DNA of 64,000 bases, from contig NZ_JACIYP010000010.1 of assembly GCF_014359905.1 (NCBI RefSeq), forward strand, positions 22,456 to 86,455, written 5' to 3'. Below, piece by piece: positions 1 to 64,000 of the stretch. The position numbers and the translations under genes were made by a program. The DNA is from Hoeflea sp. (GTDB lineage Bacteria > Pseudomonadota > Alphaproteobacteria > Rhizobiales > Rhizobiaceae). The notes beneath the pieces were generated by a model. It did no database searches. It had not been told where the DNA came from and saw only the letters and a list, made by a program, of their open reading frames with translations. Position 1 is the first letter of the stretch; the number at the start of each line of letters is the position of its first letter.

Positions 1-273
1 ATCGGCAACGAGGTCGGCCATGCCAGCCTCCGTGACATCGTCGGTAGGCCGCCGGTCCTCAAGACGCTCATGGAGCGGGTGCGGGGTGGGACCGAGCTGG
101 ATCGCCGCCAGGCCTACCTTGAGGCTATCGCCAACGGTGTCCCCAGTGTCTTTGCGGAGAGACTGCTTGACCCCGATTATGTCGCGCCAGAACCACGCGT
201 CTATCGGCGAAACAAGCCGCCGCGACCAGTGTTGGCCAAATCACGGTCGGCCTTCGTGTACGCTACTCATTGA
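1..273 (+). CDS. C-terminal part of a CDS truncated by the window edge, unknown function
   Basis: Frame 1 is open from base 1 (IGNEVGHASLRDIVGRPPVLKTLMERV...) to a stop at 273; the 70..273 ORF is an internal start of the same frame. Confidence 0.45.
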   Translation: MGNEVGHASLRDIVGRPPVLKTLMERVRGGTELDRRQAYLEAIANGVPSVFAERLLDPDYVAPEPRVYRRNKPPRPVLAKSRSAFVYATH

Positions 274-364
274 GCCAGCAGCGAGCTTATTCGGCCTCGA
301 CCGAGCAATGCTCCCTATCCCCTCTCGGAACCTCCCCGCGACTCAGATAAGGTGAAATCTGCCT

Positions 365-811
365 TCAAATTACGCGATTCATACAGCCGGAAGCTGCACC
401 ATATATTGGGGTGCCGGAGCTAACGGGATAAGCCGTATTGATATTTAATTTTTTACTGACAGATTGCCAAAGTTCAGGTGGATTACTCGCCAATCTAGGC
501 GTCTCGGTGATTAAGTTTAGGCCTACTAGAGCGTATTTTTTGTTATCACCTTTGGCAGAAGGGTGCGCGTAGGTTCCTTGTTCGACACCGATAATTTTTC
601 CTTCTTCGCAAAGCCCCAGAAATGCATTCTTGGGGCAGGGTTTCATTCGTGAATAATTTGGTTCTGTCGAATCAGGTTTGTCCGGCCAAATGTCCTTGGC
701 CGCTTGCACCCACGCTTCTTGAGGGGTTTGCCGAGACTTCGTGTTTTGCAGTGCCTTCGCTGCTTTGATTGCAGCTTCTCCATATTTACCGAAGTTCTCA
801 ACACTTTTCAT
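365..811 (-). CDS. Hypothetical protein, DUF6979-like
   Basis: ORF 365..829 (-), probable start MKSVENFGKYGEAAIKAAKAL; motif CPKNAFLGLCEEGKIIGV; lower GC than flanks. Confidence 0.6.
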   Translation of the reverse strand: MKSVENFGKYGEAAIKAAKALQNTKSRQTPQEAWVQAAKDIWPDKPDSTEPNYSRMKPCPKNAFLGLCEEGKIIGVEQGTYAHPSAKGDNKKYALVGLNLITETPRLASNPPELWQSVSKKLNINTAYPVSSGTPIYGAASGCMNRVI

Positions 812-978
812 CAGTGCAATGCTCCACAATTGTCCAAAAATTTGTATCGGACAGGATAACCAAAATCAGATTGGCTGCAATTCGCGGTGAACTGAAGCCG
901 CCACACCCGCTCGGGCCGCGTGGCGCTGTGGATAATAGCTGCGGCCATGGTCTGGATCGCGCTTGCCCTCCACCCCAT

Positions 979-1419
979 ATGGTAGGGATGGTCTCGTACC
1001 GCCCGATTTCTCTCGATGACACCGACATGCACCCCCTGGCCGACGAAGCCTGGGAAGACGGCTATCCCTTTGTCGAGCGCATGCTGCAAGACTGGAGGTT
1101 GGGCGAAAACCGCTTCGACGGCCCGGGCGCGCGGCTGATCGGCGCCTTCGAGGGCGACCGGCCGATCGGCTTCTGCGGCCTGTGCCGCGATCCTTTCACG
1201 GACGAGAATGTCGGCCGCCTTCGCCATCTCTATGTCGATCGCGGCCATCGCCATGCAGGCGTCGCCAAGGCGCTGGTGGCGCAGGCGCTTGACGGCGCCG
1301 CCATCTGGTTCCCGCGCGTCCGCCTGCGCGCCACGCCGGCGTCGCGGACCTTCTACGAGCATCTGGGCTTCCACACGGTCGACGAGGCCGACGCCACCCA
1401 CACGCTGCGGCTGCGGTGA
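979..1419 (+). CDS. GNAT family N-acetyltransferase
   Basis: ORF with GNAT-type segment LRHLYVDRGHRHAGVAKALVAQAL...FYEHLGFHTVD; start chosen at ATG 979. Confidence 0.75.
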   Translation: MVGMVSYRPISLDDTDMHPLADEAWEDGYPFVERMLQDWRLGENRFDGPGARLIGAFEGDRPIGFCGLCRDPFTDENVGRLRHLYVDRGHRHAGVAKALVAQALDGAAIWFPRVRLRATPASRTFYEHLGFHTVDEADATHTLRLR

Positions 1420-1682
1420 TGCCGGCCGGATCGGCCAGGCCCGGATGGGCCGGGTCGGGACGAGCAGGCACGGCGATGAGGCCGGAGCGCGCCGCCGGAT
1501 TTGCAATTCGAGCCCGTTTCCCGCAAACTGGCGCCTGGTTCGGCCATCAAGCGCCGGGCCAACATTCGCCGACGGCAGCATCTGCGCCGTCAGGGCAGGA
1601 AACCCGGCAGCGGGATGCAAGCCGCACCCCGATCCGTGACAGCACGGACGCGCCGGGACAGACACAAGCATTGGATACACAT

Positions 1683-2120
1683 ATGAGCGAGGCCAAATCC
1701 GGCGACACCGTGCGGATCAATTATACCGGCAAACTGACAGACGGCACCAGGTTCGACAGTTCCGAGGGACGCGAGCCGCTTGAATTCCAGGTGGGCGCCG
1801 GCCAGATCATCAGCGGTCTTGACCGCGAAGTCGAGGGCATGAAGGTCGGCGACAAGCAGACCGTGACCGTTCCGGCCGAAGAGGCCTACGGCGCCCATGA
1901 CTCGGCGAAGGTGCAGAAGGTTCCGCGCAACGCCCTGCCGCCGGAAATCGAGCCGCAGCAAGGCATGCAGCTTCAGGCCCGCACGCCCGATGGCGGGCAG
2001 GTGCCGCTCGTCGTCACTGCCGTCGAGGCGGAGGAAATCACCGTCGACGCCAACCATCCCCTGGCCGGCCAGGACCTTGTGTTCGACATCGAAGTCGTCG
2101 AGATCGTCAAGGCGGCCTGA
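1683..2120 (+). CDS. FKBP-type peptidyl-prolyl cis-trans isomerase
   Basis: MSEAKSGDTVRINYTGKLTDGTRFDSSEGREPLEFQVGAGQIISGLDREVEGMKVGDK is typical FKBP/SlyD-like; start within ORF 1416..2120. Confidence 0.9.
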   Translation: MSEAKSGDTVRINYTGKLTDGTRFDSSEGREPLEFQVGAGQIISGLDREVEGMKVGDKQTVTVPAEEAYGAHDSAKVQKVPRNALPPEIEPQQGMQLQARTPDGGQVPLVVTAVEAEEITVDANHPLAGQDLVFDIEVVEIVKAA

Positions 2121-2135
2121 GCGCACGAGACCTGG

Positions 2136-2160
2136 ACAACCCGGCCAGGTGCCGGGTTGT
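2136..2160 (+). terminator. Perfect 10-bp hairpin downstream of the FKBP gene, possible terminator
   Basis: ACAACCCGGC-CAGGT-GCCGGGTTGT; no strong U-tract follows. Confidence 0.4.
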
Positions 2161-2302
2161 CTGTCCGCTTCGGAAGACAGCTCCTGTCGCGGCCCGCCGC
2201 CCGGGCAAATGGGCGGATGCGCCGGTGGTCAGCCGCGTTTGACTGCACTGCATGCAATGCCTGCATTGCAGTCACGATCAAACCCGTCGACGAGGAGGCT
2301 CC

Positions 2303-2407
2303 CTGGCAACACGGACCATCCGCAATCTCGACGATTCCATCAAGCAGGCCCTGCGCGAACGCGCCGCCCGCCATGGCGTGTCCATGGAGCTTGGAAAAAT
2401 TTCCTGA
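2303..2407 (+). pseudogene. Truncated FitA/VapB-like ribbon-helix-helix antitoxin remnant
   Basis: Frame reads LATRTIRNLDDSIKQALRERAARHGVSMELGKIS* after GGAGG; paralogous to the N-terminus of the next ORF (MASLTIRNLDETAKQRLRERAARNGRSMEEE); ATG appears replaced by CTG and the C-terminus is lost. Confidence 0.65.
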
Positions 2408-2575
2408 ACCGCAGTCTGCCAAGCCAAGCGTGGAGGCATTGCTTCATTCTTTGTGAGGCGGTGCACTGCGCCGATCGCGGTTTCACCCTATTTTCCCGTT
2501 GCTCGCCCCTTTTGCCATTTCGCTCGAACGCGATTAAGGGATTGCACGGCAGCAGATCATCATGAAATATGATTG

Positions 2576-2589
2576 CAATGAAATCATTG
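2576..2589. promoter_or_regulatory. Palindrome, candidate RHH operator
   Basis: CAATGA-AA-TCATTG, 18 bp upstream of ATG 2608. Confidence 0.35.
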
Positions 2590-2607
2590 TGTCTCTGCGA
2601 GTAGTCC

Positions 2608-4083
2608 ATGGCAAGCCTGACAATCCGAAATCTCGATGAAACCGCGAAGCAGCGGCTGCGTGAGCGCGCCGCGCGCAACGGCCGATCCATGGAAGAGGAA
2701 ATGCGGGTCATACTGACCGAACTCGAAGGCGGCGATGAAGCCGGTGAAAATCATGGAGACGACGCGGCACGTGGATCGTTCTACAATCGTGGCCGCGCCG
2801 TGGTCGAGCCGCTTGGCGGTGTCGAACTTGATCTGCCGCCGCGCGAAGACATGGCGGTTTCGCCCCTGTCCACGGTCGGAAAGCCCCTCGCCGGCAAACG
2901 CATCCTGCTCATCCTCTCCGGCGGCATCGCCGCCTACAAGTCGCTCGACCTGATCCGCCGCCTGCGCGACCGCGGCGCGTCCGTGCGGCCGCTGATGACG
3001 GCGGCCGCGCAGCAGTTCGTGACGCCGCTCGCCGTCGGCGCGCTTGCCGCCGATCACGTCTACACCGACCTGTTCTCGCGCGAGGACGAGCAGGATGTCG
3101 GCCACATCCGGCTCGCGCGCGATTGTGACCTGATCTGCGTGGCGCCCGCCACGGCCGACCTGATGGCGAAACTCGCCCATGGCCTGGCCAACGACCTCGC
3201 CTCCACAGTGCTGCTCGCCACCAACCGCAAGGTTCTTGTCGCGCCGGCCATGAACCCGGCGATGTGGGCCCATCCCGCCACCCGCCGCAATGTCGAAACG
3301 CTCAGGCGCGACGGCGTCCATTTCATCGGCCCGATGTCAGGCGAAATGGCCGAATCCGGCGAAGCCGGCGAGGGCCGCATGGCCGAGCCGCTGGACATCG
3401 CCGCCGCGATCGGGGCGCTGCTCGACGATGCGCCCAAGCCGCTTGCCGGCAGGACCGCCATCGTCACCTCCGGCCCGACCCACGAGCCGATCGACCCGGT
3501 GCGCTACATCGCCAACCGCTCGTCCGGCAAGCAGGGCCACGCCATCGCCGGCGCCCTCGCCCGGCTCGGTGCCCGCGTCACGCTGGTCTCGGGTCCGGTG
3601 ACCATCCCCGATCCGGCCGGGGTCGATGTCGTCCGGGTGGAAAGCGCCGCCGACATGCTCGCCGCCGTGACATCGGCGCTGCCCGCCGACATCGCCGTCT
3701 TCGTCGCCGCCGTCGCCGACTGGCGCGTCGCCACCGCCGCCGGCGACAAGATCAAGAAGAAGGAGGGCGAGGGTCCCGCGCCGCTCCAACTCACAGAGAA
3801 CCCCGACATCCTGAGGACCATAGGCCATCACCAGAACCGGCCCCGCATCGTGGTCGGCTTCGCCGCCGAAACCGCCGACGTCATCGGCAACGCGCAAGCC
3901 AAGCTCGCCCGCAAGGGCGCCGATTTCATCGTGGCCAACGACGTCTCGCCCCAGACCGGCATCATGGGCGGCGACCGCAACCGCGTCCGCATCGTCTCGA
4001 AGGACGGCGTCGAGGACTGGCCGGATCTGAGCAAGGCCGAGGTCGCCGAACGGCTGGCGAAGCGAATCGCCGCGGCCTTCTAG
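2608..4083 (+). CDS. coaBC: FitA-like antitoxin domain fused to bifunctional phosphopantothenoylcysteine decarboxylase/phosphopantothenate-cysteine ligase
   Basis: N-terminal RHH antitoxin (MASLTIRNLDETAKQRLRERAARNGRSMEEE...VVEPLGGVELDLPPRED) in frame with CoaBC (GKRILLILSGGIAAYKSLDLIRRL...NPAMWAHPATRRN...ITSGPTHEPIDPVRYIANRSSGKQGHAIA). Internal ATG at 2851 could start CoaBC alone. Confidence 0.9.
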   Translation: MASLTIRNLDETAKQRLRERAARNGRSMEEEMRVILTELEGGDEAGENHGDDAARGSFYNRGRAVVEPLGGVELDLPPREDMAVSPLSTVGKPLAGKRILLILSGGIAAYKSLDLIRRLRDRGASVRPLMTAAAQQFVTPLAVGALAADHVYTDLFSREDEQDVGHIRLARDCDLICVAPATADLMAKLAHGLANDLASTVLLATNRKVLVAPAMNPAMWAHPATRRNVETLRRDGVHFIGPMSGEMAESGEAGEGRMAEPLDIAAAIGALLDDAPKPLAGRTAIVTSGPTHEPIDPVRYIANRSSGKQGHAIAGALARLGARVTLVSGPVTIPDPAGVDVVRVESAADMLAAVTSALPADIAVFVAAVADWRVATAAGDKIKKKEGEGPAPLQLTENPDILRTIGHHQNRPRIVVGFAAETADVIGNAQAKLARKGADFIVANDVSPQTGIMGGDRNRVRIVSKDGVEDWPDLSKAEVAERLAKRIAAAF

Positions 4084-4111
4084 CTGGCAAGGCAGCGCCC
4101 CGGGTCCCCAA

Positions 4112-4277
4112 CCTCCCCCTTGAGGGGCGGTCGGAGAAGCAAGCGCCAGCGCAGCTGATCCGGGTGGGGGTAGGGAGCTGGCCGCGAGCGCTGGCATGGA
4201 CCGTCACGACCGCTCACCCCCACCGGCTCTGCCCGCCCTTTGGGCGGTCAATCGCCTGCCTCCCCTCAAGGGGGAGG
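4112..4277. repeat. About 166-bp element bounded by perfect 16-bp inverted repeats
   Basis: CCTCCCCCTTGAGGGG at 4112-4127 and its exact reverse complement CCCCTCAAGGGGGAGG at 4262-4277. Confidence 0.6.
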
Positions 4278-4284
4278 CAGGAAT

Positions 4285-4422
4285 GCCGGCGTGATCGCCA
4301 ATGCCCAGGCCAAGCTTGCCCGCAAGGGCGCCGATTTCATCGCCTCGAAGGCTGGCGTCGAGGATTGGCCGGATCTGAGCAAGGGCGAGGTCGCCCACCC
4401 GCTGGCGGAGAATCTGTCCTGA
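4285..4422 (+). pseudogene. Partial, internally deleted duplication of the coaBC 3' end
   Basis: Translation AGVIANAQAKLARKGADFIASKAGVEDWPDLSKGEVAHPLAENLS* parallels CoaBC DVIGNAQAKLARKGADFIV...VSKDGVEDWPDLSKAEVAERLAKRI. Confidence 0.75.
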
Positions 4423-4452
4423 TGACACGAATGCTTCCGACATTCAGTGGTT

Positions 4453-5052
4453 CTAGGAATTCTCGATGTTTCCGAGGCGCCTCTTGATCTGCACGTCCGG
4501 CGGAGCGCGCAATGTTTGCAGGATCACGCAACTCCTTTCCGCGGCATCGAGCAACGCGTTCAGATGCAAGTCTGACAATGCGCTTTCGGTCTTCAGTTCT
4601 ACCTCGATGCTCGCGGTTTGAAAGCCGACTGGAACGTTTTCTCCGGTCATCAAGGTCCCCCGTACATCTGCACCAAGACCAACCCGCACTTCGAGATGCG
4701 CCAGCTTGATCGACTTCAGATTGGCAATCATGCGAATGGCGGTATCAAGACAGCTTGCAAGCGATGCGGCGAGGATTTCCCCTGGGCAGGGGAAATCGCT
4801 TTCGCCTCCCACGGCCGCGTGAACGGAGACGGGAATATCCACGGGAATGCCTTCGCCGCAGACGACATGCGTATGGATGGGGTGCTTCGCGGGAACTTCG
4901 GCGTCCACGGTATGGGCGCGATCAACCACCCAGGCAGACCCGGGGGCATCATGATAGTGCTTGCGCAGAGGCATCTGCCTTTCGAGAACTGCAATGGGCG
5001 TCCCGCCGGTGAAGGGCCGGATTTGGTCGAGGTGTGTGCGGTCCATCGTCAT
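4453..5052 (-). CDS. OsmC family protein
   Basis: Core GGESDFPCPGEILAASLASCLDTAIRMIA...SCVILQTLRAPPDVQ; start MTMDRTHLDQ at 5052. Confidence 0.75.
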   Translation of the reverse strand: MTMDRTHLDQIRPFTGGTPIAVLERQMPLRKHYHDAPGSAWVVDRAHTVDAEVPAKHPIHTHVVCGEGIPVDIPVSVHAAVGGESDFPCPGEILAASLASCLDTAIRMIANLKSIKLAHLEVRVGLGADVRGTLMTGENVPVGFQTASIEVELKTESALSDLHLNALLDAAERSCVILQTLRAPPDVQIKRRLGNIENS

Positions 5053-5225
5053 TTGACCGCTCCCCGCCCGGACCCCGGGCCGTCTACATCGCGCTGAACC
5101 AGGCCGTGCGTGATGAATCGGTTCATGGCGAACTCCTTTCCCTGTGAAATCCCCCGAAAACCCGGGCCGGTCCACACAGTGCGCGCGCCGGATGAGGACG
5201 CATACTTCTCCATGCGTAGCAAACC

Positions 5226-5242
5226 ACTACAAGATCCGTAGT
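5226..5242. promoter_or_regulatory. Inverted repeat in the divergent osmC-hxlR intergenic region, candidate HxlR operator
   Basis: ACTAC-aagatcc-GTAGT. Confidence 0.35.
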
Positions 5243-5276
5243 AGTCAGGGACGCGGCCGGCGCGTAGTCTTGATCG

Positions 5277-5981
5277 ATGGAGCACAAAGCCAAAAACAAA
5301 TCGGGAAGCCTGTGCCCGGCTATGGCATCCGCAGAGATACTGGGCGACAAATGGACCTTGCTCCTGCTGCGAGAGCTGTTTCTGGGCACGACCCGGTTCA
5401 GCCGGTTTCAGAAAGCCATCCCGCGCATGTCGCCGTCCATTCTCAGCAAGCGGCTCAAGACGCTGGAGGCCGCGGAGATCATCATTCGAAAGACCGTCCC
5501 GACCGGGCAGGCCGCTGAATACAAGCTCACGCGATGTGGCCGCGAACTTGGCCCCATTGTCGAGAACATGGCCGTCTGGGGCATGCGCTGGCGCAAACGC
5601 AGTATCGCAGCCCAGGATTGTGATCTCGGAGGGTTCATGTGGGATTTTCACCGAACCCTGAATACCCAGGGTCTGCCGGACGGTGAAACGGTGATCCTCG
5701 TGCAGATTTCGGACCGGTCTGAGCTGAATACATGGTGGGTGATTGCGAATGGCGACGCCATCGACCTCTGCCCCGAAGACCCCGGCCATGCCGTGGACAT
5801 CTACCTCACGGCATCGCTGGCGAACCTGATCGCGCTCTGGTTGGGGGACGTCACCGTTCGCGATGCCGTTGACGCCAGGTCCATCTTCCTCGACGGCCCC
5901 AGACATCTGCTGGATTCGGCGCAGGACTGGATGGCGCGGTCCCCGCTGGTTGGAGTGGAGCCTGCGACTTCCACCCGATGA
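5277..5981 (+). CDS. HxlR family winged-helix transcriptional regulator with C-terminal extension
   Basis: CPAMASAEILGDKWTLLLLRELFLGTTRFSRFQKAIPRMSPSILSKRLKTLE is characteristic of HxlR. Confidence 0.85.
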   Translation: MEHKAKNKSGSLCPAMASAEILGDKWTLLLLRELFLGTTRFSRFQKAIPRMSPSILSKRLKTLEAAEIIIRKTVPTGQAAEYKLTRCGRELGPIVENMAVWGMRWRKRSIAAQDCDLGGFMWDFHRTLNTQGLPDGETVILVQISDRSELNTWWVIANGDAIDLCPEDPGHAVDIYLTASLANLIALWLGDVTVRDAVDARSIFLDGPRHLLDSAQDWMARSPLVGVEPATSTR

Positions 5982-6916
5982 GGTTCATCGGCAAACAGGT
6001 CCATAGTGGCGGATCGGGCGGATCATTGACATGGCGTCTGATCTGGATTTTGATTGCGAGGCGCAGATGGCAGGGGATACGGGTGCCCGAATATCATGAA
6101 CCGGACACGTTCGCCGCACTTGAGAAACGCGAGTGGGCCAAAACCGATGTGGCACAATCCTATGCAAAGGTGTTTGCCAAAGCGGCGGACATGGTTGTTC
6201 CATCCTTGGTTGAGGCCGTCGGAGCCGGTCCTGACATCAATGCACTCGACCTATGCTGCGGCCAAGGCAACGTGGCAGCGGGCCTTCTCAAGGCAGGAGC
6301 TAAGGTCACTGGACTTGATTTCTCACCTGCCATGCTTGAGATGGCGCGGGCAGCGGTTCCAGAGGCTCTGTTTGTAGAAGGCGACGCGATGGCGTTGTGC
6401 TTTGAAGATCAGTCATTTGACGCTGTGACAATTGGGTTTGGGATGCCGCACGTACCGGACCCCCCGAAAGTAGTGGCGGAAGCCCGCCGTGTTCTGCGTC
6501 CTGGCGGTCGGCTGGCGTTTTCTGTGTGGTGTGGGCCAGAAGTTGACACTGCTCTTGGCTATGTTTTTGGCGCTATAGGTCAACATGGGTCACCAGAGAT
6601 TGCCTTACCTCCGGGGCCGGGTGCGACGGATTATGCTGATCCCACGCTGGCCTTTTCCGTTCTCGAGACGGCCGGATTTACCAATTGCCGTCAAACTATT
6701 GTCGCGTCCAAGTGGCACGTGAGTGACCCTGGCGCACCCTATGATTTCTTTCTTGAGGGAACAGCCAGAGGCGGTGCTCTCTTGCGTCCGCAACCGTCAG
6801 CGAATGCGGCCGCTATCCGAGCTGCTGTTGTTTCAAAAGTACTGGAAAAGCACGGACAGGGACCTCTATGGGATGTGCCAATTCCAGCGGTCGTGACCGT
6901 AGCGGTGGCTGTCTAA
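5978..6916 (+). CDS. Class I SAM-dependent methyltransferase (UbiE-like fold)
   Basis: ALDLCCGQGNVAAGLLKAGAKVTGLDFSPAMLEMAR ... EARRVLRPGGRLAFSVW; the true start may be further downstream. Confidence 0.8.
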   Translation: MRFIGKQVHSGGSGGSLTWRLIWILIARRRWQGIRVPEYHEPDTFAALEKREWAKTDVAQSYAKVFAKAADMVVPSLVEAVGAGPDINALDLCCGQGNVAAGLLKAGAKVTGLDFSPAMLEMARAAVPEALFVEGDAMALCFEDQSFDAVTIGFGMPHVPDPPKVVAEARRVLRPGGRLAFSVWCGPEVDTALGYVFGAIGQHGSPEIALPPGPGATDYADPTLAFSVLETAGFTNCRQTIVASKWHVSDPGAPYDFFLEGTARGGALLRPQPSANAAAIRAAVVSKVLEKHGQGPLWDVPIPAVVTVAVAV

Positions 6917-7256
6917 ATAATATGAGTGATGTGGGGCCTTCATAAAAGCATTCGCTGCCGTTCTTGCCCCAAGCGGCAGCTTGGCCGCAGACCTAAGTCT
7001 TGCCCGCTAGAATGCTGCACGATCTACCAATGGCCGCTCTGGTGGAGCTGCGCCGCGGCGGGTGAGGACAATGTCAGCAAAGGGCCGAAAACGCCGATGA
7101 TGGCTTGGCGACTAAGCTGGGAAAGCGGACGCTGGCTGCAGCCGAGAGCCGAAGCCATTCGATAGGCGCAATCTCGGGGCTGTCCCCTGCGCCCCCGCAA
7201 GTCGGATTGCAGCCTGACGTCGACACATGAAGCACATCTGCAGACGTGTATTTACT

Positions 7257-8192
7257 TCAAGCGCTGAAGGGGTGCAAGAGCTCAGCTATCCGGCTTCCTA
7301 ACCATTGGTGAGGCGGACTGTTTGAAAACCGACGATGCCAAATCAAACACAAGCGGACCGGATCGACGAGGATGGGGGGCTCGAACACATTGAGATTTGC
7401 TGATTTGGAAACGCGATGTGCGAACGCGGATGGAAGCAAGGCGATGAGGTCCGAACTGGCGACGGCGCGGTAAACTCCGGAGAAAACCGGCAGGGTCATC
7501 ACCACATTGCGTTCGCGCCCGATCCTCGCAAGTGCCTCATCCCCGATACCTTTGGGATTACCCTCTGTTGAAAACAGGACATGCTGTAATTCGCAGAAGA
7601 GGTCGAGCGGCATGACATCGCCATGTGCAAGTGCACGCTCTGTTGTCCTTGGATGAGCCTTCCTGGCAATCACAGAGAATGATGAGCTGAAAACCGGTTT
7701 GCCTTCTGCCCATTCCGGCAACGGCGTTTCCGGCAGCAAAGCAAAATCCACGTCTTGGCTTGCCATGGCGTCGACACGGTCGTCGGGGACCAAATCAACC
7801 AGGTGAACACGCAACGAAGGAGCATGCGCTGTCAGGTATTCGGCCAAGGCGGGCATGAGCATTTCAGCAAAGAAATCGCTGCCCGAAATCCGGAATCTGT
7901 TTTCTGCGGTCGCCGGATCGAACGCATCTTGCGCGCGGATCAGCGCTTCGATACGGCTCAAGACGTCTTGAAGAGGTTCTTGCAGAGAAAGAGCAAACTC
8001 CGTCGCTTCGAGCTTCTGACCGCTGCGAAAGAACAACTCGTCCCCGAGAGAGAGGCGAAGCCTTTTCAGCGCTGCAGATACGGCTGGTTGGGATAGGCCC
8101 AAACGCTCACCCGCCCTGACAGTTGAATGCTCAATCAGCAGAGCATCCAGCACGCGCAGAAGGTTCAGATCGAAAGTAGATAAATTTGTCAT
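7257..8192 (-). CDS. LysR family transcriptional regulator
   Basis: MTNLSTFDLNLLRVLDALLIEHSTVRAGERLGLSQPAVSAALKRLRLSLGDELFFR; start chosen at MTNL. Confidence 0.88.
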   Translation of the reverse strand: MTNLSTFDLNLLRVLDALLIEHSTVRAGERLGLSQPAVSAALKRLRLSLGDELFFRSGQKLEATEFALSLQEPLQDVLSRIEALIRAQDAFDPATAENRFRISGSDFFAEMLMPALAEYLTAHAPSLRVHLVDLVPDDRVDAMASQDVDFALLPETPLPEWAEGKPVFSSSFSVIARKAHPRTTERALAHGDVMPLDLFCELQHVLFSTEGNPKGIGDEALARIGRERNVVMTLPVFSGVYRAVASSDLIALLPSAFAHRVSKSANLNVFEPPILVDPVRLCLIWHRRFSNSPPHQWLGSRIAELLHPFSA

Positions 8193-8286
8193 GATAATCG
8201 CTATCATATAATCTATCGATTTAACAGATTAACGGGGTGCAGGTAGGCTGCGATCAGTTTCGACGATCAGACAAAGGAGGATCAAG

Positions 8287-8754
8287 ATGCAAGATCGCCC
8301 TCGCACCTATAACGTTTTGAATATACTCATGAAGTTTCACGCCTTTCCGTCCGAGACGATGGACAAGTTCTGCTTTGTCGAATGTCTTGTACCCGTTGGT
8401 GCAGGCGCGCCACCGAACCACCACGCGGGTGAGACGGAGTCGTTCTTTGTTGTCGATGGTCAGATCGGTTTCATGGTCGATGGCAAGGAAGTCCTGGCTG
8501 GCCCAGGCGATCACGTTGCAATTCCCGATGGGGCCGTGCACGCGTTTCAAGCTGTTGGAGACAAGCCGGCCCGCCTCTTGATCATCAACGCGCCCGGGCA
8601 GATGCACGACCGGTTTTTTACCGGAATCGGACACCCCCTTCCCGAGGGCCAAACCGAACTGCCGGAACCTGGCGAGCCGGATATTCCATCAGTATTGGCC
8701 ATCGCGGAGGAAGTGGGCATGACATTTGTGGCTCCGGATGAAGAGCGTGCCTAA
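8287..8754 (+). CDS. Cupin domain protein
   Basis: GAPPNHHAGETESFFVVDGQIGFMVDGKEVLAGPGDHVAIPDGAVHAFQ; divergent from the LysR gene. Confidence 0.85.
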   Translation: MQDRPRTYNVLNILMKFHAFPSETMDKFCFVECLVPVGAGAPPNHHAGETESFFVVDGQIGFMVDGKEVLAGPGDHVAIPDGAVHAFQAVGDKPARLLIINAPGQMHDRFFTGIGHPLPEGQTELPEPGEPDIPSVLAIAEEVGMTFVAPDEERA

Positions 8755-9043
8755 CGCGGCCCACGAACAGAAAGCAAGACAGGTGCGGGGCGCAAACAGC
8801 GCCCGCGCTTAAACTATCCAGACATGTGAAAGTCGGCCCCGTCCACTCTGCCGCCATCCGCTCGTCGAAAATGCTGCGCGATGCACGAATGGATGGTCAA
8901 ACGGGCCGCGCAGCATCAAAACGGGCGGTTGTTGAATGGCAGCTTGCGCCATAAGCGACCACGGCAATCGCAGAACATAAGTCCGAGCCAGGTCTCAAGC
9001 CGCCGGACGGGCATCCACGGCTGTCTTCAGCGCACGTTCGCCG

Positions 9044-9853
9044 TCAGGCGACCTCGGCAATGTCCAGGGTCTGGCTTTGTAGCGGTTCGAACCGCTTCGA
9101 GTTCATGCCCGATGCCGTGAGCGTGACGAAACTGCCTGCCGGGATCTCGTGCCACTTGGTGTCGGTGTCGTGAAACGGTTCGGACACCAGGCAATGGCCG
9201 GTGCCGCCGCAGGTCGGCGCGGAATAGAGGGTCGGCGCGTAGGCATCGGTGGCGTAGCGGATGGCGTAGAGCGTCTCCCCGTCGGAGAAGGCCGCGGTGA
9301 AGCGCACCAGTTCGCGCACCCCCGCGCGTGCGCTTTCCGCCAGCGCAAACCGGATCGCCGCGCCGAAGGCGCCGGCCGGATCGGTCTCGAGCCCGAATTC
9401 GATCGCCAGCAGGAACAGCAGTTCCGAATCCGTGGTGCCGTGCCGGGCCTGGTAGAGCCTGTCCGACAGCGCCGCTTCCATCGGCCGCCGGATCTGCTCG
9501 AACCCCGCGATCTGGCCATTGTGCATGAACGACCAGGTGCCGTGCACGAAGGGATGGCAATTGTCGCGGCTGGTCGCCCCGCCGGTCGAGGCGCGCACAT
9601 GCGCCAGGAACAGCGGCGAGCGGATCTGCCGCGCCAGCGATTTGAGATTGCAGTCCGACCAGGCCGGCAGCACGTCGCGGTAGAGCCCCGGCTCCGGGCG
9701 CTCGCCATACCAGGCGATGCCGAATCCGTCGCCATTGGTCGCGGTCTTGGCCTCGGTCGCCCGGTGCGATTGTTCGATCAGCGAATGGCCCGGCGCCGAG
9801 ACGATCTGCTCGAGCGGGATGGGGGTTCCACGATAGGCGGCCCAGCGGCACAT
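9044..9853 (-). CDS. Class II glutamine amidotransferase (YafJ/EgtC-like)
   Basis: MCRWAAYRGTPIPLEQIVSAPGHSLIEQS...NGDGFGIAWYG...HVRASTGGATSRDNCHPFVHGTWSFMHNGQIAGF. Confidence 0.88.
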   Translation of the reverse strand: MCRWAAYRGTPIPLEQIVSAPGHSLIEQSHRATEAKTATNGDGFGIAWYGERPEPGLYRDVLPAWSDCNLKSLARQIRSPLFLAHVRASTGGATSRDNCHPFVHGTWSFMHNGQIAGFEQIRRPMEAALSDRLYQARHGTTDSELLFLLAIEFGLETDPAGAFGAAIRFALAESARAGVRELVRFTAAFSDGETLYAIRYATDAYAPTLYSAPTCGGTGHCLVSEPFHDTDTKWHEIPAGSFVTLTASGMNSKRFEPLQSQTLDIAEVA

Positions 9854-9992
9854 GTGTTTCTATCTGCTCCGGTTGTGTGCATCCGGTGATGCAGTTCGTT
9901 TATCATACGGCTTGCTGTTTTCACAAAGGTAAATGCCGCCACCGCATGAACGGGCGCGCGGACGCGGCGCCAGACAGCGTGCCGGAGACCGC

Positions 9993-10208
9993 CTATTCTT
10001 GCTTTGTCCGCGCCAGCGCCGCGTTGATCGCCGCCATGCGCGCCTCGACCTGATCGAGATCCGCGGTTCCGCGGCCCGACTGGCGTTCCAGCTCGAACTT
10101 CATGGCGCTGAGGCGATCGCGCTTCTCCTCCCGGCTCAGGGTCTGGTGCTTCGAGACCTCGTCCGGCGTCATTTCGGTTTCCAGTTTTGAATCGATCTTG
10201 ATGGCCAT
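9993..10208 (-). CDS. Small hypothetical protein
   Basis: 71-aa ORF MAIKIDSKLETEMTPDEVSKHQTLSREEKRDRL... with plausible upstream RBS (aaggagacgcag). Confidence 0.5.
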   Translation of the reverse strand: MAIKIDSKLETEMTPDEVSKHQTLSREEKRDRLSAMKFELERQSGRGTADLDQVEARMAAINAALARTKQE

Positions 10209-10423
10209 CTGCGTCTCCTTTGTCGTGCCGAAAGGTCAACGCAGCACCTCCGCCCAGGTCTCCACGGTTTACCGGCCGAGCCGGGCCGCGCCGCCAAAGC
10301 CTCGCAAAACTGAACAATCCGTTTCCATGCGGCCCCTTATAACAGGCCCGCCTGGCCGCTACATTGGCACCAACGCAACCATTACCGGCCCCCTGTCGCC
10401 GGTCCGACACTGAGGAGACCACC

Positions 10424-11335
10424 ATGTCCATCAGGCCCGTCCGTCATGAATCCACCGCCGTCCCGCATCTCGAAGGTGCGGGCGTCCATCTCAAGCGCGC
10501 CTTCGGTTTCGACGATCCCTCGCTCACCGATCCGTTCCTGCTGTTTGACGATTTCCGCAACTCCAGCCCCGAGAAATATCTCAAGGGCTTTCCCTGGCAT
10601 CCGCACCGCGGCATCGAGACCATCACCTATGTGCTGGCCGGCACCGTCGAGCACGGCGACAGCCTCGGCAACACCGGCACGCTGGGTGCGGGCGACGTGC
10701 AATGGATGACCGCCGGCCGCGGCATCATGCACCAGGAAATGCCCAAGGGCGATTTCGCCGGCAAGATGCACGGCTTCCAGCTCTGGGCCAACCTGCCCTC
10801 GTCGATGAAGATGACCGCGCCGCGCTACCAGGACGTCACGGCCGCCGACATTCCGGTCGAGATCGATGACGACGGCACCGCAGCCCGCATCATCTGCGGC
10901 GAGTTCTGGGGCAAGCGCGGCCCGGTTGACGGCATCGCCGCCGAGCCGTCCTATGTCGACATCTCGGTTCCGCCGGGCAAGAGGAAGACCTTCAAGGTCG
11001 ATGCCTACCGCTCGGCGTTTGCCTACATCTTCGCAGGCTCCGGCACCTTCCGCGACGCCTCGAAACCCTTCGGCGTGCTGGTCGAGAAGGAAGTCGAGGG
11101 CGAGGAGATCCAGATCCGCGACATGTCGGGCGACCGCACGCTTGTGGTCTTCGACACCGGCGACGAGGTCACGGTGCAGGCGGGCGACGAAGGCATCCGC
11201 TTCCTGCTGGTCTCCGGCAAGCCGATCAAGGAGCCTGTGGCCTGGCACGGCCCGATCGTCATGAACACCCGCGCCGAACTGATCCAGGCCGTGACCGAGC
11301 TGCAGAACGGCACCTTCATCAAGCCGGCGCACTAG
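10424..11335 (+). CDS. Pirin family protein
   Basis: DPFLLFDDFRNSSPEKYLKGFPWHPHRGIETITYVLAGTVEHGDSLGNTGTLGAGDVQWMTAGRGIMHQEMP; ATG preceded by GAGGAGA. Confidence 0.92.
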   Translation: MSIRPVRHESTAVPHLEGAGVHLKRAFGFDDPSLTDPFLLFDDFRNSSPEKYLKGFPWHPHRGIETITYVLAGTVEHGDSLGNTGTLGAGDVQWMTAGRGIMHQEMPKGDFAGKMHGFQLWANLPSSMKMTAPRYQDVTAADIPVEIDDDGTAARIICGEFWGKRGPVDGIAAEPSYVDISVPPGKRKTFKVDAYRSAFAYIFAGSGTFRDASKPFGVLVEKEVEGEEIQIRDMSGDRTLVVFDTGDEVTVQAGDEGIRFLLVSGKPIKEPVAWHGPIVMNTRAELIQAVTELQNGTFIKPAH

Positions 11336-11365
11336 AGCCCGCCCCGATCCGCGTGAACTGCCAGA

Positions 11366-11391
11366 ATGCCGGGATTCGTCCCGGCATTTTT
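11366..11391 (+). terminator. Rho-independent terminator of the pirin gene
   Basis: Perfect 9-bp stem ATGCCGGGA-TTCG-TCCCGGCAT followed by TTTTg. Confidence 0.8.
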
Positions 11392-11823
11392 GTGTTTGCC
11401 GTCGCCCATTCCCGGCGGCGCCGAAATCAGCCTGCATCAGCTGAGAGTCATGAGCGAAGGCGCGCGTCACGGCCACATCGTCGGTTGGAAGGCGACCCTC
11501 CTCCAGAGGGTGTCCGGCAAGAGTGGAATCCCGGTACTCCGGAAAAGGCAAACGAAAACAACGACCCTGGACTCTGTCCGGCATAAAGCGCGTTCCGGGC
11601 TGAGCCACCTCCCTGCCGGGGCTTGCCGCCCAAGCCTGTCTCGGCCCAAGGGCCGCAGAATGCGGTCCCTGTGCCGGTCGTAACCGTTGAAGACTGCCGA
11701 TCTCCGCTTGCGTTGGACGAGCCGTAAGGGTCAAATAGGGGCGAGGCTTGGCCGCAGCACTGACAGTCCGTTCAAGGCTGCCTGTCAGGCCGATCGCGGC
11801 CGAATGTGGTGAGAGGTGACGGA

Positions 11824-12357
11824 ATGAACGCCATGTACAAGCCTGGCGACGGCTATATTTTTTTCAGCGAGATCGGCAAGATCGACCAGCTGTGCACGAC
11901 GCTGGTCGGCAAGATGCTGCCTGACGGCGTGCACCCGTCACACTTTGCCATTGTCCTGCATCTAGTGCGGACGGGTGACGGCGTCACGCCGCTCAGCCTC
12001 GCCGGCGCCATGAACGTCTCCAAGGCGACGATCAGCCATTCGATCCAGGTGCTGGAAAAACGCGGCTTCATCGAAACCAGGCCCTGCGTGCTCGATGCCC
12101 GCTCCAAGCAGGTGTTCCTCACCGCCGCCGGGCATGTGTTCTGCGAGGAGGCGATCAAAGCCGCGGCGCGAACCTTCAACCATATCCTGAGCGACCAGGA
12201 TCGCCAGACCATGACCGACGCCCTGCCCGGCCTCGCCACCATTCGCAAGCTGCTCGAGGCAAATCGCGAGCCCGTCCAGGCCGAAGTCTCGCATACGGAC
12301 CACGATGCGTCCGGAACGCTTGCGCTTGCCATACTCGGCGATACGCCGCGGCAATAG
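11824..12357 (+). CDS. MarR family transcriptional regulator
   Basis: [64 protein letters not shown]. Confidence 0.8.
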
Positions 12358-12388
12358 CAGGGTGAGGTCAATCCGGCCCCTTGTGCCG

Positions 12389-12595
12389 TCAGTTCCGCTT
12401 TCGCGGCATGCCCAGCGTGCAGCCTGAACACCCGGCCGGGCACTGGCCGGCCTGCTGGTCGCTTATGCAGGGCGTGGTTCGCCCGCTCAGGCCGTGGCTG
12501 ATGCGCCGCCTGACCGTTGCCGGAAGGATGAGTTTCCGCAGCACATACAGTGCGGCCAGGGCCACCAGGGAATAGGTCAGGATTGCGTCCATCAT
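12389..12595 (-). CDS. Small membrane protein with C-terminal Cys-rich motif (FeoB-associated Cys-rich type)
   Basis: [31 protein letters not shown]...[12 protein letters not shown], next to the feoB remnant. Confidence 0.65.
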
Positions 12596-12598
12596 GGC

Positions 12599-13538
12599 CT
12601 AGGCTCCAAGCATGAGGGCGGTCCGGTAGACCACGAAGGACGCGCCATAGGCGAGCGCCATCATGTAGACAAACATCAGCACCGGCCAGCGCCAGGAATT
12701 GGTCTCGCGCCGCACCACGGCCAGTGTCGGCAAGCATTGCGGCGCGAACACGTACCAGGCGAGCAACGACAGGGCGGTGGCCACAGGCCATTGTCCGGCA
12801 AGGGTTGCGCCAAGCGAGGCGTCGTCGAGCGCCGAGCCGCCAATGGCATAGACAGTGGCCAGCGCGCCGACCGCGACTTCGCGCGCCGCAAGGCCGGGAA
12901 CCAGCGCCAGGCCGATCTGCCAGTTGAAGCCGATGGGCGCCAGCAGCGGTTCCAGCGCATGGCCGATCATTCCGGCAAAACTGTAATTGATCGCCGCATC
13001 GGCAGCGCCTTCGGGCGCGCCTGGAAAGGTTGAGAGAAACCAGATCAGGATCATCATCGACAGGATGATGGTGCCGGCCCGGCGGAAGAACATGAGGCCG
13101 CGCTGCGCCACGCCGAGGATCACACTGCGCGGCATGGGCAGCTTGTAGCTTGGCAGTTCCATGATGAAGGGCTCGCTCTTGCCGCGCCAGACGATGGTCC
13201 GGAACACGAAGGCCACCGTGAAGGCGCTGACGATGCCTGCCAGGTACAGCGAAAACAGCACCAGCCCCTGCAGATTGATGATACCGGCCACCATCCGGCC
13301 TGGAATGAAGGCCCCGATGATCAGCGTGTAGACCGGGATGCGCGCCGGGCAGGTCGATGGCGGTCACCTGCCGTCCTTCCGGCGTGGTGAACTGGCCTTC
13401 CTTGCGTTCCACGGTGACGCCGGGATGGTTGGCCACCTTTTGGCGGCTTCCGGTCAGGGCATTGAACAACGCCGTCTTGCCGCAGTTCGGATTGCCCGCA
13501 AAGGCTACGCGATAGGTCCTGGCAAGGGTGTCGAGCAT
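12599..13538 (-). pseudogene. feoB: Ferrous iron transporter FeoB, large internal deletion with frameshift
   Basis: N-terminal G domain [50 protein letters not shown]...TAIDLPG is joined out of frame near 13340-13350 to the C-terminal membrane part [29 protein letters not shown]...; the region between is missing. Confidence 0.85.
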
Positions 13539-13542
13539 CGCA

Positions 13543-13926
13543 TCATCCTCCCGCCAGCACACGCGGCTCGGGGGTCTCGCTCGCCACGATCACCGCATTG
13601 GCTTCGTGCCGCCTGAGCGCCACGCACACGCTGTCGACCCTGACGGCGATGGGATCCCGGCCGATGAAGCCCTCGTGCAGGATCTCCACCTGCGCGCCCT
13701 CGACCAGGCCGATCTCCAGCAGCCGCTTCTCCAGTTCCAGCTCGAAGGCCTGGCTCGGAGAGCCCGAAGCGGTGCTCCCCACCTGCACCACGACGCCGCG
13801 CAAACTGCGCCGCCCTTGTCCGAGTTTCACAAGCGGCTTCGAGGTCTCTGATGTGGTCGGCACGGCAATGCCAATCTGGTGTGAATGGAGGTCCGGGCTG
13901 TCACAGCCCGTTGAATTCCCCTGCAA
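13543..13926 (-). CDS. feoA: FeoA family protein
   Basis: [51 protein letters not shown], directly upstream of feoB; start position uncertain. Confidence 0.75.
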
Positions 13927-14089
13927 CCGACGAAAAGTGAAGTCAAAAGGTATGAATTAGAGCGCCTCTAAGGAGTGAAAATGTCGCAGCTTTCGGGCCG
14001 CCCACGCAGCTGACCGGGAGCAAACCTTGCCCCGGCGCCGCGCTGGGCGGCACCCCGGTTCAGGAAACCGCAGGGCCGGAAGCCCGGGC

Positions 14090-14617
14090 TCACAGCGCCT
14101 TGAACATATAGGTCGTGGCGTGCAGCGCACGGCCGTCGGGATCGAGCGCGAAGCCCGGGATCACGCCGGCGGTCTCGAACCCCGCCGCCCGGTAGAGCGG
14201 CTCGGCCCGGTCCCCGGTGCGGGTGTCGAGCGTGATCAGGCTTTTTCCGGCGGCCCGCGCCTCCGCCTCGACCGCCTGCATCAGGGCACGGCCGATGCCG
14301 TTCCGCCGTGCCGCCGGCGCCACCATCATCTTGGCCACCTCGCAGCGGTGCGGCTGGTTGGGCGGCAGTGCGGTGATCAGCTGCACCGACCCCGCGGCCG
14401 CGCCGTCAAGCTCCGCCATGAGCAGCCTGCGCCGCCCGGCGCGTACCTCCGGGAACACCTGGGTGGTGAAGAAGGCAAGCCCGTCGGCGACGGTAAACGG
14501 CTGCATGTAGCCGATCGCCGCCCCCTCCGAGACGGTCTCCGCCATGATCCGCGCCAGCGCCTCGGCATGGGCGTCGAGTTCGTCTGTTGTAAGGGCACGA
14601 ATGGCAATGCGGGTCAT
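14090..14617 (-). CDS. GNAT family N-acetyltransferase
   Basis: MTRIAIRALTTDELDAHAEALARIMAETV...VAKMMVAPAARRNGIGRALMQAVEAEARAAGKSLITLDTRTGDRAEPLYRAAGF. Confidence 0.88.
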   Translation of the reverse strand: MTRIAIRALTTDELDAHAEALARIMAETVSEGAAIGYMQPFTVADGLAFFTTQVFPEVRAGRRRLLMAELDGAAAGSVQLITALPPNQPHRCEVAKMMVAPAARRNGIGRALMQAVEAEARAAGKSLITLDTRTGDRAEPLYRAAGFETAGVIPGFALDPDGRALHATTYMFKAL

Positions 14618-14625
14618 CGGGCACC

Positions 14626-15210
14626 TCACACAAGAACGATCAGGTAGGATGCCGGCTGATCCCCGGTCTGAAACCGCGACGGGCCGTAGAGCTGATAGCG
14701 CAGACAGTCGCCCGCCTCGAGCACCCGGGTCTCGTCGCCGAGCGTCACCGCCAGGATCCCGCTCAAGAGCACCAGATGGTGTTCGTGCCCCGCCACAGAC
14801 GGCGCGGAATAGGAAATCCGCTGGTTCGGCGCAAGCGCGCACTGCACCACTTCCGCCGACAGCCCGCCGCTGGGCGGCGACACGATCCGGCGTGTGAAGC
14901 CATTGTCCGGATCGCTCCACTGGGTCTGCTCGCCCCGCCGCACCAGCGGCGAAAACGGCGTCTCGATCGGCGCCAGCAATTGCGAGATGCTCATCTGGTA
15001 GACGCTCGACAGGCTTCCCAGCGTCTCCGCCGTCGGGCTCACCTCGGCATTCTCGATGCGCGACAGCGTCGAGCGGCTGACCGAACTCTTCTCCGCCAGG
15101 GCCTCGAGCGACCAGCCGCGCGACACCCGGATCTGCCTGAGCCGTTCCGCCAGCCTTTCGTTGAGCGTCGTTTGCACGTTTGATCCCCTATATGAGATGG
15201 ATTCCCACAT
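14626..15210 (-). CDS. XRE-cupin family transcriptional regulator
   Basis: LRQIRVSRGWSLEALAEKSSVSRSTLSRIENAEVSPTAETLGSLSSVY plus C-terminal cupin; GTG start at 15177 is also plausible. Confidence 0.85.
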   Translation of the reverse strand: MWESISYRGSNVQTTLNERLAERLRQIRVSRGWSLEALAEKSSVSRSTLSRIENAEVSPTAETLGSLSSVYQMSISQLLAPIETPFSPLVRRGEQTQWSDPDNGFTRRIVSPPSGGLSAEVVQCALAPNQRISYSAPSVAGHEHHLVLLSGILAVTLGDETRVLEAGDCLRYQLYGPSRFQTGDQPASYLIVLV

Positions 15211-15215
15211 AAGGG
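15186..15215. promoter_or_regulatory. Inverted repeat at the XRE-cupin start, candidate autoregulatory operator
   Basis: CCCTaTATG ... CATAAGGG. Confidence 0.35.
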
Positions 15216-15378
15216 ATAGGCCGATCGGGGGTGTTCGTCAAGCCGGCGCTGGATCGTTCGCCGAAGGTCCTCCTTGCCCGTACCCGCGCAGCAGACGTCG
15301 TCATCCGCGCGCACTCATCCCCGGTAAACCCTTCTTAAGCCGCAGATGTTAGGCAGGTCTGGACACCGGAGACGCCCC

Positions 15379-16767
15379 ATGAGCCCCAGCCTGTACCTCA
15401 CCCTCGCCAAGCCCGCGCGTCCGGCGGCCTTCAGGCTGGCCGATCTGCTGGGGGCGCTCAGCTATGCGCTCGACATCACCGAGGGACAGCCCGAGGGCCA
15501 TTGCATCCGCTGCGCCTTTATCGGCACCCGCATCGGCGAGGCGCTGGGACTCACCGACGAGGTGCTCAAGGATCTCTATTACACGCTGCTGCTCAAGGAT
15601 CTCGGCTGTTCCAGCAACGCCGCGCGGATCTGCGAGCTTTACCTCGCCGACGACATTTCCTTCAAGCGCGCATTCAAGACCATCGACGGCAGCCTGTCCT
15701 CGGCATTGCGCTTCGTCTTTGCCAGGACCGGGCTTGAATCGGGCCTCTCCGAGCGCATCCGCGCCATCGTCAACATCCTGCAGAACGGCGGCGAGATCTC
15801 GCGCAGCCTGATCGAGACCCGCTGCCACCGCGGCGCCGACATCGCCGCGCAGATGCGGTTCTCCGAGGCCGTGCAGGACGGCATCCGCAGCCTCGACGAG
15901 CACTGGGACGGCACCGGCAAGCCCGAAGGCCTGAAGGGCGACCAGATACCGCTGATCTCGCGCATCACGCTGATGGCCCAGGTGATCGATGTCTTCCGCA
16001 CCGATAACGGCGCCGCTGCCGCGCTGCGCGAGATCGAGGCGCGCTCCGGCACGTGGTTCGACCCTGCGTTGGTCTCGGCCTTCGTTACCGCCCAGGCCGC
16101 GCCCGATTTCTGGGAAATGCTCGGTTCGCCGAACATCGCGACCCGCGTCTTTGCGATGAAGCCGGCGCAGCAGTCCGAGCCGGTCGACGAGGACTATCTC
16201 GACGACATCGCCGCCGCCTTCTCCGATGTGGTCGACGCCAAGAGCCCGTTCACCGCCGACCATTCCAACCGCGTCACGCTCTACACCGACATGATCGCCG
16301 AGGAACTGGGTCTCGGCCCCGATCACCGCCGATGGCTGAGGCGCGCGGCACTCCTGCATGATCTCGGCAAGCTCGGCGTCTCCAACCAGGTGCTCGACAA
16401 GCCTGGCAAGCCCGACGCAGACGAATGGGCCTCGATCCGCCGTCACCCGGCCCAGAGCGAAGCCATCCTCAGGCGCGTCCATGCCTTCCACGACATCGCG
16501 CCCATCGCCGCCGCCCACCACGAGCGGCTCGACGGCAAGGGCTATCCCTATGGCCTGAAGGGCGACGAGATCTGCCTGGAAGCGCGCATCCTCACCGTCG
16601 CCGACGTGTTTGACGCGCTGTCGGCCGAACGCCCCTACCGCGCCGCCATGCCGATTTCCAGGGCGCTCGCCATCCTCGACGCGGACGCCGGCACGGGCTT
16701 CGACCCCGCCTGCATCGCAGCGCTGAGATCCGGCCTCGCAAGGCTCGATGCCGAGGTGGCGGCGTAA
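15379..16767 (+). CDS. HD-GYP domain phosphodiesterase-like protein
   Basis: LLHDLGKLGVSNQVLDKPGKPDADEWASIRRHP...HHERLDGKGYPYGLKGDEICLEARILTVADVFDALSAERPYR. Confidence 0.88.
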   Translation: MSPSLYLTLAKPARPAAFRLADLLGALSYALDITEGQPEGHCIRCAFIGTRIGEALGLTDEVLKDLYYTLLLKDLGCSSNAARICELYLADDISFKRAFKTIDGSLSSALRFVFARTGLESGLSERIRAIVNILQNGGEISRSLIETRCHRGADIAAQMRFSEAVQDGIRSLDEHWDGTGKPEGLKGDQIPLISRITLMAQVIDVFRTDNGAAAALREIEARSGTWFDPALVSAFVTAQAAPDFWEMLGSPNIATRVFAMKPAQQSEPVDEDYLDDIAAAFSDVVDAKSPFTADHSNRVTLYTDMIAEELGLGPDHRRWLRRAALLHDLGKLGVSNQVLDKPGKPDADEWASIRRHPAQSEAILRRVHAFHDIAPIAAAHHERLDGKGYPYGLKGDEICLEARILTVADVFDALSAERPYRAAMPISRALAILDADAGTGFDPACIAALRSGLARLDAEVAA

Positions 16768-16979
16768 GGTGGTGATATTGTAAGTTACGACTTACTTTTG
16801 CAGCTGCAACGGCCCGAGCAGCCTCTTCGCAAGGGGCAGGGGACGCCGGCATCCTGTGCGCTGCCAGGCTGCGCGATTGGCAAGGCAGCGAATGGAGTGA
16901 TTGACCGGATCAAGCCCTTCCCCCCCTGCGGCAGGGTTGGAGAGGGGGCTTCCCGTGCCGCGGCCACCCGCCGCGCGTC

Positions 16980-18020
16980 TCAGAACTTTGTCACCACCGT
17001 CACGCCGACGCCTTCGAACCGGTCCATGCCCATCAGCGCGTCGATCGATTGTTCAAGCGTGATCCGCTGCCCCACCAGAAGCTCGGGCTTGAGGGTTCCC
17101 GTCTCGATCATCGCCATCATCGCGCCATAGCGGTGCGCCTGCATGCCGTGGCTACCCAGAATCTCCAGTTCGTGACTGATCACCCGCCCCATCGGCACCG
17201 GCGGCAGGCTGTGGTCGCCCGCCATCAGGCCCACCTGGATGTGCCGGCCGCGCTTGCGCAAGCTGTTGATCGAATTCACGCAGGTGACGACCGAGCCGAG
17301 CGCGTCGATCGACACATGCGCCCCGCCGCGGGTGACGTCGCGCACCGCGCCCGCGACGTCCTCGACTTGCCGGGCGTTGACTACGGCCGCTGCCCCCAGC
17401 TCGCGGGCGAGCCCCAGCGCCCGGTCGGAAATGTCCACCGCCACGACATTGGCGCCCGACGCCACGGCGATCATGATGGCCGACAGCCCGACGCCGCCGC
17501 AGCCATGCACAGCCACCCATTCCCCCGCCGACACACGGCCCTGGTCGACCACGGCGCGAAACGAGGTCACGAACCGGCAGCCAAGGCTGGCTGCCGTGGC
17601 GAAATCCAGGCTCTCGGGCAGGGCCACCAGGTTGAGATCGGCCCGGTGGATCGACACGAACTCGGCAAACGAGCCCCAATGGGTGAAACCCGGTTGAAAC
17701 TGGTGGTCGCACACCTGCTGGTGCCCGGCATGGCACTCTGAGCAGTGCCCGCAGCCGCCGACAAACGGCACTGTCACCCGTTGCCCCACGGTCCAGCGCT
17801 TGACCTCGCGGCCCACCGCCTCGATCGTGCCCGCAAGCTCGTGGCCGGGCACATGCGGCAGCGCGATATCCGGGTCGTGACCCACCCAGCCGTGCCAGTC
17901 GCTGCGGCACACGCCCGTCGCCCCCACCCGCACCACCACGCCATGCGGCTCCGGCGCCGGATCCGGCAGGGTGACCAGCTTCGGCGGCTGAGAAAAGGCT
18001 TCGTAGAGAATGGCTTTCAT
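16980..18020 (-). CDS. Zinc-dependent alcohol dehydrogenase family protein
   Basis: [35 protein letters not shown]...[19 protein letters not shown]; Rossmann segment [13 protein letters not shown]. Confidence 0.9.
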
Positions 18021-18140
18021 GACGGAGATCCGGCGTAGGAGAGGAGTTGGAGTCCGGGTTTACACCGGCGGGCGGGGATTTCAAATCAGGGGAGAGCCCG
18101 TCACGTCTCCAGGCCGCACAGGGTCATTGCACACTGGCGC

Positions 18141-19433
18141 TTGCAGCCGAAATCGACCATCATGGCCGCAATGGATGACATGGAGATCTTCGCCCGTCTT
18201 GGCCTGGCGCTTTCAATCGGGCTTCTGCTCGGGCTTGAACGCGGCTGGCATGAGCGTAAGCAGTCCGAGGGCGCGCGGATTGCCGGGATTCGCACCTTTG
18301 CGCTGGCGGCGCTCTTGGGCGGGATCGCCGCCTGGCTTTCATCCCTCACATCGCCCGTCGTGCTCGCCGTGGCCTTTGCCGCCATCGGCGCCTTGCTGGC
18401 CGTCAGCTATTATGTGCAGCTGAAGGGCGAGAAGGACATCGGCCTGACCACCGAGATTGCGCTTTTGCTGACCTTTGCGCTAGGCGCCGCGTCGGTCCTG
18501 GGAGAGATGGCCCCGGTCGCGGCAAGTGCAGTCGTCGCGGCCTTTCTTCTGACCATGAAGGCAAGGCTTCACAGCTTTGTGGCGCGGATCGACCGGCTTG
18601 AACTCGATGCGGTGGTCAAGCTCGGGCTGATATCCGTCGTTGTGCTGCCGCTGCTGCCCGACCAGGGTTTTGGGCCCGGCGGAACCTTCAATCCCTACCA
18701 GTTGTGGTGGGCGGTCGTGGTGGTAGCAGGCCTGTCCTTCCTGGGCTATCTCGGCATAAGGCTGGCGGGCGCCGGCCTCGGCATGCTGATGACGGGATTT
18801 TTCGGCGGGCTCGCCTCCTCGACATCGACGACGCTGGTGCTGGCGCGGATGGCGCGCGAGCGCCCGGCGCTCGTTCCAGTCGCCGCGGCGGGCATCGTTG
18901 TCGCAGGCGCAATCACATTCCTGCGCATCCTGGTGCTGGTGGGGGTGTTTCATCCGGCCCTGCTCGCGGCTCTGGCGCCGCCGATGGCGGTGATGGCCGC
19001 GACCGGGCTGATCGGGGCGACACTGATCCATTTGCTCGGCGGCGGCGAGCCTGCTGCAGAGGATGAGGTCAAAGGCATCTCCAACCCTCTGGAGCTGAAG
19101 ACGGCCGTGCTGTTCGGTGCGGCTCTGACGGTGGTGCTGCTGGGCGTCCACTATTTGCGCGCGTGGCTCGGGACAGCCGGGGTCTATGCCGCAGCGGCGC
19201 TTTCGGGCCTGACCGACGTCGATGCGCTGACCATTTCGATGGCGCGCCTGGTCTCGGAGGATCTGGCGGCCCAAACAGGCATGCTCGCCATTTTCATCGC
19301 GGTCTCGGTCAACACAGTGGTCAAGGGCATCATTTGCTTCGTCGCAGGCACTGCCGGGCTCGGTCTGCGTGTCGGCGCTGTCTATGCGGCGGTCATCGCG
19401 GCAGGCGCGGCAAGCCTGTGGCTCGGCGCCTGA
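18141..19433 (+). CDS. MgtC/SapB-DUF4010 family membrane protein
   Basis: ARLGLALSIGLLLGLERGWHERKQSEGARIAGIRTFALAALLGGIAAWLS followed by repeated TM segments. Confidence 0.85.
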   Translation: MQPKSTIMAAMDDMEIFARLGLALSIGLLLGLERGWHERKQSEGARIAGIRTFALAALLGGIAAWLSSLTSPVVLAVAFAAIGALLAVSYYVQLKGEKDIGLTTEIALLLTFALGAASVLGEMAPVAASAVVAAFLLTMKARLHSFVARIDRLELDAVVKLGLISVVVLPLLPDQGFGPGGTFNPYQLWWAVVVVAGLSFLGYLGIRLAGAGLGMLMTGFFGGLASSTSTTLVLARMARERPALVPVAAAGIVVAGAITFLRILVLVGVFHPALLAALAPPMAVMAATGLIGATLIHLLGGGEPAAEDEVKGISNPLELKTAVLFGAALTVVLLGVHYLRAWLGTAGVYAAAALSGLTDVDALTISMARLVSEDLAAQTGMLAIFIAVSVNTVVKGIICFVAGTAGLGLRVGAVYAAVIAAGAASLWLGA

Positions 19434-19479
19434 TGCACGGGTGGTCCGGACGCGGCTTCGCTGCTCTGCGACCCGAGCC

Positions 19480-19710
19480 TCAGGCGTTGCGCTGTCTTTC
19501 GGGATAGTTGAACCGGGCGCGCAAGCGCGGCGCCAGGACCCAGGCGACGGGGAACGTCACGAGGAAGCCGCCGACAATCACTGCAGGCAGCAGGTACTTG
19601 GCCTGTTCGGCCAGAGCCGGGATCGACAGAACGGCGATGGCGCCGGCGCCAAAGATAACCGCGTTGACTGGCAGGGCGATCATCGCTGCAATCATGGTTC
19701 GGGTACGCAT
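19480..19710 (-). CDS. Small two-TM membrane protein
   Basis: MRTRTMIAAMIALPVNAVIFGAGAIAVLSIPALAEQAKYLLPAVIVGGFLVTFPVAWVLAPRLRARF; start preceded by aaggagaaaacc. Confidence 0.6.
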   Translation of the reverse strand: MRTRTMIAAMIALPVNAVIFGAGAIAVLSIPALAEQAKYLLPAVIVGGFLVTFPVAWVLAPRLRARFNYPERQRNA

Positions 19711-20056
19711 GGTTTTCTCCTTCATTTGGCAGAGAAACGCGGGAGGCGGGGGGTTGGTTCCGGGCGCACAGCTCAATATCGAGCATTTTTGTCGCAGGCC
19801 AACCGACGCACTGAATGATCCACAGCGCCTCATGGTCACGCAACTGCTCGCTGAAGAACAGGCCAGTCTGGCAGTATTGAAACAGATGTTCGACGAACGC
19901 CGCTAGAAACTGCTCGATTTTCTGTCGGCGGACAAAACGGGATCTGCCCGCGTGGGAGACGGCTCTTCGTTGTCGTGCTTCGCAGTTGATTGGAGTCAAT
20001 GAGGTTCGAGCGGCATTTGGTCATAGTGCCTATCTGTCCGGAACAGAAGGAAGATC

Positions 20057-20758
20057 GTGATGTCGCAGAGTGAGTCGACGGAAACACGTGGCGCTGTTGC
20101 CGGAGAGATTGGCCTCCTGACCTCAATAGCTTGGATTGTCGCTGCGTCCGCCATCGGCTTTGCGATCCCGTTCTTCTTCTCCAATTGGCTGCAGCTGGAA
20201 CGGGCCGTCTACATTGTACCGTATGTGATCATCATAGGCGCTTTTGTCGTTATTTTACGGCGCGCCTCCGGTACGCATTGGTCGGTCTTCACCCACAGGT
20301 GGGGGCTGGGTATCGCTGGGGCTGCAGTGTTCGGTTATTATGTTGTCCTGAACGTCTTGGGCCAACCGGAATCTGCTTCGCCGTCGGGGCTGGAACTCGT
20401 CTGGGCGCTGATTTGGTTCGGCCTGATCTACGGTCTGGTTGATGCACTCTCCCTCAACGTCTTTCCGGTGCTTTGCGTCAGAGCGGTGCATCACTCTGAG
20501 GCATCTTGGACCGAATTGGTTTTGCGGGGCGCGGCGGCCATCGCTGCCAGTGCGGTCATCGCAGGCGCTTACCACTTGGGCTACGCCGAGTTTCGGGGGA
20601 TTGGCCTGCTCGCTCCCATAGTCGGCAATACGCTCCTGACGCTGAGCTTCGTGCTGACCCGGAGCCCGCTCGCTCCCATTGGAGCCCACATCGCCATGCA
20701 TGGTGCCGGAGTGCTTCATGGCATGGAATCAGTTGTCCAGTTGCCTCCCCACTACTGA
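20057..20758 (+). CDS. Hypothetical multi-pass membrane protein (possibly CPBP-like)
   Basis: 234-aa ORF with about 7 hydrophobic segments; no clear catalytic motif recognised. Confidence 0.6.
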   Translation: MMSQSESTETRGAVAGEIGLLTSIAWIVAASAIGFAIPFFFSNWLQLERAVYIVPYVIIIGAFVVILRRASGTHWSVFTHRWGLGIAGAAVFGYYVVLNVLGQPESASPSGLELVWALIWFGLIYGLVDALSLNVFPVLCVRAVHHSEASWTELVLRGAAAIAASAVIAGAYHLGYAEFRGIGLLAPIVGNTLLTLSFVLTRSPLAPIGAHIAMHGAGVLHGMESVVQLPPHY

Positions 20759-21152
20759 GGAGAATCGGCATCTATTCAGTGAATAACAGTCAGCAGCCGG
20801 CCTTTCGCACAGCTCGGTATCAACGCCAACTTTCCGCCGAAATTGGCCATCCTGAATAAAAATCCTCCTACTTTTCTCTCCACCCATTTGCGCCGCGCGA
20901 TACTGGCCTCCTCTTCCGTCCAAACGAATGGACGGGGCTGACGGAGCCCGGGCCGGCGGGAGGCGGTGAGGTTTGGCGAATGGGGGCCGCACCCGTGGGC
21001 CAGGCGCTTGCGAAAGGATCATGCCGGTGGGCGGCGAGGGCCGGTCGGGTCGAGGTGGGCCTAGCCCGTGGGCCTCGCCTCACACAGGAACCGGTGCGCT
21101 GGCACGCCGGCCCCGGCGGCGTTTTCAATGCAGTCTATGACGGCGCCGCGCC

Positions 21153-21890
21153 TCACATTGCCTTGCCAAGCATCCAGATCGCCATCGCCACCATCATCAG
21201 GTTTTCGGTGAGCGAGATGAAGCCCAGCGGCACATTGCTGCCACCGCCGACACAGGCGCATTTGAGTTCGCGCTTGTCGATATAGACCGCCTTGATCACC
21301 GACACGGCGCCGATCGTGCCGATGAACAGCGCCACCGGCGCGGCCAGCCATGTGAGCGCCCCCGAGATCATCAGGATACCAGCCAGCGCCTCGGCAAAGG
21401 GGTAGACTTTCGCGTAACGCAGCTGCCGCATCGCCAGCAGGTCATAGGTGATGAACATCGTCTGGAAGGTCTCCAGATCCTGGAGTTTCTGGATCGCCAG
21501 GATGCACATCGAGATGGCGATGAACCATTCGGCCGCGCGCACCGTGAACAGCGAACCAAACGCCGCCCAGCTCACAGCCAGCGCCATCAGCGCCGCGACC
21601 GCAAAGATCGCGATCACCGGCTGGTAGCTGGTGGCGTCGGGATCATGCTTGTCCTCGCCGAAATGGTCCTGCAGTTCGTCAAACCCGCCGATCCGCTCGC
21701 CGTTAATGAAGGTCTGCGGCGTGGTCTCGACATCGTGCTTGTTTTTGAACATGTCGGTTTCCGCGCGGCTCGTCAGCGGATGGTCCTCGACTGAAAAACC
21801 CTTGCGCTCAAGGAGATCCTTGGATTTGAGCCCATAGGGGCAGATGTGCTCGTCCGTGACCATCCGGTAAAGCTGCGCTGTCTGAGCCAT
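21153..21890 (-). CDS. Glutaredoxin-MauE/DoxX-like membrane fusion protein
   Basis: N-terminal glutaredoxin-like VTDEHICPYGLKSKDLLERKGF...TTPQTFINGERIGGFDEL; C-terminal 4-TM MauE-like with KCACVGGGSNVPLGFISLTENLMM. Confidence 0.8.
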   Translation of the reverse strand: MAQTAQLYRMVTDEHICPYGLKSKDLLERKGFSVEDHPLTSRAETDMFKNKHDVETTPQTFINGERIGGFDELQDHFGEDKHDPDATSYQPVIAIFAVAALMALAVSWAAFGSLFTVRAAEWFIAISMCILAIQKLQDLETFQTMFITYDLLAMRQLRYAKVYPFAEALAGILMISGALTWLAAPVALFIGTIGAVSVIKAVYIDKRELKCACVGGGSNVPLGFISLTENLMMVAMAIWMLGKAM

Positions 21891-21941
21891 GATGTGTCCT
21901 CGCAAATTGGGGGTGGTCGCGGGCATGGGCCGTGGAATGGC

Positions 21942-22424
21942 CTATTTGCCGTCAATCTCGGGCGTCGCCGCCGGTCCGCCGTTCAGATCGGCGATCAGCG
22001 CCTCCATCTCGGCGATTTCCCGGCGTTGCGCCTCGATGATCCCGTCGGCCAGTTCGCGCACCCTCGGGTCGGACAGATTTGCCCGCGAGCTGGTCAGGAT
22101 GGCGATCGAATGGTGCGGGATCATCGCTTTCATCCAGGCCTGGTCGCCGATGGTGTCCTGGCTGCGCACGAGATAGAGCGAGACCGAAAACACCAGCACG
22201 GCAAGCGCAAGGATCGCGATATTGAGCTTTTTGCTGGTGTACATGCCGAGCATGAACCCGAGCATCACCACAGCCATCGCCGCGCCCATGTAGAGCGCCA
22301 TCCACATCCGGGTCTGGCTGAACCAGACATGGCCCGCTTCAAAGGTGTTGAGATACATCAGAGCGAACATCACCACCGTCGAGGTGAGGATCATCGCGCC
22401 GAAACGAACATAGGAATTTTGCAT
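21942..22424 (-). CDS. DUF305 family membrane protein
   Basis: WMKAMIPHHSIAILTSSRANLSDPRVRELADGIIEAQRREIAEMEALI is the DUF305 signature. Confidence 0.85.
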   Translation of the reverse strand: MQNSYVRFGAMILTSTVVMFALMYLNTFEAGHVWFSQTRMWMALYMGAAMAVVMLGFMLGMYTSKKLNIAILALAVLVFSVSLYLVRSQDTIGDQAWMKAMIPHHSIAILTSSRANLSDPRVRELADGIIEAQRREIAEMEALIADLNGGPAATPEIDGK

Positions 22425-22522
22425 ATAAGCCTCCTTGAGGGGTTAGTCCCTCAACGCAGGCGCAAGCGAAATGTTCCCGATTAGGCCAGCCGGGCTGCCC
22501 CGGCATGGTCCGAAGCCGTCGT

Positions 22523-24112
22523 TCAGGCCGCCTTGGCGACCTGGTATTCCTTGATCGCCACCATGTCGATCATCTTCCAGCGATCCGACTCGTATCTGAG
22601 CGAGAACTGGTCGGCGGCGAGAAACACCGGGTCGCCGTCGAGATCGCGTGCAATGTCGCCGCGATGGCTGGTCACGAACCGCTCGAGATCGTTCTTGTCC
22701 GCCGACGAGATCCAGCGGCAGACCGAGAACCGTGCCATTTCGAAGCTCACCGGCAGGCCGTATTCGGCAGACAGCCGCTCCTTCAGCACGTCCAGCTGCA
22801 GCGCGCCGACCACGCCGACGATGGCCGGCGAGCCGTCCTCGGGCGAGAACAATTGCACTACGCCCTCTTCGGCCATCTGCTGCAAGGCTTCCTTGAGCTT
22901 TTTCGCCTTCATCGCGTCCTCGAGTCGCACCCGGCGCAGGATTTCCGGCGCAAAGTTCGGCACGCCCTGGAACACCAGCGCCTCGCCCTCGGTCAGCGTG
23001 TCGCCGATGCGCAACGTGCCGTGGTTGGGGATGCCCACCACGTCGCCGGCATAGGCGGTGTCGGCGATCTGGCGCTGCGAGGCAAAGAAGAACTGCGGCG
23101 CCGACAGGCTCATCGGCTTGCCGGTGCGCGCGAGCCTGGCCTTCATGCCGCGCTCGAGCGTGCCCGAGCAGACCCGCACGAAAGCGATGCGGTCGCGGTG
23201 GTTGGGGTCCATATTGGCCTGGATCTTGAACACGAAGGCGGTCATCTTCGGGTCGGTGGCCTCCACCGTGCGGGTGTCGGCAACCTGCGCGCGCGGCTGC
23301 GGCGCATAGTCTCCGAGCGCGTTGATCAGGTCGCGCACGCCGAAATTCTTCAGCGCCGAGCCGAAATAGACCGGCGTCAGATGGCCTTCGCGAAAGGCTT
23401 TGAGATCGAACGGCTTGCAGGCCTCGACGGCAAGCGACGCCTCCTCGATGAAGGTTTCGCGCTCGTTTTCCGGCAGCAGCCCCGCCACGGCATCCGATTC
23501 CGGCCCGTTGACCGGCGTCAGCTCCATCTCGGTGTCGCCATGCCGGATCGCCGATTTGCCCAAATGATAGGTGCCGGCAAAACTCCGGCCCTGTCCGATC
23601 GGCCAGGTCATCGGTGCGCAATCGAGCGCCAGTTTCTGCTCCACTTCGTCGAGAATGTCGAACGGGTTGCGCGCCTCGCGGTCCATCTTGTTGACGAAGG
23701 TGATGATCGGAATGTCCCTGAGCCGGCAGACCTCGAACAGCTTCAGCGTCCTGGGCTCGATGCCCTTGGCCGCATCGATCACCATCACCGCCGCGTCCAC
23801 CGCCGTCAGCGTCCGGTAGGTGTCGTCGGCGAAGTCCTCGTGGCCCGGCGTGTCGAGCAGGTTGAAGACATGGTTTTTGTACTCGAACGTCATCACCGAG
23901 GTGACCACGGAAATGCCGCGCTCGCGCTCGATCTTCATCCAGTCCGAGCGGGTCTGGATCCGGCTCTTCTTGGCCCTGACCTCGCCCGCCAGCTGGATCG
24001 CACCGCCGAACAGCAGCAGCTTTTCGGTCAGCGTCGTCTTGCCGGCGTCCGGGTGCGAGATGATGGCGAAGGTGCGCCGGCGCGCGACTTCCTCGGCAAT
24101 TGTATCGGGCAT
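22523..24112 (-). CDS. prfC: Peptide chain release factor 3
   Basis: MPDTIAEEVARRRTFAIISHPDAGKTTLTEKLLLFGGAIQLAGEVRAKKSRIQTRSDWMKIERERGISVVTSVM; 529 aa. Confidence 0.96.
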   Translation of the reverse strand: MPDTIAEEVARRRTFAIISHPDAGKTTLTEKLLLFGGAIQLAGEVRAKKSRIQTRSDWMKIERERGISVVTSVMTFEYKNHVFNLLDTPGHEDFADDTYRTLTAVDAAVMVIDAAKGIEPRTLKLFEVCRLRDIPIITFVNKMDREARNPFDILDEVEQKLALDCAPMTWPIGQGRSFAGTYHLGKSAIRHGDTEMELTPVNGPESDAVAGLLPENERETFIEEASLAVEACKPFDLKAFREGHLTPVYFGSALKNFGVRDLINALGDYAPQPRAQVADTRTVEATDPKMTAFVFKIQANMDPNHRDRIAFVRVCSGTLERGMKARLARTGKPMSLSAPQFFFASQRQIADTAYAGDVVGIPNHGTLRIGDTLTEGEALVFQGVPNFAPEILRRVRLEDAMKAKKLKEALQQMAEEGVVQLFSPEDGSPAIVGVVGALQLDVLKERLSAEYGLPVSFEMARFSVCRWISSADKNDLERFVTSHRGDIARDLDGDPVFLAADQFSLRYESDRWKMIDMVAIKEYQVAKAA

Positions 24113-24205
24113 CGGTGGCGAATTCCTGTTGATTGGCTTGCCTTCTAGCGGCTTGCGGCCCGCCATGCAATTGACCGCGGCCCGCCAAGGGTGAAAGCTT
24201 GATCC

Positions 24206-24727
24206 ATGACCCATCCCGATCGCCTGCCTCAACACGCCCCCCATGACGCTCCGGCGTCCGGCCCCGAACTGCGGGTCCCCGAACTGCGTGTCATTGTCCT
24301 GCCCCATGGCGAAGGCCTGGAACTGCCGGCCTATGAAACGCCGGGTTCTGCGGGGATGGATCTGCGCGCCGCGGTCGAGGATGGCACACCCTTGCAGATC
24401 GCCCCTGGCGGCCGCTTCGCTGTCCCCACCGGCCTGATCATGGAAATCCCGGACGGCTATGAAGCCCAGGTCCGGCCGCGCTCGGGCCTCGCACTCAAAT
24501 CCGGCGTCACCTGCCTCAATTCGCCCGGCACCATCGACAGCGACTATCGTGGCGAGGTCAAGATCATCCTCGCCAATCTCGGCACTGAGCCCTTCGTGGT
24601 GAGCCGCGGCATGCGCGTGGCGCAACTGGTCGTTGCGCCGGTGGTCCAGGTCCGCGTCACGGTGCACCGGGCGCTCAGCGACACCGCGCGCGGCGCCGGC
24701 GGTTTCGGCTCGACCGGGGCGCAATGA
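24206..24727 (+). CDS. dut: dUTP diphosphatase
   Basis: [18 protein letters not shown]...[38 protein letters not shown]...[10 protein letters not shown]-like C-terminus. Confidence 0.95.
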
Positions 24728-25728
24728 GCGGCGCGCTCACCGTCATCGACATGCACACCGGCGGAGAGCCGCTCAGGATCGTGACCGGTGGCTATCCCGA
24801 CCTGCCCAAGGGCACGATCCTGGAAAAACGCGCCTATGTCCGCGACCATCTCGATCATCTCAGGAAGATCCTGATGTTCGAGCCGCGCGGCCACACGGAC
24901 ATGTATGGCGCGCTGCTGGTGGAGCCGGATCTGCCCGGCGCCGACCTTGCGGTGCTGTTCATGCACAATGAGGGCTATTCCACCATGTGCGGCCACGCCA
25001 TCATCGCGCTTGGCCGCTACGCGGTGGATCAGGGGCTGGTGAAGGCCGGCGACGACGTGACCGTGGTCAGCATCGAATGCCCCTGCGGCATGGTGCGCGC
25101 CGAGGTCACCATGCAGGGCGGCAAGCCGGCAGACGTCAGCTTCGAAAGCGTGCCGTCCTTCCTGTTTGCCCGGGACAAGGCGCTGACCATCGGCAATTGG
25201 GGCAAGGTGAGTTTCGACATCGCCTATGGCGGTGCCTTCTATGCGCTGGCCGATGCCCGCCAGTTCGGCCTCAAATTCGGCCGCGATCCGATCACTGCCT
25301 TCATTGACGCAGCAGACAGCCTCACCCGGGCGGCCCAGGCCGCCGTTCCCTTGAGCCACCCCGACGCGGATGACCTGGCCTTCCTCTATGGCACGATCCT
25401 GACTGACGGCCGCGACGCCTGGTCCGAACAGCCGACCCGCAATGTCTGCGTCTTCGCCGACCGCCAGGTCGACCGCTCGCCCACCGGCTCGGGCGTCACC
25501 GCAAGGCTCGCCGCCATGCATGCCCGCGGTCAGATCGCCATGGGCCAGGAACGGATCTTCCTCAGCATCATCGGCAGCCGGTTTTCGGGCCGCGTCTCCT
25601 CGGTTACCCGGTCCGGACCGCATCGGGCGATCACCGCCACGGTCGCAGGCCGCGCCTACTATTCCGGCCGGTGCGAATTCATTGTCGAGGAGGATGATCC
25701 GCTGGCGGAAGGATTTCTTGTCCGGTGA
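24724..25728 (+). CDS. Proline racemase family protein, probable trans-3-hydroxy-L-proline dehydratase subtype
   Basis: First catalytic motif [12 protein letters not shown] retains Cys; second motif [11 protein letters not shown] has Thr in place of Cys. Confidence 0.8.
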
Positions 25729-25875
25729 TCCCGCGACCTTCGATGGAGGAATCAGATTCCGGAAATGGGCGAAATAATAGAATGAAATAGCGATTCTGGG
25801 CCGCGCGCCTTGACCCGATGACTGGCATAGAGCGCCGCGCGCCGCTACACTTCGCGGCAAACAAGGAGCATTGCC

Positions 25876-26847
25876 ATGTCAGCATTTTCCGCTGAAACGC
25901 CCGGCCGCGGCCGTATCTACGATTCGATCATCGACACCGTCGGCAACACGCCGATCGTGCGCCTGTCCAAGCTCGCGAGAGCCGAGGGTGTGAATGCCGA
26001 GCTCATGGGCAAGCTGGAATTCTTCAACCCCATCGCCTCGGTCAAGGACCGCATCGGCGTCGCCATGATAGAGGCGCTGGAAGCCGAGGGCCGGATCACG
26101 CCGGGCAAGACCACGCTCATCGAACCGACCTCGGGCAACACAGGCATTGCGCTCGCCTTCGCGGCCGCCGCCAAGGGCTACCGGCTGATCCTGACCATGC
26201 CGGAAACCATGTCGGTCGAGCGCCGCAAGATGCTGGCGCTCTTGGGCGCGGAACTGGTGCTCACCGAAGGCCCCAAGGGCATGAAGGGCGCCATCGCGAA
26301 GGCCGAGGAACTGCTGGGCGAGATCGAGAATTCGGTGATGCCGCAGCAGTTCGAGAATTCAGCCAACCCGGAGATCCACCGCAAGACCACGGCGGAAGAG
26401 ATCTGGAACGACACCAAGGGCGGCATCGATATCCTGGTCTCGGGCATCGGCACCGGCGGCACCATCACCGGCGTCGGCCAGGTGCTCAAGCAGAAGAAGC
26501 CCGGCGTCAGGATCGTTGCCGTCGAGCCTGCCGATTCCCCCGTGCTGTCGGGCGGCAATCCGGGTCCACACAAGATCCAGGGCATCGGCGCCGGCTTTGC
26601 GCCGGGCGTGCTCGACACCAAGGTCTATGACGAGATCGAGACGGTCACCAATGACGAGGCCTTCGCCATGGCCCGCAAGGTGGCCAGGCTCGAAGGCCTG
26701 CCGGTCGGCATCTCCTCGGGGGCCGCGCTGGCTGCGGCGATCAAGGTCGGCCGGCGTCCGGAAAACGAAGGCAAGCAGATCGTCGTCATCATCCCGTCCT
26801 TTGCCGAACGCTACCTCTCGACCGCGCTGTTCGACGGGTTGGGGTGA
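25876..26847 (+). CDS. cysK: Cysteine synthase A
   Basis: [46 protein letters not shown]...[20 protein letters not shown]. Confidence 0.95.
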
Positions 26848-27141
26848 GTTCCTCTCGACCCGAGCGGTGGGTCCGAGGTCCCGAGCGATGGTTTGCGTTG
26901 AGATCTTCCATCAAGCACTTGAAGCACCGTGCTCCGTTGGGAGGCGCGGCGCTTTGGTGTTTGCGCCGGCGCTGCCCGATGCCCGTAAATGCAGGAGCCG
27001 CTGCGTTCGGTCACAGGCCTCCATGGCCGCACCGCAGCACATGACGGCGTGCCGTCTTTCCGCGGGGCGCGGGAGGACTGCCCGCGCAAAGCTCTGTGAA
27101 GCGCCGGCACCTGCGCAGACGAAGCGGCTATCGTCTCCGCT

Positions 27142-28674
27142 TCACGCTGCCGCCGACACCCGTTCGGTGGCCATGCGGTAGGAGATCGCCTCGGCCAGGT
27201 GGATCCGGCCGACGCTCTCCGCGCCGTCGAGATCGGCCAGCGTGCGCGCCACCTTGAGGATGCGGTGATAGGCGCGCGCCGAAAACCTCAGTTTCTCCGC
27301 CGCATCGTTCAAGAGCGACTGGCCGCCGGCGTCGGGCCGGGCCACCTGCTCGACCAGCGAGGTCGAGCATTGCGAATTGGTGCGGATGTCGGGCCGGCCG
27401 AGCGTGCGGAAACGGTCCTGCTGGATCTGCCGCGCCACAGCGACGCGGGCCGCGACATCGGCACTGCCTTCCGCCGGCTGCGGCTTGATCAGGTCCTGGG
27501 CGCTGACCGCGGGAACGTCGATGCGTATATCGATGCGATCCATCAGCGGCCCTGAAATGCGCCCCTGGTAATCGGCCTGGCAGCGCGGTCCGCGCGAACA
27601 GCTATGGCCCGGTTCCCCCGCCATGCCGCAACGGCAGGGGTTCATCGCCGCGATCAGCTGGATATTGGCGGGGTAGCTCACCCGGTGATTGGCGCGCGCG
27701 ATCACGCTCTCGCCATTCTCGAGCGGTTGCCGGAGTGAATCGAGCACCTGCGGGGTGAATTCGGGAAACTCGTCGAGAAAAAGGATGCCGTTGTGGGCCA
27801 GCGAGACTTCGCCCGGTCGCGCCCGCAAGCCGCCGCCGACCATCGCCGCCATCGAGGCCGAATGATGCGGTGCGCGGAACGGCCGCCGGTCCGACAGCTT
27901 GCCGCCGGCAAGCTGTCCGGCGATGGAATGGATCATCGACACTTCCAGAAGCTCGGGCGCCGACAAGGGCGGCAGGATCGAGGGCAGCCGGGCGGCGAGC
28001 ATGGATTTGCCCGATCCGGGCGGTCCCACCATGATCAGATTGTGCCCGCCGGCGGCCGCCACCTCGAGCGCCCGCTTGGCGGTTTCCTGGCCCTTGATTT
28101 CGGCGAGGTCCGGCACGTTGAGGGGCGCCGCGCGCATCGCCGGCACCGGCCGAGCAAGCACCTGGGTGCCGCGGAAATGATTGGCGATGGCGATCAGCGA
28201 GCGCGGCGCGATGATATCGATGTCCTCGCCCGCCCAGGCCGCCTCCGGGCCGCTGCCCGCCGGGCAGATCAGCCCCTTGCCAAGCGCATTGGCCCCGATC
28301 GCCGCAGGCAGCGCGCCCGCCACGGTGGCGATGGTGCCGTCGAGGGAAAGCTCGCCCAGCACCACATAGCCGTCGAGCGCATCGCCCGGTATGGCGCCGA
28401 GTGCGGCCATCAGCCCCAGCGCGATCGGCAGGTCGAAATGCGATCCTTCCTTGGGCAGGTCCGCCGGCGCCAGGTTGACGGTGACCTTCTTGGCCGGCAG
28501 CGACAGTCCCGAGGCGTGCAGCGCCGCCTGCACCCGCTCGCGGCTTTCGGCCACCGCCTTGTCGGGCAGGCCGACGATATGCATGCCCACCTTGCCCGGC
28601 GCAATCATCACCTGCACATCGACCGGCACCGCCTCGATGCCCTGGAACGAAACCGTACTGACCCGCGCAACCAT
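27142..28674 (-). CDS. comM: YifB/ComM family Mg chelatase-like AAA ATPase
   Basis: MVARVSTVSFQGIEAVPVDVQVMIAPGKVGMHIVGLPDKAVAESRERVQAAL...GPPGSGKSMLAARLPSILPPL; start within ORF 27142..28851. Confidence 0.93.
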   Translation of the reverse strand: MVARVSTVSFQGIEAVPVDVQVMIAPGKVGMHIVGLPDKAVAESRERVQAALHASGLSLPAKKVTVNLAPADLPKEGSHFDLPIALGLMAALGAIPGDALDGYVVLGELSLDGTIATVAGALPAAIGANALGKGLICPAGSGPEAAWAGEDIDIIAPRSLIAIANHFRGTQVLARPVPAMRAAPLNVPDLAEIKGQETAKRALEVAAAGGHNLIMVGPPGSGKSMLAARLPSILPPLSAPELLEVSMIHSIAGQLAGGKLSDRRPFRAPHHSASMAAMVGGGLRARPGEVSLAHNGILFLDEFPEFTPQVLDSLRQPLENGESVIARANHRVSYPANIQLIAAMNPCRCGMAGEPGHSCSRGPRCQADYQGRISGPLMDRIDIRIDVPAVSAQDLIKPQPAEGSADVAARVAVARQIQQDRFRTLGRPDIRTNSQCSTSLVEQVARPDAGGQSLLNDAAEKLRFSARAYHRILKVARTLADLDGAESVGRIHLAEAISYRMATERVSAAA

Positions 28675-28954
28675 GTTCCCGGCCCCTTGTCCTGAAATCG
28701 TGCCCGTCACGCCGCGCCGGGATGGCGAAAAATTCCCGTTATGCGCGATCAAGTCAAGTGAAGCACGGTATGCGGAGTAAAAAAGAACAATCTGGCAACA
28801 ATTGCACCACAAAGGGGAATATGGTTGCATCAGGTTGTAGAGGGAGAACATTTCGGGACGGCACGGTTCGCACCGCGGGCCGGCCGCGGCGCGAGTGTCG
28901 GAGATAGGACGGGACGTCGGCGTGCGGCGCCTCGGAAAGGTGTTGCGCGCCCGC

Positions 28955-29902
28955 TTACGCCCGCTTGCTTTCGACCGCGTCCCAGAACAGTGCCGCGATG
29001 TCCGGCCCGCCGAAATTGCGGATTTCGCGCAAGCCCGTCGGCGAGGTCACGTTGATCTCGGTCATGAGGTCGCCGATGATGTCGATGCCGACCAGGATGA
29101 AGCCGCGCGCCTTCAAGGACGGGCCGATGCGGGCGCAGATCTCTTCTTCGCGCGGGGTCAGCTCGGAGTGCTCGGCGCGGCCGCCGACATGCATGTTGGA
29201 GCGCGAATCATGCTCGGCCGGCACCCGGTTGATGGCGCCCACCGGCTCGCCGTCGATCAGGATGATGCGCTTGTCGCCGGCGCGGACCTTGGACAGGTAT
29301 TCCTGGGCGATGAACGGCTCGCGGTACATCTGCGCGAACATTTCGAGCAGCGACGACATGTTGCGGTCATCCGGCTTGATATGGAACACGCCGGCGCCGC
29401 CATTGCCGTAGAGCGGCTTGAGGATCATGTCGCCGACTTCCGCGCGGAAGGCGTTGATCGTCGCCGGGTCGCGCGAGATCAGGGTCTTCGGCATCAGGTC
29501 TGGAAATTTGGTGACGAAGATCTTTTCGGGCGAATTGCGCACCCATGCCGGGTCATTGACCACCAGCGTCTTCGGATGCACCCGCTCGAGCAGATGCGTC
29601 GAGGTGGTGTAGGCCATGTCGAACGGCGGATCCTGCCGCAACAGCACCACATCCATCGTTGACAGGTCGATCTTCTCCTGCGGCCCGAGCTCGAAATGGT
29701 CGCCCTCGACATCGCGCAGGATCATCGGCTCGGCAATGGCCTGAACAACCCCGTCGCGCATCGACAGCTGGTCCGGCGTGTAGTGAAACAGCTTGTAGCC
29801 GCGGTTCTGCGCTTCCAGCGACATGGCGAAGGTGGAATCGCCGGCAATCTTGATCGAGCTCACATGGTCCATCTGGACCGCGACATTCTTGATCTTGCTC
29901 AT
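28955..29902 (-). CDS. gshB: Glutathione synthase
   Basis: [51 protein letters not shown]...[16 protein letters not shown]. Confidence 0.95.
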
Positions 29903-30019
29903 GGGTAGGGTGTCTCCGCCAATCTGAGGAACTCACATAGGCGCTGAGGGGGGCAGATTGCAACGGGGGAAGGGAGGGATTTGGGGAGCGGGGGCGTCAA
30001 TCATGGGTATGGCCGATGA

Positions 30020-30286
30020 CCGGCGCCCGTCCGGTCGTCCGGCTTGCGCCAGCGCCACGGCGTCGGCGCCGGCCGGATCGCGCAGCCGGTCGGAGGTGTC
30101 GTTGGCGGCCCGCCAGACGGCTTCGGCCACGCCGCTTTCCCTTGTCGTCAGGACTGGATTGGCAAAGCCCGCGAAGACCTGCCCCGCGAAAGCCGCATAG
30201 GTTTCGCGGATGAGATCGATGACCGGAATGGCGGTGTTGTGCGCAAAGCGGGTTGTCGGGGCATAGCCCGTTTCCACCAGCTTGAC
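30020..30286 (-). pseudogene. C-terminal fragment of a short-chain dehydrogenase/reductase
   Basis: Minus frame reads ...VETGYAPTTRFAHNT...AAFAGQVFAGFANPVLTTRESGVAEAVWRAANDTSDRLRDPAGADAVALAQ, matching an SDR C-terminus; no upstream Rossmann/catalytic part. Confidence 0.65.
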
Positions 30287-30421
30287 GAAGTGGCGGGCCG
30301 CATCGGCTACAGCTCGTCGAGCACCTTCAGCACGGCTTTCAGCCGCCATGCCGGTGTGCCGCCAGGGCAGTTCATGAGACAGTCGGGTGTTTCGGGCAAC
30401 GGAGTGTCTGTTCAGGCCTGA
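30286..30421 (+). pseudogene. C-terminal HTH fragment of an AraC family regulator
   Basis: Plus frame reads HQLDEVAGRIGYSSSSTFSTAFSRHAGVPPGQFMRQSGVSGNG*, a typical second AraC helix-turn-helix; N-terminus absent. Confidence 0.75.
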
Positions 30422-30488
30422 GACTCGTCCGGCGTCTTGAGCCATATCAACGCCAAACCGCCGATCCCGGTTAGATTGCGGCTGTTGG

Positions 30489-31472
30489 ATGGAGTGGCGC
30501 AAAATGTCCTTGTCTCGCCGCAGCATTGTCGTCGGGTCCGCAGCCGCTTTGGCGGCGGCGTTTGGCGGCGGCTATGCGATCGGGTCCTATAATGCGGCGA
30601 TGGCTGCCGCTATCGCGCGGATCGCCAGGAAAAGCAGCCTGGTGACAACGCGGTTCGGGCCGCTTGAATATGCTATCGAGGGCCGCGGCCAGCCCTTGCT
30701 GATGGTGCACGGCACCGGCGGCGGCTTTGATCAGGGCCTGCGCTTTGGCGGGGGACTGATCGCCAGCGGATTCCAGGTCATCGCGCCGTCGCGTTTTGGC
30801 TATCTCCGCAGCTTTTTTCCGGCCGATCCGTCGCCGCAAAACCAGGCGGATGCCTTTGCGGCGCTGCTCGATCATCTGGGCATCGACCGGATCCCCATTG
30901 CCGGCGGCTCCGCCGGCGCGCTGCCCGCGGCCTGGTTTGCGCTGCGCCATCCGGACCGCTGTTCGCACCTGATCCTGCTGGTTCCGGCCATGAATCTGAG
31001 CAACCGCGATCCCGTCGAATTCACCCGGTTTCAGCAGGTTCTGGTGGGAAGGCTGCTGTCATCGGACCGCTGGTTCTGGGCCGTTCGTACCTTGGCGCCA
31101 AACCAGTTGATCGGCACGCTGCTCGCGACGGATCCGGCGCTTCTCGCCTCTGTCTCAGCATCTGAACGGGACCGGGCCTACATGGTGCTGGATGAGCTGG
31201 CGCCGATCCGCAGACGCCGGCAGGGCATGGCCCAGGACGGAAGGATGGCTGGCAGTCCCGCGGATATCGATCTGTCAAGAATTGAAACGCCGGCCCTGGT
31301 CGTGTCGACGGAGGATGACCGGTTCGGCACGGCGCAGACGGCGCGGATCATCGCCGGACGGATCGCCGGCGCCCGGCTGGTGATCTATCCCACCGGCGGG
31401 CACCTCTGGCTCGGGCATGATCAGGAGCTGACCGCTGAAATTGCCGGTTTCGTGGCGCGTCCGCTCGGGTGA
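30489..31472 (+). CDS. Alpha/beta hydrolase
   Basis: GQPLLMVHGTGGGFDQGLRFG...IDRIPIAGGSAGALPAAWFALRHPDRCSHLILLVPA; TAT/Sec-like N-terminus. Confidence 0.85.
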   Translation: MEWRKMSLSRRSIVVGSAAALAAAFGGGYAIGSYNAAMAAAIARIARKSSLVTTRFGPLEYAIEGRGQPLLMVHGTGGGFDQGLRFGGGLIASGFQVIAPSRFGYLRSFFPADPSPQNQADAFAALLDHLGIDRIPIAGGSAGALPAAWFALRHPDRCSHLILLVPAMNLSNRDPVEFTRFQQVLVGRLLSSDRWFWAVRTLAPNQLIGTLLATDPALLASVSASERDRAYMVLDELAPIRRRRQGMAQDGRMAGSPADIDLSRIETPALVVSTEDDRFGTAQTARIIAGRIAGARLVIYPTGGHLWLGHDQELTAEIAGFVARPLG

Positions 31473-31505
31473 GTGCGCTGATCGGAGCGACGGACTCCGT
31501 GGCCT

Positions 31506-31874
31506 TCAGAACGCATCCTCCAGATGCCGGGGCCAGCGCCAGGGGCTGACCACGACGATGTCGCAGCGCCAGGACAGGTGCGCCGAATCGGGCTGGCGGC
31601 TGATATAGAGCGCGCCTGCCGCCGCGATCCGCCGTTGCGCCGGATAACTCACGGCATCGACGCCGGAGATCAGGTCGCGGCGCGCCTTGACCTCGACGAG
31701 GGCTACGAGATCGCCTTTGCGCGCCACGATGTCGATCTCGCCCACCGGCGTCTTGTAGCGCAAGCTCACGATCCTGTAGCCCTTGAGCATCAGCGCCAGG
31801 GCCGCCATCCATTCGGCGCGGCGGCCCTTGCGCTCGAAGCGCCGCTTGCGGTCCAGCTTGCCGGCCGGGCTCAC
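31506..31874 (-). CDS. YraN family protein (UPF0102)
   Basis: [51 protein letters not shown]-like; overlaps rsmI by 4 nt. Confidence 0.92.
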   Translation of the reverse strand: [122 protein letters not shown]

Positions 31875-32824
31875 GCCTCGTCCCTGGTCGGGCGGACCTT
31901 CATGGCGAGGAGCCGCTGGTAGAGATCCTTGCGCGGCTGCCCGGTGAGCCGCGCCGCTTCGGTCGCAGCCTTGCCGGCGGGAAGGTCCCGGGCAAGCTTG
32001 GCAAGCACCGCCTCGACATCCTCGTCCGAGGGTTCCGGCGTCGAGCCTGGGCCGATCACCAGCACGATTTCCCCGCGCACGCTTTCACCCTGATATTGCG
32101 CCGCCAGATCGCCCAGCGTGCCGCGCCGCACCTCCTCGAAGGCCTTGGTCAGTTCCCGGCACACGGCCGCCGGGCGGTCGGCCCCCAGCACCTCGGAAGC
32201 GCAAGCAAGGCATGCGGCGATCCGGTTGGGACTTTCAAAAAACATCAGTGTCGCTTCCGTTGCGGCAAGGCTCGCCAGCCGGTCGCGCCGCGCCTTGTCT
32301 TTCGATGGCAGGAAGCCCGCAAACAGGAAGGCGTCGCTTGGCAGGCCCGAGGCCACCAGCGCCGCCATCGGCGCCGAGGCCCCGGGGATCGGGATCACCG
32401 GCAACCCGGCCGCGATCGCGCTTTGCGACAGCCGGTAGCCGGGATCGGAAATCAGCGGCGTTCCGGCGTCCGAGATCAGCGCCACGCTCTTGCCGGCTTC
32501 AAGCGCCGCCATCAGCTTCGGCCCGGCGCGCTCGGCATTGTGCTCGTGATAGGCGTAGGGCCTTGTGGCGATGCCGTAGCGGTCGAGCAGCACCCGGCTG
32601 ACCCGGGTGTCCTCGCAGGCGATGAGGTCGGCGCCGGCCAGTGTTTCCAGCCCGCGCAGCGTCATGTCGCCCAGATTGCCGATCGGGGTCGACACCAGGT
32701 AGAGCCCCGGCTCGAGCGGCCGGGCGGGGATTTCATGCGCGCCAATGCGGAAGCTGCGCGCCGGCGGAGCAGTTTCCGCCGCATTGCGCGCGCTGTCGGC
32801 AGCCTGTGATGTCTTGCGTGTCAT
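31871..32824 (-). CDS. rsmI: 16S rRNA (cytidine(1402)-2'-O)-methyltransferase
   Basis: PGLYLVSTPIGNLGDMTLRGLETLAGADLIACEDTRVSRVLLDRYGI...SDAGTPLISDPGYRL. Confidence 0.95.
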   Translation of the reverse strand: MTRKTSQAADSARNAAETAPPARSFRIGAHEIPARPLEPGLYLVSTPIGNLGDMTLRGLETLAGADLIACEDTRVSRVLLDRYGIATRPYAYHEHNAERAGPKLMAALEAGKSVALISDAGTPLISDPGYRLSQSAIAAGLPVIPIPGASAPMAALVASGLPSDAFLFAGFLPSKDKARRDRLASLAATEATLMFFESPNRIAACLACASEVLGADRPAAVCRELTKAFEEVRRGTLGDLAAQYQGESVRGEIVLVIGPGSTPEPSDEDVEAVLAKLARDLPAGKAATEAARLTGQPRKDLYQRLLAMKVRPTRDEA

Positions 32825-33099
32825 GTCCGCTCCACCGCCTGGCCGTGTCAGCCAAGCCCGGGTTTCAGTGGCATCGGGTTTAGCAGAGTTATGCGGGCAA
32901 GATCGAGCGGCTTCTGGGATTTGACGCGCGCGGTGAATGGCAGCTTCAGCCAGTCGGATCGAGCGCCCGGATCAGGACTGCCGGCTGCGCCGGCCAGGGC
33001 CGGCCTCGGCGAAGGGCTTTCTGCTGAGCCGAAACAAGAAATACAACCTACGCGATCGAAACTCTAACTTAACTGCTCACATATACTGTTGACCGGTTA

Positions 33100-35082
33100 T
33101 TGTCGGCAATCTCAGTTTATCAAAGGTCACGGCTGCAACGTATGTTGAGATCAATCCTTAAGAACCTGTCCCGTCCTATATCGATACATGGCGGCAATCC
33201 GGATCTGCTCAAGGCTCAATTCGCGGTGTTTTCGAGTCAGGTGCCGTTGATGTATTCGATTGTGCTAATCAATGCCTGGGCGTTGGCCGTAAACTTCATG
33301 AAGGTTGCCCCGGCATGGCTGGCCATCCATGTTCCCGTCGGCTTTACCATCATATGCGGCGCGCGCCTCCTGGTCTGGTGGCGGGCGAGGCATACGGTGC
33401 CGATGGCCGAGGCGGCGCACGAGGCGTTGAAGCAGACGAACCGGTTTGCCCTCATCCTCTCCGTCACGCTGACGACCTGGGCACTGGCGCTGTTCCCCTA
33501 TGGCGATGCTCATTTGCAGGGCAATATCGCCTTTTTCATCGGCATTACCGGTCTTGGCGTCATCATCTGCCTGCAGCAACTGCCATCGGCGGCGTTCATC
33601 GCCGCGATTGTCATCAACGCCGGCTTCGTGATGTGGTTCAGCCTGGCCGGCGTTGCGGCGTTTGCGGGCATGGCGGTCAATCTGGTGCTGGTGTCTATCG
33701 CCCTGTTGATGGTGGTGACCGTGCAGTTCCGGCATTTTGCCGGCGCGGTGAGCGCCCGGCGCAAGCTCGAAACGGTCAGCAGGGAGAATTTCCGGCTCGC
33801 CAACCTCGACAGCCTCACCGGCCTGCCCAATCGCCGCCAGTTCTTCACCCTTCTCGAGACGGCCTTCGCCGAGGCCGGCGAAGGCCGTCTCGCCGTCGGC
33901 ATCATCGATCTTGATGGCTTCAAGCCGGTCAATGATCTTTACGGCCACAAGATCGGCGATGATCTGCTGGTCGAGGTCGGTCGCCGCCTGGCGTCGCTCA
34001 TGGAAGACAACACCCGGATCGCCCGGCTCGGCGGAGACGAATTCGCCCTGACGGTTGCCGATTGTCCAGGGGATGAACAGTTGCTGGCGCTGGGCGAGGA
34101 GATCTGCAAGGCCTTGCGCGATCCTTTCGTGCTGATGGAAGCAACCGTGCAGCTTTCGGGGTCGATCGGCTTCGCCGCCTATCCCGAAATGGCCGAGAGC
34201 GCCCACGATCTTTATGAGCGGGCCGACTATGCGCTCTATCAGGGCAAGCGATCCAACCGCGGCCATGCCGTGCTGTTCGCCAATAGCCATGTTGCCGAGA
34301 TCGAGAAGGAGAAGCGGATCGAACAGGCGCTCGGCACGGCCGATCTCGAGCATGAGATAGACGTGGTCTTTCAGCCGATCGTCGATATTCTGAGCGGCAG
34401 GACAGTGGCGTTTGAAGCGCTGGCGCGCTGGACCAGTCCGGCGTTGGGGAGTCTGCCGCCCGGTCAGTTCATCCCGGTCGCCGAGCGGATCGGCCTGATT
34501 GGTCAGTTGACCCGCGTGCTGCTCAAGAAGGCCCTGGTCTCGGCATCGCGCTGGCCGGACGAGGTCGGCCTGTCCTTCAATCTGTCCACCCATGACATCA
34601 GCACGTCGGATGGCGCGGTGGCCATCGTCGGCATCATCATGGCAAGCGGCATCGATCCCGAACGGCTTGATTTCGAGATCACCGAAACCGCGATGATGTA
34701 TGATTTCGTCCAGGCCAAGACCGCCATAAACATGCTCAAGGGGCTCGGCTGTGGCATTGCGCTCGATGATTTCGGCACCGGATATTCGAGCCTCAGCCAG
34801 CTTCACGCCCTGCCGCTGACCAAGATCAAGATTGATCGCAGTTTCGTCACCGACCTGCACAAGAACCCGGCGAGTTTCAAGATCGTCAAGTCGCTGCTTG
34901 CGCTCAGTTCCGACATGGGTCTGAGCTGCGTCATCGAAGGCGTGGAGACCGAGGACGAACTGGCGGTGCTCAAGAATCTCGGCGGCGAACTGGTCCAGGG
35001 CTATTTCTACTCCCGCCCCATGCCTGAAATCGACATCCCCGGCTTTCTGCGTCAGCCGGTTGAGGCGCGGGCCGCCGGATAG
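33100..35082 (+). CDS. Membrane-anchored GGDEF-EAL diguanylate cyclase/phosphodiesterase
   Basis: DSLTGLPNRRQF...RLGGDEFALTV and FEALARW...DDFGTGYSSLSQLHALPLTKIKIDRSFV; multiple N-terminal TM segments. Confidence 0.93.
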   Translation: MSAISVYQRSRLQRMLRSILKNLSRPISIHGGNPDLLKAQFAVFSSQVPLMYSIVLINAWALAVNFMKVAPAWLAIHVPVGFTIICGARLLVWWRARHTVPMAEAAHEALKQTNRFALILSVTLTTWALALFPYGDAHLQGNIAFFIGITGLGVIICLQQLPSAAFIAAIVINAGFVMWFSLAGVAAFAGMAVNLVLVSIALLMVVTVQFRHFAGAVSARRKLETVSRENFRLANLDSLTGLPNRRQFFTLLETAFAEAGEGRLAVGIIDLDGFKPVNDLYGHKIGDDLLVEVGRRLASLMEDNTRIARLGGDEFALTVADCPGDEQLLALGEEICKALRDPFVLMEATVQLSGSIGFAAYPEMAESAHDLYERADYALYQGKRSNRGHAVLFANSHVAEIEKEKRIEQALGTADLEHEIDVVFQPIVDILSGRTVAFEALARWTSPALGSLPPGQFIPVAERIGLIGQLTRVLLKKALVSASRWPDEVGLSFNLSTHDISTSDGAVAIVGIIMASGIDPERLDFEITETAMMYDFVQAKTAINMLKGLGCGIALDDFGTGYSSLSQLHALPLTKIKIDRSFVTDLHKNPASFKIVKSLLALSSDMGLSCVIEGVETEDELAVLKNLGGELVQGYFYSRPMPEIDIPGFLRQPVEARAAG

Positions 35083-35131
35083 GCGTGCGACGTTTATCGT
35101 CACATCATGCATCACAGGTGATCAATGATGC

Positions 35132-35160
35132 TTTACACATCATAATGAGGGTATTATACA
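35132..35160 (+). promoter_or_regulatory. Sigma70-type promoter of the XRE gene, overlapping an inverted repeat
   Basis: TTTACA-17 bp-TATACA; ATGATG-N7-CATCAT (35125-35143) straddles the -35 box. Confidence 0.55.
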
Positions 35161-35193
35161 TTCATCTCAAGTGCTGAGGCGAGAGGATAGACC

Positions 35194-35466
35194 GTGATCA
35201 CCGCTTCACAATTGCGCGCCGCCCGTGCGCTGCTGGGAATGGACCAGAAAACGCTTGCGGCGCTGGCCGGCGTATCGCTGCCGACGATTCAGCGAATGGA
35301 GGCCAGCGACGGCAATGTCCGCGGCATCGTTGATACCCTGACCAAGGTCGTGGCGGCGCTCGACAAGGCAGGCATCGAGCTCATCGGCGATGACGCCCGC
35401 AGCGACAGGGGCGGGCGCGGCGTGCGGCTCAAATCGCCAGCGTCTCCGTCCGGCGAACAGGACTAG
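35194..35466 (+). CDS. XRE family small HTH regulator
   Basis: MITASQLRAARALLGMDQKTLAALAGVSLPTIQRMEASDGNVRGIVDTLTKVVAALDKAGIELI. Confidence 0.88.
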   Translation: MITASQLRAARALLGMDQKTLAALAGVSLPTIQRMEASDGNVRGIVDTLTKVVAALDKAGIELIGDDARSDRGGRGVRLKSPASPSGEQD

Positions 35467-35564
35467 CTTCTCGGCAAGCCGCGCAGGGTGCCTGACCAGT
35501 GATGACACCGCCGCTTGACTGACGGACAAAGCGACATTTTCGACTTCAACAATAGGCTCATGCC

Positions 35565-36830
35565 ATGCGCCAGCCAAAAATACTCACGACCATGAAGAAC
35601 TACAGCTGGCCGCTGTTTGTGAGCGACCTGCTGGCCGGCGCCACCGTCGCCATGGTTGCCTTGCCGCTCAGCCTTGCCATCGCCATTGCCTCGGGCGCCG
35701 ATCCGGCCAAGGGCATCATCACCGCCATTGTCGGCGGATTCCTGATCTCCTTGTTCGGCGGCAGCCGGGTCCAGATCGGCGGTCCGACCGGCGCCTTCAT
35801 CGTCGTGGTCTTCGGGGTCATCGCCCAGCACGGCTATGACGGCCTGGTGCTGGCAACCTTCATGGCGGGCATCATCCTGCTTGTTGCGGGCTATTTCCGG
35901 GCCGGAAACCTGATCGCCTTTGTGCCTGAAGCGGTGATCAACGGCTTCACCATCGGCATCGGCATCATCATCGCCACCAGCCAGCTCAGCGATTTCCTCG
36001 GACTGCGCGTCGCCGAGGTCCCCGCTGATTTCCTGGAGAAGATACCGGTACTCTGGGAGGCGCGCGAAACCGTCAATCTTCCGGCCTTCGCCATCGCGGT
36101 CGTCACCCTGATCCTGATCGTGGCCTTGCGCCGGCTTGCGCCGCGCTTTCCGGGTCTCATCCTGGCAGTCGGCTTCGGGTCCGCCCTGGTTGCGCTGATG
36201 GCCTTGCCCGTCGACACGCTCTATTCCCGCTTCGGCGATCTGCCCAGCCAGATGCCGTGGCCGCAGCTGCCCGATCTTTCGCCCTCGCGGATGATCGAAC
36301 TGCTGCCATCCGCCTTCGTCATTGCATTCCTGGCAGGCGTCGAATCGCTGCTCTCGGCCATGGTCGCCGACAAGATGATCGAGGGCCAGCACCGGCCAAA
36401 TGCCGAGCTGACGGCCCAGGGCATCGCCAATATCGGCTCGGCCCTGTTCACAGGCCTTCCCGCCACCGGCGCCATCGCGCGCACCGCCACCAACATCAAG
36501 GCCGGCGGCAAGACCCCGGTCGCGGGGCTGGTCCATGCCATCATCATCTTGCTGGTGATGCTGCTCGCCGCCCCGCTCGCGGGCTATCTCGCCATGCCGG
36601 CGCTCGCGGCGCTCTTGATCATCACCGCCTGGAACATGACCGAGCCGCACAAATGGCGCGCCCACGCCCGCGGCCGGAAAAGCGACATCCTGCTGCTGCT
36701 GCTCACGCTCGTCCTGACCGTGCTCGTCGACCTGACGGTTGCCATCGGCGTCGGCGTGTCGGTGGGCCTTGCGCTCAGGCTCAGCCGCCGCAGGGAGGTG
36801 GAGACGGACTGGTCTGAACCGGACCGGTGA
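35565..36830 (+). CDS. SulP family inorganic anion transporter lacking a STAS domain
   Basis: DLLAGATVAMVALPLSLAIAIASGADPAKGIITAIVGGFLISLFGGSRVQIGGPTGAFIVV; ends at 421 aa after the TM region. Confidence 0.9.
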   Translation: MRQPKILTTMKNYSWPLFVSDLLAGATVAMVALPLSLAIAIASGADPAKGIITAIVGGFLISLFGGSRVQIGGPTGAFIVVVFGVIAQHGYDGLVLATFMAGIILLVAGYFRAGNLIAFVPEAVINGFTIGIGIIIATSQLSDFLGLRVAEVPADFLEKIPVLWEARETVNLPAFAIAVVTLILIVALRRLAPRFPGLILAVGFGSALVALMALPVDTLYSRFGDLPSQMPWPQLPDLSPSRMIELLPSAFVIAFLAGVESLLSAMVADKMIEGQHRPNAELTAQGIANIGSALFTGLPATGAIARTATNIKAGGKTPVAGLVHAIIILLVMLLAAPLAGYLAMPALAALLIITAWNMTEPHKWRAHARGRKSDILLLLLTLVLTVLVDLTVAIGVGVSVGLALRLSRRREVETDWSEPDR

Positions 36831-37077
36831 GGGGGCTGGGCGCGGATCCGCCTTTGGCCGATGCGAAGCGTGTCAGCTCACCCTGGTTCGCAAACAATCG
36901 CAATGAACCAGGAATAGCGGCGACCATGAGCGCCGTTACCGTTCGCGTCCCGGCCGAGGCCGGCGATGGCCGATTTGCGAGCACCGATGACGTGACCCGC
37001 CTGATCGCCCCCAAAATGGCTGGATCCTCTTGAAGAGGATCAGATTTGTGACGCCTCCCCCAATGGACCCTTCTCCC

Positions 37078-38298
37078 TCAGAACGCGAGATCCGCCACCA
37101 CCGCGTCGAGCACCAGCATGCCTTCGGGGGTGCAGCGGATGCGGTCGGGGTCCATCTGTTCGATCATGCCGTGGCTGATCAGGAACCCGGTCCGCTCGAC
37201 GTCGAGGATGCGGCCCGAAAGCGCGCTCCAGCGCTTGAGATCGATGCCTTCGCGCAGTCTCAGCCCCATCAGCAACAGCTCGTCGGCCTGTTCCGATGCA
37301 CTCAATTCGCTGGTCTCGATCATGCCGTGACCGTTGGCTGAGACAAGCTCCAGCCATTTCTCGGGGCTTCTCTCGGTCGCAGTCGCAATCTTGCCTTCCG
37401 CGGTGAGCAGCCGTCCATGGGCGCCCGGGCCGATCCCGGCATAGTCGCCATAGCGCCAATAGGTGAGGTTGTGCCGGCTTTCGGCGCCGGGGCGGGCATG
37501 GTTGGAGACCTCATAGGCGGGCAGCCCGTGATCCTCGCACACCTGCCGGGTCAATTCATAAAGCTCGGCCGACAGCTCGCCGTCTGGCACGATCAGCTTG
37601 CCGGCCTTGTGCAGCCCGTAGAACGGCGTGCCTTCCTCGATGGTCAGCTGGTAGAGCGACAGGTGATCGGCGGCGAGCGAAATGGCTTCCTTGAGCTCCG
37701 CTTCCCACGCCTGAAGGGTCTGGTCGGGCCGCGCATAGATGAGATCGAATGACATCCGCGGAAAGATCTCGCGCGCCAGGCCGATGGCTTTCAGCGCCTC
37801 GGCCCGGTCATGCAGCCGGCCGAGCCGCTTGAGGTCGGCATCGTTGAGCGCCTGCACGCCCATCGACACCCGGTTGACCCCGGCGTCCCGGTAGCCGCGG
37901 AACCGTCCTGCCTCGACGCTCGACGGATTGGCTTCCAGCGTGATCTCGATTCCGTCCGGCACCACCCAGGCCGCGCGCACGGCGTCGAGAATGGCGGCCA
38001 CTGTCTCGGGCGCCATCAGCGAGGGCGTGCCGCCGCCGAAGAACATCGAGGTGATGACGCGCGGACCCGAGATCTCCCGCATGGTCGCGATCTCGCGGGC
38101 AAACGCCGCGACATAGGCCTGCTGGTCGACGCCGGCATGGCGGACATGGCTGTTGAAATCGCAATAGGGGCATTTGGCGGCGCAGAACGGCCAATGCAGA
38201 TAGACGCCGAAACCGGGATTGCCGGTATCGGGCGCAATGGCGTCGGGGAAATTGCTTCCCGGCAGGATCGCGCCGGCGGTATCGGATGCCTGGCTCAC
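37078..38298 (-). CDS. hemW: Radical SAM family heme chaperone HemW
   Basis: [25 protein letters not shown]...[11 protein letters not shown]...ISMGVQ-type motif [12 protein letters not shown]. Confidence 0.93.
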
Positions 38299-38948
38299 GG
38301 GGTTGGAACGCCCAGGCGTTGTTCCGCGAACAGCTTGAAGGCGCGCGCCCGGTGCGACAGCGCCGTCGCCTGGCCGGGTTTCCAGCCGTGCTTTTCCTCG
38401 GCCGGCATCTCGCCAAAGGTGAGGCTGTGGCCATCGGGCCTGAACACCGGATCATAGCCGAAGCCGAGTGAGCCGCGCGGCGGCCAGACCAGCACGCCCG
38501 ACACTTCGCCGCGATAGAAGCACGTCTCGCCTTCGGGCGTAGCCAGGCACAACACGCTCACGAACCGGCCGGTGCGCTGCGCATCGCCCACGGCGCCGCG
38601 GGCCTGGAGCGCATCCTCGACCTTCTGCATGGCAACCTCGAAACTCCGGCTGCCGTCAGGGAGCGTCGCCCAGTCGGCGGTGTAGACGCCCGGCGCGCCG
38701 TCCAGCGCATCGACCACCAGGCCTGAATCGTCCGACAGCGCGATCAGGCCGGAGGCCCGCGCCGCGGCGAGCGCCTTGGTCGCGGCGTTCAGCTCGAATG
38801 TGTCGCCGGTCTCCTCGGGTTCGGGCAGGCCCAGTTCCTTGGCGGAGGTGACCTCGACGCCGAGCGGGCCGCACAAATCGCGGATTTCGGAGATCTTGCC
38901 GTCATTGTGGCTGGCGACGAGGATCTTGCTGAGATGCGGGTTTGCCAT
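38295..38948 (-). CDS. rdgB: XTP/dITP diphosphatase (RdgB/HAM1)
   Basis: [27 protein letters not shown]...[24 protein letters not shown]...[22 protein letters not shown]. Confidence 0.94.
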
Positions 38949-38953
38949 CGGGG

Positions 38954-39679
38954 TCACAGCGGTCCGGCGACCGTCACCTTCTGCATGGCCACCAGATCGG
39001 CAATGCCGGTCTTGGCCAGTTCCATCAGTTCCAGAAGCTGTTCTTGCGAGAACGGGGCGCCTTCCGCGGTGCCCTGGATCTCGACGATGCCGCCCGATCC
39101 GGTCATGACGAAATTGGCGTCGGTCTCTGCGGCCGAATCCTCGAGATAATCGAGATCGATGACCGGCTGCGACGCGAAGATGCCGCAGGAGACGGCGGCG
39201 ACGTGATCCTTGAGCACCCGGTCGACCTTGACCATGGAGCGCGCTTCCATCCATTTCAGGCAATCATGAAGCGCGATCCATGCGCCGGTGATTGCCGCCG
39301 TCCTGGTGCCGCCATCGGCCTGGATGACATCGCAGTCGACCGTGATCTGGCGCTCGCCCAGCGCTTCGAGATCGACCACGGCACGCAGCGAGCGGCCGAT
39401 CAGGCGCTGGATCTCGAGCGTGCGGCCGCCCTGCTTGCCGGATGTGGCTTCGCGGCGCATGCGATCGCCGGTCGAGCGCGGCAGCATGCCGTATTCGGCC
39501 GTCACCCAGCCCTTGCCGCTGTTGCGCAGCCATGGCGGAAGCCGCTCTTCAAGGCTCGCCGTGCACAGCACATGCGTGTCCCCGAACTTGACCAGGCAGG
39601 ATCCCTCGGCGTGTTTGGAGACGTTGCGGTCAAAGCTGACCGCCCGCATCTTGTCTGTCTTCCGGCCCGATGGACGCAT
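38954..39679 (-). CDS. rph: Ribonuclease PH
   Basis: [70 protein letters not shown]. Confidence 0.95.
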
Positions 39680-39919
39680 TGTGTCTCTCCTGATTTTCGT
39701 ATTGCCGCGTTCTATCGGCGCGGCTGGCAGGATGCAAAGGAAAAGCGTTCATCTGTGGCCCGGCCCGGCCCTGCCCGGCATGGCAAGGCTCGAGCGCGCC
39801 TCTTCGCATTGCCCCTTCCGTGCTGCGCTGCAAACCCCTATATTCCCGGCAGCGGGCTCCATAGACCCTTCCAAGGCCGTTCCATGCCTTGGCCAGCGGA
39901 GCCCTTGAGGACACTGTTG

Positions 39920-41005
39920 ATGACCATGAACACGCCATCCATATCGGCGGATCTTGCCGGAACGCTTGATGAGCGCTCGCAGGAGATCTTTCGCGCGCTT
40001 GTGGAAAGCTACATGGAATCGGGCGATCCGCTCGGCTCGCGCTCGCTTTCGCGCATGCTGCCGATGTCGCTGTCGCCGGCCTCGATCCGCAACGTGATGA
40101 GCGATCTCGAGGATCTCGGCCTGATCTATGCGCCGCATGTCAGCGCCGGCAGGCTTCCCACGCAGAAGGGCCTGCGGTTCTTCGTCGACGCCTTCATGCA
40201 GGTGGGCGACCTGCAGCCCGACATGCGCGCCACCATCGAGCGCCAGGTCCATGCCGAGGATTCGAGCCGACCGGTGGAGACGCTGCTCACCGAGGCGAGC
40301 CAGATGCTGTCGGGCATGACCCGGGGCGCGGGCCTGGTGATCGCCGCCAAGCAGGACGCCGTCATTCGCCATATCGAGTTCATCCGGCTTGACCCGAAGC
40401 GGGCGCTGGTGGTGCTGGTCGGCGGCAACGACCAGGTGGAAAACCGGGTTATGGAGCTGCCCGACGGGGTGACCGCCGGGCAATTGATCGAGGCGTCGAA
40501 CTTTCTCAACGCCCATCTCGCCGGACGCACCCTGGGCGAGGTTCGTTCCGAACTCGAGCGAATCACCGACGCGGTCCGTTCCGAACTCGACGTGCTGTCG
40601 CGCGATCTGGTGGAGCGGGGGCTGGCCGCCTGGGCCGGCGCGCGCGAGGGCGCAAGTGCGGCCCGCCTGATCGTGCGCGGTCGCGGCAATCTGCTCGAGG
40701 GCCTGTCGGCGGGCGAGGAGCTCGACCGGCTGCGACTGCTGTTTGACGAGCTCGAGCGCAAGGAAAGCCTGATCGAACTGATGACGCTGGCCGAGGAAGG
40801 CTCGGGCGTGCGCATTTTCATCGGCTCCGAGAACAAGCTGTTCTCGCTGTCGGGCTCGTCGCTGATCGTCGCACCCTGGCGCGACAGCGAGGACAGGGTG
40901 GTGGGCGCCGTGGGCATCATCGGCCCGACGCGGCTCAATTACGCGCGGATCGTGCCGATGGTGGATTACACTGCGCAGCTGGTGTCGCGGCTGGTGCGCA
41001 AATAG
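39920..41005 (+). CDS. hrcA: Heat-inducible transcriptional repressor HrcA
   Basis: DERSQEIFRALVESYMESGDPLGSRSLSRMLPMSLSPASIRNVMSDLEDLGLIYAPHVSAGRLPTQKGLRFFVD. Confidence 0.94.
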   Translation: MTMNTPSISADLAGTLDERSQEIFRALVESYMESGDPLGSRSLSRMLPMSLSPASIRNVMSDLEDLGLIYAPHVSAGRLPTQKGLRFFVDAFMQVGDLQPDMRATIERQVHAEDSSRPVETLLTEASQMLSGMTRGAGLVIAAKQDAVIRHIEFIRLDPKRALVVLVGGNDQVENRVMELPDGVTAGQLIEASNFLNAHLAGRTLGEVRSELERITDAVRSELDVLSRDLVERGLAAWAGAREGASAARLIVRGRGNLLEGLSAGEELDRLRLLFDELERKESLIELMTLAEEGSGVRIFIGSENKLFSLSGSSLIVAPWRDSEDRVVGAVGIIGPTRLNYARIVPMVDYTAQLVSRLVRK

Positions 41006-41236
41006 CGCCGCCTGATCGGCCGCGTCCAAGGCTGGCGGCGTGAGCGAAACGGATGGTTGCCATTCGTTTCGAAAAGTCGGCCCGAAAGCTGTTTATCCGC
41101 TGGGGCGATTTGTCCCGGCAGATGGCAGCCATCTGCCCGGCCCGCACCACGAGGCCCTTGATTTTTGCCGTCCGAACGTCGATATGCGGGGCAACTCCTA
41201 AAGATTTTAATCGGAAACAGTCAGGACAAGTACACC

Positions 41237-41863
41237 ATGAGCGATGAAAGCCAGGGCCACGAAAACGCCAAGCCACAGGCCGACGCCGCACCCAAGGATG
41301 GCGAGACAGTCACTCCCATGCAGGCGGAAGGGCTTGACCCGATGGATGCCCTTCTGGCCGATATCGAGAGCCTCAAGGACCAGCGCCTCAGGATGGCGGC
41401 CGAAATGGAAAACCTGCGCCGCCGCACCGCCCGCGAGATCAAGGACGCCAAGAGCTACGCCATTTCGGGCTTTGCCCGCGACATGCTGCAGGTCTCCGAC
41501 AATCTTCAGCGCGCGCTGGCAGCGGTTCCCGAGCAGACCGATGATGCGACCGACAACGGCCTCAAGACCCTGATCGAGGGTGTGGAGCTCACCGAACGGG
41601 CCATGATCTCGGCGCTGGAGCGTCACGGCGTTGTCAAGCTTGAGCCGATGGGGCAGAAATTCGATCCGAATTTCCACCAGGCGATGTATGAGGTCCCCAA
41701 CACCGATGTGCCCAACAACACGGTCGTGGACGTGGTGCAGCCGGGCTACGTGATCGGCGATCGCATGCTCAGGCCCGCCATGGTCGGCGTCGCCAAGGGC
41801 GGCCCGAAAGAGGCCGTCGCGCCCGAGCCCGGCCCAAGCCCGCTGTCTGAAAAGGACGCCTGA
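41237..41863 (+). CDS. grpE: Nucleotide exchange factor GrpE
   Basis: [47 protein letters not shown]...[23 protein letters not shown]. Confidence 0.94.
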
Positions 41864-41903
41864 GGTCGCCAAGGCCGGGGGCGTAGGGCGGGAGATTTGA
41901 CAG

Positions 41904-42539
41904 ATGACCCTGCTTGAAGGACTTGACTATGCCGGTGTCGCGGTTTTCGCCGCCACCGGCGCGCTCGCCGCTTCGCGCAAGCAGCTCGACATGATCGGCT
42001 TCATCTTTCTGGCCGCCGTCACCGGCATCGGTGGCGGCACCTTCCGCGACATCGTGCTGGGCGCCACGCCGGTGTTCTGGGTGCAGAAGCCCGCATATCT
42101 CCTGGTCTGCGTCGGCGTGGCGGTGATTGTCTATGTCACCGCGCATCTGGTCGAATCGCGCTACCGCCTGCTGCTCTGGCTCGACGCCATCGGTCTGTCT
42201 GCCTATTCGGTGATGGGAGCCGCCAAGGGCCTGGCGCTGACCGGGTCACCGGTCGTGGCGCTGGTCACCGGCATGATGACCGCAACGCTCGGCGGCATCC
42301 TGCGCGATCTGCTGTCGGGCGAACCCTCGGTGCTGATGCGCCCGGAAATCTATGTGTCGGCGGCGCTGGCCGGCGCCGGCGGCTTTGTTGCCGCAAGCCT
42401 CATCGGCGCGCCGCTGATCGCGGCCTCGCTCGCGGGCGTCATCCTGGCATTCGCCGTGCGCGGCGGCGCCATCCGCTACGGCTGGGCCTTCCGGCCCTAC
42501 AAGCCGCGGCCCGGCCGTCCTCCGGAAGACGTGATGTAA
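41904..42539 (+). CDS. Trimeric intracellular cation channel (YadS/TRIC) family protein
   Basis: GVAVFAATGALAASRKQLDMIGFIFLAAVTGIGGGTFRDIVLG...TATLGGILRDLLSGEPSVLM. Confidence 0.9.
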   Translation: MTLLEGLDYAGVAVFAATGALAASRKQLDMIGFIFLAAVTGIGGGTFRDIVLGATPVFWVQKPAYLLVCVGVAVIVYVTAHLVESRYRLLLWLDAIGLSAYSVMGAAKGLALTGSPVVALVTGMMTATLGGILRDLLSGEPSVLMRPEIYVSAALAGAGGFVAASLIGAPLIAASLAGVILAFAVRGGAIRYGWAFRPYKPRPGRPPEDVM

Positions 42540-42570
42540 AGCGGCCTGTCATTGAACCGGAAATGACGCC

Positions 42571-43203
42571 TTACGTCCGCTGCAGCGCCAGATTGGCGCC
42601 CAGGCCGACAAGCACCGTTCCACCGATCCGCTGCATGAGCCGTTGCGCCGAGCCGGACTGTTTGAGCCGGGTCACCAGCACGCCCGCCAGCATCACGCAC
42701 ACGATGTCAGCCGATGAAAACATCAGATTGACGATGGTTCCGAGTATCGCGAACTGCAGCCACACCGGAAAACCTGCCGACGCATCGATGAATTGCGGCA
42801 GGAAGGCCAGGAAGAAGATGGCGGTTTTCGGGTTGAGGATCTCGACCGTCACGCTTTCGACAAAGGCGCGACACCCGGATTTCGGCAAGACACGCGGCTC
42901 CGAAGCCTGATCCGGTGAAGCGGCGCGAAACAACGACAGGCCCAGCCAAACCAGATATCCGGCGCCTGCGAGCTTCACGATCATGTAAAGCCACGGCACG
43001 GCATGAAACAGGATCGACAATCCGGCGGCGGCGGCGGCCACATGCGCATAGCAGCCCAGATGGATCCCAAGCGCGGCCATCAGCCCTGCCATGCGGCCAC
43101 GCGCAAGAGTCTGGGCCGTGGCATAGAACATGGCTGGCCCGGGAATATAGGCGAAGACCGCGGTGGTTATGAAAAACGTGATCAGAAGCTCGATTGACGG
43201 CAT
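42571..43203 (-). CDS. LysE family translocator
   Basis: PGPAMFYATAQTLARGRMAGLMAALGIHLGCYAHVAAAAAGLS...LGAGYLVWLGL-like and LNPKTAIFFLAFLPQF. Confidence 0.9.
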   Translation of the reverse strand: MPSIELLITFFITTAVFAYIPGPAMFYATAQTLARGRMAGLMAALGIHLGCYAHVAAAAAGLSILFHAVPWLYMIVKLAGAGYLVWLGLSLFRAASPDQASEPRVLPKSGCRAFVESVTVEILNPKTAIFFLAFLPQFIDASAGFPVWLQFAILGTIVNLMFSSADIVCVMLAGVLVTRLKQSGSAQRLMQRIGGTVLVGLGANLALQRT

Positions 43204-43226
43204 CGCTTGTCCTCGGCTGACCAGTT

Positions 43227-44219
43227 TCAGTTAAGCCCCGCCTCGCTGGCGGCGTCCTTGAGCGACATCAGCGGCCGCGGGCCGATCTGCTGGATCACCA
43301 GGCCGGCGGCGAGACTGCCGAGCTTGCCGCAGATGTCGAGCGGCTTGCCCTGCGCATAGCCATGCAGGAAGCCCGCGGCGTAGAGATCGCCGGCGCCGGT
43401 GGTGTCGACCACCTCATCGACCGGATGGGCCGCAACGTCGACGCGCTCGCCGCCCGACAGGATCAGCGATCCGAGTTCGGAGCGGGTGATGACGGCAATC
43501 CGGCAATCCTTGCCGAGCTGCCGCGCCGCATCCTCGAAGTCGTCGGTTTCGTAGAGCGATTTCACTTCATCGGAATTGGCGAAGACGATGTCGATGGTGC
43601 CCGAGCGCATCAGCTCGAGGAATTCATCGCGGTAGCGGCCGACGCAGAAGGGATCCGACAGGGTGATGGCCATTTCACGGCCGTGCTTGTGGCCGATCTC
43701 GGCGGCGAGCCGGATGGCTTCCTTGGCGCGCGGCGGATCCCACAGGTAGCCCTCGAAATAGGTGACCTTGGAATCCGCCACCACATCAGCCTCGATGTCC
43801 TCGGGCCCGAGCTCGACGCAGGCGCCGAGATAGGTGTTCATCGAGCGCTCGCCGTCGGGCGTCACAAAGATCATCGAGCGCGCCGTGGGCGGCGTGCCGT
43901 CGAGCGGCTGGGTCGCGAAATGCACGCCCTGGGCGCGGATGTCATGGGTGTAGATCTGGCCCAGCTGGTCGGCCGAGACCTTGCCGAAATAGGCCGAGCG
44001 GCTGCCGAAGCTGGCGATGCCGGCGGCGGTGTTGCCGGCGCTGCCGCCCGATGCCTCGATCGCCGGACCCATCCGCGAATACAGAAGTTCGGCGCGCTCG
44101 GCGTCGATCAGGTTCATCGCGCCCTTGATGATGGCGTTGTCGACGAGAAAACCCTCGTCGCAGCGGGCGATGATATCGACAATGGCGTTGCCGATGCAAA
44201 GGACGTCAAACTTGCTCAT
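43227..44219 (-). CDS. PfkB family kinase, adenosine kinase-like
   Basis: FDVLCIGNAIVDIIARCDEGFL...GGSAGNTAAGIASFG...VDTTGAGDLYAAGFLHGYAQGK. Confidence 0.9.
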   Translation of the reverse strand: MSKFDVLCIGNAIVDIIARCDEGFLVDNAIIKGAMNLIDAERAELLYSRMGPAIEASGGSAGNTAAGIASFGSRSAYFGKVSADQLGQIYTHDIRAQGVHFATQPLDGTPPTARSMIFVTPDGERSMNTYLGACVELGPEDIEADVVADSKVTYFEGYLWDPPRAKEAIRLAAEIGHKHGREMAITLSDPFCVGRYRDEFLELMRSGTIDIVFANSDEVKSLYETDDFEDAARQLGKDCRIAVITRSELGSLILSGGERVDVAAHPVDEVVDTTGAGDLYAAGFLHGYAQGKPLDICGKLGSLAAGLVIQQIGPRPLMSLKDAASEAGLN

Positions 44220-44428
44220 GAGATGGTTCCGCTTGGCTGGCTCGTGTGGTCATGTCAGGGAGCTTAATAGCGGTTTGGCGCTCCATTGGAACCCTCGGCT
44301 GCGCAAAATCAGCACACCCTGGCCCGTGTCTCCTGGGTTCTGTCCGGACCGACACTGGCGCAGCCGGCGTTGAAAATTGCGCCACACAGACCGGAAAAAT
44401 GAAATCGTGAGCTGAAACCGGCGGTGAA

Positions 44429-45868
44429 TCAGGCCTCGAACAGGCGCGGGCGCAGGAATTCGGCAAGATTTTCCAGAAATCTCTGTTTCTGCGGGCTGTT
44501 CAGGGCATCGCCGATTTCGCCCAGAACCGCCGAGATCAAGGTTTTCTGGACCCCGCAAAACCAAGCCGGCGGCTTGGCGATCTTTTTCTCGAGCAGGAAC
44601 GAGGAGCCGAGGCAGGACTGGCAGATTTCATTGGCCCAGCACTTGCCGCAGGTCTCGTGATAGTCCTTTCCGTTCTCGACGAATTTTTTCGAGATCCGCG
44701 AGTAGCGGTCCTGATCCCACTCCTTGCCGATGAAGCCGTAGGAGGTTTCGGCCGATTCCAACAGATAGCAGGGAAACGCCTCGCCATCGTAATTGACCGC
44801 CATGAAACTCCGGCCTGCGCCGCAGACATGGGAGTTTTTCGTGCGGTTGACGAAGCCGTCGATGACGAACTGGATGCCCCGCAGCAAAAACGGATCGTCC
44901 GACAGGAAGGACCGGATGCACTCGCGCGCAACCTCCGAGAATTCGGTGGATACCTGCTCTATCTCGGCATAGGCGCCTTCGCCGTGCCAGGAGCCGAGCG
45001 CCAGGGTGATCTGCATCTCCCGCACGCCGAGGCCGAGAAAATGGGCAACCACATCCTTGACGCCGACACCGTTCCGGTAGTGGGTCCGTGTGTAGACCGC
45101 CTCCACCGCCACCGGGTTGCCGGATTGCTGGAATTTTCTGATTGTGTCGGAGACCCTGGCGTAGGAGCCACGGCCGCCGGAGAACGGGCGCAGACTGTCG
45201 TGAATGCTCTGGCTGCCGTCCATGCTGACCAGCACATAGAAATTCCTTGCCGCGAAGAAGGCGATCATCTCATCGGTCACCAGCGTGCCGTTGGTCACGA
45301 TCACGAAGGATGGCGTTGGAACGCCGAGTTCAGTGCATTTCTCTTCGACATAGTCGACGGTGAGGCAGATTTCGCGGAACGCTAGCGCGGGCTCGCCGCC
45401 CAGGAATTTCACGCTCTTCAATCCGTCCCGGGACAGCTGTAGCGCCCGGTCAATGGCGGCCCGGCAGGTCTCGGGGAGCATGATCTTCCTGGATTTGTTC
45501 AGATCCTCGGCATAGCAATAGGAACAGGCCAGATTGCAGATCTGGCTGATGTTCAGCACCAGATCCTTCAATCCGGCGTCGCCGCTTGTCGCAGGGCCGG
45601 GCGGCGGTTCCTTGCCCTCGATGAAGCTTTCAAAGAAGCTGCGCGCGGCCTCCTCAAAGGGTTTCTCGCCAGGCAGGTTCTTTGAAAACGCATCGGACCG
45701 GAACTCTTCGAGTTCCGCGATCACGGCGCCGGGCGCCTCGAAAATCGTGCAGACCTCGGGCAGGAAGATGTAGTCGCCTTGCGACCCGGACACGATGGTG
45801 AAGCGGCCTTTCGCGGCGTCATTTGGCACGGGCTGCGGCGCTGTGCCGCTGGGAATCGAAGGGGACAT
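44429..45868 (-). CDS. Radical SAM/SPASM RiPP maturase-like enzyme
   Basis: [4Fe-4S]/SAM motif CNLACSYC; GGEPAL; SPASM-like cysteines CGAGRSFMAVNYDGEAFPCY ... CGKCWANEICQSCLGSS; about 85-aa N-terminal extension compatible with an RRE-like domain; RBS GGAAGAG. Confidence 0.92.
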   Translation of the reverse strand: MSPSIPSGTAPQPVPNDAAKGRFTIVSGSQGDYIFLPEVCTIFEAPGAVIAELEEFRSDAFSKNLPGEKPFEEAARSFFESFIEGKEPPPGPATSGDAGLKDLVLNISQICNLACSYCYAEDLNKSRKIMLPETCRAAIDRALQLSRDGLKSVKFLGGEPALAFREICLTVDYVEEKCTELGVPTPSFVIVTNGTLVTDEMIAFFAARNFYVLVSMDGSQSIHDSLRPFSGGRGSYARVSDTIRKFQQSGNPVAVEAVYTRTHYRNGVGVKDVVAHFLGLGVREMQITLALGSWHGEGAYAEIEQVSTEFSEVARECIRSFLSDDPFLLRGIQFVIDGFVNRTKNSHVCGAGRSFMAVNYDGEAFPCYLLESAETSYGFIGKEWDQDRYSRISKKFVENGKDYHETCGKCWANEICQSCLGSSFLLEKKIAKPPAWFCGVQKTLISAVLGEIGDALNSPQKQRFLENLAEFLRPRLFEA

Positions 45869-45943
45869 GACGCTCTTCCATTTCGAAAACGGGTGATCCA
45901 GTGCGGCGGCCGATGGATTTCGGCCGCCGCGGAGGCAAGTGTG

Positions 45944-46147
45944 TCAGCCGCAGCCGATCCCGCCGCAATTGGCCCGCGTTGCCGCCGCAAGCTCCGAGAG
46001 CTTGTTGATGTCGTCGGCGCTCATTGCGGCGATGGCTTCCTTGTTCGCCATCAGCGCGCGGATCGGCCCCGCTCCAATGGCTTCGGCGACTTTCTCGATG
46101 TCCCTGCCCGACAGATGGGACAGGTCCGGTGCATCTCTGGATCCCAT
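45944..46147 (-). CDS. Candidate RiPP precursor peptide (67 aa)
   Basis: MGSRDAPDLSHLSGRDIEKVAEAIGAGPIRALMANKEAIAAMSADDINKLSELAAATRANCGGIGCG; RBS AGGGAG 7 nt upstream of ATG 46147; 75 bp upstream of and co-oriented with the radical SAM gene; helical leader and Gly/Cys C-terminus. Confidence 0.8.
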   Translation of the reverse strand: MGSRDAPDLSHLSGRDIEKVAEAIGAGPIRALMANKEAIAAMSADDINKLSELAAATRANCGGIGCG

Positions 46148-46257
46148 ATTTCGCTCCCTGTGTTCGATGAACCTGGATCTGGGACCGGTTCGAACAGCCC
46201 GGACCCATTGCCATGGTAGCATGCCTCAAAGGCAAAATAAACCTGAAGTAGCAAAAT

Positions 46258-46279
46258 ATTATAAATGCAACCAATTGCA
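46258..46279 (-). promoter_or_regulatory. -10-like box and adjacent inverted repeat upstream of the RiPP cassette
   Basis: TATAAT on minus strand (46258-46263) in an AT-rich patch; TGCAA-ttgg-TTGCA at 46266-46279; no good -35 seen. Confidence 0.4.
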
Positions 46280-46389
46280 GACTGCCCGTTGAATCGGGCC
46301 GCCCCGCAGGAACGGCGGCGCAGAATATCAACAAGGGGGGGCGGGATGCAGGGCGCGTGGAAGGGCTCGGCTACCGGCAGCGGCGGCAG

Positions 46390-49140
46390 TCAGCCCTGAC
46401 CCGGCTCCGCGAGCCGCCGCTTGAGATCATACAGCGCCTCGAGCGCTTCGCGCGGCGTCATGTCGTCGGGATTGAGAGCCGCGAGATAGGCGTCCGATGC
46501 GGACGGACCCTTCGCGGGACGTGCCGGTTCGCGGTTCACCGGGACCGCGAACAGCGGCAGATCGTCGATCAGCCGGGTTGCCGGATTTTCCCGCTCGGTC
46601 GATTCAAGCAAATCCAGCACCTCACGGGCCCGCGCCACCACGGCGTCGGGAAGGCCCGCCAGCCGCGCCACCTGGATGCCGTAGGAGCGGTCGGCGGCAC
46701 CGGGTCCGACCTCGTGCAGGAACACCACGTCGCCCTGCCATTCCTTGACCTTCATGGTGGCGTTATGCAGCCGCGGCAGCTTGTCCGACAGGGCGGTCAA
46801 TTCGTGGAAATGGGTGGCGAAGAGGCCGCGGCAGCGGTTTTGCGCATGCAGGTGCTCGACCGCCGCCCAGGCGATCGACAGCCCGTCGAAGGTCGCGGTG
46901 CCGCGCCCGATCTCGTCGAGGATGACGAGCGAGCGCGGGCCGGCCTGGTTGAGGATCGCCGCGGTCTCGACCATCTCGACCATGAAGGTGGAGCGCCCGC
47001 GCGCGAGATCATCCGACGCCCCGACGCGCGAGAACAGCCGGTCGACCGCGCCTATATGGGCGGCCCCCGCCGGCACGAAGGAACCCATCTGCGCCAGGAT
47101 CGCAATCAGCGCGTTTTGTCTCAGGAAGGTCGACTTGCCGCCCATGTTGGGGCCGGTCAGGAGCCAGATCGCGCCGCCTTCGGGCCTGCCCTCGGGCGGC
47201 GAAAGATCGCAATCATTGGCGACGAAGGGCTGGGCAGCCTGCTTGCGCAGCGCCTGCTCGACCACCGGATGCCGCCCGGCCACGATCTCGAAGGCGAGGC
47301 TGTCGTCGACCCTCGGCCGTGCATAGCCCTGTTCCTGGGCAAGCTCGGCCAGCGCCGCCGTCACGTCGATCACCGACAGCGCGTCTGCCGCCGCCTTGAT
47401 CGCGTCGGCGTGGGACACCGCAAGCCGCACGAGCGCGTCAAAGGCCGCCAGTTCGATCGCCAGCGCCTCGCCCGCCGCATTGGCGATGCGGGTCTCGAGA
47501 TCGGACAGTTCCGTGGTGGTGAAGCGCATGGCGTTGGCCATGGTCTGACGGTGGATGAACCGCGACCTTGCCGCGTCGCCCTCGGTCAGCGGCCCGGCGT
47601 TCTGGGCGGTCACCTCGATGAAATAGCCCAGCATGTTGTTGTGCTTGATCTTGAGCGAGCGCACGCCGGTGTCCTCGGCATAGGACAGTTGCAGCCCGGC
47701 AATCACCCGGCGCGACTGGTCGCGGAGCGCCCGCAGCTCGTCCAGTTCAGGGGAATGGCCGCCGCGCACGAAGCCGCCGTCGCGCTTCATCAGCGGCAGT
47801 TCGTCATCGAGCGTCGCGGCGAACTGCGCGGCGATTTCTGCGGGAAGCGCCTCGAGCGCGGTCACCGCGCGCGCCAGATGCTCGGGCGGGTCGCCGTCGG
47901 CAAACAGGGTGGCAATATCGCCCGCCGCTCTGACGCCGGTCAGGATCGCGCCCAGATCGCGCGGGCCGCCGCGGTTGAGCGCCAGCCGCGACAGCGCGCG
48001 CGGCATGTCGGCCACGCCCTTCAGCGCCCGCCTTAGCGTCGCGGTCAGCGTCTGTTCGGCCATCAGCCAGGAGACGCCGTCGAGCCGGGCGTTGATGGCG
48101 CCGGGATCGGTCAAGGGCGCCATCAGCCATTCGGCAAGCTTGCGTCCGCCGCCGCCGGTCACGGTGCGGTCGATGGCCTTGATCAGGCTGCCCTGCCGGT
48201 CGCCCGAGAGCGTGCGCACCAGCTCGAGATTGGCCCGGGTCGCCGGGTCGATGAACATCCGCGCCCCGTCGCTGTCGCGTTCGGGCCTGCCGAGCGGCGG
48301 GCGTTCGGAGATCTGGGTCTTTTCGACATAGGCGATGACGGCGGCCGCCGCTGCAAGTTCGGCGCGCGAAAAGCTGCCGAAGCCGTCGAGCGAGCCCACC
48401 TCGAAGAACCGCGAGATCCGCCCCTCGGCGGTGGCGCTGTCGAACAGCACCGCCGGCTGCGGCGAGGCCACCCGCCCGATCTGGTCGATCAGCGGCCGGA
48501 GTTCGGGATCGTGGAACACGTTCTCCGCCAGGATCAATTCGCTCGGCTCCACCCGGGCGATATCGGCCAGCAGCCGCGCCGCACGGCTCTCGGCGACATG
48601 GAAGGCGCCGGTAGAAATGTCGATCCAGGCGAGCCCGAACTGCGCCTCGCTTGACCCCTTGATGCGCGCGAGCGCCATCAGGAAATTCGACTGAGACGGA
48701 TCGAGCAGCCTCTCTTCGGTCAGTGTTCCGGGCGTCACCAGCCGCGTGACGTCGCGTCGGACCACCGATTTGGCGCCGCGCTTCTTGGCCTCGGCCGGAT
48801 CCTCGGTCTGCTCGCAGACCGCCACCCGGAAGCCGAGCGAAATCAGTTTCTGCAGGTAATCGTCGGCGGCATGCACCGGCACGCCGCACATCGGGATGTC
48901 CTGGCCCAGGTGCTGGCCGCGCTTGGTCAGCGTGATGCCGAGCGCCCGCGAGGCGTCGACCGCGTCCTCGAAGAACAGCTCGTAGAAATCACCCATCCGG
49001 TAGAACAGCAGCGAATCCGGGTTGGCCGCCTTGATCTCGATGAACTGCTCCATCATCGGCGTGGCCGTGGCGCGGCTTTCCGGAGTGGCAAGCTGGGCCG
49101 TCGTCAGCGTGGCGGGAGGGAGCGGGTTTTCGGCGTTCAA
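46390..49140 (-). CDS. mutS: DNA mismatch repair protein MutS
   Basis: [49 protein letters not shown]...[32 protein letters not shown]. Confidence 0.97.
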
Positions 49141-49297
49141 GGGGAAAGGCCTGTCTTGGTTTTTCAGTGGTTTGCGATGTAAGCTTCAGCGGATGGTCGG
49201 CTTTACAGGCCGGTCCAACCACCCTAACGGTGGGACGAGGACAAAAACAACAGGGTTGAGGCGCCGTACACAAGGTCGCCCACAACGGGATGGAAAA

Positions 49298-51583
49298 ATG
49301 CCAGACACCGACAAGCCAGATCGCTCGTTTTCCGCGGTGACCGACAAGGAGGCGCTGGACTTCCACGCCCGCGGCAGGCCCGGCAAGCTCGAAATCAACC
49401 CGACCAAGCCGATGTCGACCCAGCGCGACCTGTCGCTCGCCTATTCGCCCGGCGTCGCCGTCCCGGTGAAGGCGATCGCCGAGGACCCGTCGCGGGCGTT
49501 CGACTACACCGCCAAGGGCAACATGGTGGCCGTCATCTCCAACGGCACCGCCATTCTCGGGCTCGGAAACCTGGGCGCGCTGGCCTCCAAGCCGGTTATG
49601 GAGGGCAAGGCGGTGCTGTTCAAGCGCTTTGCCGATGTCGATTCGATCGACCTCGAGGTCGACACCGAGAATGTCGACGAATTCGTCAATTGCGTGCGCT
49701 TCCTCGGCCCGAGCTTCGGCGGCATCAATCTCGAGGACATCAAGGCGCCCGACTGCTTCATCATCGAGCAACGCCTGCGCGAAATCATGGACATTCCGGT
49801 GTTTCATGACGACCAGCACGGCACCGCGATCATCGCGGTTGCGGGCCTGATCAACGCGCTGCACCTGACCGGCCGCGACCTCAAGACCACGAAGCTCGTC
49901 TGCAATGGCGCGGGGGCTGCGGCCATTGCCTGCATCGAACTGCTCAAGGCGATGGGCTTTGCGCCCGCAAACATCACCCTGTGCGACACCAAGGGCGTGA
50001 TCTTCAAGGGCCGTACCGAGGGCATGAACCAGTGGAAATCGGCGCATGCGATCGAGACGCCGGCGCGCTTGCTCTCCGACGCCATCGATGGCGCGGACGT
50101 GGTGCTGGGCCTGTCGGTCAAGGGCTCGCTGACCGAGGCCATGATCCGCTCGATGGCGCCCAATCCGATCATCTTCGCCATGGCCAACCCGGACCCGGAA
50201 ATCACGCCCGAGGAAGTGGCCCGCATTCGCACTGACGCGATCATGGCCACCGGCCGCTCGGATTATCCCAACCAGGTCAACAATGTCCTGGGCTTTCCCT
50301 ACATCTTCCGCGGCGCGCTCGATGTCCGGGCCACCACGATCAACGAGGAGATGAAGATCGCCGCCGCCAACGCGCTGGCGGCGCTGGCCCGCGAGGATGT
50401 GCCCGACGACGTGGCGGCCGCCTATCAGGGCGTGCGTCCGCGCTTCGGCCCGCAATACATCATCCCGGTGCCGTTCGATCCGCGCCTGATTTCGGCCATT
50501 CCGGTCGCGGTCGCCAAGGCCGCGATGGAGTCGGGCGTGGCGCAGAAACCGATCCTCAACATGGACGCCTATGCGCAGGAACTGTCTGCCCGGCGCGACC
50601 CGATCGCCTCCACCCTGCAGCGTCTCTACGAGCGCGTCCGCCGCCATCCGCGCCGCGTCGTCTTCGCCGAGGGCGAGGAAGAGCAGGTGATGCGCGCCGC
50701 CGTCTCCTATGTGAACCAGCGGCTCGGCACGGCGTGCCTGCTCGGCCGCGAGGAGCAGATGCGCGAGACCGCCAGGCATGCCGGCATCGACCTCGACCGG
50801 CCCGGCATCGAACTCGTCAACGCCCGGGTGTCGCGCCGGGTCGAGGCCTATACGGATTACCTCTATGCAAGGCTGCAGCGCAAAGGCTACCTGCACCGCG
50901 ACTGCCAGCGGCTGATCAACACCGACCGCAACCACTTCGGCGCCTGCATGGTGGCACTGGGCGACGCCGACGCCATGGTGACGGGCACCACGCGCAACTA
51001 TTCCACGGCACTTGAGGATGTCCTGCGCTGCATCGACGTCAAGCCCGGTCACCGCACCATCGGCGTGTCGCTGGCGCTGTGCCGCGGCCGCACCGTGTTC
51101 GTGGCCGACACGGCGGTGATCGACATGCCCAATTCCGAGGAACTGGCCGACATCGCAGTGGAGGCCGCCGGCATGGCGCGGCGACTCGGCTACGAGCCGC
51201 GGGTGGCGATGCTTGCCTATTCCACCTTCGGCCACCCGACCGGCGAACGCTCCGAGCGGGTGCGCGAGGCGGTCAGGATCCTCGACAAGCGCCGGGTCGA
51301 TTTCGAGTATGACGGCGAAATGGCCGCCGACGTGGCGCTCAATCCGCAGGTGATGGAGCAATATCCGTTCTGCCGTCTCTCCGGAACCGCCAATGTGCTG
51401 GTCATGCCGGCCTTCCACTCTGCCTCGATCTCGACCAAGATGCTGCAGGAACTGGGCGGCTCCACCGTCATCGGGCCGCTGCTCGTCGGCCTCAACAAAT
51501 CGGTGCAGATCGTCTCGATGGGCGCGAAAGACTCCGACATCGTCAATATGGCGGCGATTGCCGCCTACAACGCGGCGAGCTGA
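49298..51583 (+). CDS. maeB: NADP-dependent malic enzyme with C-terminal phosphotransacetylase-like domain
   Basis: EALDFHARGRPGKLEINPTKPMSTQRDLSLAYSPGVAVPVKAIAEDP...FHDDQHGTAIIAVAGLINAL; long C-terminal PTA-like region. Confidence 0.94.
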   Translation: MPDTDKPDRSFSAVTDKEALDFHARGRPGKLEINPTKPMSTQRDLSLAYSPGVAVPVKAIAEDPSRAFDYTAKGNMVAVISNGTAILGLGNLGALASKPVMEGKAVLFKRFADVDSIDLEVDTENVDEFVNCVRFLGPSFGGINLEDIKAPDCFIIEQRLREIMDIPVFHDDQHGTAIIAVAGLINALHLTGRDLKTTKLVCNGAGAAAIACIELLKAMGFAPANITLCDTKGVIFKGRTEGMNQWKSAHAIETPARLLSDAIDGADVVLGLSVKGSLTEAMIRSMAPNPIIFAMANPDPEITPEEVARIRTDAIMATGRSDYPNQVNNVLGFPYIFRGALDVRATTINEEMKIAAANALAALAREDVPDDVAAAYQGVRPRFGPQYIIPVPFDPRLISAIPVAVAKAAMESGVAQKPILNMDAYAQELSARRDPIASTLQRLYERVRRHPRRVVFAEGEEEQVMRAAVSYVNQRLGTACLLGREEQMRETARHAGIDLDRPGIELVNARVSRRVEAYTDYLYARLQRKGYLHRDCQRLINTDRNHFGACMVALGDADAMVTGTTRNYSTALEDVLRCIDVKPGHRTIGVSLALCRGRTVFVADTAVIDMPNSEELADIAVEAAGMARRLGYEPRVAMLAYSTFGHPTGERSERVREAVRILDKRRVDFEYDGEMAADVALNPQVMEQYPFCRLSGTANVLVMPAFHSASISTKMLQELGGSTVIGPLLVGLNKSVQIVSMGAKDSDIVNMAAIAAYNAAS

Positions 51584-51607
51584 GCCTGGCGATGCCCGGT
51601 ATTCAGC

Positions 51608-52477
51608 CTACGCAGCAAACCGTGAGGCGTCGGCGCCGTAGTGGTTGATGTAGCGGTCGTTGATCTGCTTGACCGGCAGCATCACCATGACATCGGTGGT
51701 GCGGAAGGCGAGATCGACCACCGCCTCGGATGAGACCAGCGCGCCGACCCGGAGGTAGCCCTTGACCAAAGGCGGCATCGCGGCGATCGCCGCGCGCGGA
51801 TTGATCGCCTCGACCGGCATCATGTCCATCGACAGGCCGCGGCCGGCAATGGCGCGGACGCTCCAGTCTGCATTGGCGGCCGCCGTCTGGTTGAGGAACG
51901 ACAGCGCCAGCGCGTGCGCATAGGGCCTGTCGCCCGGAAACGAGGCGCACCCGAACATCACGTCGATGTCATGGCCGAGCGCATAGGCCCAGTTGCCCTG
52001 CCACAGCGCTTCCAGCGTCCGGCGGGTGCGGTATTCGCGCAGCACGCAGGAGCGGCCAAGCTCGAGAAAGCGCTTGTCGGGGTTGCGCCCGATCAGGTCC
52101 ATGACATCGAACTCGCTTTGCGAGTAAAATCCGTCATGGCGCGCCGCCACTTCCTGCCTGAGCAGCCTGTAGGTGCCGACGATCTGCTCCTCGGTATCGC
52201 CTGCGAGCGCGGTATCAAGCACAACCAGATGATCGCAATAGCGGTCGATGGTGTCATAGTCGCGCTTCTGCATCATCGCTTCGGCGGGAAGTTGCGCGCC
52301 CATTTCCTCGACAAAGACTCGGTAACGGATCGCTTGCGCCGCCTCGACTTCGCTCAGCGAAGCGGCCAACCGCACTTCCAGCGAGCCGATGCGGCCGAGG
52401 ATCGGGGTCGCCGGGCGAAACTTCGCGACCGGTGCGAGGAAGGGCTTGGACAAGGGCCGTTGCACGTGCGTTTCCAT
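51608..52477 (-). CDS. olsB: L-ornithine N-alpha-acyltransferase (ornithine lipid synthesis)
   Basis: LEVRLAASLSEVEAAQAIRYRVFVEEMGAQLPAEAMMQKRDYDTIDRYCDHLVVLD...DPDKRFLELGRSCVLREYRTRRTLEALWQG-like. Confidence 0.85.
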   Translation of the reverse strand: METHVQRPLSKPFLAPVAKFRPATPILGRIGSLEVRLAASLSEVEAAQAIRYRVFVEEMGAQLPAEAMMQKRDYDTIDRYCDHLVVLDTALAGDTEEQIVGTYRLLRQEVAARHDGFYSQSEFDVMDLIGRNPDKRFLELGRSCVLREYRTRRTLEALWQGNWAYALGHDIDVMFGCASFPGDRPYAHALALSFLNQTAAANADWSVRAIAGRGLSMDMMPVEAINPRAAIAAMPPLVKGYLRVGALVSSEAVVDLAFRTTDVMVMLPVKQINDRYINHYGADASRFAA

Positions 52478-52651
52478 GGGCGTTCTCCCGCTTGGGTTAT
52501 GGCGGAATTCAACCATGATTCTGCGACATCCGAGTGACATTTGCCATCCCGTATATGGTCGCATCAAGGTATTTCCGTGTTTTGCTGTATCCAGCGCGCA
52601 GTGGAGACCTTTGAGCGATACCGGACATGCACATTCTCACAGTGCAGCCGG

Positions 52652-55009
<2,358 letters not shown>

Positions 55010-55071
55010 GGACCCGTGATATCACGGGCCCGGTAAGCAAAGTTTTTGTCAAAAGCGTCGAATTTTAACGA

Positions 55072-56076
55072 TCACGCATTTGTCTGTTTCATATTGACCA
55101 CGACCCGGCCGCGGATCTTGCCGTCGATGATGGCGTGCGCCGCATCGACGATTCCGTCGAAGCCCACTTCGCTCGACAGCGCCTCAAGCTTGGCAATGTC
55201 GAGATCCTGCACCAGCCGCGACCAGGCTTCCTGCCGCAGCGCGAGCGGCGCCATCACCGAATCGATGCCCAGCAGCGAGACGCCGCGCAGGATGAACGGC
55301 GCCACCGACGAAGGCAGGTCCATGCCCTGCGCCAGGCCGCAGGCCGCAACCGCCCCGCCGTAAGAGGTCATCGACAGCACGTTTGCCAGCGTGTGGCTGC
55401 CGACCGCGTCGATGCCGCCGGCCCAGCGTTCCTTGGCGAGCGGCTTGGCCGGGCCCGACAGTTCATCGCGGTGGATGACCTCCGATGCGCCGAGGCCTTT
55501 CAGGAAATCCGCCTCCTCGGTCCGGCCGGTCGACGCGATCACCTCGTAGCCGAGCTTGCCGAGCAGGGCGATCGCCACCGTGCCGACGCCGCCATTGGCG
55601 CCTGTGACCACCACCGGGCCGCGCGCGGGCGTGATGCCGTGGCGTTCAAGCGCCATCACCGACAGCATGGCGGTATAGCCCGCCGTGCCGATCGCCATCG
55701 CCGAGCGGCCATCCATGCCTTCCGGCATCGGGATCAGCCAGTCACCCTTGAGTCGGGCATAGGCCGCATAGGCGCCGGTGTGGGTCTCGCCGACGCCGAA
55801 GCCGTTCAGGATCACCTGGTCGCCGGGCTTGAAGCGGGGATTCTCCGAATGCACCACGGTGCCGGCGCAATCGATGCCGGGCACCATCGGCCAGCGCCGC
55901 ACGACCGGGCCCTTGCCGGTGATCGCCAGCCCGTCCTTGTAGTTGATGGTGGTCCACTCGACCTCGACGACCACGTCGCCGTCCATCAGGTCCTCAAGGC
56001 CAAGCTCGGTCACATTGACCGACATCACCTTGTTCTCGTCGCGGGTGAGCAGAATGCCCTTGAAACGGTCTTGCAT
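55072..56076 (-). CDS. YhdH/AcuI-type quinone oxidoreductase (MDR superfamily)
   Basis: VEVEWTTINYKDGLAITGKGPVVRRWPMVPGIDCAGTVVHSENPRFKPGDQVILNGFGVGETHTGAYAAYARL. Confidence 0.9.
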   Translation of the reverse strand: MQDRFKGILLTRDENKVMSVNVTELGLEDLMDGDVVVEVEWTTINYKDGLAITGKGPVVRRWPMVPGIDCAGTVVHSENPRFKPGDQVILNGFGVGETHTGAYAAYARLKGDWLIPMPEGMDGRSAMAIGTAGYTAMLSVMALERHGITPARGPVVVTGANGGVGTVAIALLGKLGYEVIASTGRTEEADFLKGLGASEVIHRDELSGPAKPLAKERWAGGIDAVGSHTLANVLSMTSYGGAVAACGLAQGMDLPSSVAPFILRGVSLLGIDSVMAPLALRQEAWSRLVQDLDIAKLEALSSEVGFDGIVDAAHAIIDGKIRGRVVVNMKQTNA

Positions 56077-56155
56077 GGAAGCTCCTCATAGTGTGTGGGA
56101 CCAGACTGACCCGCCCCGGGCGCAAGATCAAGGCCGGGTTCCCTGAGACGGGATT

Positions 56156-56665
56156 TCAGTTACGGCTTTTGCGGTCTTTGATGGCCACGATCAGCTCATC
56201 GAGAACGATCATCGCGGCGCCGACGCTGATGAAACTGTCGGCTAGGTTGAACACGGCGAACGACCAGGTCTCGGTGTGAAACAGGATGTAGTCGACGACA
56301 TGGCCATAGACTGCCCGGTCAATCAGATTGCCGAGCGCGCCGCTGATGATCAGCGCGAAACCGAAATGGGCAATCGGGCGGCCGGGCGGATTGCGCCACC
56401 ACAGATAGGAGACGAAGACGATCACCACCGCGGTCAGCGCCAGCAGCCAGGTGTCGGGCATGTCGCGCAGCAGCGAGAAGGCTATCCCCTCGTTCCAGGT
56501 GCGGTAGAGCGCCAGCATCGGGATCACCGGCACCATCTCGTGAAACGGCAGCCTGGTTTCGACCAGCCATTTGATAACCTGGTCGAGCGCGACCGCACCG
56601 GCCACCAGCGCCAGCATGAGGATGATCCGGCCCAGCGCCGAACGGGCCTGCAAAGTTTCTCTCAT
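56156..56665 (-). CDS. lspA: Lipoprotein signal peptidase II
   Basis: DQVIKWLVETRLPFHEMVPVIPMLALYRTWNEGIAFSLLRD...GALGNLIDRAVYGHVVDYILFH...FNLADSFISVG. Confidence 0.95.
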   Translation of the reverse strand: MRETLQARSALGRIILMLALVAGAVALDQVIKWLVETRLPFHEMVPVIPMLALYRTWNEGIAFSLLRDMPDTWLLALTAVVIVFVSYLWWRNPPGRPIAHFGFALIISGALGNLIDRAVYGHVVDYILFHTETWSFAVFNLADSFISVGAAMIVLDELIVAIKDRKSRN

Positions 56666-57525
56666 GCGACCGGGTCTCCGAGATCGAGACAATGCCGCCG
56701 CGCCTCGAACAGCATCACGCCGGTGGCGATCGCCAGGTTGAGCGAATCGGCCCGGCCGGCCTGGGGAATCCGCGCGAGCTTTTCGCAGGCGTCCGCCAGC
56801 GTGTCGGGCAGGCCCGCCTGCTCGTTGCCCATCAGCAGCACCACCGGCCGGTCCTGGTAGCCGATCGTGCGGTAGTCGACGCTGCCCTTGAGATGGCTGC
56901 CAACGAGCAGTGGCGCGGCTTGTTTCGACCAGGCGAGAAAATCCTTCTCCGAGGTTCGCACCAGTGGCACGGCGAAGATCGAGCCCATGGTGGCGCGGAC
57001 CGTTTCGGTCGAGAACGGATCGACCGTGTCGCCGATCAGCATGACGCCGGCGGCCCCGGCCGCATCGGCGGTGCGGATGATGGTGCCCAGATTGCCCGGA
57101 TCGCGCACCCGGTCGAGCGCCACCCAGGTCTCGTCCGGCCTGAGCCTCACCGCATCGAGCGCCGTGACGCGTTGCTCGAACACGGCGATGACGGCCTGCG
57201 GATTGTCGCGCCTCGTGATGGCGGTCAGCACCTTGTCGGTGACTTCCAGCACCAGCCCGCCGCGGGCCACCGTCAGCGCCGCGATCTTCTCGACCTGCGG
57301 CTTTCCGCGCTGGCCCTTGGCGTAGATCAGCGTGCGGATCGCCCAGCCGAGTTCGATCGCGTCGATCACCAGCTTGAGGCCTTCGGCGAGGAACGTTCCT
57401 GTCTCGTCGCGGTGCTTCTTCATCGACAGCGCGCGGATGTCCTTGATCACCGGGTTGGACAGGCTGGTGATCTCCTTGACCTGGCCGACCCGGCCAGCCC
57501 TCGTCTGTGACTGGTGGTCGCTCAT
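56662..57525 (-). CDS. TrmH/SpoU family RNA 2'-O-methyltransferase
   Basis: ITSLSNPVIKDIRALSMKKHRDETGTFLAEGLKLV...LDRVRDPGNLGTIIRTADAAGAAGVML...MGNEQAGLPD. Confidence 0.92.
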   Translation of the reverse strand: MSDHQSQTRAGRVGQVKEITSLSNPVIKDIRALSMKKHRDETGTFLAEGLKLVIDAIELGWAIRTLIYAKGQRGKPQVEKIAALTVARGGLVLEVTDKVLTAITRRDNPQAVIAVFEQRVTALDAVRLRPDETWVALDRVRDPGNLGTIIRTADAAGAAGVMLIGDTVDPFSTETVRATMGSIFAVPLVRTSEKDFLAWSKQAAPLLVGSHLKGSVDYRTIGYQDRPVVLLMGNEQAGLPDTLADACEKLARIPQAGRADSLNLAIATGVMLFEARRHCLDLGDPVA

Positions 57526-58655
57526 TGCGGCAGCCACCGTGCAAACAGCGAGGTCGACAGCGCCCGGCAGTCGTCGGGATCGGGCTTGCCGCTCTCGCGG
57601 ATGATCAGTTCGCCCGATTCCACCCGTCCGCCGGCGCCGCGCATGGTCTCGCGCATCAGTTCGTGGATGGCGTAGAAGGAGGCGCGGATCGAATAGGCCG
57701 TCAGCACAAGGCCGACCGGCTTCGGGCTCAGAAGCTCGCGGCATATGTCGAGCATCAAGGGCAGGTGCTCGAACAATTGCCAGACCTCGCCATTCGGCCC
57801 GCGGCCGAATTTCGGCGGGTCGGTCAGGATGATGTCGTAGCGGTTGCCGCGGCGCTCTTCCCGCGCGATGAACTTCATCGCGTCCTCGCAGATCCAGCGG
57901 ATCGGGCGATCGTCGAGCCGGGCCAGCGCCTGGTTCTCGCGCGCCCATCCGATCGCCTTCTTCGAGGCGTCGACATGAGTGACCTCGGCGCCGGCCTGTG
58001 CCGCCACCAGCGAGGCGACGCCGGTATAGCCGAACAGGTTGAGCACCTTGAGCGGCCGTTTGCTCTCCGCGATCCGGTCCGCCATCCAGCGCCAGTGGGC
58101 GATCTGCTCGGGAAACACGCCGACATGGCGAAACGACGTGAGCCGCCCGTGAAAGTCGACGCCCAGCAATTTCATCGGCCAGGTCTCGCCCAGCGGCACA
58201 TTGGGAAAGGCCCAGCGCCCGATCCCGTCCTCGTCCATGTCGCCGGTAAACAGGGCGTCGGCCCGGTCCCAGACGCCATCGGGCAGGCCGCGCGCCCACA
58301 GGGCCTGGGCTTCGGGCCGGACAATGCGCAGGCTTCCATATTGCTCCAGCTTCTCGCCCTGTCCCAAAGCATTCACGCCGGTGTCGAGGAGCTGGTAGCC
58401 GTCCTCGTTGCCGGTCTCCAGGATCAGCGGCACGGTCTGGGCGGGCAGGGGCCCGGTCCGGGTGTTGAGCGGCCGGATCGGCGCTTGCGGCTTGTTGGCA
58501 CCCTCGGGGCTGCGCTTGTCAAACACCGGCGCGGCGTACATCGGCCTGGATGCCGCGGGTTCCGGGCGCTGGGCGCCCTGTCGCGGCGTCTTGGCGCGCG
58601 CCGGTTTCTCACTCGCCGCCGCGCCGCGTTCGGGCTTGCCGCGCTGCTTGCCCAT
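57522..58655 (-). CDS. Class I SAM-dependent methyltransferase (RlmI/PUA-MTase-like)
   Basis: VLNLFGYTGVASLVAAQAGAEVTHVDASKKAIGWARENQALARLDDRPIRWICEDAMKFIAREERRGNRYDIILTDPPKFGRG; start estimated within ORF ending at 58880. Confidence 0.85.
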   Translation of the reverse strand: MGKQRGKPERGAAASEKPARAKTPRQGAQRPEPAASRPMYAAPVFDKRSPEGANKPQAPIRPLNTRTGPLPAQTVPLILETGNEDGYQLLDTGVNALGQGEKLEQYGSLRIVRPEAQALWARGLPDGVWDRADALFTGDMDEDGIGRWAFPNVPLGETWPMKLLGVDFHGRLTSFRHVGVFPEQIAHWRWMADRIAESKRPLKVLNLFGYTGVASLVAAQAGAEVTHVDASKKAIGWARENQALARLDDRPIRWICEDAMKFIAREERRGNRYDIILTDPPKFGRGPNGEVWQLFEHLPLMLDICRELLSPKPVGLVLTAYSIRASFYAIHELMRETMRGAGGRVESGELIIRESGKPDPDDCRALSTSLFARWLPQ

Positions 58656-58879
58656 CGGTTTGCCTTCCGCCTGCCTGGAAGGGCCGCCGCGTCGGGACTG
58701 TGGAGAGCGCTTGTCCGCCAAAATGGAAGAATCCTGGTCAATCTTGATGAGGCCGGGCCGGAAATGGCGGCATGACCCCGTGATTTCATGGTCGAATGGA
58801 CATAGCAATCCGATCTCCACTTGGCAAAGCTGTTTTCGCTTTGCATAGATAGGGCGGCAATCAGGGAGGATCATGTCCA

Positions 58880-59335
58880 ATGGAAATGAATGGCGAAGAA
58901 CGCATCGCAGCGCCGCGCCAGCTTGTCTGGGAAGCGCTCAACGATCCCGAGGTCCTGCGCGAATGCATCCCGGGCTGCCAGGAGCTCGAAAAAACCTCCG
59001 ACACGGAACTGGCGGCGGTGGTCAAGGTCAAGATCGGCCCGGTGTCGGCGACCTTCAAGGGCGAGGTGACGCTCGAAAACATCAACGCGCCTCAAAGCTA
59101 CACCATCTCGGGCGAAGGCAAGGGCGGCATCGCCGGCTTCGCCAAGGGCGGCGCCGATGTGAAGCTGGTCGAGGACGGCGCCGAGACGGTGCTGACCTAT
59201 GACGTCAAGGCCCAGGTCGGCGGCAAGATCGCCCAGCTCGGCTCCCGGCTGATCGATTCATCATCGAAAAAACTCGCCGGCCAGTTTTTCACCCGGTTCA
59301 ACGAGGTGGTGAGCGAGAAGGCTGCACAGACCTGA
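58880..59335 (+). CDS. SRPBCC family protein, CoxG-like
   Basis: MEMNGEERIAAPRQLVWEALNDPEVLRECIPGCQELEKTSDTELAAVVKVKIGPVSATFKGEVTLENI. Confidence 0.9.
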   Translation: MEMNGEERIAAPRQLVWEALNDPEVLRECIPGCQELEKTSDTELAAVVKVKIGPVSATFKGEVTLENINAPQSYTISGEGKGGIAGFAKGGADVKLVEDGAETVLTYDVKAQVGGKIAQLGSRLIDSSSKKLAGQFFTRFNEVVSEKAAQT

Positions 59336-59380
59336 GGGTGCGGAAATACAGGTACCGGCACTGCTCGGAAGCCTGCTCGC

Positions 59381-59791
59381 TCAGTGCTCCGTCTCGCACA
59401 GTTTGTGATCTGCCAGCGTCTCGATCACGGCGCAATGGGCGATGCTATCGGCCTCGCAGCTGGAGATGCGTTTGAGCTCGCGTTCCAGCCGACGCAGTTT
59501 TGCGATCCTTGCGCGCACATCCTGAAGTCGCCGTGCGGCCATGTCGTGTGCATCGTCGCACGGCTTCTCCGGATGCTGGCTCAGGTCCAGCAATCCTCTG
59601 ATGTCATCGATGGAAAACCCCAGCTCCCGGGAATGGCGAATGAAGGACAGGCGTTTCAGCCCCTCCTTCGTGTATCGACGCTGGTTGCCCTCGGAGCGCT
59701 CGGGCGCTGCTATCAGCCCCATCTGCTCATAATAGCGGATGGTCGGAATCTTGACGCCCGCACGTTTGGAAAGCTCGCCGATGGAAAACAC
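59381..59791 (-). CDS. MerR family metal-responsive regulator
   Basis: MFSIGELSKRAGVKIPTIRYYEQMGLIAAPERSEGNQRRYTKEGLKRLSFIRHSRELGFSIDDIRGLL; C-terminal Cys/His residues. Confidence 0.9.
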   Translation of the reverse strand: MFSIGELSKRAGVKIPTIRYYEQMGLIAAPERSEGNQRRYTKEGLKRLSFIRHSRELGFSIDDIRGLLDLSQHPEKPCDDAHDMAARRLQDVRARIAKLRRLERELKRISSCEADSIAHCAVIETLADHKLCETEH

Positions 59792-59803
59792 TGAAAAGAC
59801 CTC

Positions 59804-59834
59804 TTGAACCTACAGTCGCTAGAGAGATTATATA
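59804..59834 (+). promoter_or_regulatory. MerR-type promoter with 19-bp spacer and imperfect dyad
   Basis: TTGAAC-19 bp (cctacagtcgctagagaga)-TATATA between divergent merR and the cation transporter gene. Confidence 0.65.
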
Positions 59835-59863
59835 TCTCGCCATGATCAGAAAAGGAAACTGGA

Positions 59864-60568
59864 ATGGCAAGTGAGCCCACATCAAAGGCATCTTCATGCG
59901 GCACCGAAAGCGCGGGTTGCGGTTGCTCCGGCAATCCCAGGTTTGATGGTGTTGATCCCGCCTACAAGCGTGTCCTGTGGGCGGTGATCTTCATCAACGC
60001 CGCGATGTTCCTGATCGAGATGGCAGCCGGCCGGCTGGCCGGGTCGCAAGCCCTGCAGGCGGATGCGCTGGATTTTCTCGGCGATGCGCTGACCTATGGA
60101 TTGAGCCTTGCCGTTATCGGCATGAGCCTCAATGTTCGCTCCACGGCGGCCCTGGTCAAGGGGGCGAGTCTGCTGGTCATGGGCCTCTGGGTGTTCGGCT
60201 CCACCATGTATCAGGTCCTTGTCCTCGGCGTGCCGAGCGCCGAAGTCATGGGCTTCATCGGCCTGCTGGCGCTCGCCGCAAACCTGGCCAGCGTCATGCT
60301 GCTGATGCGCTACAAGGATGGAGACGCCAATGTCCGCTCGGTGTGGCTGTGTTCGCGCAATGACGCGATCGGCAACGTCGCGGTCATGGTGGCGAGCGCC
60401 GCTGTCTGGATTTTCGTATCGGCATGGCCGGACCTCATCGTCGCCTTCATCATGGCCGGCCTGTTCCTGCGCTCATCCCAGCTCATTCTGGTGCAGGCTT
60501 GGCAGGAGTACCATTCGGGCGAGGATGCGGGGGCGCTGGCAAGCCATGGCCATGACCACGCCCACTGA
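59864..60568 (+). CDS. Cation diffusion facilitator-like heavy metal transporter
   Basis: Cys-rich N-terminus SSCGTESAGCGCSG, TM region AVIFINAAMFLIEMAAGRLAGSQALQADALDFLGDALTYGLSL, His-rich tail HGHDHAH. Confidence 0.85.
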   Translation: MASEPTSKASSCGTESAGCGCSGNPRFDGVDPAYKRVLWAVIFINAAMFLIEMAAGRLAGSQALQADALDFLGDALTYGLSLAVIGMSLNVRSTAALVKGASLLVMGLWVFGSTMYQVLVLGVPSAEVMGFIGLLALAANLASVMLLMRYKDGDANVRSVWLCSRNDAIGNVAVMVASAAVWIFVSAWPDLIVAFIMAGLFLRSSQLILVQAWQEYHSGEDAGALASHGHDHAH

Positions 60569-60781
60569 TCCCGGTGCGCGGCGACCGGTTTGGTATCCGT
60601 CATCCAGGGGAGCCCCGGATGACGGATGGTTCAGGATCTGCGGGGTGCTCTTGCGGGACGCAGAGCAGGTGGTGTCCACGTTTTCCCGGCCGGCCGATCT
60701 TACATCAGGCTCAACGACGTGGTGAGCGCCAAGGCTTTGGGAGGGCAAGTTGACGATAGGTGCCTGGACGCGACTTCCGCG

Positions 60782-61961
60782 TCACACCGCCAGCTCACGC
60801 ATCACCTTGATCAGGTCGGATTTTCCCTCAAAGCCGATGCCGGGCAGATCCGGCATCGTGATATGGCCGTCCTCGACCGTGACGCCGTGGGGAAAGCCGC
60901 CATAGGGCTGGAACAGGTCCGGATAGCTCTCGTTGCCGCCCAGGCCGAGGCCTGCAGCGATGTTGAGCGACATCTGGTGTCCGCCATGGGGAATGCAGCG
61001 CGAGGGCGACCAGCCGAACTGCCGCAGGACATCCAGCGTCCGCAGATATTCCACCAGCCCGTGGGACAGGGCGCAGTCGAACTGCAGAAAGTCCCGGTCA
61101 GGGCGCCTGCCGCCATAGCGCAGCAGGTTGCGCGCATCCTGGTGTGAAAACAGGTTCTCTCCCCGTGGCCATCGGCGCATCGTAGAATTCCGAAACGGCG
61201 GCCTGCAGCGCGTAATCCAGCGGATCACCGATTTCCTCGTACCAGAACAGGGGATAGTCACGCAGCATCTTGGCGCAGGCGATCGCGGTTTCCAGGTCAA
61301 AGCGGCCATTGGCATCCACGGCCAGTTGCGCTTCTGACCCGATCTCGTCGAGGGCGGATTCGGTCCGCCGCCGGTCCTCGTCGACGGACGCGCCACCGAT
61401 CTTCGTCTTGACGACGGTGTAGCCGCGATCGAGGTAGCGCCGCATCTCGGCCCTGAGCGCGGTGTTGTCCTTGCCCGGATAGCAATAGCCGCCTGCCGCA
61501 TAGACGAAGACGCGCGGGTCGGCCTCCCGCCCCTTGATCTCGGCCAGCAGCCGCAACAGCGGCTTGTCTTCGATCTTGGCCACCGCGTCCCAGACGGCCA
61601 TGTCGATGGTCCCCACCGCCACCGTCCGCTCGCCGTGTCCGCCGAGCTTCTCGTTGGTCATCATTGCCGCCCAGATCTGGTGCGGATCGAGATTGGTGCC
61701 CGCGTCATTGACGAGGCTCTCGGGCCTGGCTTCCATGATGCGGTCGCGGAACCGTTCGCGGATCAATCCGCCCTGGCCTTGGCGGCCATTCGAATTGAAG
61801 CCGTAGCCCACCACTCGGCGTCCGTCGCGTACCACATCGGAGACCACAGCGACCAGGCTCGCCGTCATCCTGGAAAAGTCGATATAGGCGTTGCGGATGG
61901 GCGAGGCGATCGGTTTGGTCACTTCGCAGACGTCGAGGATTCGGATCCTCGTTCCATTCAA
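60782..61961 (-). pseudogene. Mandelate racemase/enolase superfamily gene, D(-)-tartrate dehydratase-like, frameshifted
   Basis: ORF 61098..61961 (MNGTRIRILDVCEVTKPIASPIRNAYIDFSRMTASLVAVVSDVVRDGRRVVGYGFNSNGRQGQGGLI...) continues in another frame as GENLFSHQDARNLLRYGGRRPDRDFLQFDCALSHGLVEY...; break near 61150-61165. Confidence 0.8.
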
Positions 61962-62112
61962 GAATGTGCTGTGGAGAGGCCGCCGCGACGGGCCGGGATT
62001 CCGGTCAATCCGGCGGCGATCCCCTGTCTGCTGTCAGATGTGCGGGTGAAGGGTCCGGTCTGGCCCGCCGGGTCGGGCACAAGCGGGCGGCCACGCACCA
62101 CCGCTCGCCCGG

Positions 62113-62463
62113 TCAGGCCGCGTTGCGCTTGTCCGGGGCTGGCAGGCTTGCTGCGATCTGCTGGGCCTTGGTTTTCTGGCGGTCGGCTTCGCCGTGCCAT
62201 TTGACGGCTTCCGAGGCCTGCACGCGCGCCTGCTTGCGGTGCTTGCCCTGCTTGATCCACGTGGCGAGCGATCCGATGATCATGCCGATGATCAGGGCCA
62301 AAAACACGAACACGAAGAACGGCAGGGTGACCGACAGCACCTGGTCCGACGGATCGAACGGGTTCAGCGCCAGCGTCACGGCGGTGCGGTTTGCCACCGA
62401 CAGCATGATCAGGATCACACCGAGAGGGATGAGAATAGCCAATACGATAATGCGCTTGATCAT
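62113..62463 (-). CDS. LapA domain (DUF1049) membrane protein
   Basis: IIVLAILIPLGVILIMLSVANRTAVTLALNPFDPSDQVLSVTLPFFVFVFLALIIGMIIGSLATWIKQGKHRKQAR. Confidence 0.88.
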   Translation of the reverse strand: MIKRIIVLAILIPLGVILIMLSVANRTAVTLALNPFDPSDQVLSVTLPFFVFVFLALIIGMIIGSLATWIKQGKHRKQARVQASEAVKWHGEADRQKTKAQQIAASLPAPDKRNAA

Positions 62464-62524
62464 GTCGTGTTCCAGTGTCTTTCAGGCCGGGGCAATGGCC
62501 CGGCTCGCCGCCGCTTTGGTCTTG

Positions 62525-62815
62525 TCAATCCTCACCGTTGGGATTGAGCCGCTCGCGCAGTTCCTTGCCGGTCTTGAAGAACGGCACCCATTTTTCCTCG
62601 ACGAACACCGGTTCCCCGGTGCGCGGGTTGCGGCCCGACCGTGCAGGACGGGCCTTGACGGAAAAGGCTCCGAAACCGCGCAATTCGACACGGTTTCCGG
62701 CGGACAGGGCATCCGTGATCTCGTCAAGCACGGCGTTGACGATGTTTTCGACATCGCGGTGATAGAGGTGCGGGTTCCTCGCTGCAACCGCTTGAACCAA
62801 TTCCGATTTGATCAT
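62525..62815 (-). CDS. ihfB: Integration host factor subunit beta
   Basis: [91 protein letters not shown]. Confidence 0.95.
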
Positions 62816-62830
62816 TTTGGCTATCCCCTC

Positions 62831-63796
62831 CTAGTCTCGCTCAGGTTGTCCGCCAACCTGCCAAACGGACACAAGACCGTCAAGGAACAACTTGCCGCCG
62901 GCCAGCCGGTCGATCTCGTTCGAAATCGTCAGCGGCGCGCCGAGGAAGTGCTGCAGAAGGCTTGCGGCGCGGCTGCCCAGCAGCAGGTCCGAGGTCTCGT
63001 CCTGTGGTGTCCAGTCAACGAATTCGAGGCCGTCCCTGACGCCGCGTGCCTTGAAATAGGCCCGGATCTCGGCTTCGCCGCCCAGCGCGTCCACCAGCCC
63101 GTTCTCGAGGCCCTGCCGTCCGGTGAAGATCGAGCCGTCGGCAAGGGCGAGCACCTGGGCGCGCTCCATCTCGCGGCCTTCCGCCACCAGATCGACAAAC
63201 CAGTCATAGCTGTCGAGCACCATCGCGCGGATCATCGCCTTGGCTTCTTCGCTGGCTTCATGAAAGGGCGAAGGTTCGGCCTTGAGCGGTGAGGATTTGA
63301 TTTCCTCCAGCCGCACGCCGATCTTGTCGAGAAGCTCGCCCGCCTGGGCATACTGGAAGATCACCCCGATCGAGCCGACGATCGAGCTTTCGCCCGCGAC
63401 GATATGGTCAGTCGAGGCGGCGATCATGTAGCCGGCGGAGGCCGCCAGCGTGTGAATGTCGGCCACCACCGGCTTGGCCTCACGGGCCTTCACCAGCGCC
63501 TTGTGGATCCGCTCGCCGCCATAGGTCGTGCCCCCCGGCGACGAGATGGAGACCACGATTCCCTTGGCCGACTTGCTTTCCGCTGCATCCTCTATCAGCG
63601 CGATGAGGTCGTCGTCATCGATGATGACGCCGCTGATGTCGATGCGCGCGATGTGATCGCCGCGCCGGCTCGGACCGGTGAACTGCAGCGTCAGCCCGGC
63701 CACCAGAGCGATCAGCGCCAGCACGGTCATGACCCGCCAGAAGCTGAGTTTGCGCCTGATCCGGCGGCGGTCGGTGAGAAGTTCCGGGTCTGTCAC
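62831..63796 (-). CDS. sppA: Signal peptide peptidase SppA
   Basis: IARIDISGVIIDDDDLIALIEDAAESKSAKGIVVSISSPGGTTYGGERIHKALVKAREAKPVVADIHTLAASAGYMIAASTDHIVAGESSIVGSIGVI; GTG start at 63796 proposed. Confidence 0.92.
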   Translation of the reverse strand: MTDPELLTDRRRIRRKLSFWRVMTVLALIALVAGLTLQFTGPSRRGDHIARIDISGVIIDDDDLIALIEDAAESKSAKGIVVSISSPGGTTYGGERIHKALVKAREAKPVVADIHTLAASAGYMIAASTDHIVAGESSIVGSIGVIFQYAQAGELLDKIGVRLEEIKSSPLKAEPSPFHEASEEAKAMIRAMVLDSYDWFVDLVAEGREMERAQVLALADGSIFTGRQGLENGLVDALGGEAEIRAYFKARGVRDGLEFVDWTPQDETSDLLLGSRAASLLQHFLGAPLTISNEIDRLAGGKLFLDGLVSVWQVGGQPERD

Positions 63797-64000
63797 GAGG
63801 GGTCTCCGATTGAGCCGCTGCCGGGCTGGTGTGGCGCTGCACGAGTGGTGAACACATTTGAGAAGCAACCGTTCCGGCATTGCTTTGCCATTGCGGCCAA
63901 TGCATGGCAAATTGTATCAACCGCTTCGCAAAAATACCTTATTGCCATGCGAAGCGGTCCGCAACAGCCACCCGGTTTCGAAGACCGGACGTGCTTGGAC

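Follow-up and report, generated by a model that had tools for sequence, protein, structure and literature searches.

Among the systems described to date, those closest to the locus reported here are the pairs of peptide and maturase PapA/PapB (a ranthipeptide system), CteA/CteB (with SCIFF) and streptosactin GggA/GggB, together with QhpD, which matures quinohemoprotein amine dehydrogenase. PapB links Cys-X3-Asp sites (PMC8172795, PMC9413430), with Asp or Glu serving as the acceptor (PMC8172795). CteB is organized in three domains, an RRE, a radical SAM and a SPASM domain, and its first auxiliary cluster has an open site (PMC6231123). Streptosactin carries the unnested S-C-alpha bonds Cys31-Gly34 and Cys25-Ser28 (PMC8172795). 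The SPASM motif given in the literature is CX2CX5CX3C (PMC5715301).

Here we examine a locus of Hoeflea sp. (Rhizobiaceae) within a window of 64,000 nucleotides, by which we mean the whole stretch of DNA that was analysed (Table 1). A gene for a small peptide and a gene for a radical SAM/SPASM maturase stand there side by side, and this peptide-maturase pairing is well supported. Judged by the enzyme motif and the conserved adjacent gene, the pair is of the radical SAM RiPP type. We consider it probable that it constitutes a minimal two-gene RiPP system in which the tail cysteines become thioether-linked, possibly as a sactionine over C-x-x-G; the chemistry, like the bioactivity and the product, is what we infer. 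The open-access literature, seen mostly as titles and abstracts, yielded no description of the window peptide or of the CX2CX5CX2C motif of its maturase.

The window pair is like each of the described systems in some respects and unlike it in others. PapB (NF047865) is the best NCBIfam model of the maturase, and the two systems share the combination of radical SAM and SPASM domains and a cysteine-bearing peptide partner, but the window tail lacks the Cys-X3-Asp sites and the window SPASM motif is contracted. PapB chemistry does not suit the tail NCGGIGCG because no acidic residue is present there. CteB (TIGR03974; 5wgg) resembles the maturase in fold over nearly the whole chain, including the N-terminal domain, whereas the window precursor has two cysteines against the six of SCIFF, and SCIFF-like relatives occupy a separate clade. 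With streptosactin (NF050038) the pair shares a short core of cysteine and glycine, the C-x-x-G spacing being that of the Cys31-Gly34 sactionine, but streptosactin is streptococcal and comes with a protease and regulators belonging to that system (PMC8172795). QhpD (TIGR03906) is similar in length and domain plan, but no dehydrogenase subunits adjoin the window enzyme and QhpD relatives also fall in a separate clade; on tree and gene context we reject a QhpD reading, and on scores and tree we also reject readings of the Nif11, HxsB and SCIFF type.

Table 1. Features of the two-gene locus and its neighbours, in window positions.
Feature	Position	Strand	Basis or remark
pfkB	43227-44219		Neighbour of the pair
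Radical SAM/SPASM maturase, 479 aa	44429-45868	-	Pfam PF04055, NCBIfam, structure model
SPASM domain with contracted motif C407-C419, then C438	44555..44824	-	CX2C in 7 clade members
RRE-like N-terminal domain, residues about 22-84 (putative)	45617..45805	-	Predicted structure and near whole-chain CteB alignment
Precursor-maturase spacer, 75 bp	45869..45943	-	Perfect 11-bp G+C-rich hairpin at about 45902-45929
Precursor gene, 67 aa	45944..46147	-	ORF; protein unchanged in congener G014
Proposed core NCGGIGCG, residues 60-67	45947..45970	-	Comparison with clade tails GGCFIGCSGAAS, GNCGIGCW, GNCGNGCAG
Precursor ribosome-binding site AGGGAG	46154..46159	-	Sequence; 6 nt from ATG
mutS	46390-49140		Neighbour of the pair

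The original prediction had described a co-oriented 67-residue ORF with a good ribosome-binding site upstream of a radical SAM enzyme with CNLACSYC and SPASM-type cysteines, flanked by pfkB and mutS. The coordinates, the distance, the shared orientation (minus strand for both ORFs), the AGGGAG and the flanking genes were all confirmed, as was the enzyme, by its sequence and by Pfam. CNLACSYC is a CX3CX2C radical SAM motif (Radical_SAM, PF04055, E 1.6e-16). The Pfam SPASM model scores 21.2 bits, slightly below its cut-off of 21.5; the cysteines are nonetheless visible in the sequence and in alignments, as C349-x12-G-x4-C367, then C407-x2-C410-x5-C416-x2-C419, and then C438. Because the first SPASM part holds only two cysteines (C349 and C367), the first auxiliary cluster could possibly have an open site, as in CteB. 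Scores against family models were 178.8 bits for PapB (cut-off 340), 157.2 bits for QhpD (E 5.5e-46; cut-off 453), 147.3 bits for SCIFF (cut-off 425) and 91.5 bits for anSME (TIGR03942, E 5.5e-26; cut-off 349.45), and among the named maturase families listed in NCBIfam and Pfam no curated cut-off was reached, in agreement with the earlier view that the type could not be assigned. PADLOC matches to viperin reflected generic radical SAM similarity and were rejected.

An AlphaFold2 model of the maturase, built from 29 sequences (pLDDT 85.4, pTM 0.85), found its best PDB match by Foldseek in CteB 5wgg (E 2.3e-26, TM 0.79 by target length, 459 columns). Its N-terminus, for which an RRE search had been proposed, is predicted to form three strands followed by three helices (E24-27, E32-36, E41-44, H47-57, H59-64 and H70-83), a fold consistent with an RRE. 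This domain is absent in four related enzymes introduced below (G006, L065, L082 and G937), which begin at the radical SAM core.

A tree of 30 proteins grouped the window maturase with those of the congener G014, G847, the Acidobacteriaceae locus L071, the congener G006, a plasmid of Methylocystis parvus (L065), the deltaproteobacterial MAG L082 and another pseudomonadote, G937 (support 97/91), and separated this clade from QhpD, SCIFF-like, Nif11 and HxsB-type enzymes. Within the clade G006, M. parvus, L082 and G937 form a firm group (100/99), and the window enzyme joins G847 with low support (81/54); it shares just 23-30% identity with the other members. With G014 included the clade holds at least eight enzymes, a lower bound for a group that is under-sampled. 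Seven members carry CX2CX5CX2C, while all other relatives with a recognisable motif, including 14 checked later, carry CX2CX5CX3C; in L071, where the first part of the SPASM motif has been lost, the end is likewise CX2C. We take the contracted form as a mark of the clade, a sequence signature whose support is not independent of the tree because the motif columns are part of the alignment and the motif drew attention only once the tree had been built. The best family models of the clade are thioether-forming, PapB for nearly all members, with GggB (NF050038) second for L082 at 116 bits, below its cut-off of 650. The M. parvus enzyme (L065, 3998-5125, plus strand), which came up when plasmids were searched with the L082 enzyme, is a possible orphan: its gene lies on its own behind a TniB/TniQ-type transposon, and no precursor was found beside it on the plasmid.

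Other pairings of radical SAM genes and small peptides were observed in the material. The window's own genome encodes a second radical SAM/SPASM enzyme (locus L030, G000:C46:29925-33386; 781-2328, minus strand; 515 aa; CcpM 288 bits, cut-off 500), and the 68-aa peptide just upstream of it, MTDDILKSASEDELKEALIFARN...TTACNENCDCYGGTM..., is unlike the window pair. A Sulfuricella MAG (L070, 5872-10720, plus strand) has a short Cys-rich peptide (..LCACCGTQGGRMCGCGPRV) ahead of three tandem radical SAM/SPASM genes, and behind these comes an ORF resembling an ABC transporter ATPase. In genome G097 (L006, 2706-3065 and 3385-3714, plus strand) two precursor-like peptides ending YWGWWRNCWQNCWRNCWRNCY lie beside a radical SAM gene whose product reaches no listed NCBIfam cut-off (PapB 114 bits).

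The precursor, MGSRDAPDLSHLSGRDIEKVAEAIGAGPIRALMANKEAIAAMSADDINKLSELAAATRANCGGIGCG, combines a helical-type leader with the C-terminal tail N60-CGGIGCG67, and nothing above chance matched it in Pfam or NCBIfam. An in-frame ATG further upstream would give a 92-aa version; the shorter start is the better one because the 67 residues vary at no position in the congener G014 while the 25 extra residues vary at several. Between the window and G014 the peptide gene differs at 4 of 204 nucleotides, all of them third-position and synonymous, so that the proteins are identical. The synonymous share of weighted single changes in this ORF is 27%, and four synonymous changes out of four would arise by chance in about 0.5% of cases, which supports a coding ORF under purifying selection. 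The maturase gene differs at 89 nucleotides and 24 amino acids in the same comparison. The spacer between the two genes has folding energies of -32.5 and -32.4 kcal/mol in the window and G014, with a similar hairpin in both; this hairpin is a possible transcript stabiliser or attenuator and may set the ratio of precursor to enzyme. No Rfam match and, by consensus, no sigma-70-like promoter was found at the locus.

In G014 the same pair occupies the same place between mutS and pfkB, with a maturase 95% identical. The pair is found at this site in 2 of 18 genomes searched within the genus, and in 14 congener stretches without it mutS adjoins pfkB. The gap between them is empty and 90-130 bp long in six congeners (G004, G006, G001, G017, G013 and G015) and measures 177 bp in G009. 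In seven others (G005, G010, G012, G011, G003, G016 and G002) it holds a P-loop kinase-like ORF (MPKFVITGASGGGKSTLI...). The gap (window 44220-46389; congener stretches L218-L231) is therefore a variable spot that is empty or is filled by the kinase-like ORF or by the RiPP pair, and the two genes were gained or lost together with nothing else accompanying them. The G+C content of the maturase gene (60%) lies below that of mutS (69%) and pfkB (65%), which fits acquisition of the pair. Beyond pfkB lies a LysE-type translocator, an addition to the neighbourhood first described, which we did not count in the cassette because it adjoins pfkB in cassette-free congeners too. Note that the window assembly is marked as 8.29% contaminated; the cassette contig is nonetheless syntenic with those of congeners.

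Searches with the peptide itself returned little. A single-peptide search of 398 genomes of the family gave only two identical copies above noise, and a profile search of 385 genomes of the class returned only the window peptide; the group is consequently rare. Plasmids searched with the window peptide and with the L082 peptide gave no precursor. The original prediction of a radical SAM RiPP gained support at the maturase homologues, where the absence of a peptide had been named as the finding that would count against it: peptides were found next to the enzyme in G014, G006, L082 and G937. In the third congener, G006, the enzyme lies at a different site and shares 32% identity over the core; the peptide MGHQNNISFDGL...LAAAGNGGCFIGCSGAAS precedes it. 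In L082, among the matches listed in a scan of genome contigs, the clade enzyme is accompanied by MAGQTIVNFDGL...TDGNTGNCGIGCW. A maturase profile made from the G006, L082 and M. parvus enzymes and run against 399 genomes of the phylum recovered G937 (421.8 bits) with the precursor MSGQTIVNFDGL...MADGNCGNGCAG; this pair is an out-of-sample case because it came to light when we already knew of the tail motif. In G847 and L071, Cys/Gly-tailed peptides that depart from the strict motif lie downstream of the enzyme (NFCCSGVG and ACGGGCGRGASC...).

Tails of the form C-x(2,3)-G-C thus adjoin the maturase in four independent lineages, as NCGGIGCG, GGCFIGCSGAAS, GNCGIGCW and GNCGNGCAG, and both cysteines are kept in all four. 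The control was a set of 111 radical SAM genes from elsewhere than the clade; of the 343 co-oriented small ORFs adjacent to them, none ends in this motif. The comparison (4 of 7 clade lineages against 0 of 111 controls) gives a Fisher p of 4.6e-6, a value that is only indicative because the motif was chosen after the first cases had been seen. Scored with a profile built from the other three precursors, the window peptide reached 12.6 bits (best of 2000 shuffles, 8.6). In a pool of 11,432 small ORFs only the members of the profile itself ranked above it, though with E = 0.21. Judged by sequence alone, the resemblance in leader and tail is weak; it is suggestive of common descent of the four precursors, a proposal that gains from gene position and from the enzyme tree. 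The clade loci looked at have no third gene in common, and no protease or exporter accompanies the pair. At G937 the gene after the maturase is of the ShlB/FhaC two-partner secretion type (L197, 241-1806, minus strand) and is a possible exporter of the product there; it was seen at that locus only among those looked at and was not counted as a cassette partner.

In the mechanism that we favor, residues of about 1-59 would act as a leader held by the RRE-like N-terminal domain, as the predicted fold suggests. By analogy with the enzyme family, the radical SAM cluster would generate a 5'-deoxyadenosyl radical, this would abstract a hydrogen from one residue of the short C-terminal tail, a tail cysteine would be joined to this acceptor as a thioether, and the auxiliary SPASM clusters would take up an electron or hold the cysteine. 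The likeliest bonds would run from Cys61 to a residue three or four positions on (Ile64 or Gly65) and from Cys66 to an earlier residue. C-x-x-G spacing occurs in 3 of the 4 tails, and in the window the glycine stands one residue further (C-G-G-I-G); the spacing in those three is compatible with the S-C-alpha bond of a sactipeptide. Leader removal and export would presumably use general host functions, because the pair comes with neither a protease nor an exporter.

Radical SAM/SPASM enzymes are described in reviews as capable of several reactions, and the pair could be a RiPP system of non-thioether chemistry, with a C-C cross-link, oxidation, epimerisation or other change of the tail Gly, Asn or Ile and with the cysteines, spaced C-x(3,4)-C, serving as metal or redox ligands. 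The SPASM loop in its contracted form differs from that of thioether maturases among the relatives, and a tail with two cysteines also suits a metal site. We nevertheless regard this chemistry as unlikely, given that both cysteines persist across the four lineages, that the closest structures and models are thioether formers and that, for a cyclophane, the window tail offers no aromatic residue. A more tentative proposal, less likely than not, is that the contracted-SPASM clade represents a separate RiPP class, in which altered geometry of the auxiliary clusters would go with a new cross-link in the minimal C-x(2,3)-G-C tail, such as two glycine/asparagine alpha-thioethers confined to six to eight residues, made by a mobile, self-sufficient two-gene unit.

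It is far less probable that the maturase acts on another protein, in the manner of anSME or QhpD, and that the small ORF has no connection with the enzyme it adjoins. Both profiles match the enzyme at the E-values given above, far below their cut-offs, but its flanks are pfkB and mutS with no sulfatase or amine dehydrogenase gene adjacent, and the anSME-type function that the original prediction had held open is not borne out by the scores, nor a grouping with QhpD by the tree. Furthermore, selection on the peptide is purifying, peptide and enzyme move together, and the type of pair recurs in other lineages. Equally hard to sustain is the suggestion that the pair is what remains, decaying or orphaned, of a larger RiPP cluster whose product is no longer made. 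The patchy distribution at the mutS-pfkB site and the lack of an exporter or protease would agree with it; all catalytic and cluster cysteines are intact, however, the peptide is invariant between two species, and the other lineages looked at are also without a constant third gene.

As a two-gene system with a core of about eight residues, the pair offers a small and testable RiPP system in Pseudomonadota. The loss of one residue between two cluster ligands constitutes an enzyme signature that experiment could link to the type of bond formed. Together, the SPASM signature and the tail motif provide simple search terms for the rest of this group, which the family libraries searched do not cover.

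Follow-up and report, generated by a model that had tools for sequence, protein, structure and literature searches.

Organization of the locus

The window, that is the whole stretch of 64,000 nucleotides of Hoeflea sp. DNA that was analysed, contains a gene for a short peptide precursor and, next to it, a gene for a radical-SAM/SPASM peptide maturase, both in the same orientation (Table 1).

Table 1. Features of the precursor/maturase locus and their positions in the window
Feature	Position	Strand	Remarks
Precursor peptide gene, 67 aa	45944..46147	minus	ATG at 46147, stop 45944-45946; leader 1-58 followed by a Cys/Gly tail
Predicted core or modification site, ANCGGIGCG	45947..45973	minus	invariant across three genomes
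GGGAG ribosome-binding site of the precursor	46154..46158	minus	from reading of the sequence; 6 nt before the ATG
Hairpin of 11 bp between precursor and maturase	45903..45930	minus	z -3.1 for the whole spacer
Radical-SAM/SPASM peptide maturase, 479 aa	44429..45868	minus	CX3CX2C at 111-118; CX2CX5CX2C SPASM variant

The translation of the precursor gene is MGSRDAPDLSHLSGRDIEKVAEAIGAGPIRALMANKEAIAAMSADDINKLSELAAATRANCGGIGCG, with ...RANCGGIGCG at its C-terminal end, before the stop codon. As a preliminary description of this DNA had remarked, the sequence before the tail is rich in Ala, Leu, Ile and Lys, and the only two Cys of the peptide, at positions 61 and 66, lie in a C-x4-C arrangement within the last seven residues. 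The interval 45944-45970, proposed there for the core, spans NCGGIGCG and the stop codon; with the Ala that its title included, the motif takes the position given in Table 1. In a single-sequence AlphaFold model (mean pLDDT 59, which is low) helices span residues 14-33, 36-40 and 44-61 of the peptide, and the tail is irregular. Of the 746 small ORFs of the window, 5 have a tail that contains two Cys and two Gly, a chance rate of about 0.7%; a Cys/Gly tail alone is thus not rare, and the precursor is judged real because it is conserved. No match to the nif11 leader was found in the precursor, and a tblastn search of plasmids with it returned ABC-transporter matches only (E 0.6). In addition, an exact-pattern match in IMG/VR to NCGGIGCG followed by a stop (L020) was rejected, as it lies out of frame inside a phage gene.

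The spacer between the two genes is 75 bases long. In the homologous locus of Roseovarius, described below, the spacer contains a strong hairpin in the same place (z -3.1) and of unrelated sequence. Since the spacer hairpin is not followed by a run of T, it is probably an mRNA-end or attenuation element, which would probably keep the precursor in excess over the enzyme. Neither an Rfam match nor a sigma-70 consensus was found in the region. Upstream of both precursors, AT-rich stretches (window 46230-46290; L018:4900-4945) share TTGGTTGCATTT, perhaps a common regulatory site.

A maturase outside the curated families

The radical-SAM cluster of the maturase is formed by C111, C115 and C118, and the SPASM region provides seven further Cys (349, 367, 407, 410, 416, 419 and 438), all of which, like the radical-SAM Cys, are kept in an alignment of four homologs. 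Pfam detects the Radical_SAM domain (1.6e-16), with a SPASM match just below the cut-off. Among the NCBIfam models, the top one is PapB (NF047865; 178.8 bits, 1.6e-52, cut-off 340), followed by QhpD (TIGR03906; 157.2 bits, 5.5e-46, cut-off 453), NlpM (149.7 bits, 1e-43, cut-off 518.7) and SCIFF (TIGR03974; 147.3 bits, 6.3e-43, cut-off 425). GggB (NF050038) scores 86 bits against a cut-off of 650, and none of the five cut-offs is reached. In other words, as judged from these profiles the enzyme is related to the PapB, QhpD, NlpM and SCIFF maturases and is a member of none of them. The AlphaFold model of the maturase is poor (mean pLDDT 46). A profile alignment makes the solved SCIFF maturase CteB (5wgg) colinear with residues 58-449, and the N-terminal 95 residues or so probably constitute an RRE-like peptide-binding domain.

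An alignment of 23 enzymes shows two features that distinguish the family, here with the distant relative discussed below included. First, the last SPASM step is CX2C and not CX3C. Second, all four members have Leu at residue 369, two places past Cys 367 of the SPASM region, while the corresponding position is occupied by Arg in QhpD, NlpM and the ferritin- or halogenase-linked enzymes (R370-R373 in QhpD numbering) and by Gln in the SCIFF maturase. PapB reportedly depends on Arg372, a residue suggested to sit close to the carboxylate of the acceptor (PMC9413430). From the numbering and the motif, PapB being outside the alignment, we infer that this residue is equivalent to the Arg at 370-373 of QhpD. 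The presence of Leu369 instead of Arg fits a tail that has no Asp or Glu.

Distribution and genomic setting of the cassette

Carriers of the precursor/maturase unit are two Hoeflea species, one Roseovarius and, probably, a further proteobacterium that is more distant and is discussed below; with about 2,000 genomes searched, the family is very rare. Specifically, the maturase occurs in 2 of the 18 genomes of the genus Hoeflea, and at the thresholds used, searches of the family (299 genomes), the class (385), the order (398) and the Roseovarius family (397) gave no additional copies. Viral contigs gave no match to the maturase or its alignment. The precursor of Hoeflea M_23 does not differ from that of the window, and its maturase is 95% identical; in Roseovarius sp. 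A-2 the maturase (L003) is 60% and the precursor (L018:4986-5186) 73% identical, each of the two genes lying near a contig end. The remaining maturase matches are QhpD, NlpM, SCIFF and ferritin- or halogenase-linked enzymes and fall outside the Hoeflea/Roseovarius family. Matches in Methylocystis (L048) and Actinomyces (L046), which have the CX2CX5CX2C SPASM form and group near the family, were set aside, no adjoining ORF with a Cys/Gly tail having been found.

In 14 of the 16 Hoeflea genomes in which adoK was found, mutS lies upstream of it with no radical-SAM gene between them; in the two carriers the pair sits at this mutS-adoK site. In Roseovarius it occupies an unrelated site, between genes that we take, from reading their sequences, to be those of cytochrome-c maturation. 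The two Roseovarius contig ends, that of the precursor and that of the maturase, carry the same 17-bp sequence with one mismatch, inverted and starting with TTAA. Such ends are the mark of an insertion sequence, and precursor and maturase were therefore probably once adjacent there, in the order seen in Hoeflea. As nothing else is common to the Hoeflea and Roseovarius sites, the unit is precursor plus maturase. The comparison of the sites indicates that this two-gene cassette is horizontally acquired and of a mobile format.

Some observations were made alongside on mobile elements and related genes. The Roseovarius sp. A-2 insertion sequence (L018:5187-5312, L003:1-135), with inverted ends CCCG(G/A)ATAATTCA, appears to separate the precursor from the maturase; it is accompanied by a TTAA target duplication, within which the stop codon of the precursor lies. 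On a Methylocystis parvus plasmid, a 376-residue radical-SAM protein with a CX2CX5CX2C SPASM (L048:2498-3625) is encoded beside TniB/TniQ-type transposition genes, with no precursor recognised. Other plasmids (L011, L043, L045, L051) carry QhpD-like radical-SAM genes linked to ferritin-like proteins and, in the rhizobia among them, also to tryptophan 7-halogenases, a separate and recurrent neighbourhood. Finally, in Acetoanaerobium noterae an unannotated 49-residue SCIFF-like Cys-rich precursor (L047:2003-2152) lies upstream of a SCIFF-like maturase.

Selection on the tail

The Cys/Gly tail is under purifying selection. When the window is compared with Roseovarius, the ten C-terminal codons encode identical residues (10/10), with six synonymous and no nonsynonymous changes, while the 57-codon leader has 21 synonymous and 18 nonsynonymous changed codons. 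If the 18 amino-acid changes were placed at random, the whole tail would be spared about 3% of the time, so that tail identity by itself is modest evidence; considered jointly with the pattern of codon changes and the neighbouring peptide maturase gene, the sequences make a convincing case that the conservation of the tail is real.

These results bear on the main proposals of the preliminary description. Its division into leader and core and its link to a radical-SAM maturase are strongly supported, in that a SPASM enzyme is encoded next to the precursor, the two are co-inherited, the tail is better conserved than the leader and the distant relative probably has a second variant of the tail. 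Homologs of the leader with tails devoid of Cys and Gly were sought, and every homolog found has a Cys/Gly tail. Precursor and maturase are almost certainly a real pair.

A candidate distant relative

A phylum-wide search gave one further maturase, G1110, from another proteobacterial class (48 genomes). It is 29-30% identical to the family, has the CWANxICxSCxG...FCxVQK C-terminus in common with it, and joins it in the tree with support 93/96, on a long branch flagged as possibly false. Directly downstream of this maturase, on the same strand and with a good ribosome-binding site, lies a 62-residue ORF, MDEQSKTKAVGELARAG...KAASSAKNFCCSGVG, with the end ...KNFCCSGVG. Its leader and that of the Hoeflea precursor are about 24% identical. 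After an Asn, both tails have C-x-G-[I/V]-G, that is N-CGGIG-CG in one case and N-FC-CSGVG in the other, which suggests, at the sequence level, that C-x-G-[I/V]-G is a core common to the Hoeflea/Roseovarius and the distant peptides. As only two close precursor sequences and one distant candidate are available, the motif rests on two independent tails. The C-x4-C tail proposed earlier accordingly stands for Hoeflea and Roseovarius and, given the ending NFCCSGVG, is probably no constant of the wider family.

The link of the distant ORF to the family is probable and not proven, because tails of this kind occur by chance at the rate of about 0.7% given above. The alternative, to which we give a minor though real weight, is that the NFCCSGVG ORF arose by chance or encodes an unrelated precursor; the family would then be confined to Hoeflea and Roseovarius, and the common motif would be coincidental. 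The low leader identity and the long branch of the distant maturase, besides the background of two-Cys/two-Gly tails among small ORFs, speak for it, while the position and strand of the ORF directly after the maturase, its good ribosome-binding site, its Ala/Lys/Glu-rich leader with the tail at the extreme C-terminus and the CWANxICxSCxG signature common to both maturases speak against it. This alternative bears on the extent of the family only and is compatible with thioether formation.

Predicted chemistry of the tail

The reading that we consider probable is that of a minimal rSAM RiPP, namely a two-gene cassette whose product would carry a Cys thioether to the Ile/Val or to a Gly of the tail; that at least one Cys thioether forms in the tail seems likely to the same degree. 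PapB, QhpD and the SCIFF maturases are established Cys-thioether-forming enzymes (PMC8172795). By analogy, the helical leader would bind to the N-terminal maturase domain, which is colinear with CteB and would position the tail for attack by the 5'-deoxyadenosyl radical; the enzyme would then abstract a hydrogen from a tail residue and join that carbon to a Cys sulfur, with the SPASM clusters carrying the oxidation, two hydrogens being lost per bridge. The favoured bridge would link the Cys of the C-x-G-[I/V]-G motif with the third residue downstream, that is C61-I64, or C58-V61 in the distant relative, giving an i to i+3 four-residue ring as in streptosactin, which sets a precedent for joining Cys to the alpha-carbon of residue i+3 (PMC8172795). 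The specific assignment C61-I64, drawn from this analogy, is tentative. An alpha bridge like that of streptosactin is not favoured by ancestry, because QhpD, PapB and CteB make non-alpha bridges. As a second choice, a Cys may be joined to the alpha-carbon of a Gly, the C-terminal Gly67 included, whose free carboxylate could replace the Asp/Glu acceptor of PapB and QhpD. C66 might take part in a second bridge or stay a free thiol. The cassette has no dedicated protease, exporter or immunity gene, so that release of the tail would fall to host peptidases, unless the modified peptide acts inside the cell.

SPASM enzymes catalyse many reactions, and this range leaves room for the tail to be changed with no Cys bridge, by epimerisation, dehydrogenation, a C-C or C-O bond or backbone oxidation at Gly, Ile or Asn, the Cys serving as ligands or thiols. 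The invariant Asn60, Ile64 and Gly are candidate sites for such changes, and the tail is unlike the substrates of PapB and QhpD in having no acidic acceptor. However, the nearest characterised relatives by sequence form thioethers, and the tail has no aromatic residue, which excludes cyclophane chemistry there; we regard a modification of this kind as rather unlikely. Less likely still is that the radical-SAM enzyme shapes the tail into a small metal- or cluster-binding peptide or an intracellular redox cofactor comparable to PQQ or mycofactocin. A Gly-rich C-terminus containing two Cys, a very short core and a two-gene format found at unrelated sites with no export, protease or immunity function would suit such a product, but neither a partner dehydrogenase nor any enzyme that would use the cofactor is linked to the cassette, and its patchy distribution is unlike that of a core cofactor.

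Comparison with known systems

The pair has the general features of a radical-SAM/SPASM RiPP, in that a CX3CX2C and a SPASM Cys set adjoin a short peptide gene, precursor and maturase are co-conserved and the C-terminal core is conserved. With the SCIFF ranthipeptides of Clostridia (CteA-CteB) it shares a small precursor beside a SPASM maturase, the CxxCWAxxxC motif and Cys donors in the C-terminal region; it differs from them in having two Cys in a nine-residue tail, against about six Cys in 45 residues, and in the last SPASM step, CX2C instead of CX3C. SCIFF also has no Asp/Glu acceptor, the acceptor being Thr (PMC8172795, PMC8326336). The radical-SAM/SPASM layout is likewise that of the ranthipeptide freyrasin (PapA/PapB), but PapA has C-x3-D motifs with an essential carboxylate, whereas the Hoeflea tail has neither Asp nor Glu, and at the position that probably matches the required Arg372 of PapB the Hoeflea enzyme has Leu. 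QhpD, of the QhpD/QhpC system of quinohemoprotein amine dehydrogenase, is a related maturase with the same Cys framework; it acts, however, on a dehydrogenase subunit in its own operon, whereas the Hoeflea neighbours are mutS and adoK with no qhp operon, and its Arg is replaced by Leu369. The likeness to streptosactin (GggA/GggB) concerns the core only, which is short with Cys to i+3 bridges (Cys25-Ser28 and Cys31-Gly34 in streptosactin), while the similarity of the maturase is weaker and GggA/GggB belong to a streptococcal quorum-controlled cluster with a protease. Finally, Nif11-type/NlpM systems have a related maturase, unlike Hoeflea combined with a nif11 leader and, in NlpM, with the Arg.

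None of the curated families in NCBIfam and Pfam covers the precursor or the maturase, and the literature searched contained no RiPP paper on Hoeflea, Roseovarius or Magnetococcus. Apparently, then, this is an undescribed and rare family of peptide natural products. What is known is the radical-SAM/SPASM RiPP with a Cys core; what is new lies in this particular core, in a SPASM variant without the Arg and in a mobile format of two genes. A bolder and more doubtful proposal is that of a new RiPP class defined by a C-x-G-[I/V]-G core at the C-terminus. An enzyme of the QhpD/CteB type lacking the Arg would here make the thioether, either to an unactivated carbon of Ile/Val or to the C-terminal Gly beside the free carboxylate, and the product of the mobile two-gene cassette would be a tiny macrocycle.

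Concluding remarks

The alphaproteobacterial pair, with its single precursor and single enzyme, its two Cys and a core of about nine residues, forms a complete radical-SAM peptide system of very small size. As the tail offers no Asp/Glu acceptor and the enzyme lacks the Arg, its chemistry is predicted to differ from that of PapB and QhpD. The Hoeflea pair is a clean and easily tested case for the question of what sets the acceptor carbon in thioether-forming SPASM enzymes.
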